DNA of 57,495 nucleotides. Origin: Flavonifractor sp. An92. Lineage in GTDB: Bacteria > Bacillota > Clostridia > Oscillospirales > Oscillospiraceae. The position numbers and the translations under genes are program-made. This document shows, piece by piece, positions 1 to 57,495 of the stretch. The stretch's first letter is position 1. Every line of letters begins with the position of its first letter. The notes beneath the pieces were generated by a model. The model was given only the letters and a program-made list of their open reading frames with translations. It did no database searches and was not told the origin of the DNA. The DNA is taken from positions 1 to 57,495 of the forward strand of contig NZ_NFGZ01000019.1 in NCBI RefSeq assembly GCF_002159175.1, in the 5' to 3' direction.

Positions 1-64
1 AACGGCCGCCCGGGCTACGCGGGTCCGGCGCATCTTGTCCCGAAAGAAGGAGGAAACGATCCCT

Positions 65-1489
65 ATGAAACGAATGCTCAGCATACTTCTGGCCGGCGCC
101 CTGCTGACCGGCCTTCTGGCGGGCTGCGGCGGAACCAGCGCCCCCAGCGCCGCCCCTTCGGCCGACCCCACCGCCACCCCCAGCGCGGAGGCGGGGACCT
201 ACGCCACCGCCACCACCGCCGACGTGCAGGCCGCGCTGGAGGATGAGAACAGCGTGGTGGTGGACGCCCGCATCAACAGCGCCTACATCGGCTGGACCCT
301 GGAGGGCGTGGCCCGCGGCGGCCACATCCCCGGCGCCACCGACTTCTCCGCCCGCTGGCTCACCAGCACCTACAGCGACACCGAGAACCTGGAGGGCGAG
401 ACCCGGGAGCAGGTCCTTGCCCAGTACCTGGTGGACAAGGGCATCGACAGCTCCAAGAAGGTGATCGTCTATGACGCCAACGGCACCGACGCCCAGGCGG
501 TGGCCGACTACTTCGCCAGCCAGGGCGTGACCGACCTTTCCCTGTACGACGTGAACGAGTGGGCCAACGACGAGAGCCTGGAGATGGAGTCCTATCCCAA
601 CTACTCCCTGCTGGTCCCCGCCGAGAACGTGAAGGCCCTCATCGACGGCGAGACCCCCGAGACCTTCGAGTCCGGCGTGGAGTACAAGTTCTTTGACGTG
701 GCCTGGGGCGAGGTGGACCAGTCCGGCTATCTGGACGGCCATGTGCCCGGCGCGGTCCATGTGAACACCGACTGGTTCGAGCCGGAGGAGACCCTGTGGA
801 TGCTGGCCGACGACGACGCCCTCCTGGCCCTGATGCTCAAGCTGGGCATCACCGCGGAGGACCACATCGTGGTCACCGGTCCCGAGCCCATGGCCGCCTG
901 CCGCTTCGCCGTGATCCTGAAGTACATGGGCGTGGAGGACGTGCGGGTCATGACCGGCGGCCTGGTGGAATGGTCCGACCTGGGCTATGAGCTGGCCACC
1001 GACAACGTGGAGGCCGTGCCCGTGGACAGCTTCGGCGTGGACACCCCCGCCAACCCCGACTGGATCGACACCATCGAGGAGGTCCAGGAGATGCTGGGCC
1101 AGCCTGGCTTCACCCTGGTGGACAACCGCACCTGGCAGGAGTTCATCGGTGAGACCACCGGCTACTCCTACCACGACAAGGCCGGCCGCATCCCCGGCGC
1201 CCTCTTCGGCTATGCCGGCAAGGTCAGCTCCAGCTCGGTGAGCTACTACCGCAACATCGACAAGACCATGCGCAACGCCGATGAGATCCTCGCCATGTGG
1301 GAGAGCTGCCTCATCGACCCGGAGAACAACCACCTCTCCTTCATGTGCGGCTCCGGCTGGCGCGCCGCCGAGATCCTGTGGTACGCCCGGGTGATGGGCT
1401 ATGAGAACACCTCCCTGTACAGCGACGGCTGGATCGGCTGGTCCAACGCGGGTCTGCCCACCGAGACCGGCGACCCCACCGCCCACTAA
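65..1489 (+). CDS. Lipoprotein with three rhodanese-like domains
   Basis: Predicted surface lipoprotein of 474 residues. The start is the ATG at 65, eleven bases after AAGGAGG; an upstream in-frame TTG at 35 lacks this support. A lipoprotein signal ends in LLAGC, followed by an Ala/Pro/Ser/Thr linker. Three rhodanese-like modules follow, roughly residues 45-185, 190-320 and 335-465. The first has VYDANGTDA and the second VTGPEPMAA where the active loop should be, so neither has a catalytic cysteine. Only the third has one, in FMCGSGWRAAE. Rhodaneses move sulfane sulfur through a persulfide on that cysteine. By analogy with two-domain thiosulfate sulfurtransferases, the first two domains are probably structural. 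The next gene starts three bases after the stop. The true substrate is unknown. Confidence 0.85.
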   Translation: MKRMLSILLAGALLTGLLAGCGGTSAPSAAPSADPTATPSAEAGTYATATTADVQAALEDENSVVVDARINSAYIGWTLEGVARGGHIPGATDFSARWLTSTYSDTENLEGETREQVLAQYLVDKGIDSSKKVIVYDANGTDAQAVADYFASQGVTDLSLYDVNEWANDESLEMESYPNYSLLVPAENVKALIDGETPETFESGVEYKFFDVAWGEVDQSGYLDGHVPGAVHVNTDWFEPEETLWMLADDDALLALMLKLGITAEDHIVVTGPEPMAACRFAVILKYMGVEDVRVMTGGLVEWSDLGYELATDNVEAVPVDSFGVDTPANPDWIDTIEEVQEMLGQPGFTLVDNRTWQEFIGETTGYSYHDKAGRIPGALFGYAGKVSSSSVSYYRNIDKTMRNADEILAMWESCLIDPENNHLSFMCGSGWRAAEILWYARVMGYENTSLYSDGWIGWSNAGLPTETGDPTAH

Positions 1490-1492
1490 GCC

Positions 1493-1918
1493 ATGAAACG
1501 ACGGGTCTTTTATGGAATCTGGGCCGTAGTCACCCTCCTCCAGGCCGCTCTGGTGGCCGGAGGGTGGGTGTTGGCGCGGCTGGCCTATTGGAAGGCCGGG
1601 GTCAACCACCATGTGGCCTTCCGCAAGCGGCAGTACAACCAGCTCCTCTTCAGCGGCACGCCGCTGCTCCTGCTCCAGATCGCCGCGGCGGTGCTGGCGG
1701 TGATCCTGCTGGTGCTGCTGGTGCGGGCCATCCGCCGGCGGGGCGGCTTCCGCGCCGTGCTGGCGCTGGAGTCCCTGGCCGCGGCGGGCATGGTGCTGGC
1801 CTATCTGACCGCGCCCGCACTGAAGGCGGTGCGCATCTACCCCTATGCCGTGCTCATCGCCTCCCTGATCCTGCTGCTGGCCCTGCTGGCGCAGTTTCTG
1901 GGCAGCCGGGTCCGATAA
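1493..1918 (+). CDS. Small integral membrane protein of unknown function
   Basis: I do not recognise this 141-residue protein. It has four predicted membrane segments, near residues 5-30, 52-78, 85-107 and 115-135, with a basic stretch (RAIRRRGGFR) between the second and third. It begins three bases after the rhodanese lipoprotein stop and has no clear ribosome site of its own, so it is probably translated by coupling. The pairing suggests a membrane partner for the extracytoplasmic sulfurtransferase, but that is inference from position only. Confidence 0.7.
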   Translation: MKRRVFYGIWAVVTLLQAALVAGGWVLARLAYWKAGVNHHVAFRKRQYNQLLFSGTPLLLLQIAAAVLAVILLVLLVRAIRRRGGFRAVLALESLAAAGMVLAYLTAPALKAVRIYPYAVLIASLILLLALLAQFLGSRVR

Positions 1919-1923
1919 CGAAC

Positions 1924-1959
1924 AACAAGGGCGTACCGCCATGGCGGTACGCCCTTGTT
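1924..1959. terminator. Bidirectional terminator between convergent genes
   Basis: A perfect 17-bp inverted repeat (AACAAGGGCGTACCGCC and its complement) with a 2-base centre lies between the membrane protein ending at 1918 and the M20 peptidase ending at 1976. It is flanked by A-rich and T-rich ends, so it can stop transcription from both sides. Confidence 0.85.
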
Positions 1960-1975
1960 CTGTTTCCGGAAACGT

Positions 1976-3238
1976 TTACTGGATGCCCAGCATGTCGCAC
2001 AGGGACAGCACATAGATCTGGCCGGCGTTGACCACGTCCTGGATATCCACATTTTCGTTGTAGGAGTGGATACCGGCGGTGTTGGCCGGGCCGTACTGGA
2101 TGGTGGGGATGCCCACGCGGCGGTAGTCCCGGGCGTCGGAGGAGGCCCACTGATAGGCGGGGATGACCTCCATCTTCCAGATGGCCTCCGCGTTGCGCTT
2201 GACGGTCTGGACGATGACCTCGTCCTCCTCGGTGTAGTTGCCCTCGCTCTTCCACTGCAGCTCGTAGCTCACGCCCTCCACGCCGCTGTCGTGGACGATG
2301 GAGGCCAGCATGTCCTCGATCTCCTTGTGGTCCACGCCGATGGGCAGGCGGACGTCCACGATGGCCTCGCAGTAGTCGGGCACCATGTTGGGCCGGGTGC
2401 CGCCCTGGATGAGGCCCACGTTGGCGGACACATGGCGGATGACCTCGCCCACGCCGGGCTCGTCCAGCAGGGTCTGGGCCCGCATGATGGAGTTCTGCAG
2501 GGCACGCTGCTGGCTGGGCTTGTAGTGGCCCTCGATGGTGGTCAGGCGGGGCAGCTCCTCCAGCACCTTGGCCAGGCGCAGGATGGCGTTCTCGCCCTTG
2601 AAGCCGCCCAGGCTGCCGTGAGCGGACTTGCCGGTGGCCTTGAGGATGACGGTGAGGCCGCCCTTCTGGCCGATCTCGATGTCGTTGGCGGAGGTGGGCT
2701 CGGCGATGAGGCAGGCGTTGGCTCCGTCGGCGTAGCCGTGGTCGCACAGCCAGGCGGAGCCGAACTCGCCGCCGCTCTCCTCGTCGGAGACCAGGTGGAG
2801 GCGGATGTTGCCCTTGAGCGGGGCGCCGGACTCCTTGAGGAGCTTCATGGCGAACAGCAGGCCCGCCACGCCGGCCTTCATGTCGGAGGTCCCGCGGCCC
2901 AGGATCTGCGTGTCGGTGACGGTGCCGGCGAAGGGATCAAAGTCCCACTGGCTGCGGTCGCCGGCGGGGACCACGTCCAGATGGCCGTTGAGGATGACGC
3001 TGAAGCCGTCGTCGGTGCCCATCTTGGCCACGATGCAGGGGAAGTCGGGGTTTTCGCCCACCTCTTCATAGTCGATCCCGGCCTGGCGCAGATAGTTCTC
3101 CACGAAATCCACGACCTCCCGCTGGGTACCGGTGGGGTTCTCGCTGGGGATGCGGATCAGGTCGGAGACCAGCTGGACCAGCTCCCCGCTCCGCTCCACG
3201 GCGAGGCGGTGCAGCATTTCACGCGAAACTTGTTCCAT
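1976..3238 (-). CDS. M20 family metallopeptidase (ArgE/DapE/ACY1-like deacylase)
   Basis: Cytoplasmic zinc hydrolase of 420 residues, usual for the ArgE/DapE/CPG2 group. These enzymes remove an acyl group or cleave a peptide bond next to a free carboxylate. Visible motifs are GHLDVVP (metal His86, Asp88), GRGTSDMKAG (bridging Asp119), SDEESGGEFGS (Glu153/154, general base and metal ligand) and AEP (Glu180). A dimerisation lid region follows. It is the last gene of the long peptide-transport operon, 24 bases after the OppF-type ATPase, with AAGAGG upstream. Substrate cannot be read from the sequence. Its location suggests it processes what the transporter imports rather than serving arginine or lysine synthesis. 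Confidence 0.85.
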   Translation of the reverse strand: MEQVSREMLHRLAVERSGELVQLVSDLIRIPSENPTGTQREVVDFVENYLRQAGIDYEEVGENPDFPCIVAKMGTDDGFSVILNGHLDVVPAGDRSQWDFDPFAGTVTDTQILGRGTSDMKAGVAGLLFAMKLLKESGAPLKGNIRLHLVSDEESGGEFGSAWLCDHGYADGANACLIAEPTSANDIEIGQKGGLTVILKATGKSAHGSLGGFKGENAILRLAKVLEELPRLTTIEGHYKPSQQRALQNSIMRAQTLLDEPGVGEVIRHVSANVGLIQGGTRPNMVPDYCEAIVDVRLPIGVDHKEIEDMLASIVHDSGVEGVSYELQWKSEGNYTEEDEVIVQTVKRNAEAIWKMEVIPAYQWASSDARDYRRVGIPTIQYGPANTAGIHSYNENVDIQDVVNAGQIYVLSLCDMLGIQ

Positions 3239-3262
3239 GGATAAAGACCTCTTTTCAAACGA

Positions 3263-4249
3263 TCAATGGTAGAGGAAACAGGCCACCTGATGGCCGTCTC
3301 CGGTGTCTTTCAGTTCGGGGATCTCCTTGGTGCAGCGCTCGGTGCAGTGGGGGCAGCGCCCGGCCAGGGGGCAGCCCACCTGGTCGCCGATGGGGCTGGG
3401 GATCTCGCCCTTGAGGACGATGCGCTCCTTCTTCTCGAAGGGAGACTCCGGCGGGATGGCGGAGAGCAGCGCCTGGGTGTAGGGGTGCAGGGGGTTGGTG
3501 TAGATCTGGGAGGCCTCGCACAGCTCCACCACACGGCCCAGATACATGATGGCGATGCGGTCGCTGACGTGCTTGATGACGCCCAGATCGTGGGAGATGA
3601 AGATGTAGGTCAGGTTGTGCTCCCGCTGCAGGCGGTTGAAGAGGTTGAGCACCTGGGCCTGGATGGACACGTCCAGCGCGGAGACCGGCTCGTCACAGAT
3701 GATGATCTTCGGGTTCAGGGACAGGGCCCGGGCCACGTTGATGCGCTGGCGCTGGCCGCCGGAGAACTCGTGGGGATAGCGGTTCATGTGCTGGATGTCC
3801 AGACCCACCTCCCGCATGAGCTGGAGGACCCGGTCCTGGCGCTCCTTTTTGTCGGTGATGATCTGGTGGATCTTCAGCGGCTCGGCGATGATGGTCTCGC
3901 AGGTGTTGCGGGGGTCCAGGGAGGAGTAGGGGTCCTGGAACACCATCTGGATGTCCCGCTTCATGGCCTGGCGCTCCGGCCCGGCCAGGGTGAAGAGGTC
4001 CTTGCCCTGGTACTCCACGCTGCCGGAGGTGGCCTTGTGGAGCTGGATGATGGTGCGGCCCAGGGTGGACTTGCCGCAGCCGGACTCGCCGATGATGCCC
4101 AGGGTCTCGCCCTCATACACGTCCAGGGACACATCGCTCAGGGCGTGGAGGATCTGGGGCTTGGCGCCCAGCTTTTTGCTCTTGATCTTGAATTCCTTGG
4201 TCAGGTGACGGATCTTCATGATGGGCTCACGGGTCTCATTCTGCGTCAT
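3263..4249 (-). CDS. Oligopeptide/dipeptide ABC transporter ATPase, OppF/DppF type
   Basis: One of two ATPase subunits powering the peptide importer on the cytoplasmic face, 328 residues. Walker A is GESGCGKST (54-62), the signature is FSGGQRQR, and Walker B with switch is ICDEPVSALD. The C-terminal oligopeptide-type extension carries the cysteine cluster GCPLAGRCPHCTERC typical of OppD/OppF proteins. The start ATG has GAGGTG just upstream and overlaps the end of the DppD-type gene by 14 bases, so the two are translationally coupled. The order binding protein, B, C, D, F is the standard one, except that an M20 gene sits between the C and D genes. Confidence 0.93.
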   Translation of the reverse strand: MTQNETREPIMKIRHLTKEFKIKSKKLGAKPQILHALSDVSLDVYEGETLGIIGESGCGKSTLGRTIIQLHKATSGSVEYQGKDLFTLAGPERQAMKRDIQMVFQDPYSSLDPRNTCETIIAEPLKIHQIITDKKERQDRVLQLMREVGLDIQHMNRYPHEFSGGQRQRINVARALSLNPKIIICDEPVSALDVSIQAQVLNLFNRLQREHNLTYIFISHDLGVIKHVSDRIAIMYLGRVVELCEASQIYTNPLHPYTQALLSAIPPESPFEKKERIVLKGEIPSPIGDQVGCPLAGRCPHCTERCTKEIPELKDTGDGHQVACFLYH

Positions 4250-5252
4250 GTGTCACCTCTCCTCTCACCAGACGTTCCTCGCCGTTCTGACGGTGGCAGG
4301 CCACGAAATGGCCGGGCTCCACCTCCACCAGCGGGGGCACCGATTCACAGCATTTATCGGTCACATAGGGGCAGCGGTTATAGAAATTACAGCACTTGCC
4401 GGTGAGGCGCAGATCGGGAGGCGTACCGGGGATGGTGCGCAGCTCGCCCTTGGTCTCGTCGGACAGGCGGGGGATGGAGTCCAGCAGGCCCCAGGTGTAG
4501 GGGTGCAGGGGGTTGGAGTAGAGGGTCTTGGTGTCGGCGCTCTCCACGGTGTTGCCGGCGTACATGACCATCACCTTGTCGCACATCTCCCACACCACGC
4601 CCAGGTTGTGGGTGATGAGGAGGATGGAGGTGTTCATCTCCTTCTGAAGGTCCTTCAGAAGGTCCAGCACCTGGGCCTGGACGGTCACGTCCAGCGCGGT
4701 GGTGGGCTCGTCGGCGATGATGAACTTGGGCTTACAGCACACCGCCATGGCGATGATGACGCGCTGGCACATGCCGCCGGAGAGCTCGTAGGGATAGGCC
4801 TCCATGCGCTTCTCCGGCTCCGGGATGCCCACGCGCTTGAGGGCGTGGATGGCCATTTCCCGGGCCTCTTTCTTGCTCACCTTCTGGTGGGCGCAGATCA
4901 TCTCCACCATCTGCTTGCCGATCTTGAAGACCGGGTCCAGGGACGTCATGGGGTCCTGGAAGATGGTGGCGATCTCCTTGCCGCGGAACTCCAGCAACTC
5001 CTTGTGGCTCATGGTCAGGATGTTGCGGCCCTCAAAGAGGATCTCGCCGTCCACGATGCGCCCGGTGCGGGGGGGCAGCAGGCGGATGAGGGAGTTGGAG
5101 GTGACGCTCTTACCCGAGCCCGACTCGCCCACGATGCCCAGGACCTCGCCGCGGTTGAGCTCAAAGCTGACGCCGTCCACCGCCTTGGACACGCCGCTGG
5201 CGGTATAGAAATAGGTCTTGAGTCCGCTGACTCTCAGCAAAGTTTCACTCAT
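4236..5252 (-). CDS. Oligopeptide/dipeptide ABC transporter ATPase, OppD/DppD type
   Basis: Second ATPase of the peptide importer, 338 residues. Walker A is GESGSGKS (42-49), the signature is LSGGMCQRV, and Walker B is ADEPTTALD. The OppD-type C-terminal domain has paired cysteines in [16 protein letters not shown], found widely in this subfamily. GGAGGTAGCT precedes the ATG. It lies between an M20 amidohydrolase gene (ends at 5263, ten bases away) and the OppF-type partner (14-base overlap), placing it in the same transcript. Confidence 0.93.
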
Positions 5253-5262
5253 AGCTACCTCC

Positions 5263-6447
5263 TTATCCCTCGTACCGGGCCTTCATCTCCGCGAAAGCAG
5301 CGCGGATCTGGTCCAGCAGCGACGGATCGGTGAGAATGTCCACCGCCGTCATGGCCATGGCGCAGGAGCCGACGGAGATGGTCTTGTGCCCGGCCGGGCC
5401 GCCCACCGCCGCCTCGAACTCCGGGGTGTGGCCCCGGGTCTCGGGTACCACCAGCACATAGGACTGCAGGCCCGGCACCTCGTGGGTGACATTGCCCATG
5501 TCGGTGCAGCCGATGCCCAGCGCCCGCTCCCGGGGCTTGACGGTCTCGCCCAGGGCGGTAAAGTTCTTCTCCAGCAGCTCCTCCAGCACGGGGTTGTTGC
5601 GGATGTCCTCGTAGGGCAGGCCCACGGGCTCGTAGGAGAAGCGGGTGTTGGTGATGTCGGCCAGGTGCTGGCAGATCTTCAAAAAGCGGTCCAGCAGCTC
5701 CAGCTTGTTCTTCATGGAGAAGGAGCGGATGGTGAATTCCGCCGAGCAGTGGTCGGGAATGTAGATGGGCTCCTCGCCGCCGTCCCGGATGACGCCCAGG
5801 ATCTTGCCCCGGTCGGCGATCTCCAGACGCAGGGCGTTGATGGTGTTGAACAGCTCCAGCACCGGGGTCAGGGCGCTGACGCCCTCCTCCGGCCAGGTGG
5901 CCGCGTGGGACTTTTTGCCGTAGAAGTGGACCAGCACATCGGTCTTGGAGTAGGAGATGTCCTGCACCACCGTGTCGTTGGCCGAGTGGAGGAGCATGGC
6001 CACGTCCAGATCGGCAAAGGCGCCGTTCTGGAGCATGATGATCTTGCCGCCGCCGCCCTCTTCCGCCGGGCAGCCGAACACCGTCACGGTGCCGCCCAGC
6101 TCGTCGATGACGCTGCGCAGGGCCTCGCCGGCGCCCACGGCCATGGCGCACATCAGGTTGTGGCCGCAGGCGTGGCCCATGCCGGGCACGGCGTCGAACT
6201 CGCCGAAGATGCCGATGTTGGGGCCGGGCTTGCCGCTCTGGTACACGCCCTTGACGCTGGTCTCGATGCCGCCCACGCCGGTCTCCACCTGGAAGCCGAA
6301 GCGGCGCAGCTGCTCGCTCATGGCGGCGCAGGCGTGGCGCTCCTCAAAATTGTACTCCGGGTGGGCCCAGATGGTGTCCGAGAGGGCGATCAGCTCGGGG
6401 AGGATCTCCTCCACCCGCTGACGCACTTTTTCTTTGTAATCGTTCAT
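5263..6447 (-). CDS. M20 family amidohydrolase (AbgB/PaaJ-like)
   Basis: Cytoplasmic metal-dependent amidohydrolase, 394 residues. FGEFDAVPGMGHACGHN (82-97) is the signature of the AbgB/M20D branch, where the Cys and His of ACGH bind metal. AEEGGGG is the catalytic glutamate region. Relatives hydrolyse N-acyl amino acids or p-aminobenzoyl-glutamate. It is inserted in the middle of the transporter operon, between the C permease (13 bases upstream) and the D ATPase. That placement is strong evidence that the imported compound is its substrate. A GGGAGG ribosome site precedes the ATG. Confidence 0.88.
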   Translation of the reverse strand: MNDYKEKVRQRVEEILPELIALSDTIWAHPEYNFEERHACAAMSEQLRRFGFQVETGVGGIETSVKGVYQSGKPGPNIGIFGEFDAVPGMGHACGHNLMCAMAVGAGEALRSVIDELGGTVTVFGCPAEEGGGGKIIMLQNGAFADLDVAMLLHSANDTVVQDISYSKTDVLVHFYGKKSHAATWPEEGVSALTPVLELFNTINALRLEIADRGKILGVIRDGGEEPIYIPDHCSAEFTIRSFSMKNKLELLDRFLKICQHLADITNTRFSYEPVGLPYEDIRNNPVLEELLEKNFTALGETVKPRERALGIGCTDMGNVTHEVPGLQSYVLVVPETRGHTPEFEAAVGGPAGHKTISVGSCAMAMTAVDILTDPSLLDQIRAAFAEMKARYEG

Positions 6448-6460
6448 GCTATGCCTCCCG

Positions 6461-7378
6461 TTACTTCTTCATCTTGGGATCCAGCACGTCCCGGACGCCG
6501 TCGCCCAGCAGGTTGAAGCCCAGCACGGTGATGAGGATGAAGATGCCGGAATAGGTGGCGATGTGGGGGCTGGTGTTCAGCCAGAATTTACCGGTCTGGA
6601 GGATGCTGCCCCAGGAGGCGGTGGGCTCGCTGATGCCCAGGCCCAGGAAGCTCAGGGCGGCCTCGGAGATGATGGCGCCGGCGATGCCCAGGGTGGCGTA
6701 GACGATCAGGGGAGAGATGGTATTGGGCAGGATGTGGGTGAAGAGCAGGCGGAGTCTGGACACGCCGATGACCTTGGCGGCGTTGCAGTACTCCTCATTC
6801 TTGACGATGTACACCTCGCCGCGGACCACGCGGGCGAAGCTGGGGATGTTGCCGATGCCCACGGCCAGGATCACGTTGAAGATGCCGGAGCCCAGCACCG
6901 TCATCAGCACCATGGCCAGCAGGATGTAGGGGAAGGACAGCATGCCGTCCATGATACGCATGATGATGCTGTCGATGATGCCGCCGAAGTAGCCGGCGAT
7001 CAGGCCCAGCAGCACGCCGATGAGGCCGGCCACCACGGTGCCGCCGAAGGCCACCAGCAGGGAGACCCGGGAGCCGTAGATGATGCGGGACAGCAGGTCG
7101 CGGCCCACGTTGTCGCAGCCCAGGATGTGGCCGTTCTCGCCCGGCAGGGCAAAGGCCTCGATGGGGTTGAGGGCGGTGGGGTCATAGGGGGCCAGCAGCG
7201 GCGCGAACACCGCGATGAAGATCATGATGCTGACGATGACCAGACCCACCATGGCGGTCTTGTTGCGCTTGAGCTTGCTCCAGGCGCTGTTGGCCCGGCG
7301 CTCCCGCCGCAGCAGCTCCTCGTTGGAAGCGGTGCCGAGCACATCGGTGATGGTCTCGGCGTTTTTCTTCTTTTTCAT
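6461..7378 (-). CDS. Peptide ABC transporter permease, DppC/OppC type
   Basis: Inner-membrane channel subunit, 305 residues. It has an N-terminal OppC-type cytoplasmic tail and first helix (TAMVGLVIVSIMIFIAVFAP), and a periplasmic stretch with ILGCDNVGRDLLSRIIYGSR, which is diagnostic for DppC/OppC. The coupling EAA loop is EEYCNAAKVIGVSR...HILPN, and there are about six membrane helices. Its ATG shares one base with the stop of the DppB-type gene (TGATG), a tight coupling normal for these permease pairs. Confidence 0.93.
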   Translation of the reverse strand: MKKKKNAETITDVLGTASNEELLRRERRANSAWSKLKRNKTAMVGLVIVSIMIFIAVFAPLLAPYDPTALNPIEAFALPGENGHILGCDNVGRDLLSRIIYGSRVSLLVAFGGTVVAGLIGVLLGLIAGYFGGIIDSIIMRIMDGMLSFPYILLAMVLMTVLGSGIFNVILAVGIGNIPSFARVVRGEVYIVKNEEYCNAAKVIGVSRLRLLFTHILPNTISPLIVYATLGIAGAIISEAALSFLGLGISEPTASWGSILQTGKFWLNTSPHIATYSGIFILITVLGFNLLGDGVRDVLDPKMKK

Positions 7379-8334
7379 CAGGCGCCGCCTCCTTCATAGC
7401 TGACTCTGGGATTGATGAGCATGTAGGCCAGATCCACCAGCAGGTTGATCACCACGAAGATCACCGCAAAGAAGAGCACCATGCCCTGGATGAGCATGTA
7501 ATCCCGGTTGTTGATGGCGTTGACGATCATGGTGCCCAGGCCCGGCCAGGAGAAGATGCTCTCGGTGAGGATGGCGCCGGTGAAGCAGCTGGCCAGCTGC
7601 AGGCCGAGGACCGTGATGATGGGGGGCAGGGCGTTCTTCAGGGCGTGCTTGAAGATGACGCTGCGCTCGCTGATGCCGCGGGCCCGCAGGGCCTTGATGG
7701 AGTCGCTGCCGATAACCTCCAGCATGCTGGAGCGGGTGATCCGGGCGAAGGTGGCCATGGGGATGGTACACAGACACAGGCAGGGCAGGATCATGTGGGA
7801 GATCACGTCCCACAGGCCGTTTGCGATGTCTCCGCGTCCCATGACGGGTAGGATGCCCAGGTTCACCGAGAAGAAGCTGACCAGCATCATGCCCAGCCAG
7901 AAGATTGGCATGGACACGCCGACGAGGGCCAGCACCATGAACACATAGTCAAAGGCTGAGTATTGGTGCAGGGCAGAGAACATGCCGATGCCCACACCCA
8001 CGATCAGCGCGATGATCAGGGAGGTGAGGGTGATCTGCAGGGTGCTGGGGATGCGCTGCAGGATCAGGTCCACCACCGGCTGGTTGTACATGTAGGATGT
8101 GCCGAAATCGCCGTGGAGCACATCGCCCATATAGTCGATGTACTGCTTCCACTTAGGCTGGTCCAGGCCCAGCTTGACCTCCATCGCCGCGATATCCTCG
8201 GCCGTGGCCTGGGGACCCAGCAGGGTCTGGGCCGGGTTGCCCGGGATGGCGCGGGTCAGGATGAACGTGAAGGTGACCACAATGAACAGCGTGGGGATAC
8301 ACTGCACAATGCGTTTCAGGATCGTTTTTAACAC
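7378..8334 (-). CDS. Peptide ABC transporter permease, DppB/OppB type
   Basis: Partner channel subunit, 318 residues. The N-terminal segment with LFIVVTFTFILTRAIPGNPA is the typical DppB start, and the EAA loop contains IKALRARGISERSVIFKHALKNALPP. About six membrane helices are predicted. The start codon is GTG with only a weak GGTGA ribosome site, unlike its neighbours, which would lower expression relative to the binding protein encoded upstream. It follows the binding-protein gene after a 264-base gap holding a stem-loop. Confidence 0.93.
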   Translation of the reverse strand: MLKTILKRIVQCIPTLFIVVTFTFILTRAIPGNPAQTLLGPQATAEDIAAMEVKLGLDQPKWKQYIDYMGDVLHGDFGTSYMYNQPVVDLILQRIPSTLQITLTSLIIALIVGVGIGMFSALHQYSAFDYVFMVLALVGVSMPIFWLGMMLVSFFSVNLGILPVMGRGDIANGLWDVISHMILPCLCLCTIPMATFARITRSSMLEVIGSDSIKALRARGISERSVIFKHALKNALPPIITVLGLQLASCFTGAILTESIFSWPGLGTMIVNAINNRDYMLIQGMVLFFAVIFVVINLLVDLAYMLINPRVSYEGGGA

Positions 8335-8598
8335 TCACATCACCGCCATATCAATACATGTCTTAGTTTTCTTACTTCTTGTGGATACAGCCGAACGCCG
8401 CGGTCCCGCCGTGCGGCCGTCCGGCTCTCCGGGAGTCGGGGGCTTCAGCCGCAGGGAAATCGCCCATTGTACCATATGGCGAACAGAGATCAGCACGGAT
8501 GTATGGCTTTGCCGGGGGCGCGGCCGCGCCCAGAACGGCAACCGAATGGGGCGCGCGTGTGCGCGCCCCATAGGTGACAGTGGTTGTCAGACGGTCGG
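8335..8598 (-). other. Intergenic spacer between binding protein and permease genes
   Basis: No credible gene lies here. On the minus strand it follows the binding-protein stop and precedes the GTG start of the DppB-type permease. It holds the stem-loop at 8546-8571 and otherwise no clear promoter. It probably forms an untranslated stretch of the operon mRNA. Confidence 0.6.
8546..8571 (-). promoter_or_regulatory. Stem-loop downstream of the binding-protein gene
   Basis: A perfect 11-bp stem (ATGGGGCGCGC and complement) with a GTGT loop lies 28 bases after the binding-protein stop. No T-run follows on the minus strand, so it is not a classic terminator. Such hairpins commonly protect the upstream message and let the binding protein outnumber the permeases. 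Confidence 0.6.
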
Positions 8599-10221
8599 TC
8601 AGTCGGCAACGGAGGTGTTGCGGATGACCTTCTCGCCGTCAGAGACGATGAAGCGCAGGGTACCGTCGGCACGGGCGGTGAAGTCCTGCACGCGGCTGTT
8701 GATGCCGTAGCAGTTGTAAGGCACGGCGTAGTAGATGCCGGTGTAGTCCTCCATGGCGTGGCGCATGACCTCGCTGTAGTAGCCGGCGCGCTCCTCCTGG
8801 TCGTTGGTCTCCACGGCCTTCTGCAGCAGCTCGTCCACCTCTTCATTGACGTACAGAGCGCCGTTGCCGTTGGAGCTGGTCTGGCTGGAGGAGAAGAGGT
8901 TGTTCAGGAAGAAGTAGGGGTCGGGATACCAAGACCAGCTCATGGCGTAGGTGTCGGCGTTGCCGGAGGCGGCCATGTCGGAGAAGGTGCCCCACTCGTT
9001 GGAGTGGATGTTCAGCTTCACGCCGATCTGGGACCAGTAGCCCTGGAGCAGGGTGCACAGGGTCACGCGCTCCTGGGTGTTGGAGACATAGATGTCCATC
9101 TCAAAGCCGTTGGGGTAGCTGGACTGGGACAGCTTCTCCTTGGCGGCCTCCACGTCGTAGGGCAGAGCCAGGGACTCGAGGGACTCGTCATAGCCCCAGG
9201 AGCCGTAGGGCAGGGGCAGCACGGCGGCCTTGACCTCGTCGTACTGGTACAGGGCGCTGCGCACGGCGTCCAGATCCACGGACTGGATCAGAGCCTGACG
9301 GACCAGGGGATCGGCGGTGGGGCCGTTCTGCATGTTGAAGCGGACGTAGTTGATCTGCAGGGCCTCGACCTTCTGCAGGCTGATGTCGCCGCCGGCCTTG
9401 TCCACGGTGTTGATGGACTCGCCGGACAGCTGGGTGGCCAGGTCGATCTCACCGGCCAGCAGAGCGTTGGCAGTCTGGGTGGGATCGGAGATGAACTTGA
9501 AGACCAGCTTCTGCACGTTGGGCACGCCCATCCAGTAGTTCTCGTTGGCCACCAGGACGGCCTGCTCGTCCAGCTGGAAGTCCTCCATGACGAAGGCGCC
9601 GGTGCCGGTCAGGTTGTAGCCGAAGTTATCACCCCAGCCCTCCACCTCTTCCTGGGCGACGATGGAGTTACCGGCGTCGGTCAGGGCGGTGAGGAAGGCG
9701 GCGTTGGCGCTCTTCAGGGTACAGGTGACCTCCCAGTCGCCGGTGACCTCGGCCTTGTCCAGCATGGACAGGCGGGCCATGTCGGAGTACTGGGCAGAGC
9801 GGTTCAGAGACCAGGCCACGTCCTCGGCGGTCATCTCACGGCCCTTGCAGTACTCGCCGTTCTGGAACTTCACGCCCTGGCGGATCTGGAAGACATAGGT
9901 CAGGCCGTCCTCGGAGACCTCCCAGCTGGTGGCCAGGGAGGGCACGTAGGTGTCCAGAGCGTCGTTGTACTCGATCAGGCGGTCGCAGACCTGGCCGATG
10001 ATCTGGCCCTCATAGGTGCCGGTGTAGTGGATGGGGTCCAGCTTGCTGGGAGAGGAGGCGAGGGAGACGGTCAGGGTTCCGCTCTCGGGGGTGACGCTGC
10101 CGGTGGTGGCGCCCTGCTGGGGGTCGCCGCTGGTGGTGGCCTTACCGCCGCCGCAGCCGGCCAGCAGGCTCAGGGACAGTGCCCCGGCCAGAGCCAATGC
10201 AAGGATCTTTTTCATCTTCAT
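8599..10221 (-). CDS. Peptide ABC transporter substrate-binding lipoprotein (DppA/OppA family)
   Basis: Extracellular peptide receptor anchored by lipid, 540 residues from the ATG at 10221. A second ATG at 10215 is equally placed relative to AGGAG, and a longer frame reaching into the preceding gene is not supported. The signal is KKILALALAGA with lipobox LLAGC, followed by a family 5 extracellular solute-binding fold. Recognisable parts are LASSPSKLDPIHYTGTYEG near the mature N-terminus, DGLTYVFQIRQGVKFQNG, MTAEDVAWSLNR, and the C-terminal lobe with RQALIQSVDLDAV. It follows an M20 amidohydrolase gene by 31 bases and feeds the two permeases downstream. Ligand class: short peptides or N-acyl amino acids, by context. 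Confidence 0.92.
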   Translation of the reverse strand: MKMKKILALALAGALSLSLLAGCGGGKATTSGDPQQGATTGSVTPESGTLTVSLASSPSKLDPIHYTGTYEGQIIGQVCDRLIEYNDALDTYVPSLATSWEVSEDGLTYVFQIRQGVKFQNGEYCKGREMTAEDVAWSLNRSAQYSDMARLSMLDKAEVTGDWEVTCTLKSANAAFLTALTDAGNSIVAQEEVEGWGDNFGYNLTGTGAFVMEDFQLDEQAVLVANENYWMGVPNVQKLVFKFISDPTQTANALLAGEIDLATQLSGESINTVDKAGGDISLQKVEALQINYVRFNMQNGPTADPLVRQALIQSVDLDAVRSALYQYDEVKAAVLPLPYGSWGYDESLESLALPYDVEAAKEKLSQSSYPNGFEMDIYVSNTQERVTLCTLLQGYWSQIGVKLNIHSNEWGTFSDMAASGNADTYAMSWSWYPDPYFFLNNLFSSSQTSSNGNGALYVNEEVDELLQKAVETNDQEERAGYYSEVMRHAMEDYTGIYYAVPYNCYGINSRVQDFTARADGTLRFIVSDGEKVIRNTSVAD

Positions 10222-10252
10222 TCCACTCCTGTTCTTAAATAGTCTTTGCTGT

Positions 10253-11437
10253 TTATGACCGATGGTGAGCCTCCAGCCAGCGGGCGGCGGCGTTTGCGTA
10301 GAGAGCCGCCATACCGGGAAGCGCGCGCTCATTGAACGTCACCCGCGGGTCGTGGACACCATAAGCATACCCTTCTTCTGCGCTGCCGGTACCGTACCAG
10401 TACAGTGCGCAGGGAACATGGGGAGAGAAAACGGAGAAATCTTCCGAACCGGTCATGCGCTCGATCTCACGCACCACGCCGGGGCCCAGCAGAGCCTCGG
10501 TGTAGCCGTTGAGCTCGTCGGTCAGAGCCGGATCGTTGATCATGGGGGGGATGCCCGGGCCGGAGAAGGCCACATCGCAGGAGGCCCGGAAGGTCTGGCA
10601 CACGCCCTGGCAGATCTCGGTAAAGCGCTGCCGGGCGAACTCCTTGACGCCCAGGTCCATGGTGCGGATGGTTCCCCGGAGCACCGCCGATTCGGGCATT
10701 ACGTTGGCCGCGCTCCCCGCCTGCACGGCGCAGACGGTGAGGACGATCATCTCGTTGGGGTTGACCTCCCGGCTGTTGATGGTCTGGAGGGCCACAATGA
10801 TGTGGGCCGCCACGTTCACCGGGTCGATGTTCCGGTGGGGGGCGGCGCCGTGGCCGCCCTTGCCGTGGACGGTCACGGTAAAGACATCGCTGGAGCCGCA
10901 GGCGTGGCCGGGGGTGTAGTTCACGGTGCCCAGAGGGGCCTGGACCACGTGGAGGGCCATGGCGGCGTCCACATGGGGGTTCTCCAGGATACCGGCGTCG
11001 TAGACGTCCTGAGCGCCGTCCATGGTCTCCTCCGCGGGCTGGAACAGGAGCTTCACGGTGCCGCGAAGCTCCCCCTCCCGCTCCTTGAGGAGTCTGGCCG
11101 CACCCAGCAGCGCGGTGGTGTGGAAGTCATGCCCACAGGCGTGCATGCATCCGTTGTCTGAGGCAAAGGGCAGTCCCGTCTCCTCCCGCATGGGCAGGGC
11201 GTCCATGTCGCCCCGCAGCAGAAAGACCGGTCCGCCCTGTCCCACGGTGCAGGTGATGCCGCCCCGTCCCACCGGCTGGGGGTCCAGGCCGAATTCCTGC
11301 AGTTTTTGTGTCACAAAGGCCCGGGTCATGGGCAGGTCGAAGCTCAGCTCCGGATGGCGATGCAGCTGGCGCCGCCACGCGGTCAGGTCCTCGGCCATGG
11401 CCTGGGCACGGGTATAAAATTCCTGTTCCATGTTCAT
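10253..11437 (-). CDS. M20 family N-acyl-amino-acid amidohydrolase (hippurate hydrolase-like)
   Basis: First gene of the peptide operon, 394 residues. RGDMDALPM (75-83), SDNGCMHACGHDFHT (metal Cys101, His103) and QPAEET (catalytic Glu) are typical of M20D aminoacylase, hippurate hydrolase and IAA-amino-acid hydrolase-like enzymes. The C-terminus has GSEDFSVFSPHVPC, matching the conserved SEDF motif. Two in-frame ATGs (11437 and 11431) are possible and neither has a strong ribosome site. A promoter candidate lies about 100 bases upstream. Cytoplasmic; likely releases amino acids from N-acylated compounds. Confidence 0.88.
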   Translation of the reverse strand: MNMEQEFYTRAQAMAEDLTAWRRQLHRHPELSFDLPMTRAFVTQKLQEFGLDPQPVGRGGITCTVGQGGPVFLLRGDMDALPMREETGLPFASDNGCMHACGHDFHTTALLGAARLLKEREGELRGTVKLLFQPAEETMDGAQDVYDAGILENPHVDAAMALHVVQAPLGTVNYTPGHACGSSDVFTVTVHGKGGHGAAPHRNIDPVNVAAHIIVALQTINSREVNPNEMIVLTVCAVQAGSAANVMPESAVLRGTIRTMDLGVKEFARQRFTEICQGVCQTFRASCDVAFSGPGIPPMINDPALTDELNGYTEALLGPGVVREIERMTGSEDFSVFSPHVPCALYWYGTGSAEEGYAYGVHDPRVTFNERALPGMAALYANAAARWLEAHHRS

Positions 11438-11533
11438 CCGATCCGGGATGGCGTGCCGTCCCTAAATATTTATTAGATGCGAAATTTAAAAGCTGGATAA
11501 AAATTCTCGGACGTTTCATACTTTAATGTGTGT

Positions 11534-11562
11534 ATGATACTACATATAGGGGTGGTTTTCAA
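11534..11562 (-). promoter_or_regulatory. Sigma-A-type promoter of the peptide-utilisation operon
   Basis: Read on the minus strand: TTGAAA, 17 bases, TATCAT, in the only AT-rich stretch upstream of the first M20 gene. The leader to the ATG at 11437 would be about 90-100 bases. Confidence 0.6.
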
Positions 11563-11680
11563 GTCTGAATCAAAACTTGCAAAAAATTTCTTCTATAATG
11601 CCCAGAGAATTTTTTGGAAAATTTGATTTTGTTTCATGAATTGGGTTTAATTAACAAAAAGTAAGGAAGAAACGAAATAA

Positions 11681-11694
11681 TGCGCGTACGCGCA
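11681..11694 (-). terminator. Weak candidate terminator after the C39-like gene
   Basis: The palindrome TGCGCGTACGCGCA is followed on the minus strand by a T-rich stretch (TTATTTCGTTTCTT). The stem is short, so termination may be partial. It lies about 40 bases past the stop of the C39-like gene. Confidence 0.35.
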
Positions 11695-11732
11695 AAGGTG
11701 AATTTAAATGCAAGAATGCAGACAAGAGTCGC

Positions 11733-12395
11733 TTATTTTACCTTTTTTCCGAAGAGGTAATAGCGGTTGTGGACGGTGCGGCCGTCAAACTCCATCCAGG
11801 AGCGGAATTCGCCCTCGGGATAGCACTCCATGGGGCGAAACTTGCAATCCTCCGCCAGAATGGACAGGGTGGTGTGGAGGCAGTAGCCGTTCTCCACCAC
11901 TTTGCCCCGGCGTCCCTCCTCCAGGAACTTGTCGGGGAGCTGGGAGGGGTCCAGGACGGTGATGTGCTCACCGTCCTCCTCAATGGCCACCACGGCCACA
12001 TAGTGGCCGCCGTGGGAGAAGAGGCCCACATACCCGTCCTCCGGCCGGTCGCCGGTGACGTTGGCGATGGCCATGCCGCCCCGCAGCAGGTGCTGGCGCA
12101 GGCGCTCCGGGTCGTCGGTCATCTCCAGGTCCAGGTCGAAGCGCTCGGCCACATAGGGTGCGAAGAGGTCCATGTCGGTGCCGGGGCTATGGTTGGCGTT
12201 CACCGACATGGAGAGCTCCAGGCTGTCGATGAGGGGGAACTCCACCCCGGTCAGGTTGGTCACCACCATGGATGCCGAGCACAGGCCGCACCCGGCGGAG
12301 CGGACGGTGGTGTCGTTCCGGGTCAGGGCGGGGATGGCGGTCATGGTGGGGTAGGGGACGTGGGGATAGCGGGTCTGATTGACATAATAGTACAT
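11733..12395 (-). CDS. C39-like (papain-fold) cysteine peptidase domain protein
   Basis: Protein of 220 residues. The ATG at 12395 is preferred because GAGGTG lies five bases upstream; a GTG six bases earlier is the alternative. AGCGLCSASM resembles the catalytic cysteine segment of C39-like peptidases (usually GCGPTS), GGHYVAVVAI supplies the histidine and VLDPS the aspartate. There is no signal peptide, so it acts in the cytoplasm or is exported by an unknown route. It starts about ten bases after the M18 aminopeptidase gene and shares its transcript. Role in the peptide cluster (processing of a specific peptide or amide) is inferred. Confidence 0.7.
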   Translation of the reverse strand: MYYYVNQTRYPHVPYPTMTAIPALTRNDTTVRSAGCGLCSASMVVTNLTGVEFPLIDSLELSMSVNANHSPGTDMDLFAPYVAERFDLDLEMTDDPERLRQHLLRGGMAIANVTGDRPEDGYVGLFSHGGHYVAVVAIEEDGEHITVLDPSQLPDKFLEEGRRGKVVENGYCLHTTLSILAEDCKFRPMECYPEGEFRSWMEFDGRTVHNRYYLFGKKVK

Positions 12396-12404
12396 ATGCA
12401 CACC

Positions 12405-13724
12405 TCAATCCGTCACACTGTGAATGGAGTAGGAGCCCTGGCCCTCGTCCTGGACCAGGGAGCGGAAGAACACCGTCATGGCGCGGACCAGGTACTCGGT
12501 GTCCCGGGTGCCCGCCGTCTCATAGGGGGAGTGCATGGCCAGCTGGGGCAGGCCGATGTCCACCATGTTGAGGGAGACCTGGGCGTTGGAGAGGTTGCCC
12601 AGGGTGCTGCCGCCCAGGATGTCCGAGTGGTTGTGGAACACCTGGGTAGGGGCGTCGGCCCGGCGGCAGATCTCCCGGAAGAGGGCGGCGGAGACCGAGT
12701 CGGTGCAGTACTTCTGATTGGCGCTGAACTTGATGACGATGCCCTGGTTCATGTGGGGATGGTTGGTGAGGTCCGCCTTGTCCAGATGGTTGGGGTGGGC
12801 GGCGTGGGCGTTGTCCGCCGAGACCATGAAGCCGTTGGCCAGCATGCGCAGGTAGTCCTGGCGGCTGCGGCCCAGGCACTCGTTGATGCGGGTGAGGGTG
12901 TCCAGCAGCACGGTGGAGGCGGCGCCCTGCTTGGTGGAGCTGCCCACTTCCTCGTTGTCGAACACCGCGTACACCGACAGGGCGTTGGGGTGCCCGCCGG
13001 CCAGGAAGCCCTTCAGGTTGGCAAAGGTACACTGGAGGTCGTCCAGCTTGGGGGAGGAGAGGTACTCGCCGTTGAGGCCCCACACGGTGCCCTCGCTGCG
13101 GCAGTAGAGGAACAGGTCATGGCCCAGAATGTCCTCCTCCGCCACGCCGGCGGCCTGGGCCACCAGGGGCATCAGCCCGCCCTTGGCGGTCTCGTCGCCC
13201 AGCAGGGGGAGCATGTCCTTCTGGATGCTGTACTGGTAGCCGTCGTTGACGCTCCGGTTCATGTGGATGGCCAGGTTGGGGATCATCAGCAGATCCCGGT
13301 CCAGGTCCACCAGACGGGACTCCATCCGGCCGTCCTGGCGCACCACCACCTTGCCGGCCACCGACAGGGGCCGGTCGAACCAGGGGGCGCAGAGCATGCC
13401 GCCGTACTTCTCCACGTTCAGCTCGGTGTAGGCGCCGTCCCGCACCACGTCCATGTTCTCCTTCAGTTTGAAGGTGGGGGAGTCGCTGTGGGAGGCGGCG
13501 ATCTGCACCCCCTTCAGCTCGCCCTCCGGCACCCGGAAGGCCAGGATGCTGGACAGGTTCCGGCGGATGAAGTACCGTCCGCCCTTCTCCAGCTTCCACT
13601 CGGCGCCCTCGCTCAGCTCGGTGAAGCCGTGCGCGGTCAGCTCGGCGGCCAGGTTGGCCACCGCGTGGTAGCAGCTGGGGCTGCGTCGGATAAAGGACAA
13701 GAGTTCCTGATTGATCTCGCTCAT
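12405..13724 (-). CDS. M18 family aminopeptidase (DNPEP/ApeB-like)
   Basis: Cytoplasmic dinuclear-zinc aminopeptidase, 439 residues, normal for the family. AASHSDSPTFKLK contains the first metal histidine, VFDNEEVGSSTKQGA the catalytic and metal glutamates, VSADNAHAAHPNH another metal ligand, and the C-terminal AMHSPYETAGTRDTEYL the last histidine. M18 enzymes prefer acidic or neutral N-terminal residues of short peptides. GGAGGCAG precedes the ATG. It lies between AroM (70 bases away, with a hairpin between) and the C39-like gene, in a group of peptide-degrading functions. Confidence 0.93.
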   Translation of the reverse strand: MSEINQELLSFIRRSPSCYHAVANLAAELTAHGFTELSEGAEWKLEKGGRYFIRRNLSSILAFRVPEGELKGVQIAASHSDSPTFKLKENMDVVRDGAYTELNVEKYGGMLCAPWFDRPLSVAGKVVVRQDGRMESRLVDLDRDLLMIPNLAIHMNRSVNDGYQYSIQKDMLPLLGDETAKGGLMPLVAQAAGVAEEDILGHDLFLYCRSEGTVWGLNGEYLSSPKLDDLQCTFANLKGFLAGGHPNALSVYAVFDNEEVGSSTKQGAASTVLLDTLTRINECLGRSRQDYLRMLANGFMVSADNAHAAHPNHLDKADLTNHPHMNQGIVIKFSANQKYCTDSVSAALFREICRRADAPTQVFHNHSDILGGSTLGNLSNAQVSLNMVDIGLPQLAMHSPYETAGTRDTEYLVRAMTVFFRSLVQDEGQGSYSIHSVTD

Positions 13725-13756
13725 CAGATCTGCCTCCTTACAATCAAATAGAGAAA

Positions 13757-13783
13757 CAGGCGGCGGGAAGGCCCCGCCGCCTG
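13757..13783 (-). terminator. Hairpin terminator or attenuator after AroM
   Basis: Perfect 11-bp stem (CAGGCGGCGGG and complement) with a 5-base loop, followed on the minus strand by TTTCTCTATTTG. No separate promoter was found for the M18 gene in the 70-base gap, so readthrough probably supplies it. Confidence 0.6.
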
Positions 13784-13794
13784 GGATAACCGCT

Positions 13795-14475
13795 TTACAC
13801 CAGCAGCTCGCTGAGGACCCGGATGACCAGGGTGCGCGGGAGGATCACCGGCAGCCCGGTCTCCTGCCGGATGGCCTCTTTCATGGCCACGGTATAGCCC
13901 ATGCAGTCGGTGCAGAGGAAGGCCAGATCCTGGCCGCGGAACTGGGCCGCGGCGGCGCGGACGCCGTCAAAGCCCAGGTAGGGCGAGGCGTGGACCACGG
14001 TGATGTCGATGCCGTGTCCGCCCCAGAAGCGGTAGGCCTGTTCGATCTGGTCCTCCATGGGGACCAGAAGGCCCACCCGCCGTCCGTCGGCCAGGCGGCG
14101 GACCACCGCGTGGAGCATGGACTGGGGCTCCAGCAGGATAGTCCGGTGCTCAAAACGGGGGAAGGCGCCGGTGCACAGCAGCAGCACCGCGTCGGCCCCC
14201 TCCTCCTCGGCCTGGTGGATCTTAGCCTGGACCAGGGGCAGCACGTAGCCCTCGGTCATACGGGCCTGACGGCCGTCCCGCATCCGGGAGACCAGCACCT
14301 GCTCCCCCGGCCGGGGGTGGAAGGCGGCCATGACCTGTTCATAGCTCCGCTCATCCAGCGCGCCGTACTCCCGCAGCTCCACATGCTCCGGCAGGAGGGG
14401 GAGGATATCCCCCGTGACGTCGGTGCGGGGAGCCTGGCCGATGGTCACTGCCGCCAGGATTTTCCGCCGCTCCAC
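13795..14475 (-). CDS. aroM: AroM family protein
   Basis: Protein of 226 residues, the length of E. coli AroM. The N-terminus (KILAAVTIGQAPRTDV), the mid-section (GADAVLLLCTGAFP) and LAFLCTDCMGYT fit the AroM family, which has an aspartate/glutamate racemase-like fold but no established reaction. Start is a GTG that follows the DUF1177 stop after three bases, with no ribosome site, so translation is probably coupled. The AroM plus DUF1177 pair next to peptide transporters and M20/M18 peptidases is a recurring arrangement to my knowledge. The name comes from linkage to aroL in E. coli and does not imply aromatic synthesis here. Confidence 0.85.
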   Translation of the reverse strand: MERRKILAAVTIGQAPRTDVTGDILPLLPEHVELREYGALDERSYEQVMAAFHPRPGEQVLVSRMRDGRQARMTEGYVLPLVQAKIHQAEEEGADAVLLLCTGAFPRFEHRTILLEPQSMLHAVVRRLADGRRVGLLVPMEDQIEQAYRFWGGHGIDITVVHASPYLGFDGVRAAAAQFRGQDLAFLCTDCMGYTVAMKEAIRQETGLPVILPRTLVIRVLSELLV

Positions 14476-14478
14476 GGC

Positions 14479-15414
14479 TCAGTTCTGGCCGAAGGTCTGG
14501 AAGCGGTTCATGGGGCCGTAGAGCTCCAGCAGGTGGGCGAACTCCTTCTCATTGTAGAAGGACACCTTGCCCTCGCCGTAGCCCTTGGCGATCTCCACCG
14601 CGAAGCGGGCGGCGGTCTCCACATCCTCGGGGTGGCTGGCGCCGGTGGCGCAGCCGGCCACGGCCTGCTCGGTGGTGATGGCCACGCCCACCACGGGGGC
14701 GTTGGTGGCGGTGGCGGGCTGGAGGATGCTGTTCAGGTGGTGCAGGTCATTGCCGTAAGGGGTGATGTCCTGCTGGGCGCAGGGGAAGATGGCGGGCAGC
14801 TTGCCAGTGACCCGGGTCATGACGTCCATAATGTCGTTGCTGACCTCCAGGATGTAGCCCTCCTTGATGGTGTTGGAGATGGCGATGCCGTTGAGGTTGA
14901 TGACCCGGTTGCCCTTGGTGGTGTCGATGGACAGGATGGCGTCCATGCGCTCATCCACTTCCTTGCGGTTGCACAGCTGCATGTCGATGGGGGAGTCCAT
15001 GAAGGGCACGGGGAAGTGGTCCTGGGTGGGGGCGTGGGGGCAGATGTGGGTGGCCACCAGCACGTCGCCGGCCAGGACATCGCCGTTCTTGTGCATCTGG
15101 GCCAGCTTCAGACCGGCGGACAGAGCGGCCAGCGCGCCGTCGCCGTCGGAGACGAAGCCGATGACCTCGGGACGGGCGCCCAGCCCGCCCAGGCGGCCGA
15201 TGATGCCCAGAGTGGGGGCGGTGCCGCCGCTGGACTTGCCGTTGCTGCCCTTGATCAGGATCTTGATGGAGTCGGTGGAGCCTTTCTCGCCGGTGACGGT
15301 CTCCACGGTGACCTCATCGGCACCGTTGGCCAGCATCAGTTCCTTGATGGTCTCACCGTTGGCCTTGGGGGTATCCAGAAGTTCAAACAGATCCAGCACT
15401 TGCTTCAGCAACAT
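14479..15414 (-). CDS. DUF1177 domain protein
   Basis: Protein of 311 residues that matches the DUF1177 family over its whole length. Landmarks are LLKQVLDLFELLDTPKANG at the N-terminus, VLVATHICPHAPTQDH, ILSIDTTKGNRVIN, and ATGASHPEDVETAARFA near the C-terminus. Conserved His, Asp and Glu residues suggest a metal-dependent hydrolase or aminopeptidase-like site, but no activity has been established that I know of. First gene of the DUF1177-AroM-M18-C39 run, with CCTCCT (AGGAGG) upstream and a strong promoter at 15465-15493. Confidence 0.82.
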   Translation of the reverse strand: MLLKQVLDLFELLDTPKANGETIKELMLANGADEVTVETVTGEKGSTDSIKILIKGSNGKSSGGTAPTLGIIGRLGGLGARPEVIGFVSDGDGALAALSAGLKLAQMHKNGDVLAGDVLVATHICPHAPTQDHFPVPFMDSPIDMQLCNRKEVDERMDAILSIDTTKGNRVINLNGIAISNTIKEGYILEVSNDIMDVMTRVTGKLPAIFPCAQQDITPYGNDLHHLNSILQPATATNAPVVGVAITTEQAVAGCATGASHPEDVETAARFAVEIAKGYGEGKVSFYNEKEFAHLLELYGPMNRFQTFGQN

Positions 15415-15464
15415 AATTGATCGTTCCTCCTCATCAGTTGCGGTCGGACCGCTGCGTTCCTTAC

Positions 15465-15493
15465 AGTTTAGACCAATCGTCCAATTCCGTCAA
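15465..15493 (-). promoter_or_regulatory. Promoter of the DUF1177-aroM-M18-C39 run
   Basis: On the minus strand TTGACG, 17 bases, TAAACT. The predicted start is near 15458, about 45 bases before the ATG at 15414, with AGGAGG between. Confidence 0.7.
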
Positions 15494-15536
15494 TAGGGAC
15501 AAAAAACATGTTAAAATACACAAAATATTGGTAATA

Positions 15537-15998
15537 TCAGGTATCGGAAGGGGCGCGGCCCAGGCGGCTGAGCGCGGCGTTGGTGAATTCCGGGCGGCAG
15601 GTGACCTCCTTACCGAACCAGGCGGGGGGCTGGAACGCGGCGGCCTCCTCCTCGCTGGGGAACTCCACCTCGGCCAGGACCAGGGGGGCGAAGGGGGGTG
15701 CGAACACGTCCAGCTCGATGGTGTACGGGCCCAGCGGGATGCAGTAGCGGTCCTTGGAGATGACCGCGCCGTCGGCCTTGGCGAGCAGGTGGCGGTAGGC
15801 CTCCTCCTCCAGGGGGAATTCATGCTCCTCCCGGGCCAGCAGGCCCTCACTTTTATAGGTAAAAAAGTACCGCTCTCCGCTGCGCCTCACCCGCAGCACC
15901 GGCCGGGTGCAGAGATAGGCCTGCTCGATGCGCCGCACCGGCCAGGCCTCCAGGTCCGCGGGGAGCTGCTTCACCAGAAATTTTCGCTCGATCTCCAT
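15537..15998 (-). CDS. CYTH domain protein (triphosphate tunnel metalloenzyme)
   Basis: Cytoplasmic protein of 153 residues. EIERKFLV at residues 2-9 is the defining ExExK motif of the CYTH family. RVRR, KSEG, ISKDRYCIPL, IELDVF and VEVEF-like strands (LAEVEFPSEEEA) supply the other charged residues that line the tunnel. Small bacterial relatives hydrolyse inorganic triphosphate. Adenylate or thiamine-triphosphate substrates are possible but less likely. It has its own promoter and is not obviously part of a larger operon. Confidence 0.9.
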   Translation of the reverse strand: MEIERKFLVKQLPADLEAWPVRRIEQAYLCTRPVLRVRRSGERYFFTYKSEGLLAREEHEFPLEEEAYRHLLAKADGAVISKDRYCIPLGPYTIELDVFAPPFAPLVLAEVEFPSEEEAAAFQPPAWFGKEVTCRPEFTNAALSRLGRAPSDT

Positions 15999-16027
15999 GG
16001 CTGCCGCCTCCTTTTTGTCTTTGCCCT

Positions 16028-16056
16028 ATGGTATCACATCCGTCCGCCGCTGTCAG
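16028..16056 (-). promoter_or_regulatory. CYTH gene promoter
   Basis: On the minus strand CTGACA, 17 bases, TACCAT with a TG before the -10. The leader to the ATG is about 25 bases. Confidence 0.55.
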
Positions 16057-16268
16057 CACGCTCCACAAAATGAAAGTGAAACAGCCAGTCCATGCATCCT
16101 GGGCGGGCGGGAGCGGCCGCGCTCTGCCGTTGCTAAAAAAATAATTTCAAATTTATTTCAGGTACAATCAAGTATAGAAAAAATCAATTTTGTGTGCTAA
16201 AGCGGAAAATTGAGCATAAAATACCTGGAAAGACTTGTGAGACGGAAAGCATGAAGGAGAAGAAACAG

Positions 16269-16297
16269 TTGCAAAATAAAAACGCGGGGCGTATAAT
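16269..16297 (+). promoter_or_regulatory. Promoter of the Liv operon
   Basis: TTGCAA, 17 bases, TATAAT, with predicted start near 16304. The perfect -10 and good -35 suggest strong basal activity that the palindromes just downstream could block. Confidence 0.75.
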
Positions 16298-16298
16298 C

Positions 16299-16322
16299 TG
16301 TGTTATAAACACATTTGTGTTT
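16299..16322. promoter_or_regulatory. Two overlapping palindromes at the Liv start site (putative operator)
   Basis: TGTGTT-ATA-AACACA (16299-16313) overlaps AAACACA-TT-TGTGTTT (16307-16322). Both are perfect inverted repeats. They cover the predicted transcription start, where a bound protein would repress. The regulator is unknown. Confidence 0.55.
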
Positions 16323-16369
16323 GACTGAGAGACAGATTGGATTTTTTTGACTATGAGGAGGAAACAGGT

Positions 16370-17572
16370 ATGAAATGGAACAAGATGCTGGCTCTTGCAC
16401 TTTCCGGCGCCCTTTCCCTGAGCCTGTTGACCGCCTGCGGCGGCGGCACCAGCTCGGACCCGGGCAGCGGAAGCAGCAGCGGCGACAAGGTCATCAAGAT
16501 CGGCGTGTTTGAGCCCTCCACCGGCGACTCCGCCTCCGGCGGCAAGAAGGAAATGCTGGGCATGCAGTACGCCAACTATGAGACTCCCACCGTGGAGGTG
16601 GGCGGCGAGACCTACACCGTGGAGCTGGTCACCGCCGACAACGCCTCCTCCACCGATAAGGCCCTGACCGCGGCCTCCAGCCTGGTGTCCGCCGGCGTGA
16701 GCCTGGTGCTGGGCTCCTACGGCTCCGGCGTGTCCATCGCCGCCGGCCCCACCTTCCAGCAGGCCGGCATCCCCGCCATCGGCGTCACCTGCACCAACCC
16801 CAACGTGACCATTGATAACGACTACTACTTCCGCATCTGCTTCCTGGATCCCTTCCAGGGCACCGTCCTGGCCAACTTCGCCGCCGAGAAGTTCGGCGCC
16901 AAGAAGGCTTACCTCCTGGGCGAGCTGGGCAACGAGTATGACCAGGGCCTCATCACCTTCTTTGAGCAGGCCTTCACCGCCGCCGGCGGCACCGTCATCA
17001 AGGACTCCTATCCCACCAACAACTCCGACTTCACCACCTATCTGACCAAGGCCAAGAACGAGAACGTGGACGTCATCTTCACCCCCGTCTCCATCGCCTA
17101 CGCCACTCAGATCATCTCCCAGGCCTCCACGCTGGGTCTGGAGATCCCCATCCTGGGCTCTGACACCCTGGACGACAACAAGGTCCTGGAGGCCGCCAGC
17201 GGCACCAATGTCCCCCTGTATGTCTCCACCTTCTACCAGGAGGGCGGCGCCCCTGAGTTCGATACCGGCATCAAGGAGTACATCAACAACAACGCCGACG
17301 CCAAGACCGCCAACGGCGGCGACGACACCATCGCCGCTGTGACCGCCATGGGTTACGACGCCTACTATGTGGCCCTGGAGGCCATCAAGGCCGCCGGTTC
17401 CACCGATCCCGGCGCCATCCAGCAGGCCCTGTGGAATGTGACCTATGAGGGTGTGTCCGGCGCCATCGCCTTCGACGACGAGAACGGCGACGCCATCCGC
17501 GACACCGCCTACATCAAGGTGTCCGACAACAACGGCGCCTGGAACCTGGAGACCGTCCAGACCGTCCAGTAA
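16370..17572 (+). CDS. Branched-chain amino acid ABC transporter binding lipoprotein (LivJ/LivK family)
   Basis: Lipid-anchored receptor of 400 residues. The ATG at 16370 has GAGGAGG eight bases upstream. The signal ends in the lipobox LLTAC. The mature part is a type I periplasmic-binding fold: IKIGVFEPSTGDSASGGKKEMLGMQ at its N-terminus, GSYGSGVSIAAGPTFQQAGIPAIGVTCTNP as the ligand-loop region, and TVLANFAAEKFGAKKAYLL. First gene of a complete five-gene Liv operon. A stem-loop separates it from the permease genes. Ligand is probably Leu, Ile or Val, but family members also bind other amino acids and amides. Confidence 0.92.
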   Translation: MKWNKMLALALSGALSLSLLTACGGGTSSDPGSGSSSGDKVIKIGVFEPSTGDSASGGKKEMLGMQYANYETPTVEVGGETYTVELVTADNASSTDKALTAASSLVSAGVSLVLGSYGSGVSIAAGPTFQQAGIPAIGVTCTNPNVTIDNDYYFRICFLDPFQGTVLANFAAEKFGAKKAYLLGELGNEYDQGLITFFEQAFTAAGGTVIKDSYPTNNSDFTTYLTKAKNENVDVIFTPVSIAYATQIISQASTLGLEIPILGSDTLDDNKVLEAASGTNVPLYVSTFYQEGGAPEFDTGIKEYINNNADAKTANGGDDTIAAVTAMGYDAYYVALEAIKAAGSTDPGAIQQALWNVTYEGVSGAIAFDDENGDAIRDTAYIKVSDNNGAWNLETVQTVQ

Positions 17573-17591
17573 TCCGCAGATAAGGAATGAG

Positions 17592-17623
17592 GTTTGGCGG
17601 GGGGTTGTATCCTCCCGCCAAAC
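17592..17623 (+). promoter_or_regulatory. Stem-loop between binding-protein and permease genes
   Basis: GTTTGGCGGG and its perfect complement CCCGCCAAAC, loop of 12 bases, in the 83-base gap. No T-run follows. Likely an mRNA stabiliser that raises binding-protein expression relative to the channel genes. Confidence 0.6.
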
Positions 17624-17655
17624 TTCTGCCAGTCGTGTAAGGAGGAGGTTCTCCT

Positions 17656-18546
17656 ATGGACCCTGTTAAATTTTTGCCCTTCCTGCTCTCGGGCATCTCG
17701 GTGGGCGGTCAGTATGCCCTCATCGCCGTGGGCTACACCATGGTGTACGGCATTCTGCGCCTCATCAACTTCGCCCACGGCGACGTGTTTATGGTGGCCG
17801 GCCTGATGATGATCTACATCAGCGCCTCCCTGCCCCTCTATGTGGCCATCCCCCTGGTGCTGGTCCTCACGGTGGGCCTGGGCTTCCTCATCGAGCGGGT
17901 GGCCTACAAGCCCCTGCGCACCGCACCCCGTATGAGCGTCATGATCTCCGCCATCGGCGTGAGCTACCTGCTGCAGAACACCGCCACCTATGTCACTGGC
18001 GGTCAGCCCATGAACTACCCCACCCTGCCCTTCATCTCCCAGTCGGTCTCCGTGGCCGGGTCCCAGGTGACCTGGGTGACCATCCTCACCCCCTTCCTGG
18101 TGCTGGCGCTGGTGGTGCTGCTGGTCATGCTCATCAACAAGACCAAGGTGGGCATGGCCATGCGGGCCGTGGCCAAGGATTTTGAGACCAGCCAGCTCAT
18201 GGGTATCAAGATCAACTCGGTCATCTCCATGACCTTCATCATCGGCTCCGCCCTGGCGGCGGTGGGCTCCATGCTCTACTTCACCAACTATCCCTATATC
18301 ACCCCCACCGCCGGCGCCATGCCCGGCCTGAAGGCCTTCGTGGCCGCCGTGTTCGGCGGCATCGGCTCCATCCCCGGCGCGGTGATCGGCGCGTTCATCA
18401 TCGGCATCTGCGAGAACATCATCAAGGGACTGCCCTTCGCGGGGGCCACCACCTTCGTGGACGCCTTCAGCTTCGCCCTGCTCATCATCATCCTGGTGGT
18501 CAAGCCCACCGGCCTGTTTGGTGAGAAGGCCACCGACAAAGTATAA
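17656..18546 (+). CDS. livH: Branched-chain amino acid ABC transporter permease, LivH type
   Basis: Inner-membrane subunit, 296 residues, about eight helices. The N-terminus FLPFLLSGISVGGQYALIAVGYTMVYGILRLINFAHGDV is characteristic of LivH. The coupling region is MAMRAVAKDFETSQLMGI, and the C-terminal helix has the GGIGSIPGAVIGA motif. AGGAGG lies seven bases before the ATG. It pairs with the LivM-type subunit encoded 14 bases downstream. Confidence 0.95.
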   Translation: MDPVKFLPFLLSGISVGGQYALIAVGYTMVYGILRLINFAHGDVFMVAGLMMIYISASLPLYVAIPLVLVLTVGLGFLIERVAYKPLRTAPRMSVMISAIGVSYLLQNTATYVTGGQPMNYPTLPFISQSVSVAGSQVTWVTILTPFLVLALVVLLVMLINKTKVGMAMRAVAKDFETSQLMGIKINSVISMTFIIGSALAAVGSMLYFTNYPYITPTAGAMPGLKAFVAAVFGGIGSIPGAVIGAFIIGICENIIKGLPFAGATTFVDAFSFALLIIILVVKPTGLFGEKATDKV

Positions 18547-18560
18547 GGGGGGCTGTCACA

Positions 18561-19724
18561 ATGCTATCGCAGAAGAAAAACAAAAAAGGGCTTTTCATTG
18601 CCCTGGCCGCCTGCGTCGCCGTGCTGGCCCTGGTGGTCGTTCTGGAGAACACCCTCACCCCTACCGGGATGCTCTTCACCGTGCTGCGCAAGAGCGCGGT
18701 ATACGCCCTGGTGGTGGTGTCCATGAACCTGCTCAACGGCTTCACCGGCCTCTTCTCTCTGGGCCAGGCCGGCTTCATGCTGCTGGGCGCCTACACCTAC
18801 GCCATCCTCACCGTGCCGGTGGATAAGAAGGCCACCGTCTACTACCTCTACGGCGGTACGGCGGTGAAATTCTCCCTCACCGATGTCTTTCAGGGCATCT
18901 TCGGCAGCACCGGCGTGGGCGGCGGCATCGCCCTGATCCTCACCGTGCTGGTGGCCCTCATCCTGGCCGGGTGCGTGGCCGCCCTGTTCGCCTGGCTCAT
19001 CGGCCTGCCCGTGCTGCGCCTGAAGAGCGACTACCTGGCCATCGCCACCCTGGGCTTTGCCGAGATCATCCGGGCCATCTTCCAGTGGGACGCCCTGGGC
19101 CCCATCACCAACGGCGCCAACATGATCAAGAGCTTCCCCGGCTACTCCGACTTCAACATCGACCTGGGCGGCGGAAACACCTTCTACCTGTCCACCTTCG
19201 TGCCCTTCCTCCTCTCCATGGTGTGCATCGGCATCATCGTGCTGCTCATCAACTCCTCCTACGGCCGGGCCTTCAAGTCCATCCGGGAGGATGAGATCGC
19301 CGCCGAGGCCATGGGCGTCAACCTCTCCAAGCACAAGATGCTCTCCTTCTGCATCTCCTCCTTCTTTGCCGGCGTGGGCGGCGCCATGTTCGCCATGCTC
19401 ACCAACATGGCCCAGGCCCGCGTGTACACTTCGGTGATGACCTACGAGCTGCTCCTCATCGTGGTGCTGGGCGGCATCGGCTCCATCTCCGGCTCCTGTA
19501 TCGCCACCTTCCTCTATGTGGCGGCCAGCGAGTGGTGGCTGCGCGGTCTGGATGCGGGCGAATTCCTGGGTATCAAGTCCCCCCTGTTCCGCACCGGCTT
19601 CCGCATGGTGGTCTTTTCGGTCATCATCATGGTGGTAGTCCTCTTCTTCCGTCAGGGCCTGATGGGCGATAAGGAGCTGCCCGACCTCTTCAAGCGCCGC
19701 AAGAAACAGGAGGTGGCGAAATGA
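18561..19724 (+). CDS. livM: Branched-chain amino acid ABC transporter permease, LivM type
   Basis: Second channel subunit, 387 residues. MNLLNGFTGLFSLGQAGFMLLGAYTYA is the LivM signature, and LRLKSDYLAIATLGFAEIIR and FKSIREDEIAAEAMGVN form the coupling region. It is somewhat longer than many LivM proteins because of a loop near residues 85-115 (KKATVYYLYGG and following). Its last four bases overlap the start of the ATPase gene. Membrane; imports the ligand captured by the upstream binding protein. Confidence 0.94.
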   Translation: MLSQKKNKKGLFIALAACVAVLALVVVLENTLTPTGMLFTVLRKSAVYALVVVSMNLLNGFTGLFSLGQAGFMLLGAYTYAILTVPVDKKATVYYLYGGTAVKFSLTDVFQGIFGSTGVGGGIALILTVLVALILAGCVAALFAWLIGLPVLRLKSDYLAIATLGFAEIIRAIFQWDALGPITNGANMIKSFPGYSDFNIDLGGGNTFYLSTFVPFLLSMVCIGIIVLLINSSYGRAFKSIREDEIAAEAMGVNLSKHKMLSFCISSFFAGVGGAMFAMLTNMAQARVYTSVMTYELLLIVVLGGIGSISGSCIATFLYVAASEWWLRGLDAGEFLGIKSPLFRTGFRMVVFSVIIMVVVLFFRQGLMGDKELPDLFKRRKKQEVAK

Positions 19725-20569
19725 GCGAGAACATTCTGCGTCTGGAAAACGTCACCATGCAGTTCGGCGGCGTGGTGGCGGTGAACGACCTCTCCCTGGA
19801 GGTCAACAAGGGGGAGATCGTGGCCCTCATCGGCCCCAACGGCGCCGGTAAGACCACCGCCTTCAACTGCATCACCGGGGTGTACCAGCCCACCAACGGC
19901 CGCGTCTCCTTCCTGGAGCAGACCATGGTGGAGAACTACCCCCAGGGCAAGATGAAAAAGCTCTACGCCGGGGAGAACAAGGGCAAGTACACCCACGCCA
20001 TTGCCCCCACCCCCGACAAGATCACCCAGCTGGGCATCGCCCGCACCTTCCAGAACATCCGCCTCTTCTCCAAGCTGACCGTGCTGGAAAACGTCCTCAT
20101 CGCCAAGCACATGCGGGCCAAGCAGAACGTCTTTTCCGCCACCTTCCGCTTCAACAAGAAGGAGGAGGAGCGGATGCAGCGGGAGGCCATGGAGCTCCTG
20201 GAGGAGCAGCACCTGGCCCACCTGAAGGACGAGGTGGCGGGGAGCCTGCCCTACGGCCTGCAGCGCCACCTGGAGATCGCCCGGGCCCTGGCCACCGAGC
20301 CCAAGCTCCTCCTGCTGGACGAGCCGGCCGCCGGCATGAACCCCCAGGAGACTCAGGAGCTCACCGACTTCATCAAGCAGATCCGCACCGAGTACGACCT
20401 GACGGTGCTGATGATCGAGCACCACATGGATCTGGTCATGCAGATTTCCGACCGCATCTACGTCCTGGACTTCGGCAAGTTGATCGCCCAGGGCACCCCG
20501 GACGAGGTGCAGAACAATCCGCGGGTCATTGAGGCCTATTTGGGGGTGGCAGACGATGCTGAAGATTGA
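19721..20569 (+). CDS. livG: Branched-chain amino acid ABC transporter ATPase, LivG type
   Basis: Cytoplasmic ATPase, 282 residues. Walker A is GPNGAGKTT, the Q-loop ARTFQNIRLF, the signature LPYGLQRHLEIARA and Walker B LLLLDEPAAG. Between Walker A and the Q-loop there is an insertion of about 30 residues (MVENYPQGKMKKLYAGENK and beyond) that is absent from the usual roughly 255-residue LivG. The gene overlaps livM by four bases and livF by fourteen. Confidence 0.94.
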   Translation: MSENILRLENVTMQFGGVVAVNDLSLEVNKGEIVALIGPNGAGKTTAFNCITGVYQPTNGRVSFLEQTMVENYPQGKMKKLYAGENKGKYTHAIAPTPDKITQLGIARTFQNIRLFSKLTVLENVLIAKHMRAKQNVFSATFRFNKKEEERMQREAMELLEEQHLAHLKDEVAGSLPYGLQRHLEIARALATEPKLLLLDEPAAGMNPQETQELTDFIKQIRTEYDLTVLMIEHHMDLVMQISDRIYVLDFGKLIAQGTPDEVQNNPRVIEAYLGVADDAED

Positions 20570-21254
20570 TGAATTGAAGGTAAGCTACGGCGGCATCGAG
20601 GCCGTCAAGGGCATCAGCCTGGAGGTGCCGGAGCGGAAGATCGTCACCCTCATCGGCGCCAACGGCGCGGGCAAGTCCACCACCCTGCGCACCATCGCTG
20701 GTCTGGTCAAGCCCGCCCACGGCCGCATCCACCTCCAGGGCGAGGACATCACCGGGTACACCCCCGACCGCATCGTGTCCAAGGGCATCACCCTGGTACC
20801 CGAGGGGCGGCATGTGTTCCCCGACCTGACCGTGCTGGAGAACCTGAAGATCGGCGCGTACCTGCGCAAGGACGATCTGGAGGAGGACATCCGCTGGGTG
20901 TACGACCTGTTCCCCCGTCTGAAGGAGCGCTCCTGGCAGGCGGCGGGCACCCTCTCCGGCGGCGAGCAGCAGATGCTGGCCGTGGGCCGGGCCCTCATGT
21001 CCCGCCCCAAGCTGATGATGATGGATGAGCCCTCCCTGGGCCTGGCCCCGCTGGTGGTGAAGGGGATCTTCGATATTATTAAGGAGATCAACCACCAGGG
21101 CGTCACCATCCTCCTCATCGAGCAGAACGCCAACATGGCCCTCCAGACGGCGGACCTCGCCTACGTCATGGAGACCGGCCGCATCACCCTGTCCGGCCCG
21201 GGCAGGGAGCTCATGAAGAACGACGCCATCAAGAAGGCCTATCTGGGCAAGTAA
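20556..21254 (+). CDS. livF: Branched-chain amino acid ABC transporter ATPase, LivF type
   Basis: Second ATPase, 232 residues from the ATG at 20556. A TTG further upstream would give an odd N-terminal extension and is rejected. Walker A is GANGAGKST, the signature LSGGEQQMLAVGRAL and Walker B LMMMDEPSLGL. LVPEGRHVFPDLTV is the typical LivF segment. The GGGGGTGG ribosome site lies inside the end of livG. Last gene of the operon, followed by a strong terminator. Confidence 0.95.
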   Translation: MLKIDELKVSYGGIEAVKGISLEVPERKIVTLIGANGAGKSTTLRTIAGLVKPAHGRIHLQGEDITGYTPDRIVSKGITLVPEGRHVFPDLTVLENLKIGAYLRKDDLEEDIRWVYDLFPRLKERSWQAAGTLSGGEQQMLAVGRALMSRPKLMMMDEPSLGLAPLVVKGIFDIIKEINHQGVTILLIEQNANMALQTADLAYVMETGRITLSGPGRELMKNDAIKKAYLGK

Positions 21255-21258
21255 ATGC

Positions 21259-21300
21259 AAAACCCCCGGAACGGTGCAAACGCACGGTTCCGGGGGTTTT
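21259..21300 (+). terminator. Intrinsic terminator of the Liv operon
   Basis: A 14-bp outer stem (AAAACCCCCGGAAC and complement) with an inner GTGC/GCAC stem, ending in a run of T. It starts four bases after the livF stop. Confidence 0.9.
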
Positions 21301-21320
21301 TGTGCTTCCTGGCCAACGAC

Positions 21321-21353
21321 AACTCGGACCCGCCAAAGAGGCGGGTCCGAGTT
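21321..21353. terminator. Terminator hairpin of the DUF3169 gene
   Basis: Perfect 14-bp inverted repeat AACTCGGACCCGCC with a 5-base loop, adjoining the stop of the minus-strand membrane protein at 21356. T-runs are weak on the minus side. It also backs up the Liv terminator. Confidence 0.65.
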
Positions 21354-21355
21354 CT

Positions 21356-22102
21356 TTATCTGCGCTTTTTTCCATGGTCCAGGTGGTAGGCCATGCACTG
21401 GTAGGTCATGACCTGTACCATCCACAGCCCGCCCACCAGCAGGACCCACGCCGCGGGGACCATGCCGTTGGTGGCCAGGATAAAGAGCACCAGCATGACG
21501 ATGGGGAAAAGAGCGCCCATCACCCGGAAGGAGAAGTAGCTGCACTGGCCGATCTGCTGCTGCTCGGCCTCATCGCAGCTGCGGTACCAGTCCTTCTGGA
21601 ATTTGCTGTCGAACACATTGCCCTTCTTCTCCGGGTGGATGACCTTGGTGGCCTGCACCGTCAGGGCCTGCAGGGCGATGATCCACACCAGCTGCACCAC
21701 CAGAAGGACGATCAGCAGCACGCTCTCCAGGGAGGCCGTGAGTTTCTGGCCGCTGATCCCCAGGGCGATGAACAGCCACACCATGGACGCCCCGGAGAAG
21801 ATCAGGGACAGGCACAGCCGCCGGTCGGCCTCCCGGAAGGCGTCGTCCTCCTCCACGGCTCTGGGCAGCAGGGCCTTACCCCCCAGGTAACAGGCAGCGC
21901 CCGCCGCCAGCAGGACATATCCGGGGACGAACCACCACAGCCCCAGGGAGACCAGGGCCTCATTGAAATTGAGCGACGTATCCAGCAGGTGGTTCCCCGC
22001 CATGGCGGCCAGATAGCCCGCCACGCCGCCCAGCGCGGCACACACCAGGATGGTGACGGCAAAGCGGGCGTAGATCGTGCGATTGCTCCGTTCCTTCTTC
22101 AT
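21356..22102 (-). CDS. DUF3169 family membrane protein
   Basis: Integral membrane protein of 248 residues with about six predicted helices (near residues 14-34, 48-70, 95-115, 123-145, 195-215 and 218-235). A charged cytoplasmic loop at 150-190 includes FDSKFQKDWYRSCDEAEQQQIGQ, a stretch I associate with DUF3169 proteins. Their function is unknown, but they are often encoded beside a small XRE regulator, as here. The gene overlaps the regulator by four bases (ATGA), so the pair forms one unit under the operators upstream. Confidence 0.75.
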   Translation of the reverse strand: MKKERSNRTIYARFAVTILVCAALGGVAGYLAAMAGNHLLDTSLNFNEALVSLGLWWFVPGYVLLAAGAACYLGGKALLPRAVEEDDAFREADRRLCLSLIFSGASMVWLFIALGISGQKLTASLESVLLIVLLVVQLVWIIALQALTVQATKVIHPEKKGNVFDSKFQKDWYRSCDEAEQQQIGQCSYFSFRVMGALFPIVMLVLFILATNGMVPAAWVLLVGGLWMVQVMTYQCMAYHLDHGKKRR

Positions 22103-22311
22103 GACTTTTCCTCCTCCGTGAGATAAAAGACCTCGTCCACCGGTGTTTCAAATACCTTTGCGATGCGCAGGGCCAGCGTGATGGAGGGGTTGTAGTCCCC
22201 CCGCTCGATGAGGCTGATGGTCTGGCGGGAGGCCCCCACCAGTGTCCCCAGGGCCTGTTGGTTGAGCCCCTTTGCCGCCCGCAGCTCTTTCAGTCGGTTT
22301 CCAAGCGGCAT
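22099..22311 (-). CDS. XRE family transcriptional regulator
   Basis: DNA-binding protein of 70 residues made almost entirely of one helix-turn-helix domain: GNRLKELRAAKGLNQQALGT, then LVGASRQTISLIERG, then NPSITLALRIAKVFETPVDEVF. The start at 22311 is chosen because AAGGGG lies just upstream; a longer frame would run through the operators. Very similar in layout to small YgzD-like or antitoxin-like XRE proteins. Three TGACAA-N6-TTGTCA palindromes sit in its promoter and leader, so autoregulation is likely. Confidence 0.88.
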   Translation of the reverse strand: MPLGNRLKELRAAKGLNQQALGTLVGASRQTISLIERGDYNPSITLALRIAKVFETPVDEVFYLTEEEKS

Positions 22312-22327
22312 GGCGATTCCCCTTTCA

Positions 22328-22345
22328 TGACAAGTATCCAAGTCA
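22328..22345. promoter_or_regulatory. XRE operator O3
   Basis: TGACAA-GTATCC-AAGTCA, a one-mismatch copy of the palindrome, in the leader just before the ribosome site. Its centre is 21 bases from O2. Confidence 0.55.
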
Positions 22346-22348
22346 ATT

Positions 22349-22366
22349 TGACAACTATCTTTGTCA
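22349..22366. promoter_or_regulatory. XRE operator O2
   Basis: TGACAA-CTATCT-TTGTCA, a perfect 6+6 palindrome lying just downstream of the -10 and covering the predicted start. Its centre is 33 bases from O1. Confidence 0.65.
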
Positions 22367-22371
22367 TTCAT

Positions 22372-22400
22372 AGGATAGTATTGACAAGGATCATTGTCAA
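22372..22400 (-). promoter_or_regulatory. Promoter of the XRE-DUF3169 pair, overlapping operator O1
   Basis: On the minus strand TTGACA, 17 bases, TATCCT. The -35 is embedded in operator O1, the palindrome TGACAA-N6-TTGTCA at 22382-22399. Confidence 0.75.
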
Positions 22401-22410
22401 TAGGGGAATG

Positions 22411-22454
22411 AAAAAAGGCCCCGCCGCAGAAAATTTTTCTGCGGCGGGGCCTTC
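22411..22454 (-). terminator. Intrinsic terminator of the phosphofructokinase gene
   Basis: Long perfect stem (AAGGCCCCGCCGCAGAAA and complement) with a short A/T loop, followed on the minus strand by six T. It lies ten bases past the stop at 22464. Confidence 0.92.
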
Positions 22455-22463
22455 ACTATTTGC

Positions 22464-23540
22464 TTATCCGATGCTGATGCCCATGCGGCGGGCCACCTCC
22501 AGCATGCCGTGTCCCTCCGGGACCAGGCGGCTCTTGCCCGCGATGTCCTTGAGCTTGTTTTCCCCCACGTGGTTGTGCTTCATGGCGATGGTGATGCCGT
22601 AGTTCTCGTCCTCCACCATCTTGGCCGCGTAGGCGCCGAACTGGGTGGCCAGCACCCGGTCGTAGGGGGAGGGGCTGCCGCCCCGCTGCATGTGGCCGGG
22701 CACGCACACCCGGGTCTCGAAGCCGGTGAGCTCCTCGATCTGCCGGGCGATGCGGTTGGTGGCGGTGGTGTACCCCTCCTCAGCCCGCTTGGCCATACGC
22801 TCCTTCTTCTTCATCCGGGCCTCCTTGGAGTCGTACACGCCCTCGGCCACCGCCAGGATGGAGAAGGTCTTGCCGTTGGCGGCCCGCTTCTCAATGGCGG
22901 CGCACACATTCTCGATGGTGTAGGGGAACTCCGGGATGAGGATGATGTCGGCGCCGCCGGCGATGCCGGCGTACAGGGTGAGCCAGCCGGCCTTGTTGCC
23001 CATCAGCTCCACCACCATGCAGCGGCTGTGGCTGCCGGCGGTGGTGTGGACCCGGTCGATGGCCTCGGTGGCGATGTCCACCGCCGAGTGGAAGCCGAAG
23101 GTCACGTCGGTGCCGTAGATGTCGTTGTCGATGGTCTTGGGCAGGCCGATGATGTTGAGGCCCTCCTCGGACAGGAGGTTGGCGGTCTTATGGGTGCCGT
23201 TGCCGCCCAGGCAGAGGAGACAGTCCAGCTTCATCTCCTCATAGTGCTTCTTCATGGCGGCGACCTTGTCCACCTGGTCGTCTCCCACCACCCGCATCAG
23301 CTTGAAGGGGGTGCGCCGGGTGCCCAGGATGGTGCCGCCCACCGTCAGGATGCCGGAGAACTCGCTGGGGTCCATGACCCGCCAGTCCCCGTGGATGAGG
23401 CCGTAGTAGCCGTTGGCGATGCCCACGATCTCCACGTCGCTGCCGAAGCGCTGGTAGAGCGCCTTGGCCACGCCCCGCAGGGTGGCGTTGAGGCCCGGGC
23501 AGTCGCCGCCGGAGGTGAGGATACCCACTCGTTTTTTCAT
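22464..23540 (-). CDS. 6-phosphofructokinase, clostridial long type
   Basis: Glycolytic enzyme that phosphorylates fructose 6-phosphate, 358 residues from MKKRVGIL. The ATG at 23540 is preferred over one 27 bases upstream. TSGGDCPGLNA (9-19) is the phosphate-donor loop. GGNGTHKTA (112-120) replaces the usual GGDGS, and PKTIDND (134-140) supplies the catalytic Asp. The glycine at 115 is typical of ATP users, while lysine at 135 is typical of pyrophosphate users. GHMQRGGSPSPYDR is the sugar-phosphate region. It is longer than the 320-residue classical ATP enzyme. Monocistronic, with its own promoter and terminator. Phosphate donor remains uncertain. Confidence 0.9.
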   Translation of the reverse strand: MKKRVGILTSGGDCPGLNATLRGVAKALYQRFGSDVEIVGIANGYYGLIHGDWRVMDPSEFSGILTVGGTILGTRRTPFKLMRVVGDDQVDKVAAMKKHYEEMKLDCLLCLGGNGTHKTANLLSEEGLNIIGLPKTIDNDIYGTDVTFGFHSAVDIATEAIDRVHTTAGSHSRCMVVELMGNKAGWLTLYAGIAGGADIILIPEFPYTIENVCAAIEKRAANGKTFSILAVAEGVYDSKEARMKKKERMAKRAEEGYTTATNRIARQIEELTGFETRVCVPGHMQRGGSPSPYDRVLATQFGAYAAKMVEDENYGITIAMKHNHVGENKLKDIAGKSRLVPEGHGMLEVARRMGISIG

Positions 23541-23578
23541 CTTTGACCCTCCTCTTAGGTGTGACATTCTTCCCTCTC

Positions 23579-23607
23579 AGGATAAAAGCTCTCCCCCCGT
23601 CTGTCAA
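23579..23607 (-). promoter_or_regulatory. Phosphofructokinase promoter
   Basis: On the minus strand TTGACA, 17 bases, TATCCT. The leader to the ATG at 23540 is about 30 bases, with AGGAGG-like GAGGAGGG inside. Confidence 0.75.
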
Positions 23608-23634
23608 GGGGCGGCGGAAATCTTGCATCTTTGG

Positions 23635-23663
23635 TTGCATGATACCCGCCTGTATGATAAAAT
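23635..23663 (+). promoter_or_regulatory. DEAD-box helicase promoter
   Basis: TTGCAT, 17 bases, TAAAAT preceded by TGA (extended -10). The predicted leader is about 140 bases. It contains a GGGGGA-CAT-TCCCCC hairpin at 23696-23710 and a second GC stem near 23730-23745. Confidence 0.6.
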
Positions 23664-23810
23664 AAACTGATTCACACTGTGGAATCCGCCAAAATGGGGG
23701 ACATTCCCCCTGGGATTTGAGGCCGCGCCGGGGAAAAACGGCGTTCCGGGACTTGTGTTCCGATGGAGGGAGGCCTTGAATCGGACACACAAGAGAAAGG
23801 AACGAACGCT

Positions 23811-24998
23811 ATGATCGAAATCAACGGCGAGCAGGTCTCCGGCGAGGCCCGCTACGACCAGCTGGGCCTCTCGGATGCGCTGATGAAGGCCATCGAGAAG
23901 AAGGGCTATGTGGACGCCACCCCGGTCCAGGCCGGGTCCATTCCCTATTTTATGGAGTGGAAGGACGTCATCGCCAAGGCCCCCACCGGCACCGGCAAGA
24001 CCTTCGCCTTCGGCATCCCCATGGTGGAGCACATCGACCCGGAGAGCAGCGACGTGCAGGGGCTCATCCTCGCCCCCACCCGGGAGCTGGCCATCCAGAT
24101 CCAGGACGAGCTGCGGGACCTGTGCGCCTTTAAGGAGGGCGTGCGGGTGGTGTGCCTCTACGGCGGTCAGGACATCAACAAGCAGATCACCCAGCTGAAG
24201 AAGCACCCCCAGATCGTGGTGGCCACGCCCGGCCGCCTGATGGACCACATGAAGCGGCGCACCGTGCGCTTGGACAAGGTGGAGACGGTGGTGCTGGACG
24301 AGGCCGACCGCATGCTGGACATGGGCTTCATCCGGGACGTGACCCGCATCCTGGACCAGATCAAGCACCGGAAGAACCTGGGCATGTTCTCCGCCACCAT
24401 CAGCCGGGAGGTGATGGACATCTCCTGGGTGTACCAGCGCGACCCCGTGGAGATCACCGTCCGCCCGGTGGAGGAGTCCAAGCCCGACATCCAGCAGTAC
24501 CGCATCGACCTGGACGGCCGGGAGCAGAAGCTGGACACCATCGTGGCCCTCATCACCCACGGGGAGTATGAGCGGGCCATCGCCTTCTGCAACACCAAGA
24601 ACATGACCGACCGCCTGGCCGGCCTTCTGAAGATGCGGGGCATCTCCTGCGAGGCCATCCACGGCGACATCCAGCAGCGGGTGCGCGAGCGTACCCTGGA
24701 GAAGTTCAAGAAGGGCGAGCTTCGGGTGCTGGTGGCCACCGATGTGGCCGCCCGCGGCCTGGACATCGACGACGTGGACGCCGTCTTTAACTACGACGTG
24801 CCCGACGAGCTGGAGAACTACACCCACCGCATCGGCCGCACCGGCCGGGCCAAGCGCCACGGCGTGGCCTACACCTTCGTGGCCAATATCACCGAGGGCA
24901 TCCGCATGGACGAGATCACCCGCAACACCGGCGCGGAGCTCCAGCGGCTGAAGTACGACAAGGACGGCTGCCTCATGCTGGTGGAGGACAAACACTGA
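23811..24998 (+). CDS. DEAD-box ATP-dependent RNA helicase
   Basis: RNA-unwinding ATPase of 395 residues, start chosen at the ATG after AGAAAGGA. Motifs in order: Q motif near 18-40, APTGTGKT (57-64), PTRELA (89-94), TPGR (139-142), DEAD (163-166), SAT (194-196), ATDVAARGLDI and HRIGRTGR. Only the two RecA-like domains are present; the protein stops soon after the core, with no RNA-binding tail, so it resembles minimal CshA/RhlE-type enzymes. Monocistronic between a promoter and a strong terminator. The long structured leader is like those of cold-induced helicases. Confidence 0.95.
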   Translation: MIEINGEQVSGEARYDQLGLSDALMKAIEKKGYVDATPVQAGSIPYFMEWKDVIAKAPTGTGKTFAFGIPMVEHIDPESSDVQGLILAPTRELAIQIQDELRDLCAFKEGVRVVCLYGGQDINKQITQLKKHPQIVVATPGRLMDHMKRRTVRLDKVETVVLDEADRMLDMGFIRDVTRILDQIKHRKNLGMFSATISREVMDISWVYQRDPVEITVRPVEESKPDIQQYRIDLDGREQKLDTIVALITHGEYERAIAFCNTKNMTDRLAGLLKMRGISCEAIHGDIQQRVRERTLEKFKKGELRVLVATDVAARGLDIDDVDAVFNYDVPDELENYTHRIGRTGRAKRHGVAYTFVANITEGIRMDEITRNTGAELQRLKYDKDGCLMLVEDKH

Positions 24999-25004
24999 TC
25001 CCGC

Positions 25005-25035
25005 GGTCCCGGGGCCGACCCCCCGGGACCTTTTT
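25005..25035 (+). terminator. Intrinsic terminator of the helicase gene
   Basis: Perfect 10-bp stem GGTCCCGGGG with a 6-base loop followed by TTTTT. Confidence 0.9.
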
Positions 25036-25057
25036 ATCGGAGACATCTAAGAACTCC

Positions 25058-25087
25058 TTTACACCTTGGGAGCCGTTATGATAAAAT
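25058..25087 (+). promoter_or_regulatory. Promoter of the DRTGG-ATPase-hydrogenase-like operon
   Basis: TTTACA, 18 bases, TAAAAT with extended -10 (TGA). The sequence GGAGCCGTTATGATA leading into the -10 is shared with the pfl promoter. Confidence 0.55.
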
Positions 25088-25150
25088 AACGATGTATTCT
25101 GGAATAGGAAGTTTACTTTCCGCCAAACGGGATATAGTGGGGGGTTCACG

Positions 25151-25492
25151 ATGCAATTAACGGAAGTAAAACGGATCCTGTCTGCCACGGTGCTCACCGG
25201 CGCCGAACGCCTGGAGGAAGAGGTCGTATCGGGCTGCGGCAGCGATTTTCTCAGCGACGTGCTGGCTTATGTACACGACCAGAACCTGCTGCTCACCGGG
25301 ATGGTCAATCCCCAGGTGATCCGCACCGCCGAGATGACCGACATCAAGTGTGTGGTCTTTGTCCGGGGCAAGCACCCGGGCGATGAGATCGTGGAGATGG
25401 CGGCGGAGCGGGGCATCGTGGTGATGACCTCGCCGGAACGGATGTATACGGCCTGCGGGCTGTTGTATAGCAACGGACTTAGGGGGAATTGA
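25151..25492 (+). CDS. DRTGG domain protein
   Basis: Small cytoplasmic protein of 113 residues covering one DRTGG-type domain. Visible features are KRILSATVLTGAERLEEEV at the start, a central LLLTGMVNPQVIRTAEMTDIKCVVFVRGK, and GIVVMTSPERMYTACGLLY at the end. DRTGG domains are ligand-binding modules of uncertain ligand, found in phosphotransacetylase-like and CBS proteins and next to [FeFe]-hydrogenase genes in clostridia. The next gene starts three bases after its stop. A regulatory or sensing role within the cluster is inferred. Confidence 0.85.
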   Translation: MQLTEVKRILSATVLTGAERLEEEVVSGCGSDFLSDVLAYVHDQNLLLTGMVNPQVIRTAEMTDIKCVVFVRGKHPGDEIVEMAAERGIVVMTSPERMYTACGLLYSNGLRGN

Positions 25493-25495
25493 GAC

Positions 25496-25918
25496 ATGGA
25501 ACCTGTCAAACTGGTATATCCCGTGGAGGGCGGCGACTTCATCCAGGCCGGTGAGGCGTCGAGCAAGATGAAGATGACCCTGAAGAAGCTGGGTCTGCCC
25601 TCGGACGTGATCCGCAAGGCGTCCATCTGCATGTATGAGGGTGAGATCAACATGGTCATCCACGCCAACGGCGGTCAGGCCGAGGTGGAGATCACCATGG
25701 ACCAGATCATCCTGCGCATGGTGGACCACGGCCCCGGCATCCCGGACATCCCCAAGGCCATGGAGGAGGGCTACTCCACCGCCGGGCCTGAGGTGCGCAG
25801 TCTGGGCTTCGGCGCCGGCATGGGCCTGCCCAACATGAAGCGCTATTCCGACGAGATGGACATCGACACCGAGCTGGGCAAGGGCACCACCGTGACGATG
25901 AAGCTGAAGATCAGCTAA
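25496..25918 (+). CDS. Anti-sigma/histidine-kinase-like ATPase (HATPase_c, RsbW-type)
   Basis: Cytoplasmic GHKL-fold protein of 140 residues with no kinase histidine domain. The N box is YEGEINMVIHANGG (about 48-61), the G1 box DHGPGIPDI and the G2 box GFGAGMGLPNMKRY, so ATP binding is likely. Stand-alone proteins of this kind act as anti-sigma factor kinases or as partners in clostridial hydrogenase and redox clusters. Placed between DRTGG and hydrogenase-like genes with 3- and 26-base gaps. Target not visible. Confidence 0.88.
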   Translation: MEPVKLVYPVEGGDFIQAGEASSKMKMTLKKLGLPSDVIRKASICMYEGEINMVIHANGGQAEVEITMDQIILRMVDHGPGIPDIPKAMEEGYSTAGPEVRSLGFGAGMGLPNMKRYSDEMDIDTELGKGTTVTMKLKIS

Positions 25919-25944
25919 GAACCTGATTGGGAGTTGATACCGCC

Positions 25945-27258
25945 ATGGAGCACTCTGTTGTCCTGGATTATAAACGCTGCCGGGGCTGCACGACCTGCAT
26001 CAAAAATTGTCCCACCGAGGCCATCCGAGTCCGCCGTGGCAAAGCTCTGATCCTGTCCGACCGCTGCATCGACTGCGGCCGGTGCATCCAGGTCTGTCCC
26101 CACCGCGCCATCAAGCCGGTCAGCGACAGCCTGGATCAGCTCAAGCAGTACCGCTACTGCGTGGCTGTGCCCGACCCCGCGCTCTATGGTCAGTTCCGCA
26201 ATCTGGGGAACATCGACCTCATTCTGAGCGGACTTCTGAAGCTGGGGTTCCACAAGGTGTTTGAGGCCGCCAAAGCCGCCGAGATCCTGGCGGAGTATGT
26301 GAGCCAGCGGGAGCAGCACACCCCCCGCCGGGCCATGCCTCTCATCTCGCCCCAGTGCCCGGCCATGCTGCGGCTCATCCGGATCCGCTTCCCCCATCTC
26401 ATCGAGCACCTGGACCCGCTGGTCATGCCCATGGAGCTGGCGGCCACCCTGGCCCGGAAAGAGGCCTGTGCCGAGACCTATCTGCCGCCGGAGGAGATCG
26501 GGGTCTTTGCCATCGTGCCCTGCCCGGCCAAGGTCACCGCGGCCCACTCCCCCGAGGGACTGGACGCGCCGGTGCTGGACGGCGCCTTCGCCATCCAGGA
26601 CCTGTATCTGCGCCTGCTGCGGCCCATGGAGGAGGTCAAGGACCCCCTGCCCCTCATGTCCTCGGGCAAGCTGGGCATGGGAGTGGCCATCGCCGGGGGC
26701 GAGTCCCGCAGCCGCCACGCCCAGCGCTATGTGGCGGTGGACGGCATCGAGAACTGCATCCAGATGCTGGAGGAGATCGAGGACGAGCGGCAGCCGGAGG
26801 TGGACTTTATCGAGCTCTCCGCCTGTACCCAGGGCTGCGTGGGCGGCTGCCTCACGGTGGAGAACCCGTACATCGCCAAAATGCGCATCCAGCGCCTGAT
26901 GGAGGAGCTGCCCGCCTTTACCTGGCCGGCGGAGCCGGAGGAGCTGGACCGGGAGATCACCACCTTCTCCCGCATGCCCCAGTACAGCCCCGCCTTCCGG
27001 CTGGACCCGGACCGGGCGGAGGCGATGGCCAAGCACCTGCGCATTGAGGCCTTTGAGGCCAAGCTGCCCGGGCTCCACTGCGGCTCCTGCGGCGCGCCCA
27101 ACTGCCATGCCTTTGCTGAGGACGTGGTGCAGGGAAGGGCCAGCGCCGACGACTGTATTTTCAAAGTGCGGGAGCGGATGCGGGATGTGGCCGGGCCGGA
27201 CGGCACCGACGCCTACCTGCCGCCTCCCTTCCGTCAGAAAAAACCCACGCAGACTTAA
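25945..27258 (+). CDS. [FeFe]-hydrogenase-like protein, H-domain with non-canonical active-site loop
   Basis: Iron-sulfur protein of 437 residues. Two ferredoxin-type [4Fe-4S] motifs occupy the N-terminus (Cys12, 15, 18, 22 and Cys41, 44, 47, 51). The hydrogenase H-domain follows, with the four H-cluster cysteines apparently kept: ISPQCPA (Cys138), VPCPAK (Cys193), and ELSACTQGC (Cys294, Cys298). The proton-relay cysteine of the usual TSCCP loop is Gln137 here. A C-terminal CGSCGAPNCHAFAEDV segment forms a further Fe-S motif like that in RnfB. This architecture belongs to the sensory or group D hydrogenase-like proteins rather than bulk H2 producers. Start at 25945 follows GGGAG. Confidence 0.88.
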   Translation: MEHSVVLDYKRCRGCTTCIKNCPTEAIRVRRGKALILSDRCIDCGRCIQVCPHRAIKPVSDSLDQLKQYRYCVAVPDPALYGQFRNLGNIDLILSGLLKLGFHKVFEAAKAAEILAEYVSQREQHTPRRAMPLISPQCPAMLRLIRIRFPHLIEHLDPLVMPMELAATLARKEACAETYLPPEEIGVFAIVPCPAKVTAAHSPEGLDAPVLDGAFAIQDLYLRLLRPMEEVKDPLPLMSSGKLGMGVAIAGGESRSRHAQRYVAVDGIENCIQMLEEIEDERQPEVDFIELSACTQGCVGGCLTVENPYIAKMRIQRLMEELPAFTWPAEPEELDREITTFSRMPQYSPAFRLDPDRAEAMAKHLRIEAFEAKLPGLHCGSCGAPNCHAFAEDVVQGRASADDCIFKVRERMRDVAGPDGTDAYLPPPFRQKKPTQT

Positions 27259-27269
27259 ACGATCCGATG

Positions 27270-27298
27270 GGAGCGGTACAAGAGTACCGCTCCTTTTT
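27270..27298 (+). terminator. Terminator of the hydrogenase-like operon
   Basis: Perfect 10-bp stem GGAGCGGTAC with AAGA loop followed by TTTTT. It separates this operon from the zinc-ribbon genes, which therefore need another promoter or readthrough. Confidence 0.9.
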
Positions 27299-27320
27299 GC
27301 GTTTGAGAGGAGGTTTTTCC

Positions 27321-28925
27321 ATGTTCTGTGCCCACTGTGGAGCTCCCTGCGGAGAAAATGAGGTCTTTTGTGCCCACTGCGGCGCGGCCCTCCAGGTGGA
27401 GGGAGGGCGCGTGGCGGAGAAGTTGTCCACACCGACGGCTCCGGCGGTGGAAAAACCTGCGGATGATCCCGCCGCCCCTGGCCGGGCGTCCCGCCCGCGC
27501 CCCCGGCTGGGCCGCCGGGGACGGCTCCTGTTGGGCAGCGTCTGCGCGGCGCTGGTGGTGGCCCTGGCCGCGTTTGCCTGGATGGACCGCCCGGCGGGCG
27601 GGTTCCAGGTCCGCCCCGCCCCGCTCCTCAGCATCTGGTCCATGGCGAGCGACGGGAGCGACTGCTTCTACTACGACGGGGAGCTGGTGGCGGGTCCGGA
27701 GGACGGGATCAGCAGTCTCACCGCCTTCCTGGACGGCCAGTCCTGCCTGGCCATGGACCGCGAGGGCGTTCTGGCGGGGGTGGTCACCGCCGACGGGCTG
27801 GTGGAGCTGAACCGCCCCGAGGGGACCATGACCGCCAATGCCCCCTCGGCGGACGGCAGCGTCTTTTACTGCGCCCTGGCGGGCGGAAGTCTGTGGCGCT
27901 GTCCCCTCCCCAGCGGCGAGCCGGAGCAGTTGGTGGAGGGCTGCTCGGTGAACAGCTTGTGCTCCTCTCCGTCGGGGGACGCCGTGGTCTACTTTGATCT
28001 TCAAACCAATAGTTGGTACCTGCTCCGGGAAAAGGGGAGCCCGGAGCAGCTCCCCCTGCCGGAGGATGCCGCGGTACATGTCCTCTCGGACGGCGGGCGG
28101 TATGTCTATTACAGTGTGGAGAATTCGGCCGATACCAGCGGTTCTGTCGTCTGCTGCTGGGACGGCTCGGCCAGCTATTTGGTGGGGCATGCGGAGCGCT
28201 TCAGCGCCCTGAGCAACCGGACCGGGGGCCAGCTCCTCCTGCTGAGCAACACCATGACCTATCTGGTGGACGGCACCCGGAACTGGTCCTATCCCGGTTT
28301 TCTCTATCCCGCGTCCCTGTTCCATCTCCGGGGCACCACCGCCGGTTTTTACCAGTGGGACAGCGTCGCTGTGCTGGACTGTGAGGATCTGACCCAGGGC
28401 TACTTCATCGCCACCGAAAACGAGGCCCTGAACCGCCTGGAGGAGGGCGTACTCACGCCGGTGCTGGAGAATGTCGACCAGGCGCTGCTGGATGCCGCCG
28501 GGGAGTCCCTGTGGTATGTCCGGGAGGACCAGCTCTGGCAGTTCCGGAAGGAACGCTCCACCCTCCGGTGCGAGGACCCCGGGGAGAATGTCCAACTGGA
28601 GGGGGTCAGCCCGGACGGAAGCACCGCGGTCTGGAAGAGCGACACGGGGCTGTGGCGGCTGAAAGCGGGGGGCACCCCGGAATTGCTCAACGAGGATGGG
28701 ATGTCGGCCTGGGCCTTCTGGAACGGGTTTTATTACGATGACGGCAGCCAGTTCTGGTACGCCACCTGGGACGGGGCCCCGGAGGCCGTGGAGGGGTTGA
28801 AGGACGTTCTGAGCGTCCAGTACATCAGCCGCTGTCCCATGCAGGTGGAGCTGGAGGACGGCAGCATCTGGCATGTCATCGACGGAAAAGAACCCATCCA
28901 GATCACCGACGCCCTGTACGAATAA
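27321..28925 (+). CDS. Zinc-ribbon membrane protein with propeller-like ectodomain, paralogue 1
   Basis: Protein of 534 residues that I cannot assign to a named family. The N-terminus is a double CxxC zinc ribbon (FCAHCG ... FCAHCGAAL, residues 2-22), followed by a low-complexity Pro/Ala linker, a basic patch (RPRPRLGRRGR), one membrane helix (about 69-87) and a 440-residue extracytoplasmic region. The ectodomain repeats short units such as DGSVFY, DGGRYVYY, CCWDGSASYLVG, LWRLKAGGTPELL and DGSIWHVI. This resembles TolB or DUF5050-type beta-propellers. GAGGAGG lies nine bases before the ATG. First of three tandem copies. A membrane sensor or scaffold is plausible. Confidence 0.75.
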   Translation: MFCAHCGAPCGENEVFCAHCGAALQVEGGRVAEKLSTPTAPAVEKPADDPAAPGRASRPRPRLGRRGRLLLGSVCAALVVALAAFAWMDRPAGGFQVRPAPLLSIWSMASDGSDCFYYDGELVAGPEDGISSLTAFLDGQSCLAMDREGVLAGVVTADGLVELNRPEGTMTANAPSADGSVFYCALAGGSLWRCPLPSGEPEQLVEGCSVNSLCSSPSGDAVVYFDLQTNSWYLLREKGSPEQLPLPEDAAVHVLSDGGRYVYYSVENSADTSGSVVCCWDGSASYLVGHAERFSALSNRTGGQLLLLSNTMTYLVDGTRNWSYPGFLYPASLFHLRGTTAGFYQWDSVAVLDCEDLTQGYFIATENEALNRLEEGVLTPVLENVDQALLDAAGESLWYVREDQLWQFRKERSTLRCEDPGENVQLEGVSPDGSTAVWKSDTGLWRLKAGGTPELLNEDGMSAWAFWNGFYYDDGSQFWYATWDGAPEAVEGLKDVLSVQYISRCPMQVELEDGSIWHVIDGKEPIQITDALYE

Positions 28926-28943
28926 GCGAGAGGAGGTCTTTCC

Positions 28944-30542
28944 ATGTTCTGTGCCCGCTGCGGGACCCCATGCCGGGAGGATGAGGTCTTTTGCGCCCAC
29001 TGCGGCGCGGCTCTCCTGGTGGAGGGCGGACGTGTGGCGGAGCCGGTGACCGCGCCGCCCGCACCGGCGGTGGCATCGCAGGCAGAGGGGACCTCCGCCG
29101 TCCCCGCCGGGCGGCACCGCCGGCTTTCACGCCGGGGGCGGTTCCTTCTGGGCGGCGTCTGCGGAGCGCTGGTGGTGGCCCTGGCCGCGTTTGCCTGGCT
29201 GAACCGCCCGACGGATGGATTCCGGGCCCGGCCCCCCGCCCTCCTCAGCGCCTGGGTTGGAGGGGAGCAGGGGAGCGAGTGCTTCTACTACGACGGGGAG
29301 CTGGTGGTGGGAGCGGAGGCGGGGCTGATCGGCCTCTCCACCTTCCTGGACGGCCGGTCCTGCCTGGCCATGGACACCGACGGCGCGCTCGCCGCGGTGG
29401 TCACCACCGAAGGGGTGGTGGAGCTGGACCTGCCCGAGGGGACCTTGACCACCGGTGACGCCGCCGCGGACGGCAGCGTCCTCTACCGCGCCCTGGGAGA
29501 CGGGACGCTGTGGCGCTGTCCCCTCCCCAGCGGCGTGCCGGAGCTGGTGGCGGAGGGCTGCTCGGTGGAGCAGCTGCGGGTCTCCCCGTCGGGGGACACG
29601 GCGGCCTATTACGACGGCAACGCCCGGCTTTGGTATCTGGCGCGGGCGAACGGCGCGCCGGAGACCCTCCCCCTGCCCGACGGGGCCGTGATATATACCC
29701 TCTCGGATGATGGGCGCTATGTCTATTACGGGGTGGGCGCGGTGGACGATACCACCCCCAGCACGTCCTCCATCTACTGCTGGGACGGCGCGGCCAGCCA
29801 TCTGGTGGGGTATACCGATGCCATCGGTCCCCTGACCAACCGGACCGGCGATCAGCTGCTCATGGTGGGCGATTCCACCACCTGTCTGGTGGAAGGCAGT
29901 AAGAGCTGGACCTACCCCAACGTGCTCTATCCCACCTTCCTGCTCCAGGGACAGGGGAACCAGTCCGGCTTTTACCGGTACTGGACCGGCGTGACCGTTC
30001 TGGACTGCGCCGACCTGACTGAGGGGTATTTTGTCGCCAGCGGCGGCGAGGCCCTGTACCGCCTGGAGAAGGGCGTTCTCACGCCAGTACAGGAGGATCT
30101 GCTGCTCGGGAATATGCTCACCGACGCCACCGGGCAGGTCCTGTGGTATGTCCAGGAGGGCGGGCTCTGGCAGTTCCGAAAGGGCCGGTCCACCCTCCGG
30201 TGGGACGACGCGGGAGAGATGATCAGCCCCCTGGGTGTGAGCCCCGACGGGGACATCGTGGTCTGCGAGAACGACGCCGGCCTCTGGCGGCTGAGGGCGG
30301 GCGGAGAGCCCGAGCTGCTGTCAGAGCACGCCAGCAGTGCCTATCCCTACTGGAAGGGATTTTATTACCGGGAGGACACAGCGCTCTGGTACGCCCCCTG
30401 GAACGGGGAGCCGGAGGAATTGGAGGAACTGGAGGGCGCCCGGAGCATCGGAATGTCCTCCGCGATGCAGGTGGAAATGGAAAACGGCAGCATCTGGCAC
30501 GTCATCGAGGGGATGGAGCCCATCCAGGTCACGAACCCCTGA
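28944..30542 (+). CDS. Zinc-ribbon membrane protein with propeller-like ectodomain, paralogue 2
   Basis: Close paralogue of the gene before it, 532 residues. The same order holds: zinc ribbon (FCARCG, FCAHCG), Pro/Ala-rich linker, basic patch RHRRLSRRGRF, one helix near residue 70-88 and a repetitive ectodomain with DGRYVYYG, YCWDGAASHLVGYTD and ENGSIWHVIEG. It follows after 18 bases with an almost identical GAGAGGAGG leader, so the duplicated unit included the ribosome site. The CxxC spacing is unchanged, which argues that metal binding is under selection. Confidence 0.75.
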   Translation: MFCARCGTPCREDEVFCAHCGAALLVEGGRVAEPVTAPPAPAVASQAEGTSAVPAGRHRRLSRRGRFLLGGVCGALVVALAAFAWLNRPTDGFRARPPALLSAWVGGEQGSECFYYDGELVVGAEAGLIGLSTFLDGRSCLAMDTDGALAAVVTTEGVVELDLPEGTLTTGDAAADGSVLYRALGDGTLWRCPLPSGVPELVAEGCSVEQLRVSPSGDTAAYYDGNARLWYLARANGAPETLPLPDGAVIYTLSDDGRYVYYGVGAVDDTTPSTSSIYCWDGAASHLVGYTDAIGPLTNRTGDQLLMVGDSTTCLVEGSKSWTYPNVLYPTFLLQGQGNQSGFYRYWTGVTVLDCADLTEGYFVASGGEALYRLEKGVLTPVQEDLLLGNMLTDATGQVLWYVQEGGLWQFRKGRSTLRWDDAGEMISPLGVSPDGDIVVCENDAGLWRLRAGGEPELLSEHASSAYPYWKGFYYREDTALWYAPWNGEPEELEELEGARSIGMSSAMQVEMENGSIWHVIEGMEPIQVTNP

Positions 30543-30571
30543 GCCAATGGAGGATGAGAGGAGGTCTTTTT

Positions 30572-32203
30572 ATGTTCTGCGCACACTGCGGCACCCCGTG
30601 CCGGGAGGATGAGGTCTTTTGCGCCCACTGCGGCGCGGCCCTTCAGACGGGGGGCGGACGCAAAGAAGAGGAGGCGCCCGCGCCGCCCGCCCCGTCGGCG
30701 GAAAAACCGGCGGAGGAGCCCGCTGCTGCCCCCGCCGTACCGGAACGCCGGTTTTCCCTCCCCCGGCTGTCCCGCCGGGGATGGCTCCTGCTGGGCGGCG
30801 GCTGTGCGGCCGCGCTGGTGGTGGCCGTGGCCGTGCTGGCCGGGGCGGACCGCCCGGCGGAGGGATTCCAGGCCGGGCCCGCCCCCCTGGTCCGAATCGA
30901 GAGCCTGGATGAGACCGGGAGCGAGTATTTCTATTACAACGGGGAGCTGCTGGCGGGGCCGAAGGCGGGGCTGATCGGCTTTCCGAAATTCCTGAACGAC
31001 GAATCCTGCCTGGCCATGGACACCGACGGCGATCTGACCGCGGTGGTCACCGCCGACGGCGTGGTGGAGCTGGACCTGCCCGAGGGGTCCATGACCGGCT
31101 ATGCCGCCTCCGCCGACGGCAGCACCCTCTACTATGCCACGGCCAAGGACATGCTCTGGCGCATCTCCCTCCCCGACGGAACGGCGGAGCTGGCGGCGGA
31201 GGGCTACGCGGTGAACGAGCCGTGGGTCTCCCCATCGGGGGAAACGGCGGCCTATTTCGACCGCAACACCGACGGCTGGTACCTGGTGCGGAAGGGCGGA
31301 AAACCGGAGGAACTGCCTCTGCCGGAGGACGCCGTGGTATCGGTCCTCTCCGACGACGGGCGCTACGTCTATTACCTCGCCAACAGCAATGTCACGTACG
31401 GCACCTCCGCCGTCCTGGAGATGGGAGGATACCTCTACTGCTGGGACGGCTCGGCCAGCCATCTGGTGGGGTATACCGACTCCTTCTACGGCAGCGTCTG
31501 GACCAACCGGACCGGGGACCAGCTGTTCCTGGCGGGCACATCCGCCAGCTATGTGGTGGACGGCACGGAGAGCTGGTGCTTCCACGGGGTACTCTATCCC
31601 ACCTTCCTGCTTCAGGGCCAGAATATGACCAGCGGTATATACACGGACCGCGGCGCCTACGTGCTGAACTGCGCCGACCTGACCCGGTGCTATTTTGCCT
31701 CGGAACGCCAGAATACTGTGTACCGCCTGGAGCGGGGGGCCTTTACGCCGGTGCTGGAGGAGGTCTTTCCAGAGCAGATGCGGACCGACGCCACCGGGGA
31801 GATCCTGTGGTATACCCAGGGCGGCGGGCTCTGGCAGTTCCGGGATGGCAAGCCCAGCCTCCAGTGCGATGACCCGGGGACCAACGTCTACCTCAAGGGT
31901 GTGAGCCCCGACGGAACCACCGTGGTCTATGAGAGCGGCGTGGGCCTCTGGCGGCTGAAGGCGGGCGGAGAGCCGGAGCTGCTGTCCGAGAACGTCAGTA
32001 ACGTCTCCCCCTACTGGAAGGGATTTTATTACGGGGTACACACTGAGCTCTGGTACGCCCCCTGGGACGGGGAACCGGAGGAGCTGGAGGAGCTGAACGG
32101 GATTTCCACGTTCGATCCGTTCTCCACGATCCAGATGCCGGACGGCAGCACCTGGCACCTCATAGACGGGCTGGACCCCATCCGGGTGGAGGCGGGGAGT
32201 TGA
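30572..32203 (+). CDS. Zinc-ribbon membrane protein with propeller-like ectodomain, paralogue 3
   Basis: Third copy, 543 residues. The ATG at 30572 matches the starts of the other two and follows AGAGGAGG; an overlapping longer frame extends back into paralogue 2 and is rejected. Zinc ribbon FCAHCGTPC ... FCAHCGAAL, a Pro/Ala/Glu linker longer than in the others, helix around 80-98, then the ectodomain with DGRYVYYLANS, YCWDGSASHLVGYTDSF and DGSTWHLIDG. The copies differ mostly in surface loops of the ectodomain, as expected if each recognises something different. No terminator was seen before the pfl promoter. Confidence 0.75.
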   Translation: MFCAHCGTPCREDEVFCAHCGAALQTGGGRKEEEAPAPPAPSAEKPAEEPAAAPAVPERRFSLPRLSRRGWLLLGGGCAAALVVAVAVLAGADRPAEGFQAGPAPLVRIESLDETGSEYFYYNGELLAGPKAGLIGFPKFLNDESCLAMDTDGDLTAVVTADGVVELDLPEGSMTGYAASADGSTLYYATAKDMLWRISLPDGTAELAAEGYAVNEPWVSPSGETAAYFDRNTDGWYLVRKGGKPEELPLPEDAVVSVLSDDGRYVYYLANSNVTYGTSAVLEMGGYLYCWDGSASHLVGYTDSFYGSVWTNRTGDQLFLAGTSASYVVDGTESWCFHGVLYPTFLLQGQNMTSGIYTDRGAYVLNCADLTRCYFASERQNTVYRLERGAFTPVLEEVFPEQMRTDATGEILWYTQGGGLWQFRDGKPSLQCDDPGTNVYLKGVSPDGTTVVYESGVGLWRLKAGGEPELLSENVSNVSPYWKGFYYGVHTELWYAPWDGEPEELEELNGISTFDPFSTIQMPDGSTWHLIDGLDPIRVEAGS

Positions 32204-32226
32204 AACCATTTCCAGCCCGGCGGCCC

Positions 32227-32256
32227 TTGACAAGCTCGGAGCCTTCATGATATAAC
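32227..32256 (+). promoter_or_regulatory. Promoter of pflA-pflB
   Basis: TTGACA, 18 bases, TATAAC with an extended -10 (TGA). Predicted start near 32263, leaving a leader of about 125 bases that holds two hairpins. Confidence 0.75.
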
Positions 32257-32282
32257 TAGACCTATCATATGACTGACGGATA

Positions 32283-32300
32283 ATGTGGAGCATACCACAT
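32283..32300 (+). promoter_or_regulatory. Inverted repeat in the pfl leader
   Basis: ATGTGG-N6-CCACAT, perfect, centred about 28 bases after the predicted start. It could be an operator or the first leader hairpin. Confidence 0.4.
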
Positions 32301-32312
32301 GGAGTATGATAC

Positions 32313-32365
32313 AGAAAAGCCGACCGTCTGGGCGAAGAAAGGCCCGGAATGTCGGCTTTTCTTTT
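32313..32365 (+). terminator. Terminator-like hairpin in the pfl leader (putative attenuator)
   Basis: Outer stem AGAAAAGCCGAC with GTCGGCTTTTCT, inner stem TCTGGGC with GCCCGGA, ending in TTTTCTTTT. It stands between the promoter and the pflA ribosome site, where an intrinsic terminator would abort the message unless prevented. Confidence 0.65.
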
Positions 32366-32387
32366 GGAAAAAGGAGGTATGCCTCAC

Positions 32388-33122
32388 ATGACGACAGGGC
32401 GCATCCACTCCCTGGAGTCCATGGGACTGGTGGACGGGCCGGGCATCCGCACCGTGGTCTTTCTGCAGGGCTGCGCGCTGCGCTGCCGGTACTGCCACAA
32501 CCCCGACACCTGGGACCCGGGCGCTCCGGCCCAGACCGTTACCCCGGCGGAGCTGGTGGACCGGCTGCTCCGCTACAAGCCCTACTACGGCGCGACCGGC
32601 GGGGTGACCTTCTCCGGCGGGGAGCCACTGCTCCAGCCGGAGTTCCTGGCCGAGTGCCTGAAGCGCTGCCGGGCGGCGGGCATCCACACCTGTCTGGACA
32701 CCGCCGGGGCCGGTCTGGGGGAGTACGGGGCCATTCTGGCCCACACCGACCTCATCCTGCTGGACGTGAAGCACTACGACCCCGAGGGCTACCGGAACGT
32801 GATCGGGGCGGACATAGGGGCCTTTGACCGCTTCCTGGCCGCCGCCCAGGCGGCGGAGATCCCCCTGTGGGTGCGCCACGTGGTGGTCCCCGGCCTCACC
32901 GACGGGGAGGAGCACCTGGAAGGGTTGGAGCGGTACTTGCAGACCATCCGCCGCATCCAGCGGGTAGAGCTGCTGCCCTACCACACCCTGGGGGTCCACA
33001 AGTACGCGGCCCTGGGTATCCCCTACCCCCTGGAGGGCGTGGAGCCCATGGACCCCGCCAGCCTGAAGGGCTGGAACCTGAGACTGAACGAGACCTGCTG
33101 TGAAAGGAGATCAGGAGTATGA
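32388..33122 (+). CDS. pflA: Pyruvate formate-lyase-activating enzyme (radical SAM)
   Basis: Activates PFL by abstracting hydrogen from its glycine, using S-adenosylmethionine and a [4Fe-4S] cluster, 244 residues. The cluster motif is CALRCRYC (Cys29, Cys33, Cys36, CxxxCxxC). [16 protein letters not shown] is the SAM-binding GGE region, and DTAGAG and LLDVKHYD follow. An ATG at 32379 is only one base after AAGGAGG and therefore unlikely; the ATG at 32388 has proper spacing. Its stop overlaps the start of pflB by four bases. Cytoplasmic and oxygen-sensitive. Confidence 0.95.
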
Positions 33123-35362
33123 GTATTGACGTGAATTGCACCGCCTGGAGCGGGTTCCGCACCGGCGAGTGGCGCCATTTGGTGAATGTCCGCAATTTCA
33201 TCCAGAAAAACTATACCCCCTATACGGGCGACGCCTCCTTCCTGGCCCCCATTTCCTCCAAAACCGCCGCGGTGTGGGAAAAAGCCCAGGCCCTCATCAT
33301 CGAAGAGGTGAAGAAGGGCATCATCGACGTGGAGACCCACGCGGTGAGCGGCATCGACAACTTCGCCCCCGGCTACATCGATCAGGAGAATGAAGTGATC
33401 GTGGGCCTCCAGACCGACGCGCCCCTCAAGCGTATCGTCAATCCCTTCGGCGGCATCCGCAACGCCACCTCCGCCCTGGAGCAGTACGGCTACCAGCTGG
33501 ACCCGGAGATCGAGCGGCACTTCCGCCTCTACCGCAAGACCCACAACGAGGGCGTGTTCGACGCCTACCCCAAGCGCACCCGTCTGGCCCGCCACGCCGG
33601 GCTCCTCACCGGCCTGCCCGACGCCTACGGCCGGGGCCGCATCGTGGGCGACTACCGCCGGGTGCCCCTGTACGGCACCGACTTCCTCATTGAGGAGAAG
33701 GAAAAAGACCTGGACATGATCGACGGCCCCATGACCGACGAGCGCATCCGCCTGCGGGAGGAGGTCCAGATGCAGATCCGGGCTTTGAAGGAGATGGCCT
33801 CCATGGCCGCCAAGTACGGCTGTGACATCACCCGTCCGGCGGAGAACGCCCACGAGGCGGTGCAGAATCTGTACATGGCCTATCTGGCGGGCATCAAGGA
33901 GAACAACGGCGCGGCCACCTCCCTGGGCCGTACCGCCACCTTCCTGGACATCTACCTCCAGCGGGACCTGGAGCGGGGCATCCTGGACGAGCAGGGAGCC
34001 CAGGAGCTCATCGACCAGTTCGTCATCAAGCTCCGTCTGGTGCGCCATCTGCGCACCCCCGAGTACAACGAGCTCTTCGGCGGCGACCCCACCTGGGTCA
34101 CCGAGTCCATCGGCGGCATGGGGGTGGACGGCCGCACCCTGGTGACCAAAAACTCTTTCCGCTACCTCCACACCCTCACCAATCTGGGCACCGCCCCCGA
34201 GCCCAACCTCACCGTCCTCTGGAGCCAGCACCTCCCCCAGGGTTTCAAGGACTACTGCGCCAGGATGAGCATCGACACCGACTCCATCCAGTACGAGAGC
34301 GACGAGCTCATGCGCCCCATGTACGGCGACGACTACTGCATCGCCTGCTGTGTGTCCGCCATGGCGGTGGGCAAGCAGATGCAGTTCTTCGGGGCCCGGG
34401 CCAACCTGGCCAAGAGCCTGCTGTATGCCATCAACGGCGGCGTGGATGAGAAGAAGGGCGGCGTCATCGTCCCCAACATCGAGCTGGACCGGGATGAGGT
34501 GCTCAACTACTCCAAGGTGCTGGGCAACTACAAAAAGGTCCTCGCCTACGTGGCCGAGCTCTACGTGGACACCATCAACATCATCCACTACATGCATGAC
34601 AAGTACGCCTATGAGAGCAGCCAGATGGCCCTCCACGACACCCTGGTGGAGCGGCTGGCCGCCTTCGGCGTGGCGGGTCTGTCCATCGCCGCCGACTCCC
34701 TCTCCGCCATCAAGTTCGCAAAAGTGAAGCCCATCCGCAACGAGGAGGGCATCGCCGTGGACTTTGAGGTGGAGGGCGACTTCCCCAAGTACGGCAACGA
34801 CGACGACCGGGTGGACGACATCGCTGTGGAGCTGGTGTCCTATTTCTCGGCGGAGCTCAAGAAGCACCCCCTCTACCGCAACGCCATCCACACCCTCTCC
34901 GCCCTCACCATCACCTCTAACGTGATGTACGGCAAAAAGACCGGCGCTACCCCCGACGGTCGCAAGGCCGGGGAGCCCTTCGCCCCCGGCGCCAACCCCA
35001 TGCACGGTCGGGACAAGAACGGCGCCCTGGCCTCCCTCAACTCGGTGGCCAAGATCCCCTACCGGGCGGTGTGTCAGGACGGCGTGTCCAACACCTTCTC
35101 CATCGTGCCCTCCGCGCTGGGCAAGACCGACGAGGAGCGGGTGGACAACCTGGTGCACATCCTGGACGGCTACTTCATCCAGGGAGCCCACCACCTGAAC
35201 GTGAACGTCATGAACCGGCAGCTGCTGGTGGACGCCATGGAGCACCCCGAGCAGTACCCCACCCTGACCATCCGGGTATCCGGCTACGCGGTGAACTTCT
35301 CCCGCCTCAGCCGCGAGCAGCAGCTGGAGGTCATCAAGCGCACCTTCCACGAGAGCATTTAA
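33119..35362 (+). CDS. pflB: Formate C-acetyltransferase (pyruvate formate-lyase)
   Basis: Converts pyruvate and CoA to acetyl-CoA and formate, 747 residues, standard length. The paired active-site cysteines are Cys410-Cys411 in [10 protein letters not shown]. The glycyl radical is on Gly722 in [13 protein letters not shown] near the C-terminus. Other landmarks are [26 protein letters not shown] and [22 protein letters not shown]. Translationally coupled to pflA, here placed upstream, the reverse of the E. coli order. Central to mixed-acid fermentation, it supports an anaerobic lifestyle. Confidence 0.97.
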
Positions 35363-35398
35363 AAAACAGAGGACGGCACGTGCCGTCCTCTGTTTTTT
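35361..35398. terminator. Bidirectional terminator between pflB and a Crp/Fnr gene
   Basis: A perfect 19-bp palindrome (AAAAAACAGAGGACGGCAC and complement) with A- and T-runs on both ends. Serves both convergent genes. Confidence 0.93.
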
Positions 35399-35979
35399 TA
35401 AACGCTCTCGCTCTCTTTGAGGGACTTGCGGATCTTGCTGAAGGTCACCGGGGTCATATTCAGCAGGGATGCGATGTATTTGTGGCTGATCCTGTGGATG
35501 AGACCGGGATAGGTCTCCAGGAACCACTGGTAGCGCTGGGCAGCGGAGTACTGACAGATGGCGATCTTCAGCGCGCGGTGCATACCGGCGGCCCGGAGGA
35601 CCAGCTGCTGGTAGAGTTCCGCCACGGCCGGCTGCTCCCGGATGAGGCGGAAGGCCTCCTCCACCGGGATACAGGCCAGTGTACAATCCGTCAGGGCCTC
35701 CATGGTGACCGAGGCCGGCTGGGTAAGGTCGTTGTCCGGCATGGCGGCGTCGCCGCTGTGGTAGACGATGCAGTCGGTGATGTCCCGGCCGTTGATGTCC
35801 AGCAGGACCCCACGGAGTGTCCCGTGCATGAGGAAGAACACGTAAGTGGGCACCTCTCCCTGCTGGATCAGAATGTCCCCCTGGCGGCAGAGACGGATCT
35901 CCGACAGCCCCACCACCTGTTCCAGCAGGTCGGGATCGGTCACATGGAGGGTGTCCCGGTAAAAATCAGACAGAAACAT
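35398..35979 (-). CDS. Crp/Fnr family transcriptional regulator (first of two)
   Basis: Protein of 193 residues from the ATG at 35979, nine bases after GGGGAGG; ATGs further upstream lack ribosome sites. A cyclic-nucleotide-binding-like beta-barrel occupies about residues 20-120 (CRQGDILIQQGEVPTYVFFLMHGTLRG is typical), then a dimer helix, and a C-terminal helix-turn-helix with ISHKYIASLLNMTPVTFSKIRKSL. No N-terminal cysteine cluster of the FNR type is present, so it does not sense oxygen that way. It faces pflB across a shared terminator. Its targets are not visible, although pfl control is an obvious candidate. Confidence 0.88.
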   Translation of the reverse strand: MFLSDFYRDTLHVTDPDLLEQVVGLSEIRLCRQGDILIQQGEVPTYVFFLMHGTLRGVLLDINGRDITDCIVYHSGDAAMPDNDLTQPASVTMEALTDCTLACIPVEEAFRLIREQPAVAELYQQLVLRAAGMHRALKIAICQYSAAQRYQWFLETYPGLIHRISHKYIASLLNMTPVTFSKIRKSLKESESV

Positions 35980-36103
35980 CAGATGGCACCTCCCCTTGGT
36001 GTGATCTGGATATTTTTCCATTATACCGCTGTTCGAAGGATCTTGCATTATCCTAAGCTAACTGAAATGAATTTTTAGGGATTTTCGGTTGCTGGATCAA
36101 AGA

Positions 36104-36139
36104 CCCCCACGCCGGAGGAACCTTCCGCCGGCGTGGGGG
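36104..36139 (-). terminator. Terminator of the hybrid kinase gene
   Basis: 12-bp stem CCCCCACGCCGG with an inner AGGAA/TTCC pairing, followed on the minus strand by TCTTTGATC. The T-run is short. Confidence 0.7.
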
Positions 36140-36156
36140 CCTCGGCCGGGACCGCA

Positions 36157-38673
36157 TCAGGAGAGCACAGCCGCCAGGGCGGCTTTGATTTTATCCAGGT
36201 CGATGGGCTTGGCGATGTGGCCGTTCATCCCCGCCTCCCGGGCGGCGATGACGTCGTCAGCGAAGGCGTTGGCCGTCATGGCCAGAATGGGGATGGTGGC
36301 TCCGTCGGGCCGCTCCAGGCCCCGGATGGTCCGGGCGGCGGTATAGCCGTCCATCACCGGCATCTGGATGTCCATGAGGATGGCGTCAAAGGTGCCGGGC
36401 GGGTTGGACTGGAAGGCGTCCACCGCCTCCTGCCCGTTGGCGGCGGCGGTAATGGAGGCCCCCTCCAGCTGCAGCAGCTCGGTGGCAATCTCCAGGTTCA
36501 GGAGATTGTCCTCCGCCAGCAGGAAGTGCCGCCCGTGCAGGTCGCAGGACGCAGTGGCGGCGGATGTGCTCTCCCGGTCCTCGGTGAGCTGGCAGGGCAG
36601 GACCACTGTGAAGCGGGAGCCCTGGCCCTGGACGCTCTCCACGTCGATCTGGCCGCCCATGAGCTGCACCAGGTTCTTGGTGATGGCCATACCCAGGCCC
36701 ACGCCGCTGACCTGATTGGTCATGGAGGTGTCCTCCCGCTCGAAGGGGAGGAAGAGCTTGTTCAAAAACTCCGGCGACATGCCGATGCCGGTGTCGGTGA
36801 CGGTGTAGCGGTAGATGCGCCAGCCGCTGCGGTCGCCGGGCTGCTCCTCCACCAAGAGGGTGATGGACCCGCCGGCGGGGGTGTACTTGAGGGCGTTGGA
36901 GAGCAGATTGTTCAGGATCTGCTCCAGCCGCCGGGCGTCGGTGAGGACCACTGGGTGCTCGAAGGCCAGGGGGACCAGGGTGAACTGCTTGCCCTGCATC
37001 TGGGCCTGCATCCGGAAGAGGTCGGCCACGCCGGTGACGTGGCGCGCCAGATCGGTGGGGGCGTTCTCCAGGCCCACCTTGCCCTGCTCGATCTTGGCGG
37101 TGTCCAGCACCTCGTTGATGAGGTGGAGCAGCTGCTGGGAGGCCATGGTCACCTTGTCCAGGCTCTCCAGGGCCTTTTCCCGGTCGTCCAGGCTGCGCCG
37201 GGCCATGTCGGTAAAGCCCAGCACCGCGTTCATGGGGGTGCGCATGTCGTGGCTCATGCGGGAGAGGAAGTCGTTTTTGGCCTGGGCGGCGCTGCGGGCG
37301 CTCTCCAGAGATTCCCGCAGCAGGCGGTTGTGCTCCAGCTCGGCGGTCTTGGCCTCGTGGATCATGCGGAAAGCCAGGATGACCTCCTCCTGCTGGCCGG
37401 TGCCCTTGACGGCGAAGGCCTCGGCGCTGACCCAGCGGGGGTCCCGCTCGCTGTCCCGCAGGTATTCCAGATAGCAGCGCTCCACCTGGCCCTGGGACAG
37501 GGCGTGGAACTGCTCCAGCGAGAACTGGGCCAGGAAGGCCTCCCGGGTCTCCTCGTCGTCGATGTGCTCGAACACCGCCTGCAAAAAGCCCTCGTAGGAG
37601 CGGATGTTCTCCCACCGGCGGCGGGGGATGAGGTCCTGCTTGATGATCTCGCATACGCCGCTGTGGGCGCTGATGAGGACCACCGAGTAATAGGTCTGGC
37701 CCAGGGCCTCAAAGCAGTTGACGGTGCGCTGGCTGCGGCGGAAACGGAGGTAGTTCTGTACCGACAGATACAGGATCGCCAGCAGGAAAATGCCCTGCAG
37801 CACCAGCTGGATGTAGAAGAGGGTGGTGGCGTTGTGGCGGATGGCGGTTTCAGAGATGGTGACGATGCACATCCACCCGTTGGCGTCCACGGTGTAATAG
37901 TGGAGGTAGGTGTCCTCCGCCCCGCGCCAGCGGAGCTGGCCCCGGGTGCCGGTGAACTGGGACATGAGCTCCAGATAGTCCTCGGTGGTGAAATCGTCCA
38001 GCTCACAGGGGGCGTGCTCCTGGCCGATCTGCTGGTGGAGGATCACATGGCCCTGCTGGTCCACCACGGTGGCGGTGCCGGGGAAGATGTCACTCCCCTC
38101 CTGCCAGGTGATCTCCAGGTTGCCCACCTGGATGTCCATGGCCAGCACGCTCTCCCCGTCGTCCAGAAGCTTGGAGAGACTGATCATGAGCACGCCGTCC
38201 CGGGCGTCGCTGTACACCTCCGAGCAGGCGATCTCGCCGCCGGCCTCCACGGCCTGGGTGTACCAGATGCGGCTGCGGGGGTCGTAGTCGGGCTCCGGCA
38301 CCCAGTCGCTGCTGAAGATGGCCTCGCCCTGGATGTAGCCGTAGAGCCCGCTCTCGTCGTAGGTGAGCATCTGGGGATACTCGGCGGAATAAGTCGTCAG
38401 CCACTCCCGCACGTCCTCCAGGGAGCGGCCGGAGTCCAGCAGGGTCTGGACGTTGTAGGAGGCGCTGAGAAGGACCTGCCGGTACTCGTCCACAAAGGAC
38501 TCCTCCTGGAGCCGGAGATAGTCGGCGGTGATGCGGCCCATCTGGTTGGCGCTGTTGTAGCCGCTCTGCCCGGTCTGCACTACCCCGGCGAAGGACACCA
38601 GGCTCAGGGCCAGAAAGAGGACGATGCTCTGAATGAGGAAACGCTGTTCCAGGCTCCTGGGGTGTTTAGCCAT
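36157..38673 (-). CDS. Hybrid sensor histidine kinase with receiver domain
   Basis: Membrane sensor of 838 residues; start at 38673, after AAGGAGGGG. Helix 1 is near 13-35. A dCache-like extracytoplasmic domain (about 40-285) has [16 protein letters not shown], a pattern of amino-acid-type Cache sensors. Helix 2 is near 295-315, followed by a PAS-like region (330-440). HisKA has the phospho-site [14 protein letters not shown], HATPase has [18 protein letters not shown] and [12 protein letters not shown]. The C-terminal receiver has [22 protein letters not shown] (phospho-Asp) and AKPID. No separate response regulator or HPt gene is adjacent, so its output partner is elsewhere. Confidence 0.93.
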
Positions 38674-38790
38674 ACCGCGTCCCCTCCTTGTTCCCACACA
38701 GCCGCCGGGGCGAAGTGGTGGGAATGATGTCGTATTCCAGCACGGAACATCAGCTCCTGTATTTCCAAAAATAGGTCAGCTAATATTCCT

Positions 38791-38819
38791 ATTATACCCG
38801 TTTTCCAGCGGAAGGGCAA
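38791..38819 (-). promoter_or_regulatory. Promoter of the hybrid kinase gene
   Basis: On the minus strand TTGCCC, 17 bases, TATAAT. Predicted start near 38784, leader of about 110 bases. Confidence 0.65.
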
Positions 38820-38871
38820 CTGTACGGCGGGGCGGAGGACACAAAAGGCCAAAGATCTCCGACCGGTGTAT

Positions 38872-41358
38872 TCAGGTGAGGTGGAGCTGGAAGACACAGT
38901 CCACCAGCGATGCGCCGGTGTAGAAGCGGTCGGGCTCGAAGAGGGAGAAGCTGGCGAGATAGGTGCCCGGCTCCACCCCCTCCAGCTGGGCGGTGTCCAG
39001 AAGCTGGAGCACCGTCCCGGTGCCGCTGTCCACATAGCAGGAGGCGTATTCCAGCCAGGCGCCGTCCACATAGATGCCGCACCAGAGGACCAGCGGGGTG
39101 TCCATCTGGGGGGTGTCCAGCTCCAGCTCATAGCTGCCCACGTCGCCCAGGGAGAGCGTTCTGGGCCCGCTGCGGATGGAGAGCGCGAAGTCCGAATTGT
39201 TCACATGGGATACGCGCACCCGGCAGGAGGCGGACACGCCGTTGCTGGCGGAGGCGGTGATGAGGCAGTCCCCCTCGCCCAATGCGTGGACAGTGCCGTT
39301 TTTCACCGTGGCCACCTCCGGATTGCTGGTACTCCATGTGATACGGGTATCCGCCGCGTCATAGGGATAGGCCACGGCGGTGAGGGTGGTCTGTTGGTCC
39401 ACCCGCAGCAGCAGGGAGGAGGCACTGAGGGCCACCTTTTCCACCTCGGTCTCGCCGGCAGGGGTGGCCTCCACCGTCACGGCCAGGGGCTCTGGGAGGG
39501 CGATGCCGCTCACTGACGCCCGGGAACAGACCAAGTAGGCGCTGCCCGCTCCCGCGGCGGTGAGGCTGCCGTCAGGCTCCACGGTGACCACCGACTCGTC
39601 GGTGGAGTAGATCCGGCTCTCCGCCGTGGCATCCACCTCATAGGAGCCGTCCTGGGTGACGTAGTGGGCCAGCAGTTGGATGGAGGTCTGCTTTCCCTCG
39701 GTGAGCTCCACCCGAGTGTGGGACCAGCGGAAGGAGGTCAGCCGGGGCGTCTCCTCCGGTTCGGGGTCGGGCGTGGGCTCTGGGGAGGGCGTGGGAGACG
39801 GGGTGGGCGTCGGTGTGGGGGTGGGCTCCGGCTGGGCTTCCCGCAGGTCCAGCACGCCCGCGCCGGTGCCTGCCTGGCTGAGCGGTGTGGCGTAAGCTTT
39901 CAGTTCTTCCTCCAGCGCGGCGGGCATATACGCATTGGCCGTCAGCAGCACCGCTCCCGCCGCCGCCACCAGCGGGGCGGAAAAGCTGGTGCCCGAGTCG
40001 GTATACATTCCGCCGGAGGGGGCCTGTCCGGTGATCCCCACTCCGGGAGCGCAGAGGTCCACACTGTCTCCGGCGTTGGAGAAGTCCGCCAGACGGTCAT
40101 TCTGGTCGGTGGCGGCCACTACGATGGCGTCCTCACACCGCGCCGGGGAGAAGAGGGCGGTGTCGGTCCTGCTGTTTCCGGCGGCGGCCACCACCGCCAT
40201 GCCCCCGGCCGTGACCTCCTCCACCACCGCGTCAAAGAGGTCGTTTGCTCCCAGGGTGAAGCTCAGGTTGGCCAGGTCGGCCCCCGCCTCCGCGGCGTAG
40301 AGCAGTCCGGCGGAGAGGACGGAGAGCTGGGCGTGGCCCAGGGTACCGTCGGCGGAAAAGAGGCGCACCGGAAGAAGGGTTACGCACTCCGGGGTGTAGG
40401 CGGCGATGAGCGAAGCGACAAAGGTGCCATGACCGCTGGGGTCAGCACTCACTCCTTCCCGGCCGGTCTGGAAGTCAAAGCCGTCCAGCACCCGGCCGGG
40501 GAAGAGGTTCGGATTGATGCCGGTGTCCAGCACCGCCACCGTGACCGGGCGGCTCCCCGCCTGCGTCTTTCCAAAGTCCGAAAGGCCAGTGCGCTGATTC
40601 TCCCAACTGCCGGAAATGCCGCCGGAGAGGACTGCCTCGGTCTGGGCGTCCGGGGTGACCAAAAGGTCCTGTCCCTCCAGGACCTCCTGGGCCCGGGCAG
40701 TGGAGGCCTCATCGGCAAAGGACAGCACCCACAGCCCGCCGCCCAGGTCCAGGGCCTGCTCCGCGTCCACCGCGTCCAGGTCGTCCCGCTCCGCGCCCAT
40801 CACCAGCAGGCGTCTGCTCGCATAGGTGGAGACGACGGTAGCGGTCTCCGTGTCAGGGTCCCAGTCCACCTGGCAGTCCAGGGCCTCCGTGATGCCCCGC
40901 ACCGGGAGGTAGGTGCGCTCCTCGTGGAAGCAGGGGGCCACGTCCAGCTCTACGGCCTCGCCGTCCACCAGCAGGGTGTTGTCGCCCGCCTCCAGTTGGA
41001 CGGTGCGGCCCTGGGAATAGATGGTGACAGTGTTGCCGCCCTCGTACGTGATCTCGCCGCCCATGCTCTCCACCAGCGCCCGGGCGGGCAGGAGCGTCCG
41101 CTCCGCTACCACCAGCGGGGCGGTGTCCCGGCCCGGGTCGATATCCACACTCTCGCGCTTCCCGGCGTTGTCGGTGACGGTCATAGTCGTCTCACCCACA
41201 GTGAAGGAGAGGGCGGCGGTGTCGGACTGGTTTTCCGCCACCAGGGCGGCCAGGTCCTCATAGACTTCCGTGTCCACCTCCGCGGCCCGGGCGGAGGGCG
41301 CGGGCAGGAGGGCAGTCAGCACACACAGCGCCAGGACGGCGGAGCACAGGCGTTTCAT
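38872..41358 (-). CDS. Secreted S8 subtilisin-like protease with stalk and Big domains, copy A
   Basis: Exported serine protease, 828 residues. Signal peptide ends near ARA-A (26). Residues 50-175 form a copper-amine-oxidase-N-like stalk domain (RTLLPARALVESMG, RTYLPVRGITEAL). The S8 domain (about 265-500) has the triad Asp278 (VAVLDTGIN), His310 (SGHGTFVA) and Ser458 (SGTSFSAP), plus the oxyanion Asn395. A Pro/Thr/Glu linker rich in PTP repeats follows, then two or three Big2-like Ig domains. No SLH or sortase signal is seen. It lies 61 bases after its paralogue and probably shares its transcript. Likely degrades surface or host proteins. Confidence 0.92.
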   Translation of the reverse strand: MKRLCSAVLALCVLTALLPAPSARAAEVDTEVYEDLAALVAENQSDTAALSFTVGETTMTVTDNAGKRESVDIDPGRDTAPLVVAERTLLPARALVESMGGEITYEGGNTVTIYSQGRTVQLEAGDNTLLVDGEAVELDVAPCFHEERTYLPVRGITEALDCQVDWDPDTETATVVSTYASRRLLVMGAERDDLDAVDAEQALDLGGGLWVLSFADEASTARAQEVLEGQDLLVTPDAQTEAVLSGGISGSWENQRTGLSDFGKTQAGSRPVTVAVLDTGINPNLFPGRVLDGFDFQTGREGVSADPSGHGTFVASLIAAYTPECVTLLPVRLFSADGTLGHAQLSVLSAGLLYAAEAGADLANLSFTLGANDLFDAVVEEVTAGGMAVVAAAGNSRTDTALFSPARCEDAIVVAATDQNDRLADFSNAGDSVDLCAPGVGITGQAPSGGMYTDSGTSFSAPLVAAAGAVLLTANAYMPAALEEELKAYATPLSQAGTGAGVLDLREAQPEPTPTPTPTPSPTPSPEPTPDPEPEETPRLTSFRWSHTRVELTEGKQTSIQLLAHYVTQDGSYEVDATAESRIYSTDESVVTVEPDGSLTAAGAGSAYLVCSRASVSGIALPEPLAVTVEATPAGETEVEKVALSASSLLLRVDQQTTLTAVAYPYDAADTRITWSTSNPEVATVKNGTVHALGEGDCLITASASNGVSASCRVRVSHVNNSDFALSIRSGPRTLSLGDVGSYELELDTPQMDTPLVLWCGIYVDGAWLEYASCYVDSGTGTVLQLLDTAQLEGVEPGTYLASFSLFEPDRFYTGASLVDCVFQLHLT

Positions 41359-41385
41359 CTTCGTTCCACCTTTCTCAGAGTACGG

Positions 41386-41412
41386 GGGGCGCGGAGAGAA
41401 TCTCCGCGCCCC
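41386..41412 (-). promoter_or_regulatory. Stem-loop between the two subtilase genes
   Basis: Perfect 12-bp stem GGGGCGCGGAGA with GAA loop in the 61-base gap. No T-run on the minus strand, so more likely an mRNA-processing or partial-termination element than a full stop. Confidence 0.6.
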
Positions 41413-41419
41413 GAGGGTG

Positions 41420-43897
41420 TTACTTCACGTCCAGCAGGAGGAGGGGGGGCAGCTCCAGCTCCACATTGGGTATTTTTTCCAGCCAAAGGTAGCAGGTACC
41501 GCTGCCCACGGCGGTGAGCTTGCCGTTTTTAATAGTGGCCACGCTCTCGTCGCTGGAGAAGGGCACACATTCGCTGGTCAGGTCCACCAGCGCGCCGGAG
41601 GTGGTCTCGCCGTAAATGGCGATCTGGACGCTGCGGCCCTTGGAGAGGCTCAGGGAGTCGATGGCCGAGTCCACGCTGGTGTTGTCCTGCTTGATGGCCC
41701 AGAAGAGCCGCTGATAGGTCTCAGGCTGAGGCTCCGGCTGGGCGGCAGAGACCACCACAGGGATGGGGGTAGGCACAGAGATGTTTGCGCTGGTGCCAGC
41801 GAAAGCAAAGACCAGCAGAGTGCTGCCCTCCTTGCGGCCGTAAACCAGGTTGCCGTCCACCTCCGCAATGGAGGGATCGGCCAGGTAGAGCTTGGAGCTG
41901 CGGGTGACATCCTGCTCGCTGCCGTCGTCATAGACCGCATAGAGAGCGATGGACGCACCCTGGCCCACCTCCATCTCCAGGCGGCTGGCGCTCCAGCGGT
42001 AGGCCACGATTTTCTTGGAAGGTTCGGGCTGTTCCGGGGTCTCCTTGGCGGTCACCGTGACCGGCACAGGAGCGGGGATGGAGATGCCAGCCGCGGATGC
42101 CATGGAGAGGTAGGTGCTTCCGGCCTGCTTGGCAGTGACGGTACCGTCGGAGGCTACCGTGGCCACACTGATATCGGTACAATACAGGCCGCTCTTGCTG
42201 GTGACGTCGGCGGTGGAGCCGTCGCTGTACTGGGCGGTGACGGTGATCCGGGCGGTCTCGCCTTCGGCCAGGGACAGCTTATCCACCGAGTAGGTGTAGG
42301 CCACCACTTTCTTCTCCGGTTCAGGGGTGACAGGGGTGGAGCCGCCGGGGAGCTCCGCTTTGCTGAGGTCTAGGATGCCGTTGCGGGCGGACTGTTTCAG
42401 GGCGTCCTCCACCTGAGCAGGGGAAATTTCATGATCAAAAAGGTAAAAAACGGCAGATGCGGCACTGACATGGGGCGCGGACATCGACGTGCCGTTCAGG
42501 GACTTGAGAGAACCACCGGGCACATAGGCCTTGATGTTCACACCGGGAGCTTTGATATCCACCGAATTACCATAATTAGAAAAATACGCCTGTTTATCGG
42601 AGCTGTCTACCGCGCCAACGCAGATGACGCCACGCTCCGTCCCGAGATGACTGGGGCAGTAGTACTTGGCGTCCGAGGATTCGTTGCCCGCGCTGACCAC
42701 CACTGTGGTGCCCTTGGCAACGGCGCGCTCAATGGCCTGGTCCAGCACGGTGGAGCTGGTCTTGGGGCCGCCCAGGGACAGGTTGATGACGTCCGCGCCC
42801 TGCTCCGCGGCGTAGCTCACACCGGCGACCACCTGAGAGGTGGAGCCGCCGCCGTTCTCATCCAGAACGCGCACGGCCAGAATGTCCACATCCAGATCGC
42901 CGACACAGTCCACAATCGTACTGGCAATATGGGTGCCGTGGTAGTGCTCATCGTCGGGGTCGGAATCGCCGTCGACGAAATCCCGGCCATTGACCACCCG
43001 GCCTTTCAGCGCCGAAATGCTGTCGTCCACACCGGTGTCCACCACCGCAACGAGGGCATCGCCGGTAAGCTGTCCGGCGTTGTTATCAATGAATTCGTTA
43101 AACGCCGATTTGTCCACACCCCAGGAGTTGTGGCCGCCGCTGGCGGAGACGCTGGAGCCGGTCAGGTCCTCCACGGGGGGGATGTACAAGTCGCCGGAAG
43201 CCGTGTAGCCCCTGGCCTGGAGGGCCTCACAGGCCTCCTTCGCCTCCGTGGGGCTGCCGTACTGGAGCACCCACAGGGAGCCGCCGTTGTGCAGCACCGT
43301 CTCCGCGCCCAGAGTGTCGGGCTGGGTGTCGGACCACACCAGCACCCGGGCGGTCTGCCAGGGAGCGGTGATGAGGATGCTCTGGCTCTCCTGCACCCAC
43401 TGGACATCCATCCCCAAAGTCTCGCTCACGAGCCGGATGGGCACATAGGTGCGGTTGTTGTAGGCGGTGGTGGGGGTATCGCTGGCGATGGACACGCCGT
43501 CCAGGCGGATAGCCTTCTCGCCCACCACGCAGGAGATCTCCTCCCCCTGGGGGGTGGTGATCAGAACCGTCTGGGTGCCAGAGTCAAAGTCCACCCTGGC
43601 TCCCGCCTGTTCGGCTACGTAGCGGATGGGCAAGAGGACGCGACTGGTGGATACTTCCACCATGGGCGCCACATCCATGGCAATGGTACGGCCGTCCACC
43701 TCGAGATTCCTCGAGCCCAAAGTCAGCTTCATCGACCCAAAGAAGTAGGGCTCGTGGGTGTCCTCCACCAGCCGGGCCAGGTCGGCGGCGAAGGAGGCAG
43801 AGCTGCCGGCGGCGCCAGCGGCGGGGAGGGTCCCCACCAGCAGGGTCAGGACCAGCAGCACAGGGGCAAAGCGGTGCATCAATTTGCGGAACTTCAT
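41420..43897 (-). CDS. Secreted S8 subtilisin-like protease with stalk and Big domains, copy B
   Basis: Paralogue of the preceding protease, 825 residues. The start is the ATG at 43897, seven bases after AGGAGG; a TTG two codons earlier is the alternative. Signal peptide ends near AAGAAG. The stalk domain has RVLLPIRYVAEQAG and RTYVPIRLVSETLG. Triad: Asp287 (AVVDTGVD), His320 (HYHGTHIAS) and Ser471 (NGTSMSAPHV), with Asn405 in VSAGNES. Three Big-like repeats follow, each starting like VAYTYSVDKLSLAEGE, VAYRWSASRLEMEVGQG and LFWAIKQDNTSV. First gene of the pair. No anchoring motif is visible, so it is secreted or held by the Big domains. Confidence 0.92.
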   Translation of the reverse strand: MKFRKLMHRFAPVLLVLTLLVGTLPAAGAAGSSASFAADLARLVEDTHEPYFFGSMKLTLGSRNLEVDGRTIAMDVAPMVEVSTSRVLLPIRYVAEQAGARVDFDSGTQTVLITTPQGEEISCVVGEKAIRLDGVSIASDTPTTAYNNRTYVPIRLVSETLGMDVQWVQESQSILITAPWQTARVLVWSDTQPDTLGAETVLHNGGSLWVLQYGSPTEAKEACEALQARGYTASGDLYIPPVEDLTGSSVSASGGHNSWGVDKSAFNEFIDNNAGQLTGDALVAVVDTGVDDSISALKGRVVNGRDFVDGDSDPDDEHYHGTHIASTIVDCVGDLDVDILAVRVLDENGGGSTSQVVAGVSYAAEQGADVINLSLGGPKTSSTVLDQAIERAVAKGTTVVVSAGNESSDAKYYCPSHLGTERGVICVGAVDSSDKQAYFSNYGNSVDIKAPGVNIKAYVPGGSLKSLNGTSMSAPHVSAASAVFYLFDHEISPAQVEDALKQSARNGILDLSKAELPGGSTPVTPEPEKKVVAYTYSVDKLSLAEGETARITVTAQYSDGSTADVTSKSGLYCTDISVATVASDGTVTAKQAGSTYLSMASAAGISIPAPVPVTVTAKETPEQPEPSKKIVAYRWSASRLEMEVGQGASIALYAVYDDGSEQDVTRSSKLYLADPSIAEVDGNLVYGRKEGSTLLVFAFAGTSANISVPTPIPVVVSAAQPEPQPETYQRLFWAIKQDNTSVDSAIDSLSLSKGRSVQIAIYGETTSGALVDLTSECVPFSSDESVATIKNGKLTAVGSGTCYLWLEKIPNVELELPPLLLLDVK

Positions 43898-44140
43898 GTT
43901 CAATCCTCCTATCTATTCACAAAAGCACATAGGTCCGGGGAAATCAGGGGCCAGGGGGCGGGGACGGGTCCTCACCCCCTTCCCGGCGCGGCCGGAGCCG
44001 CCGTCGGGCCCCTTTTATTCGGAACCCGGAACGCTGGGGCGGGATACGGCCTGGACGGACCCGCCGCACCTCTTCCGGGCGGTCCGGCATGGAAAATCGG
44101 TGATTTCTCATGTGGATCATCCTTTCTTTTGGATGGTTTT

Positions 44141-44169
44141 ATTGTATAAAATCGAGGGGGAAGTGTCGC
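44141..44169 (-). promoter_or_regulatory. Candidate subtilase promoter
   Basis: On the minus strand GCGACA, 17 bases, TACAAT. The leader would be about 240 bases and highly structured. Confidence 0.45.
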
Positions 44170-44287
44170 CCTCACTTGTGCTTCACTTTCTGCATTCAGC
44201 TTACCGGAACGGCCTTTGAAAAGCTAGGAAAGCGGATGGTAAGAATCCGGTAAGCGATGGAAAGCAGATGCCTCCGGTTGGAAATTG

Positions 44288-44296
44288 TGTTATAAT
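44288..44296 (+). promoter_or_regulatory. Extended -10 promoter of the unknown module
   Basis: TGTTATAAT: perfect TATAAT with TG one base upstream. No matching -35. Predicted start near 44303, giving a leader of only about 15 bases. Confidence 0.5.
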
Positions 44297-44317
44297 CGGG
44301 GAAAAGGGGGTGGCGAC

Positions 44318-46663
44318 ATGCTGGACAACACCTTCCTCCACCATTACCTGCAAGGCCTGTCGGGAAACAGTACCCAGGCCATCGCGGAGGAGCTGTACCT
44401 GTTCGACCGCAACGCCGTCCAGCGCTGGAGCAGCGGCAACAAAGGGCGGGCCTGGTGGCCGCGGCTGGCCGATTGGCGCGGCAATGCGGAGCACCTGGGG
44501 AACCAACAGCTCCCCGATGGCTTCGACCTTTCCCAGCGGCTCCATGAGGTGGTCCGGGCGTATGTCCGGCAGTTCCGGAGCGACAGCGAGGAGGAGGCTT
44601 ATCACTGCCTGCTGGACGCCTGCCGGGACTGGCTCATCGACCCGGCGGAGTGTACCCGGCTGGAGGAGATAAAGGACCTGGACCAGGCCTTAGAGTATGT
44701 CATCCAGCGGGCCATCCAGGCCGCCGACCGGCATGAGCCCACGCAGCGGTCTTACCGGGAGCGGTTCACCTTCCCGAAGGATCTGAGCGAGGAGGACATC
44801 CGTGCCGCCGCGGCCTACTACGACCAGCGGGCGGAATTTCAACGCCTGGTCCAGGCCCAGGACTGGGAAGGGGCCTACACCGCCGGAGAGGACTTCTGGC
44901 GCTTTTTAAGGGGAAATGCCGACCGTCTTTCCCTGAGCCTGCCTGATGTGGGCTATGCCCCTGACCGCAAGAACCACCGGGCTCTCTCGCCCGCCCTGTG
45001 CGCGATACCGAAGGATGGGCTGCCACTCTTCTGCGCCCGGCACCGGCTGGAACAGGGGGAGCTGCTCCTCCGCTGGTCCCGGGAGAAGGATTCCAACACT
45101 GCGCAGCAGCTGCGGCGCCTGGAGGCCCTGGAGGTCCTGGCGGAGGCGGAAACGCTGGCCCAGCAGGCAGCGGGTATGGAGAACATCCTGCTAGAGAGCA
45201 CCTGCAAAGGGACGCCGCCCCTCTCCCCTGTTCTCCAGGCCCAGGCGCAGCTGGACCGGGCGGAGCTCTTTTTGGATCTGGACTGCCCGGACTGGCCGGC
45301 GGAGGACCGGAACCGCTGTGCACTGGACCCGGCGGAGGCCGCGATAAAGGCGGCAGAACCGCTCCTCTCCGGTGGGCACACCCCCGCACTGGAGGAGCGC
45401 CGGACGCGGATTCAGGAAATTCTGAATACCCGCCGGGCCCCCGCGGTTTCCTGTCCGGCAGAAGTCCCTCCGGCAGAGGCCACGCCTATTTACAGTCCCG
45501 CCTTTGACAGCGCTGCCGCAGCCGAGCGGGACAACCAGGAGGACCTGGAGCTTCTCCTCTTCCAGCTCTCCGCCAGCAGCCGCACGGTGCTCTTCACCCT
45601 CCCCCAGGTGATGGACAACCGCTATCTGCTCTCTCTGCTCCACCACAGCGGCTTTCGCAGCCTCTGCCAGAGCGGCGTGGCAGCCCTCTCCGCCTTCACC
45701 CCCCAGGGCCAGGACCCGATTCTGGACCCAGCGGAGTATCTGCTCCAGAGTCTCCAGAATGAGAAGTTCTGCTTTTCCGCCTCCCCGTGGCTGGCGCAGG
45801 AGGCGGTACGGCAGGCGGTGGGCTGGGGGATCGCGGAGCATCGCCCCTTCCGCTCGGTGGCGCCGGAGCTCCCGGACGCGTCCCGGGCGGAGCTGGAGGA
45901 GCTGTACGGGGCCTACCGCCTGGCCTCGGAGGTCTTTCGGCCCTCCCTCATCCGTACCTTCCACCAGGACACCACCGTCTCCCGGCGCACTGCTCCTCCG
46001 GCGGTGACCCTGCCCCAGGAGATCCAAAGCCGCATTAACGCGCTGTGGGAGGATGAGGAACACCTCTCCCTCCCGGGGCGGGCGGCGCTGCTGACCCAGG
46101 CCCAGGCGCTTCAGAAGGCGGCGGAGGCGGAAGGGCTTCGATTCCGCAGCGACTACCGTGCCGCACTGGACCGGTGGCGGAATGAAGCGGCGTATGCTGA
46201 GCGGGAGCTGGACTTTTTCCGTGCCCTGGTGGACGGGTGCTACTCGGCCAATCTGGGCCGTCGGGCCTGTCCGGCCCTCTACGACCAGCCGGTGGACCCT
46301 CTGCTGTGCCTCCACGCCGTGGACGGACCGGCGGAGCGCCGGGGGGACTCCAGCGGCGCGGTGCGCTATGCCTTCCGGCTCTACCGGGACCGGCGGTCCG
46401 GAACGCGCACCCTGCTGGACTGGCAGAACATCACGGAAGTGGCCCTGACGGCCCGAAGGCTGGAGTTGGAGCGGCAGTCGCCCGCCCAGAAGGAGACCCG
46501 GCTGGGGCTGGGCTTCCTGGACACCGAGGGCGGCGCCCTGTGCAGTGACTTCCAGGGCAAGACCACCTCCGGCCACACCACCCGGCTCACTCAGGACGCC
46601 GGGACGCAGGAGATGCAGTCGGAGCTGTATCTGGCCGGGAAAAACGAATCGATACGGAGGTAA
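44318..46663 (+). CDS. Large cytoplasmic protein of unknown function
   Basis: I do not recognise this 781-residue protein. It has no signal peptide or membrane helix. The N-terminal 50 residues (QAIAEELYLFDRNAVQRWSS) look like a possible DNA- or protein-binding helix bundle. A long helical, coiled-coil-like stretch around 250-300 (LRRLEALEVLAEAETLAQQ) follows, and the rest is rich in Glu, Ala, Leu and Arg. Start at 44318 is supported by GGGGGTGG. The next gene begins six bases after the stop, so they form an operon. The pairing suggests the two proteins act together. Confidence 0.7.
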   Translation: MLDNTFLHHYLQGLSGNSTQAIAEELYLFDRNAVQRWSSGNKGRAWWPRLADWRGNAEHLGNQQLPDGFDLSQRLHEVVRAYVRQFRSDSEEEAYHCLLDACRDWLIDPAECTRLEEIKDLDQALEYVIQRAIQAADRHEPTQRSYRERFTFPKDLSEEDIRAAAAYYDQRAEFQRLVQAQDWEGAYTAGEDFWRFLRGNADRLSLSLPDVGYAPDRKNHRALSPALCAIPKDGLPLFCARHRLEQGELLLRWSREKDSNTAQQLRRLEALEVLAEAETLAQQAAGMENILLESTCKGTPPLSPVLQAQAQLDRAELFLDLDCPDWPAEDRNRCALDPAEAAIKAAEPLLSGGHTPALEERRTRIQEILNTRRAPAVSCPAEVPPAEATPIYSPAFDSAAAAERDNQEDLELLLFQLSASSRTVLFTLPQVMDNRYLLSLLHHSGFRSLCQSGVAALSAFTPQGQDPILDPAEYLLQSLQNEKFCFSASPWLAQEAVRQAVGWGIAEHRPFRSVAPELPDASRAELEELYGAYRLASEVFRPSLIRTFHQDTTVSRRTAPPAVTLPQEIQSRINALWEDEEHLSLPGRAALLTQAQALQKAAEAEGLRFRSDYRAALDRWRNEAAYAERELDFFRALVDGCYSANLGRRACPALYDQPVDPLLCLHAVDGPAERRGDSSGAVRYAFRLYRDRRSGTRTLLDWQNITEVALTARRLELERQSPAQKETRLGLGFLDTEGGALCSDFQGKTTSGHTTRLTQDAGTQEMQSELYLAGKNESIRR

Positions 46664-46669
46664 GGACAC

Positions 46670-47932
46670 ATGCCGGGAAGATCGCGGCAGGCTAATCTGT
46701 TTTTCATCCTCAATAATGCCATACGGGGGGCTATCGCCGAGAGCCTGGGGCGCCCCTGCACCTGGGGGACCTACTGTCTGGAACTGTACGGCTGGCTGGA
46801 GGATTTTGCAAATCGGGTGGAGCGGCTCCGCTCTGCCGATGAGAAGGCCTGCAATCAGTATCTCAACGACCTGTCCTACAATGCCCTGGTGAAGCTCAGC
46901 AAGAAAGACGACGGCGTGAGCCTGCTGGACACCTCGAGCCCCTATCTGCTGGAATTCCGGGGCGGCAAGAAGGTGCTCTACCGCCCGCTGAACCAGCCCT
47001 CCGTCCGCCGGAAGGCGGCGGAGCATCTGAAGCGCTGGTATGGGGACCGCTTCTCCGCCCTGGCTCCGGAGAACTGCCTCGACCTGGTGCGCCCCGGCGT
47101 TGAGGCCCTGCGCTCCGGCGGGATGGAGCTGCCCGACGCCTGCGGCGTCTTTGAGCGCTGGCAGGGGGAGGCGGAGCGGGGGGAGCGGGACCCCTACGAC
47201 CTGTGGGCCGCCCTGCTCATCTACGCCCAGACCGAGCTTCTGCCGGTGGAGGGCGGACCCGCCCTTCGGACCGGGGGGACGGCCAATGTCCACATGGCCT
47301 CCAAGGGGGAGATCGAGAGCCGCTTCTCGCTGGAAGAGCGGTACCTGAACGCCAAGCGGCTGGTGGTCATCAATTACGCCGGCACATCCTTTCTGGCCGG
47401 GCGGATGGTGACCACCGAGACCCACAGCGACTGGGACATCTTTTTCCTCAATCTCTCACGGGGCGGCACGGAGGTGCGCATCGTCCTCACCGATCCGGAC
47501 TCCCACGCGGCCGAGGACGCTGCACGCTATAAAATGCGCCCCCGCACCCTGATGGAGGACTGCCCGCTGGACCGGATTATTGGGCGGAACATCCACACGC
47601 TGCGGGATCTGGTCTGGCGGTATCCGGAGTGCGATCTGCGCTGTTTCCTCACCGAGGTGGCCCTCCCCTGCGCCTATCTGAAGGCGGAATTTGACGACCC
47701 GGACCGGGACAATCTCAAGGTGGATCTCTATCTCCCCTCTTTCACCGAATACGGCCCGGCGGTGGAGGTGCGCCCCGGCCGGCGGGAACAGACCGTGCTG
47801 GACGAGAGCCAGTGCGACAACCGCCTGCGGCAGAGTTTTCTCATCTTCCGGAAAGAGCAGCCGGAGCTCTATCAGAGCTTTTCAGACAACATGGAGCAGA
47901 TCCTGGCCCACAGCCGGGAGCTGGAACTTTAG
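46670..47932 (+). CDS. Unknown protein with a PLD/DUF5919-like C-terminal region
   Basis: Protein of 420 residues without a signal peptide or membrane helix. The N-terminal 200 residues are helical and unrecognised. The C-terminal half reads VINYAGTSFLAGRM, then SDWDIFFLNLSRGGTEVRIVL, then DPDSHAAEDAARYKMRP, then a later CDLRCFLTEVALPCAY and VDLYLP. This pattern of a target strand, 'xGxxVRIxLxDPDS' and a late 'xDxRxF' strand resembles the inactive phospholipase-D-like DUF5919 domain found behind helix-turn-helix domains. That match is by eye and tentative. CGGAGG precedes the ATG; coupled to the 781-residue gene upstream and followed by the cupin gene after nine bases. Confidence 0.7.
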   Translation: MPGRSRQANLFFILNNAIRGAIAESLGRPCTWGTYCLELYGWLEDFANRVERLRSADEKACNQYLNDLSYNALVKLSKKDDGVSLLDTSSPYLLEFRGGKKVLYRPLNQPSVRRKAAEHLKRWYGDRFSALAPENCLDLVRPGVEALRSGGMELPDACGVFERWQGEAERGERDPYDLWAALLIYAQTELLPVEGGPALRTGGTANVHMASKGEIESRFSLEERYLNAKRLVVINYAGTSFLAGRMVTTETHSDWDIFFLNLSRGGTEVRIVLTDPDSHAAEDAARYKMRPRTLMEDCPLDRIIGRNIHTLRDLVWRYPECDLRCFLTEVALPCAYLKAEFDDPDRDNLKVDLYLPSFTEYGPAVEVRPGRREQTVLDESQCDNRLRQSFLIFRKEQPELYQSFSDNMEQILAHSRELEL

Positions 47933-47941
47933 GAGGTGCCT

Positions 47942-48376
47942 ATGGAACGCAGCGAACACGAACTCTGTCTCTTCCGCCGGGAGGACGTGGAGCAGGCCAC
48001 GGAGGTCCACTTCCGGCAGTATTTCTGTGGAAATCTCCGCCTGCCTCAGGAGCTGGACTTTATCCGCACCGCCGACCTGGAGATCGGCATCAGCCGGTAC
48101 GACCACTTTGCCGCCGACCAGCCCCACGCCCACGCCCGCACGCCGGACATGGTGTATGTCCTGGAGGGGGAATATCACATCCGCCTGCCGGAGGAGGGAA
48201 AAGACCTGATCCTGCGGGCGGGGGATTTCCTCAGCATCCCCCCGAAAACCCCCTACGCCTCCAAGGCCCGGGCGGGCACCCGGGTGCTCTTTGTGAAACA
48301 GACCCCGGAAAACGACAAGCTCCCCTATCCGCCGGACGACGCACTCCGCCGCTGGCTGGAGGAAGAGCCGGTGTGA
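47942..48376 (+). CDS. Cupin domain protein
   Basis: Small beta-barrel protein of 144 residues. Motif 1 is QPHAHARTPDMVYVLEGE, with the His-x-His and Glu of metal-binding cupins. Motif 2, GDFLSIPPKTPYA, lacks the usual histidine after the prolines, so the metal site may be incomplete. Ribosome site TAGGAGG lies just before the ATG at 47942, overlapping the previous stop. Third gene of the 44.3-48.4 kb operon, ending at a perfect terminator. Could bind a small ligand rather than catalyse. Confidence 0.82.
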   Translation: MERSEHELCLFRREDVEQATEVHFRQYFCGNLRLPQELDFIRTADLEIGISRYDHFAADQPHAHARTPDMVYVLEGEYHIRLPEEGKDLILRAGDFLSIPPKTPYASKARAGTRVLFVKQTPENDKLPYPPDDALRRWLEEEPV

Positions 48377-48401
48377 GCGGGAAGCCATGAACCGTACAGC
48401 A

Positions 48402-48445
48402 AACGGCACGTGCCGAATCAAACGTTTGATTCGGCACGTGCCGTT
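48402..48445. terminator. Bidirectional palindromic terminator
   Basis: A perfect palindrome of 22 bp per arm beginning AACGGCACGTGCCGAATC. It ends the cupin operon and, in the other direction, the esterase gene that stops at 48466. Confidence 0.9.
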
Positions 48446-48465
48446 GTCTTTGCCTGCGGACAGAT

Positions 48466-49413
48466 TCAGCAGCCCAGCTGCCGGAGAAATTCCGCCATCG
48501 CGGTCATGGCCTCTCCCGCGCTCTTGAGGGGGAACATCTGGAACACATGCCACATGTCCGGCCAGCTCTGGAGGACACAGGGGACCTCCGCCGAGATCAG
48601 CGCCTGCTGGAGCCCCTTGGAATCGGAGTAGAGGATCTCCCGCTCGCCCACCTGGATCAGGGTGGGCGGCAGGCCGGACAGGTCTGCAAACAGGGGGGAG
48701 AACTGGGGGAGGCTGTAATCGGTCTCCGGGGCGTAGGCGCGGCGCACCGACTGGATGTAGTGGTTGGTCAGCATGGGGTCCAGTTCCTCCCGCTGGGTGT
48801 AGGACTCGCCGCTGGCCGTCATATCCGTCCAGGGGGAGAAGAGGACCAGCCGTCCGGGGAGGAGCCGCCCCTCCGCCTTCAGGGCGAGGGTCAGCTCCAG
48901 CGCCAGATTTCCGCCCGCGGAGTGCCCGGCCAGGATCACGTTCTTGGCGCCCCAGCCCTGGTGCATGAGGGATTCCCACGCCTTTAGCGCGTCCTCCAGC
49001 GCGGCCGGATAGGGGAACTCCGGGGCCAGCCGGTACTGGAAGGCCAGGACCTCGCAGCCCGTCGCGCTGGCCATTTTCGCGGCCAGCACTCTGGCGTAGC
49101 CCGGGTTTCCGCTGGTGTATCCGCCGCCGTGGCAGTAGAGGATCACGTTGTTGTGACTGTGGCCCCGCTCCGGGCGGACCCAGGCCATGGGCATCCCGTC
49201 CAGGACGAAGGGCTCCCAGCTGAAGCCGATGGGCGGGGACATGAGCCGCCCCAGGACCTCCTGGCCCTTGCGCTGGTAGGCCAGATCTTTGGCGTCCATG
49301 GAGTCCGGCGAGGTGGTGCTGCGGACGGTCTTGAGGGCCGCCATCATGGCGTCGGTGAGCTTCTGGTTGAGGCGTTCTGCGGTCTCCTGGGGGCGATTGA
49401 GGGTCGTGTTCAT
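48466..49413 (-). CDS. Alpha/beta-hydrolase esterase (hormone-sensitive-lipase type)
   Basis: Cytoplasmic carboxylesterase, 315 residues. HGGG (95-98) forms the oxyanion hole, and GHSAGG (163-168) has the nucleophile Ser165. A C-terminal PDMWHVF carries the catalytic histidine. The acid residue is less clear, with VGEREILYSD in the region where an aspartate is usual. The ATG at 49413 is chosen because AAAGGTGG lies eight bases away; a GTG at 49425 overlaps that site. Its promoter at 49446-49487 carries one of five GTTG/CAAC palindromes recognised by the neighbouring Crp/Fnr regulator. Likely substrate: short acyl esters. Confidence 0.9.
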   Translation of the reverse strand: MNTTLNRPQETAERLNQKLTDAMMAALKTVRSTTSPDSMDAKDLAYQRKGQEVLGRLMSPPIGFSWEPFVLDGMPMAWVRPERGHSHNNVILYCHGGGYTSGNPGYARVLAAKMASATGCEVLAFQYRLAPEFPYPAALEDALKAWESLMHQGWGAKNVILAGHSAGGNLALELTLALKAEGRLLPGRLVLFSPWTDMTASGESYTQREELDPMLTNHYIQSVRRAYAPETDYSLPQFSPLFADLSGLPPTLIQVGEREILYSDSKGLQQALISAEVPCVLQSWPDMWHVFQMFPLKSAGEAMTAMAEFLRQLGC

Positions 49414-49445
49414 AGGATAATCCACCTTTCCTGTGGTCTGTATTC

Positions 49446-49487
49446 AGAATAACACGGCGGCGTCCGAGATACGGTTGTACCGCCAAC
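49446..49487 (-). promoter_or_regulatory. Crp/Fnr-type site and promoter of the esterase gene
   Basis: On the minus strand the operator reads GTTGG-CGGT-ACAAC (49474-49487), one mismatch from the consensus, centred 29.5 bases upstream of the -10 TATTCT (49446-49451). No good -35 exists, as expected for an activator-dependent promoter. Confidence 0.75.
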
Positions 49488-49501
49488 GGGGCCGTGATTG
49501 T

Positions 49502-49966
49502 TTAGGGATTGAGCCGCCAGATCACCAGATTGAGGTAGCCCGCATAGCTGACCCAGAGAAAATAGGGCACCTGCAGCCAGGCGGCGGCGGGGCTGGCCGA
49601 GTCGAACACCATCATCATGAGGAAAATGGACACCCACAGAAGGCACAGGCAGATCAGCGCGCCCAGATAGGCTCCGGCCCCGAAGAACAGCAGGCTCCAG
49701 GCCGCGTTCAGCGCCAGCTGGACACACCAGAGCACGAAGGCAGTCCTGTGCTCCGTGCCCACCCGCCGCAGTACCAGGGCGAGGCCGATGCCCATCAGCA
49801 GGTACAGCACCGTCCACACCACTGGAAACAGGGCCCCCGGCGGGGTCAGAGGCGATTTTTCCAGCAGCGGATAGACCGTCTCCAGGCCGGTGCGGGCGAA
49901 ATAGCCGGACAGAGTTCCCACACTCAGCGCCAGAAGGGGGAAGAACAGGAAGCCTCGTTTTTTCAT
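49502..49966 (-). CDS. tspO: TspO/MBR family membrane protein
   Basis: Five-helix membrane protein of 154 residues, normal for TspO. LTPPGALFPVVWTVLYLLMGI and LNAAWSLLFFGAG are diagnostic. Family members bind porphyrins and other hydrophobic ligands and act in stress and tetrapyrrole responses. Of two adjacent ATGs the one at 49966 has better spacing from GAAGGAG. It lies 14 bases after the DUF308 gene and shares its activator-type promoter. Confidence 0.95.
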   Translation of the reverse strand: MKKRGFLFFPLLALSVGTLSGYFARTGLETVYPLLEKSPLTPPGALFPVVWTVLYLLMGIGLALVLRRVGTEHRTAFVLWCVQLALNAAWSLLFFGAGAYLGALICLCLLWVSIFLMMMVFDSASPAAAWLQVPYFLWVSYAGYLNLVIWRLNP

Positions 49967-49980
49967 CATCGTCTCCTTCG

Positions 49981-50418
49981 TCAAGACGCCCGGGAATGGG
50001 CTCCGCGCCGGACCGACCAGTGCCGGAACAACAGGGTGACAGCGGCGGCCAGGAAATAGATGCCCCACACCGTCGTCAGGGCAAACCAGCTGACGATGGG
50101 GTTGAAGAACATCAGCAGGCTCAACAGATAGTTCAGGACCCCGCTCACCAGCATCCAGACGCTGCGGAGCTCTTTTGCGGCCAAAAAGAAGGCAGCGGCC
50201 TGGGAGATCCCGTAGAGCAACAGCGCGGCCGTCAGGAAGAAGGCGAAACTCACGCCGGCGGCCAGGGGAAAGGCCAGCGCGGTGAGGCCGAGGACGGCCA
50301 GGAGCAGCGCGGAGAGCAGCTCCATGCTGCGGCTCCTTCCGGGTTCCAGGTTCTGCGCGTCCAAGGGCTGGTACTCGGCGTCCAGCACCGTGTCCATTCT
50401 GTGATTGTTCCGGTCCAT
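49981..50418 (-). CDS. DUF308 (HdeD-like) membrane protein, upstream of tspO
   Basis: Membrane protein of 145 residues, with a hydrophilic N-terminus of about 30 residues and four helices (around 33-53, 57-77, 85-105 and 108-128). LLLYGISQAAAFF and FFNPIVSWFALTTVWGIYFLAA match the repeating helix-pair pattern of HdeD/DUF308 proteins, which in E. coli are linked to acid stress. Shorter than the two-repeat form (compare the 185-residue copy at 55993). It heads a two-gene operon with tspO, controlled by the operator at 50520-50533. Confidence 0.82.
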   Translation of the reverse strand: MDRNNHRMDTVLDAEYQPLDAQNLEPGRSRSMELLSALLLAVLGLTALAFPLAAGVSFAFFLTAALLLYGISQAAAFFLAAKELRSVWMLVSGVLNYLLSLLMFFNPIVSWFALTTVWGIYFLAAAVTLLFRHWSVRRGAHSRAS

Positions 50419-50491
50419 AGGCGACCCCTCTCCAAATCAAACTGGCTCGGATGCGGCGCGGCGGATTCCGCCCGGCATCTGAACTGTATCC

Positions 50492-50534
50492 AGCATACCA
50501 GAGGGACTGGGTTGGAACGGTTGTTTGAACAACC
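50492..50534 (-). promoter_or_regulatory. Crp/Fnr-type site and promoter of the DUF308-tspO operon
   Basis: A perfect palindrome GTTGT-TTGA-ACAAC (50520-50533) with extra flanking G/C. On the minus strand it is centred 29.5 bases upstream of the -10 TATGCT (50492-50497). Confidence 0.85.
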
Positions 50535-50540
50535 AAATCA

Positions 50541-50581
50541 AAAAATGCTCCGGAGACCGATTGCGTCTCCGGAGCATTTTT
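50541..50581 (-). terminator. Intrinsic terminator of the second Crp/Fnr gene
   Basis: Perfect 17-bp stem beginning AAAAATGCTCCGGAGAC with a 7-base loop and T-runs on both ends. It overlaps the stop of the regulator gene. Confidence 0.93.
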
Positions 50582-51287
50582 ATTGATTGGGGTCCCGCTC
50601 TTCTTCGGTGATGGGCATTTCGATGAGAAGCTCAAATTTGCTCTTCTCGAATTTCAAAAGCCCCTCGTCCCGCATTTTGCACAGCTCGTTGGACATGGCG
50701 CTGCGGTCCACAAAGAGGAAGTCGGCCATATCCTGCCGGTTCAGCGGGATGGAGAAGGTGCGTCTGCCCGCCTTGTGGAACTCCCCGGACAGGTAGTCCT
50801 GCAGGCGCTCCCGGGTGGAGCGGCGGATGCTGTCCTCCAGCTTGCGGGTCAGACGGTGGGCCTGCTGGGCCACCGCCAGGGTGAGGTTCTGCAAAAACCG
50901 GATCTGGACCGGGGCGGTCAGCACGTGCTGGCGCAGCAGCTGGCTGACATTGAGAAAGAGGATCTCGGTCTCGGTGGTGGCCTCCGCTGAGATGTGCAGC
51001 CGGTAATCTCCGATGGCGTTCAGCAGGCCGATGGCCTCGCCCGTGCCCAGATTTTCCATCAGATTGCTGTTTCCGTTGGCGTCAATGTGGAACAAGTGGA
51101 GATTTCCCGACAGGATCACCCCCACCTGGGTCATGGGATCTCCGTCCCGCATCACCAGCGTGCGCTTGGGATAGACCCTGCGGTGGGAGGCGATGGTCCC
51201 CAGCGCCTCCAGGATCTCGCGGTCCTCCATGTTGCGAAACAGCAGCCCTTTTTTCAAAACGGCAAGCATCGTTTCCTGGTCCATCAT
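50580..51287 (-). CDS. Crp/Fnr family transcriptional activator (second of two, proposed regulator of the local regulon)
   Basis: DNA-binding activator of 235 residues. The start at 51287 has AAGGGG upstream; longer frames run through the promoter. The N-terminal effector domain (about 10-125) contains LVMRDGDPMTQVGVILSGNLHLF and a typical beta-roll. A long dimerisation helix follows, then a helix-turn-helix with LNRQDMADFLFVDRSAMSNELCKMRDEG (recognition helix near the serines and asparagine) and a winged end. No FNR-type cysteine cluster exists. Five GTTGT-N4-ACAAC sites around the gene all sit at about -41.5 of nearby promoters, so this protein is the natural candidate to bind them. Its signal is unknown. 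Confidence 0.9.
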   Translation of the reverse strand: MMDQETMLAVLKKGLLFRNMEDREILEALGTIASHRRVYPKRTLVMRDGDPMTQVGVILSGNLHLFHIDANGNSNLMENLGTGEAIGLLNAIGDYRLHISAEATTETEILFLNVSQLLRQHVLTAPVQIRFLQNLTLAVAQQAHRLTRKLEDSIRRSTRERLQDYLSGEFHKAGRRTFSIPLNRQDMADFLFVDRSAMSNELCKMRDEGLLKFEKSKFELLIEMPITEEERDPNQ

Positions 51288-51327
51288 ATCCGCTTCGCCC
51301 CTTTTCAACCAAGATGTAGATAAGATA

Positions 51328-51356
51328 ACGATAGCCAAAACCGGGGAGCTTGTCAA
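51328..51356 (-). promoter_or_regulatory. Promoter of the second Crp/Fnr gene
   Basis: On the minus strand TTGACA, 17 bases, TATCGT. A strong -35 suggests constitutive basal expression. The operator at 51377-51390 lies about 62 bases upstream of its start. Confidence 0.7.
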
Positions 51357-51376
51357 TTGTGTGACATGGCATTTTC

Positions 51377-51418
51377 GTTGTACAGACAACCGATTTTCCA
51401 CCGTCCAGGGCCCATAAT
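51377..51418 (+). promoter_or_regulatory. Crp/Fnr-type site and promoter of the LRR/SLH gene
   Basis: GTTGT-ACAG-ACAAC (51377-51390), a perfect 5+5 palindrome, centred 29.5 bases before the -10 CATAAT (51413-51418). It sits between the regulator and the surface-protein gene and may serve both. Confidence 0.85.
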
Positions 51419-51470
51419 CCACTCAGCGGACCAGTCAGACCGTTCGCCATTTGAAAAGGAGAATTTGTCT

Positions 51471-54044
51471 ATGAAGGTATGGAAAAAAGGCATTTTTCTG
51501 GTGTTGACGCTGGGAATGACGGGAGGGATGTTCCTGACCGGAACCGCCCAGGCGCTGGACGTCCCCGTCGACAGCAGCACCTTCCCCGACCCGGCGTTTC
51601 TGAGCTATGTCCAGAAGCGGGATACGGACGGGGACGGGCTCCTGTCCCAGTCCGAGCGGGACGCGGTTACCCAAATGGACCTGCGCAAGCTGGGCATTCA
51701 GGATCTGAGCGGCCTGGAGTGGTTTTCGGCCCTGGAATCGCTGAATTGCAGCGAGAATGATCTGGTCAGCCTGGAGCTGGCGGATTTTCCGGCGCTGACC
51801 TCCCTGACCTGCAACGAAAATACCAGACTGACCGAACTGACGCTGAGCGGCGTGCCCGCGCTGGAGCAGCTCCACTGCTTCGACAGCGGCCTCTCCCAGC
51901 TGGATCTGCACGGCGTACCCAATCTGACCTACTTCGTCTGGGGCGGAAGCCCGTTGGAGGAGCTGGATCTCAGTGGGAACCCCAATCTGCACACCCTCCA
52001 TGTCCTGGGGGGCAACCTGACCCATGCGGACCTGTCCCACAACGAAAAGCTGGACACCCTCTTGTGGAACCACACCTGGATCGAGACGCTGGACCTGTCC
52101 CACCAGACCGAGCTGACCTATCTGAACTGCACCGACAACCACCTCACCGCCCTGGATCTCAGCGGCAATGAGAAGCTGGAGACGGTGTACGCCGGGAACA
52201 ACCGCCTGCTGGCCATCCGGCTGCCCCAGGACAGCGTGTCCTTCTGCGACCTGAGCGGCCAGCGCCCGGTCCCCGTCTCGCTGACCCAGGGAGAAAATAC
52301 AGTTTCGCTCACCGACCTGGTCCCCTGGATGGACCCGGGCCAGGTCAGTGCGGTCAGCGGCGGGACCCTGGAGGGGGACCGCATCCGGCTGGATGCCCCC
52401 AACCAGAGCATTACCTACCGCTATACCGACGGAGCGGCCACCCTGGACGCCGCTCTGGAGGTCACGGGGGAGAATGGATGGCTGGTGCCTCTGCACCTGG
52501 AAAACTGGACCTATGGTGAGAACCCGGCCACGCCCCAGGCGCAGCCGACTTTTGGAACGGCGGTCTTTTCCTATGGCGCCTCGCCCCAGGGGCCTTTTCA
52601 GCCGGAGCCGCCCACCACGGCGGGCACCTGGTACGTCCGGGCTACCGTGGAGGGGACTGACCAGTATGAGGGCCTGGAGGCGGTGGCCCCCTTCCGCATC
52701 GAGCCGGCCGTGCCCGAGTATCAGCCCCCGGAGGTGAAATACGCCACCTATGGAGATTTCCTGGCGGAGATTGCCCTGGAACCCCAGTTTTCCTGGGAGG
52801 ACGGGGAACTTCGGGTGGGTAATGTGGGGACACAGACCCATCTGGCCCGCTACACGCCGCTGGACCTGATCGACTATCAGGTGGTGGAGCACATCCCGGT
52901 CCAGATCGAGGTCGCCCCCTATGACGGCACCCGGCTGCCCATTCCCCCCATCGGCAGCCGCGAGGAGGCGGAAAACCTGGTCATCCGGCACGGGGACTGG
53001 GTGCTGCAAAAAGGGGTAGACTATGAGACCACGCTGGAGGACCAGGGCGAAAATGTACAGGTCACCATCCGCTTTCAGGGCAATTATACGGGAACGGTCC
53101 TGCGGACCTTTGACCGGGAGACCGGGACCGGCGGCGGAAGTACGGCAAACACGTTCTGGATCTCCGCCCAGGCGACGGCGGGCGGGAGCATGACCCCCAG
53201 CGGGAAACTCCGGGTCATGGAGGGGGACACCCCCAGCTTCACCATCACGCCCCGGGAGGGCTACCGGCTCCAGGATGTTCTGGTGGACGGCCGGTCTGTG
53301 GGAGCGGTGACCACCTATCGCTTTGCGCCCGTGACCGCATCCCACACCATCTCCGCCCGGTTTGTCCCCCTGAATAGCGGGCCGTCCCCGGAGGAGACCG
53401 GCGTGGCGGACCTGCTGGAAACTCAGTCCCATCACGCCTATGTGTTCGGCTATCCCGATGGCCGCTTTGGCCCTGACGACCCCATGACCCGGGCGCAGGC
53501 GGCCCAGATCTTTTACTCTCTCTTGAAGGATAAAGACGTCCCCATCGCGGCGGGCTTTTCCGATGTGACCGCCGACGCCTGGTATGCCCGGGCCGTCAAC
53601 ACCCTGGCGTCGCTGGGGAAGGTGGCCGGCGTGGGGGAGGGAAAATTCCTGCCCGACCGGCCTATCACCCGGGCGGAATTTGTGACCATGGCCATGGGCT
53701 TTGCCCGCCCCGCGTCCGGTGCGGCCTGCGCCTTCCCTGATGTGGGACCGGAGGACTGGTTTTACGATGCGGTCATGGGTGCGGCGGAGTACGGCTGGAT
53801 CTCCGGCTGTCCCGACGGGAGCTTTGCCCCCCAGCGCCTGGTGACCCGGGGAGAGGCCGTTTCCATCCTCAACCGGATGCTGGACCGCCGGGCCGACCGG
53901 GCCTTCCTGGACGAGCACGCCGACGTGCGGAGGTTCCCGGATGTGCCGGCATCCCACTGGGCCTTTGACGCGATCTGCGAAGGGGCCAATTCCCACGACT
54001 ATCAGCGGACCGACGGAGGGGAGGTATGGGAAGGTCTGCTGTAA
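51471..54044 (+). CDS. LRR surface protein with SLH cell-wall anchor
   Basis: Exported protein of 857 residues; ATG at 51471 follows AAAAGGAGAA. Signal peptide to about residue 28. A calcium-loop-like DTDGDGLLSQSE (51-62) precedes about nine leucine-rich repeats (about 75-270; units such as LEELDLSGNPNLHTLHV). Ig/MBG-like segments follow (about 300-560), then a bacterial-repeat unit with TPSGKLRVMEGDTPSFTITP and DGRSVGAVTTYRF. Three SLH domains fill the C-terminus (about 645-840; AYVFGYPDGRFGPDDPMTRA, KFLPDRPITRAEFVTMA, SCPDG-like GCPDGSFAPQRLVTRGEA). The SLH domains bind secondary cell-wall polymer. Likely an adhesin or scaffold whose expression needs the activator. Confidence 0.9.
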   Translation: MKVWKKGIFLVLTLGMTGGMFLTGTAQALDVPVDSSTFPDPAFLSYVQKRDTDGDGLLSQSERDAVTQMDLRKLGIQDLSGLEWFSALESLNCSENDLVSLELADFPALTSLTCNENTRLTELTLSGVPALEQLHCFDSGLSQLDLHGVPNLTYFVWGGSPLEELDLSGNPNLHTLHVLGGNLTHADLSHNEKLDTLLWNHTWIETLDLSHQTELTYLNCTDNHLTALDLSGNEKLETVYAGNNRLLAIRLPQDSVSFCDLSGQRPVPVSLTQGENTVSLTDLVPWMDPGQVSAVSGGTLEGDRIRLDAPNQSITYRYTDGAATLDAALEVTGENGWLVPLHLENWTYGENPATPQAQPTFGTAVFSYGASPQGPFQPEPPTTAGTWYVRATVEGTDQYEGLEAVAPFRIEPAVPEYQPPEVKYATYGDFLAEIALEPQFSWEDGELRVGNVGTQTHLARYTPLDLIDYQVVEHIPVQIEVAPYDGTRLPIPPIGSREEAENLVIRHGDWVLQKGVDYETTLEDQGENVQVTIRFQGNYTGTVLRTFDRETGTGGGSTANTFWISAQATAGGSMTPSGKLRVMEGDTPSFTITPREGYRLQDVLVDGRSVGAVTTYRFAPVTASHTISARFVPLNSGPSPEETGVADLLETQSHHAYVFGYPDGRFGPDDPMTRAQAAQIFYSLLKDKDVPIAAGFSDVTADAWYARAVNTLASLGKVAGVGEGKFLPDRPITRAEFVTMAMGFARPASGAACAFPDVGPEDWFYDAVMGAAEYGWISGCPDGSFAPQRLVTRGEAVSILNRMLDRRADRAFLDEHADVRRFPDVPASHWAFDAICEGANSHDYQRTDGGEVWEGLL

Positions 54045-54062
54045 AGAAAGAAATACCACCCC

Positions 54063-54104
54063 GTTGTACAGACAACCTACTATTTGTGCCCCGTGGGCTA
54101 TGAT
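54063..54104 (+). promoter_or_regulatory. Crp/Fnr-type site and promoter of the oleate hydratase gene
   Basis: GTTGT-ACAG-ACAAC (54063-54076), identical in its core to the site at 51377, centred 29.5 bases before the -10 TATGAT (54099-54104). Confidence 0.87.
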
Positions 54105-54164
54105 AGGTACAGAAGGAACAAACCACCAGCCAAAACGCTGGAATATCGATTAGGAGAACGGATT

Positions 54165-55910
54165 ATGTACTATACCAATGGAAATTACGAAGCATTTGCC
54201 CGCCCCCGCAAGCCCAAGGACGTGGACTTCAAGTCCGCCTGGCTGGTGGGCTCCGGCCTGGCCAGTCTGTCCGCCGCCGCCTTTCTGATCCGGGACGGCC
54301 AGATGCCCGGCGACCACATCCACATCCTGGAGGAGGCCGCCCTCCCGGGCGGCGCCTGCGACGGCCTGCGGATGGAGGAGCTGGGCTTCGTCATCCGGGG
54401 CGGCCGGGAGATGGAGAGCCACTACGAGTGCCTGTGGGACCTGTACCGCTCCATTCCCTCCCTGGAGGTGGAGGGAGCCAGCGTGCTGGACGAGTTCTAC
54501 TGGCTGAACAAGGACGACCCCAATTTCTCCAGGAACCGCGCCACCCTCCAGCAGGGGGAAAGCGCCAACACGGGGAACCGGTTCGAGCTCAGTGACGAGG
54601 CGGCCTTGCAGCTCATGCGCCTCTTCTTCACCCCGGACGAGGACCTCTACGACAAGACCATTGACGACGTGCTGGACGAGTCTTTTTACCGGTCCAACTT
54701 CTGGCTCTACTGGCAGACCATGTTCGCCTTCGAGAAGTGGCACTCCGCGCTGGAAATGAAGCTGTATCTGCAGCGCTTCCTCCACCACATCGGCGGGCTG
54801 CCCGACCTGTCGGCCCTGAAGTTCACCAAGTACAACCAGTACGAATCCCTCATCCTTCCCCTGGTGGCCTACCTGAAGGAGCACGGCGTCCGGTTCGAGT
54901 ACGGGGTGAAGGTGACCAACGTCCTCTTCCACTTCCTGCCCGACAAGAAACTGGCCCACCAGCTGGTCCTGCTCCGCAATGGGAAGGAGGAGGTACTGGA
55001 GCTGACGGAACACGACCTGGTGTTCGTCACCAACGGCTCCTGCACCGAGGGCTCCGCCCTGGGGGACAACGAGCACCCGCCCCGCCTGACGGTGGAGGAT
55101 GGCGAGGGCTCCAGCTGGACCCTGTGGAAGCACATCGCGGTCCAGAATCCCCTCTTTGGCCGCCCGGAGAAATTCTGCTCCGACATCGAGGCCACCAAGT
55201 GGGAGTCGGCCACCGTCACCCTGCTGGATGACCGCATCGCCCCCTACATCCAGGACATCTGCCAGCGGGACCCCTATGCCGGCAAGGTAGTCACCGGCGG
55301 CATCGTCACCGTCAAGGACTCCGCCTGGCTGATGAGCTGGACCTTCAACCGCCAGCCCCATTTCAAAGAGCAGCCCAAGGGGCAGCTGGTGGGGTGGATC
55401 TACGGCCTCTATCCCGACGAGCCCGGCGATTTTGTGGGCAAGCCCATGGCGGAGTGTACCGGCGCCGAGATCTGCATGGAGTGGCTGTACCACCTGGGCG
55501 TGCCGGAAAACCTCATTGAGGAGCTGGCCCGGGAGAGCGCCAGTACCGTTCCCTGCATGATGCCCTACGTCACCGCCTTCTTCATGCCCCGCGCGGCCGG
55601 TGACCGCCCCAACGTGGTGCCCGAGGGCTGCGTCAACTTCGCCTTCCTGGGCCAGTTCGCCCAGACCGAGCGGGACACCATTTTCACCACCGAATACTCC
55701 GTCCGCACGGCCATGGAGGCCGTCTACACTCTGCTGGATGTGGAGCGGGGCGTGCCGGAGGTCTACGCTTCCGTCTACGACATCCGCAGCCTCCTCAACG
55801 CCGCCCACTACCTGCTGGACGGCCGGAAGCTGACCGAAATGAAGCTCCCGCTGCCCCTCAAGGTGGCCATGCACGCCGGACTGGACAAGCTGGACGGCAC
55901 CACGATCTAG
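54165..55910 (+). CDS. ohyA: Oleate hydratase (myosin-cross-reactive antigen family)
   Basis: FAD-dependent enzyme of 581 residues that adds water to cis-9 unsaturated fatty acids, giving 10-hydroxy acids, a known detoxification of oleate and linoleate. The Rossmann motif is AWLVGSGLASLSAA (25-38), followed by GGACDGLRM and RGGREMESHYECLWDL with the conserved Glu82 region that activates water. NGSCTEGSALGDN and SAWLMSWTFNRQPHF are further family landmarks, and the C-terminus has FLGQFAQTERDTIFTTEYSVRTAMEAVY. The start is the ATG after TAGGAG; an earlier methionine frame is unlikely. It heads an operon with DUF308. Confidence 0.95.
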   Translation: MYYTNGNYEAFARPRKPKDVDFKSAWLVGSGLASLSAAAFLIRDGQMPGDHIHILEEAALPGGACDGLRMEELGFVIRGGREMESHYECLWDLYRSIPSLEVEGASVLDEFYWLNKDDPNFSRNRATLQQGESANTGNRFELSDEAALQLMRLFFTPDEDLYDKTIDDVLDESFYRSNFWLYWQTMFAFEKWHSALEMKLYLQRFLHHIGGLPDLSALKFTKYNQYESLILPLVAYLKEHGVRFEYGVKVTNVLFHFLPDKKLAHQLVLLRNGKEEVLELTEHDLVFVTNGSCTEGSALGDNEHPPRLTVEDGEGSSWTLWKHIAVQNPLFGRPEKFCSDIEATKWESATVTLLDDRIAPYIQDICQRDPYAGKVVTGGIVTVKDSAWLMSWTFNRQPHFKEQPKGQLVGWIYGLYPDEPGDFVGKPMAECTGAEICMEWLYHLGVPENLIEELARESASTVPCMMPYVTAFFMPRAAGDRPNVVPEGCVNFAFLGQFAQTERDTIFTTEYSVRTAMEAVYTLLDVERGVPEVYASVYDIRSLLNAAHYLLDGRKLTEMKLPLPLKVAMHAGLDKLDGTTI

Positions 55911-55992
55911 GAACTGCTCCGCCGCTACGGCTTGATCTGAGCGGCCGCCCATCCTGACTGCACTTCGTTCTGATATCAAGGAGGTAACTACT

Positions 55993-56550
55993 ATGACACT
56001 GCAATTCTTCTGGTCCCGGACAGCCTCTGTCTGGATCGCGCTGCTCTACATGGCCCTGGGGATCCCCCTGCTCCTCTTCCCGGGGCTCAGCGGCTCCGTC
56101 TTTGTGTGGGCCCTGGCCGGAGGGGCCGCCGTCTACGGCATCAGCCACCTGTGGCGGTATCTCCAGGCCCGTAAATCCGGACAGGCCTCCGGCGGAGATC
56201 TCTTCCTCACCGTCCTCCCGCTGGCCTTCTCCGTCTTTGCCATCGCCTGGCCCCAGGACATCCTCGCCTTCCTGCCGCTGGTGCTGGGTTCCCTCCTGCT
56301 GGTGGACGGCGTGGGGAAACTCCCCCTGGTCCTCGCCGCCACCCATTCCAGAAACTCCGTCTTTGTCCCCCTGCTCCTCTCCTCCCTGATCCCACTGGTC
56401 CTGGGACTCCTGCTGGTCATCAATCCCTTCCACGCCGCTCAGATCGTCATCATGGTCTTTGGCGCGGCCCTGCTGGCCGACGGGATCAGCGACCTGACCA
56501 CGGCCCTCCTGTCCCGCAAGTCGGATGCCGGAGGAAAAGCCCCGGACTGA
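55993..56550 (+). CDS. DUF308 (HdeD-like) membrane protein, downstream of oleate hydratase
   Basis: Six-helix membrane protein of 185 residues made of two DUF308-type repeats (around 12-100 and 105-175). VWALAGGAAVYGISHLWRYLQARK and IVIMVFGAALLADGISDLT are the repeat ends. AAGGAGG is in the 82-base gap, which has no terminator, so it probably shares the hydratase transcript. Acid or membrane stress tolerance is the usual suggestion for this family. The shorter homologue with tspO in the same proposed regulon reinforces the link. Confidence 0.85.
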   Translation: MTLQFFWSRTASVWIALLYMALGIPLLLFPGLSGSVFVWALAGGAAVYGISHLWRYLQARKSGQASGGDLFLTVLPLAFSVFAIAWPQDILAFLPLVLGSLLLVDGVGKLPLVLAATHSRNSVFVPLLLSSLIPLVLGLLLVINPFHAAQIVIMVFGAALLADGISDLTTALLSRKSDAGGKAPD

Positions 56551-56567
56551 CCGTCCGCTTCTGCCTG

Positions 56568-56600
56568 AAAACCAGGACGCCCCCGGGCGTCCTGGTTTTC
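56568..56600 (+). terminator. Terminator of the oleate hydratase operon
   Basis: Stem AAAACCAGGACGCCC paired with its complement, ending in TTTTC. It isolates the operon from the next promoter. Confidence 0.88.
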
Positions 56601-56621
56601 TAATCACCGCTTTCCGGTCCG

Positions 56622-56663
56622 GTTGCGTGGACAACCGAGTATTCCGCCCCCCAATGGTACCAT
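56622..56663 (+). promoter_or_regulatory. Crp/Fnr-type site and promoter of the CmpB-like gene
   Basis: GTTGC-GTGG-ACAAC (56622-56635), one mismatch from the palindrome, centred 29.5 bases before TACCAT (56658-56663). The promoter-proximal half ACAACC is perfect. Confidence 0.75.
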
Positions 56664-56720
56664 GGTCTTAACCAAAAGAGTGTCTCGGACCCACGGGTAC
56701 CGGGACCGGAAAGTAGGAAA

Positions 56721-57443
56721 ATGATGACCACCTTTCTCGTTTTGATGGCCTTTTTCACCGTCCTTGTATTTTCCCGCGTGGCCGCGAAAGGACCCTTTCG
56801 AGTGCCCCGCCTGGGCTGGCAGAACTGGTTTTTCCTGTTCCTGAGCAGCTCCTTCCTGGGGTGCCTGTTTGAAATGGTTTTCGTGTGGCTGGGCACCGGC
56901 GTCCTTATGAGCCGCAGCAGCCTGCTCTACGGCGCGGTCAGCATCGTCTGGGGCCTGGGCGCAGTGCTGATGCTCCTGGTCCTCTACCCGCTGCGGCGGT
57001 ACGGGGGCTGGGCGGTGTTTGCAAGCGGCGCGGTGCTGGGCGGCAGCTTTGAGTACCTGGCCAGCCTGCTTCTGGAGCGGGTCTACCACCGCCTGTTCTG
57101 GGACTACTCCCACATCCCCTTCAACCTGGACGGCCGCACCAACCTGCTGTACGCCGCCTTCTGGGGGCTGGCCGGTGTGGCGTGGGGCTACTGGCTGGTG
57201 CCGCGGCTGCTGAAGCGGCTGGAGCACCTCCCGCCCAAGGGGGGACGGGTGGCCGCCACCGCGCTGGCGCTCCTCCTGACCATGGACATGGGGCTCTCGG
57301 CCGCCGCCTTCCTCCGGATGGAGGAGCGCAGCCACGGACTGGCGCCCAGCAACCGCCTGGAGCTGGCCCTGGATACCTGGTACGACGACGGCACCATGCA
57401 GCGGCGCTATCAGAACATGACGCAGCCGCTCTCCGCGCCGTGA
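56721..57443 (+). CDS. CmpB-like putative ABC transporter permease (PF06541 type)
   Basis: Integral membrane protein of 240 residues with five or six helices. FFLFLSSSFLGCLFEMVFVW, LLYGAVSIVWGLGAVLMLL and GSFEYLASLLLERVYHRLFWDYS match the CmpB family annotated as putative ABC transporter permeases. No ATPase gene is adjacent, so transport is unproven. Two consecutive ATGs start the frame after TAGGAAA. Activated by the nearby palindrome, it completes the five-member regulon seen in this window. Confidence 0.82.
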   Translation: MMTTFLVLMAFFTVLVFSRVAAKGPFRVPRLGWQNWFFLFLSSSFLGCLFEMVFVWLGTGVLMSRSSLLYGAVSIVWGLGAVLMLLVLYPLRRYGGWAVFASGAVLGGSFEYLASLLLERVYHRLFWDYSHIPFNLDGRTNLLYAAFWGLAGVAWGYWLVPRLLKRLEHLPPKGGRVAATALALLLTMDMGLSAAAFLRMEERSHGLAPSNRLELALDTWYDDGTMQRRYQNMTQPLSAP

Positions 57444-57495
57444 CTGGCGCAAACGAACGCACCCCCGGCGCGGGCGTGAGGGCCCCCCCGGGGGG

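Follow-up and report, generated by a model that had tools for sequence, protein, structure and literature searches.

A candidate Crp/Fnr regulon with class II-like promoters around its own regulator gene in Flavonifractor sp. An92

Introduction

At class II promoters of the CRP/FNR type, a 14-bp box of two-fold symmetry is centred at -41.5 and overlaps the place of a missing -35 hexamer. This is one of the described arrangements closest to the locus analysed here. Another is that of HcpR (HcpR2 branch; Clostridia, Porphyromonas), a regulator of the same Crp/Fnr architecture as ours. HcpR of C. difficile controls frdX and hcp (PMC12915319). For HcpR2 the consensus has been given as GTAACnnnnGTTAC, whereas C. 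thermocellum, C. difficile and P. gingivalis are described as having motifs of a different, unspecified kind (PMC1274295).

We have analysed a stretch of 57,495 nt from Flavonifractor sp. An92, called the window hereafter, which is the entire contig C11 of a 3.49 Mb genome. An earlier note on this DNA had proposed that five palindromes, each at the same distance from a -10 hexamer, define a regulon of the Crp/Fnr gene that lies in their midst. We consider it probable (roughly 0.84) that this is a self-contained regulon, in which the local Crp/Fnr protein would activate five units by the class II route. The window promoters match class II promoters in the position of the box and in their weak or absent -35 (taking the start from the -10), and differ in the sequence of the box, GTTGN6CAACC. 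They also differ from the HcpR case, in that the window regulator gene does not adjoin hcp or frdX; neither gene is present among the cassette genes of the window according to Pfam and NCBIfam annotation.

The mechanism is of a known class, while the regulon, the cassette form and the diverged sensor are undescribed as far as the literature was searched. That search, whose scope stopped short of preprints, most subscription papers and RegPrecise, showed no description of this regulon among the papers listed, and gave no occurrence of the string GTTGTNNNNACAAC, nothing on class II Crp/Fnr regulation in Oscillospiraceae, and no text bringing together any three of DUF308, oleate hydratase, TspO and Crp. 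Judging from titles and the openings of abstracts, the papers found on oleate hydratase in Flavonifractor are not about regulation.

Results

Five boxes at a constant distance from -10 hexamers

The pattern GTTGTNNNNACAAC, allowing at most one mismatch, matched exactly five places in the window (Table 1). These are the five palindromes of the earlier note, and their quality is as it described, with three perfect boxes and two with one mismatch. Shuffled windows gave a mean of 0.70 matches and none of 100 shuffles reached five. A hexamer with at least 4/6 identity to TATAAT lies exactly 22 nt past the box in all five cases, i.e. 29.5 nt from its centre, and the ACAACC half is always on the promoter side. 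If transcription starts 7 nt beyond the -10, a position inferred from the -10 itself, the boxes are centred at -41.5. The promoters have no good -35, the hexamers 15-19 nt upstream of the five -10s matching TTGACA at 3/6 positions or fewer. The constant spacing, the position of the centre, the orientation of the half-sites and the weak -35 had all been asserted beforehand and withstood recounting. At the sequence level, the target promoters thus have a two-fold symmetrical box, as in the Crp/Fnr family.

The spacing stands out from its background. The summed match to TATAAT was 22/30 at the 22-nt offset and no more than 14 at every other offset from 0 to 59; no set of five random window positions, out of 20,000, reached a score of 22 at any of the 60 offsets. 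In 200 Markov-1 resamples of the window, boxes of at least 9/10 with such a -10 at that distance numbered 0, compared to five in the window.

Table 1. Positions of genes and putative regulatory sites in the window, followed by boxes with a -10 hexamer elsewhere in the same genome.
Feature	Coordinates	Strand	Details
Alpha/beta-hydrolase esterase, hormone-sensitive-lipase-like, 319 aa	48466..49425	-	Abhydrolase_3; best NCBIfam model GESAG_HSLs, under its cut-off
Box, esterase unit (GTTGGCGGTACAAC, 9/10)	49474..49487	-	-10 TATTCT at 49446-49451
TspO/MBR family protein, 155 aa	49502..49969	-	Pfam/NCBIfam
DUF308 membrane protein, 145 aa	49981..50418	-	Pfam/NCBIfam
Box, DUF308-TspO unit (perfect)	50520..50533	-	-10 TATGCT at 50492-50497
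Hairpin terminator-like site between regulator gene and DUF308-TspO unit	50541..50581	-	17 pairs
Crp/Fnr-family regulator, 235 aa	50580..51287	-	cNMP_binding + HTH_Crp_2
Promoter-like site of regulator gene, TTGACA-17-TATCGT	51328..51356	-	1 site in scanned stretch, 1.1 expected by shuffling
Box, LRR/SLH gene (perfect)	51377..51390	+	-10 CATAAT at 51413-51418
LRR and S-layer-homology (LRR/SLH) surface protein, 857 aa	51471..54044	+	Pfam/NCBIfam
Box, oleate hydratase-DUF308 unit (perfect)	54063..54076	+	-10 TATGAT at 54099-54104
Oleate hydratase (MCRA family), 581 aa	54165..55910	+	NF010584, 891 bits, well above cut-off
Second DUF308 membrane protein, 185 aa	55993..56550	+	Pfam/NCBIfam
Box, CmpB-like gene (GTTGCGTGGACAAC, 9/10)	56622..56635	+	-10 TACCAT at 56658-56663
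CmpB-like membrane protein (ABC_trans_CmpB), 240 aa	56721..57443	+	Pfam/NCBIfam
Box with TATAAT at 23 nt	C18		between Crp/Fnr paralogue and divergent 4Fe-4S ferredoxin
Box with TATACT at 23 nt	C2:86302		before cupin-hydroxylamine reductase (Hcp) pair
Box with TATTCT at 22 nt	C2:99736		before L-lactate dehydrogenase
Box with TATACT at 22 nt	C43		directly after another Crp/Fnr paralogue; target cut by contig end

The identities that the earlier note had given to the targets (esterase, DUF308-TspO, LRR/SLH protein, oleate hydratase-DUF308 and CmpB-like protein) agree with Pfam and NCBIfam profiles. Taken together, the cassette combines a surface protein and four membrane proteins with the esterase, which could free fatty acids, and the oleate hydratase, which adds water to unsaturated ones. 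The DUF308-TspO unit is probably independent of read-through, because a hairpin terminator-like site, the strongest of eight in the scan (6.4 expected), separates it from the regulator gene.

Conservation at orthologous loci

Scanning a set of species genomes with proteins of the window and of genome G006 yielded nine orthologue loci (L096-L104, 62-90% identical), three of them from genomes that also carry a second label below (L098 = G149, L103 = G006 and L104 = G407). The order and the number of the cassette genes around the regulator vary. Of the six other unit genes looked for, L097 has all but the LRR gene, which was not found there; L098 is without the first DUF308 gene (DUF308a) and TspO; L100 has a single DUF308 gene; and L101 and L102, which are near-copies of each other, have one box before a series of oleate hydratase, DUF308, TspO and DUF308 genes.

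The nine loci contain 19 boxes upstream of cassette genes, with a -10 at 22 nt in 18 and at 23 nt in one (the LRR box of L096). Once the window and L082 are included, there are 25 cassette-gene boxes, of which 24 show the 22-nt spacing and one the 23-nt spacing. This total leaves out four of 23 boxes of the nine loci, as they are not upstream of a cassette gene (L097:4151, L097:10816, L098:9140 and L100:4881); the first matches at 8/10 and has a 5/6 -10 hexamer 22 nt away, and L098:9140 sits within the LRR gene. These cassette-box counts are not counts of independent events, because the promoters are orthologous. When the 9/10 boxes of 14 sequences were counted irrespective of the gene behind them, 26 had their -10 at offset 22, and no other offset between 8 and 44 was represented more than seven times.

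All five units are represented in this conservation. The esterase box and its 22-nt spacing are kept in L096, L097 and L098, and the DUF308-TspO box in L097 and L104. The LRR/SLH box is found at 22 nt in L098, L104, L082 (G006) and L146 (G586), and at 23 nt in L096. The box of the oleate hydratase-DUF308 unit is kept in L097, L098, L099, L101 and L102, with 8/10 versions at 22 nt in L143 and L144, and that of the CmpB-like gene in L097 (as an 8/10 box), L098, L099 and L144.

One could suppose that the window merely holds chance palindromes near chance -10 sequences: motif lists from a single genome are often of this kind, and 10 of 15 near-matches elsewhere in this genome (see below) have no -10 at 22-23 nt. 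The shuffles, random position sets and Markov resamples all argue against such an origin, which is refuted because the arrangement is conserved across genomes, and we give it practically no credence.

Specificity and distribution of the sites

Six complete genome sequences encoding the regulator were scanned with a refined core pattern, GTTGNNYRNACAACC. It found 18 distinct places (four in the window's own genome G000, two in G006, four in G149, five in G407, one in G586 and two in G621), with a -10 at 22 nt in 13, at 23 nt in one and absent in four. Read backwards as a control, the same pattern gave 0 matches in all six genomes. The four places in G000 are four of the window sites, the esterase box being outside the core. 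A single site model for all boxes was rejected, as GTTGNNYRNACAACC misses this box and three of its five matches in G407 have no -10 (the fourth place of this kind is in G621). Sites equally frequent and unspaced genome-wide, which the earlier note had named as fatal to its proposal, were not what we found in the window's own and related genomes.

Some of the boxes are far from the regulator gene. One of the two places in G006 precedes the LRR/SLH orthologue, 62 kb away from the regulator, and in G586 a homologue of the LRR protein (41% identity) is encoded on another contig, behind a box with its -10 at 22 nt. The regulon reading is supported by these predicted sites at remote LRR/SLH genes.

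G586 and G621 had been added through a search for the regulator in 394 genomes of the order (66% and 68% identity, respectively), and the box prediction held well in the former and in part in the latter. In G586, boxes with a -10 at 22 nt are present at the oleate hydratase (8/10) and CmpB-like genes as well as at the LRR homologue. In G621, the box of the oleate hydratase gene matches at 8/10 and is followed by TATGCT at 22 nt; the only other boxed promoter has a perfect box with TATGCT at 23 nt, and precedes a bacterial PH-domain gene outside the window's gene set. Among the remaining cassette-like genes of G621, none combines a box of 8/10 or better with a -10 of this kind at 22 nt.

The regulator is much rarer than oleate hydratase (3 vs. 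54 of 300 genomes of the family, respectively, with E<=1e-50 for the regulator). Oleate hydratase genes that are not part of the cassette were examined at 28 loci (L108-L135, including one in G006), and no 9/10 box there was accompanied by a -10 at 22-23 nt. Two boxes occur at L114, an 8/10 one with a -10 within the gene and a 9/10 one with no -10, and L135 has a 9/10 box with no -10. Within 391 genomes of the class, the regulator was found only in the window's own genome. It is 87% identical in Butyricicoccus pullicaecorum, placed by the tree output in another family, and 62% identical in Pseudoflavonifractor gallinarum, of the window's own genus. Nine other genomes of that genus have a close regulator only in G006 (62%), the remaining eight being without it at that level. 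This pattern of presence indicates that the cassette is patchily distributed and has probably moved horizontally.

A half-site shared with HcpR-type systems

Outside the window, GTTGTNNNNACAACC (the box plus one C) with at most 1/11 mismatches occurs at 15 distinct places on both strands of the 3.49 Mb genome. A -10 of at least 4/6 lies at 22 nt in two of them and at 23 nt in three. Four of these five are listed in Table 1; the last, on C36 at 23 nt, appears to be 23S rRNA. The genome's own ferredoxin and hcp genes are thus among those with boxes outside the window, and the ferredoxin box adjoins another Crp/Fnr gene, on C18. The half-site is not unique to the window regulon, because these four outside boxes belong to paralogous Crp/Fnr systems or to unassigned promoters.

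A protein search (E<=0.001) found homologues of the regulator in 36 of 60 related genomes. Of the 31 non-cassette homologues in our tree, 16 have their start close to a box matching at 9/10 positions or better, which is located 23-49 bp upstream of the assigned start in 15 and overlaps it in one. We inspected the neighbours at ten such loci (L062, L068, L070, L072-L075, L077, L079 and L080), and at eight of them a ferredoxin or Hcp gene diverges from the regulator gene (identified from translations, and by HMM for the own-genome copies); no ferredoxin or Hcp neighbour was recognised at L080, and L079 stops at a contig edge. The non-cassette loci with a box and such a neighbour are HcpR-type systems. 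Because they carry the same half-site, the half-site of the five window boxes is the HcpR-type half-site of this order. The four core bases are a different matter, with an A/T fraction of 0.46 in the 25 cassette boxes vs. 0.96 in 13 boxes of the HcpR-type set; these are raw values, uncorrected for the base composition of the hosts, and the set of 13 includes two own-genome boxes (lactate dehydrogenase and C43) that are not established HcpR targets.

A box so close to the gene start in the HcpR-type relatives would fit repression of the regulator gene, and it might be asked whether the local protein binds the window boxes as a repressor or dual regulator, since they overlap the -35 region, where binding could block RNA polymerase. 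We hold this to be very unlikely: the five promoters are without a -35, and the boxes keep a fixed class II distance that the sites of a repressor do not need. Activation by the local protein remains our preferred reading.

Relatedness and sensor of the regulator

The window protein has a cNMP_binding domain followed by HTH_Crp_2, both over their cut-offs, which assigns it to the Crp/Fnr family. In a midpoint-rooted tree, the regulators of the ten cassettes make up a single clade, with support of 100/100, on a long branch among HcpR-type proteins. The tree left out six of 47 proteins (four copies of twice-held loci, one reading frame of 523 aa and one neighbour of 22% identity), and the alignment used for helix and sensor residues left out one more, L063, giving 30 non-cassette rows. 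The recognition helix, VDRSAMSNELCKMRDEG, is unchanged across the ten cassette rows and recurs in L036, which is an HcpR-type protein encoded next to a ferredoxin gene; the window regulator thus has both helix and half-site in common with HcpR-type paralogues beside ferredoxin or hcp.

The sensor is where the two groups part. Position 86 is Ile in 10/10 cassette rows vs. Phe in 30/30 others, position 128 is Gln in 10/10 vs. His in 29/30, and position 88 is Leu vs. Glu in 27/30. Thus the conserved Phe86 and His128 of HcpR-type homologues are absent from the window protein, where their FGE has become IGL and a YRLHIS stretch (YRxH at 95-98) is new. On sequence grounds, the regulator is a descendant or a sister of the HcpR-type regulators, with the DNA-reading helix kept and a different sensor. 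A pairwise alignment, itself weak, matches His67, present in 10/10 cassette rows, to a haem-coordinating residue of P. gingivalis HcpR, Met68 (PMC12750200). In view of this alignment, a haem-based sensor is conceivable.

In a structural comparison, HcpR of P. gingivalis (9DAY) had the top TM-score among the 50 matches listed and ranked 25th by E-value, using a low-confidence model (mean pLDDT 73.3, and about 52-64 in the DNA-binding part). The fold search confirms the Crp/Fnr fold only, because the pLDDT of the model is only fair. By sequence, the best match among solved structures was Lmo0753 of Listeria (7T8O), a distant Crp/Fnr protein (E 8e-8).

The near-identity of the recognition helices, which is complete in L036, raises a further alternative, that the boxes are bound by the HcpR-type regulator of C18 and that the five units are an extension of a nitrosative-stress regulon, with the local gene a neighbour or partner. 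In its favour, the genome's own ferredoxin (C18) and hcp (C2) promoters share the half-site and belong to the same class of -10 spacing. However, those two boxes have A/T cores (AAAT) and a -10 at 23 nt, whereas the five window boxes have mixed cores and 22 nt. Furthermore, the boxes go with the orthologue of the local gene and no 9/10 box with a -10 at 22-23 nt accompanies the 28 oleate hydratase loci outside the cassette, which were taken regardless of whether C18 is present. We find control through C18 unlikely. Some cross-binding to the sites of the local regulator is possible, because the HcpR-type paralogues read the same half-site.

The regulator's own promoter

The promoter-like site of the regulator gene has a good -35 and no fixed distance from a box, and TTGACA-17-TATNGT is found upstream of the regulator in seven of ten orthologues. 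In the window, the divergent box is 43 nt from this promoter (box end to -10), a class I-like distance; in six other orthologues with the same promoter type the distances are 58, 59, 49, 84, 93 and 62 nt. A fixed class I or class II position for autoregulation is thus not conserved. The Crp/Fnr gene does lie amid its presumed sites, as the earlier note had it, in that boxes adjoin the gene, with no conserved position from which it might control itself.

Discussion

We infer binding and the sign of control from the boxes, their spacing, conservation and co-occurrence with the regulator, and its relatedness to HcpR. The regulator would probably be made from its own sigma-70 TTGACA promoter. With its sensor domain brought to an active state by a signal, the dimer would bind the GTTG-N6-CAAC boxes, whose centre at -41.5 makes them overlap the site where a -35 is missing, and would activate the esterase, DUF308-TspO, LRR/SLH, oleate hydratase-DUF308 and CmpB-like units by the class II route. 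The assignment of these units to the local gene, already made in the earlier note, is favoured by the fact that box and spacing are kept together with the orthologous regulator; it is weakened to the extent that the half-site is common to HcpR-type paralogues.

In Bifidobacterium breve, oleate hydratase has been associated with protection against stress (PMC3063827), and in Bacillus cereus TspO has been connected with the balance of porphyrins under anoxia (PMC13185565). From this literature and the gene content of the cassette, the likeliest physiology would be the handling of fatty acids and of lipid or envelope stress. That the regulator itself responds to fatty acids or related lipid or envelope stress is a guess as to the ligand, to which we give somewhat less than an even chance.

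A broader scenario, which we offer as a doubtful one, is that an NO-sensor-type regulator was duplicated, kept its DNA-reading head, and acquired a new sensor (e.g. one that responds to unsaturated fatty acids or to some other signal from lipids or the envelope). The regulator and its targets would then have been joined in a self-contained cassette able to pass from one family of gut bacteria to another. What insulates the regulator from the parental HcpR network would be the core of the box, its four central bases (mixed Y-R vs. A/T), and not the half-sites.

If the regulon is real, oleate hydratase, an enzyme by which gut commensals make hydroxy fatty acids, gains a dedicated transcriptional switch, and there is a named regulator with a ready set of five promoters. 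The locus would also provide a natural case of two paralogous regulators per cell that have half-sites in common, where the core of the box may discriminate, and of a regulon that travels together with its own activator. The window's genome encodes a second oleate hydratase, on contig C12, that is 65% identical to the window copy.

Additional boxes and related genes in the same assembly and in other genomes

An L-lactate dehydrogenase gene of the same assembly is preceded by a perfect box (GTTGT-N4-ACAAC), with the -10 hexamer TATTCT 22 nt from the box end. Because the core of this box is A/T, the sequence suggests that an HcpR-type regulator, one of the Crp/Fnr paralogues sharing this half-site, would be its binder, rather than the window's regulator. 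On contig C43, a further Crp/Fnr paralogue has a box directly 3′ of it that is likewise perfect and has its -10, TATACT, at a distance of 22 nt; the target gene of this box is truncated by the contig end.

In G621, a genome with an orthologue of the window's regulator, a bacterial PH-domain (bPH_1) gene has a perfect box upstream, with TATGCT at 23 nt, and is possibly an additional regulon member. The oleate hydratase frame of G621 is only 277 aa long, its N- and C-terminal parts being present and its middle missing. A second oleate hydratase, outside the cassette and 65% identical to the window's copy, is found in the window's own genome.

In the related genome G031, a TspO-like protein adjoins an Hcp gene, under an HcpR-type box. 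This neighbourhood provides a second link of TspO to regulators of this kind.

Coordinates of the features described
Feature	Location	Genome	Remark
Box and L-lactate dehydrogenase	C2:99736 (L064:18685-19738)	own	minus strand
Crp/Fnr paralogue	L063:1-891 (C43)	own	
bPH_1 gene and box	L143:11931-12419	G621	
Short oleate hydratase frame	L143:11003-11836	G621	
Second oleate hydratase	C12:164294-166015	own	
TspO-like protein	L077:12024-12500	G031	read from translation
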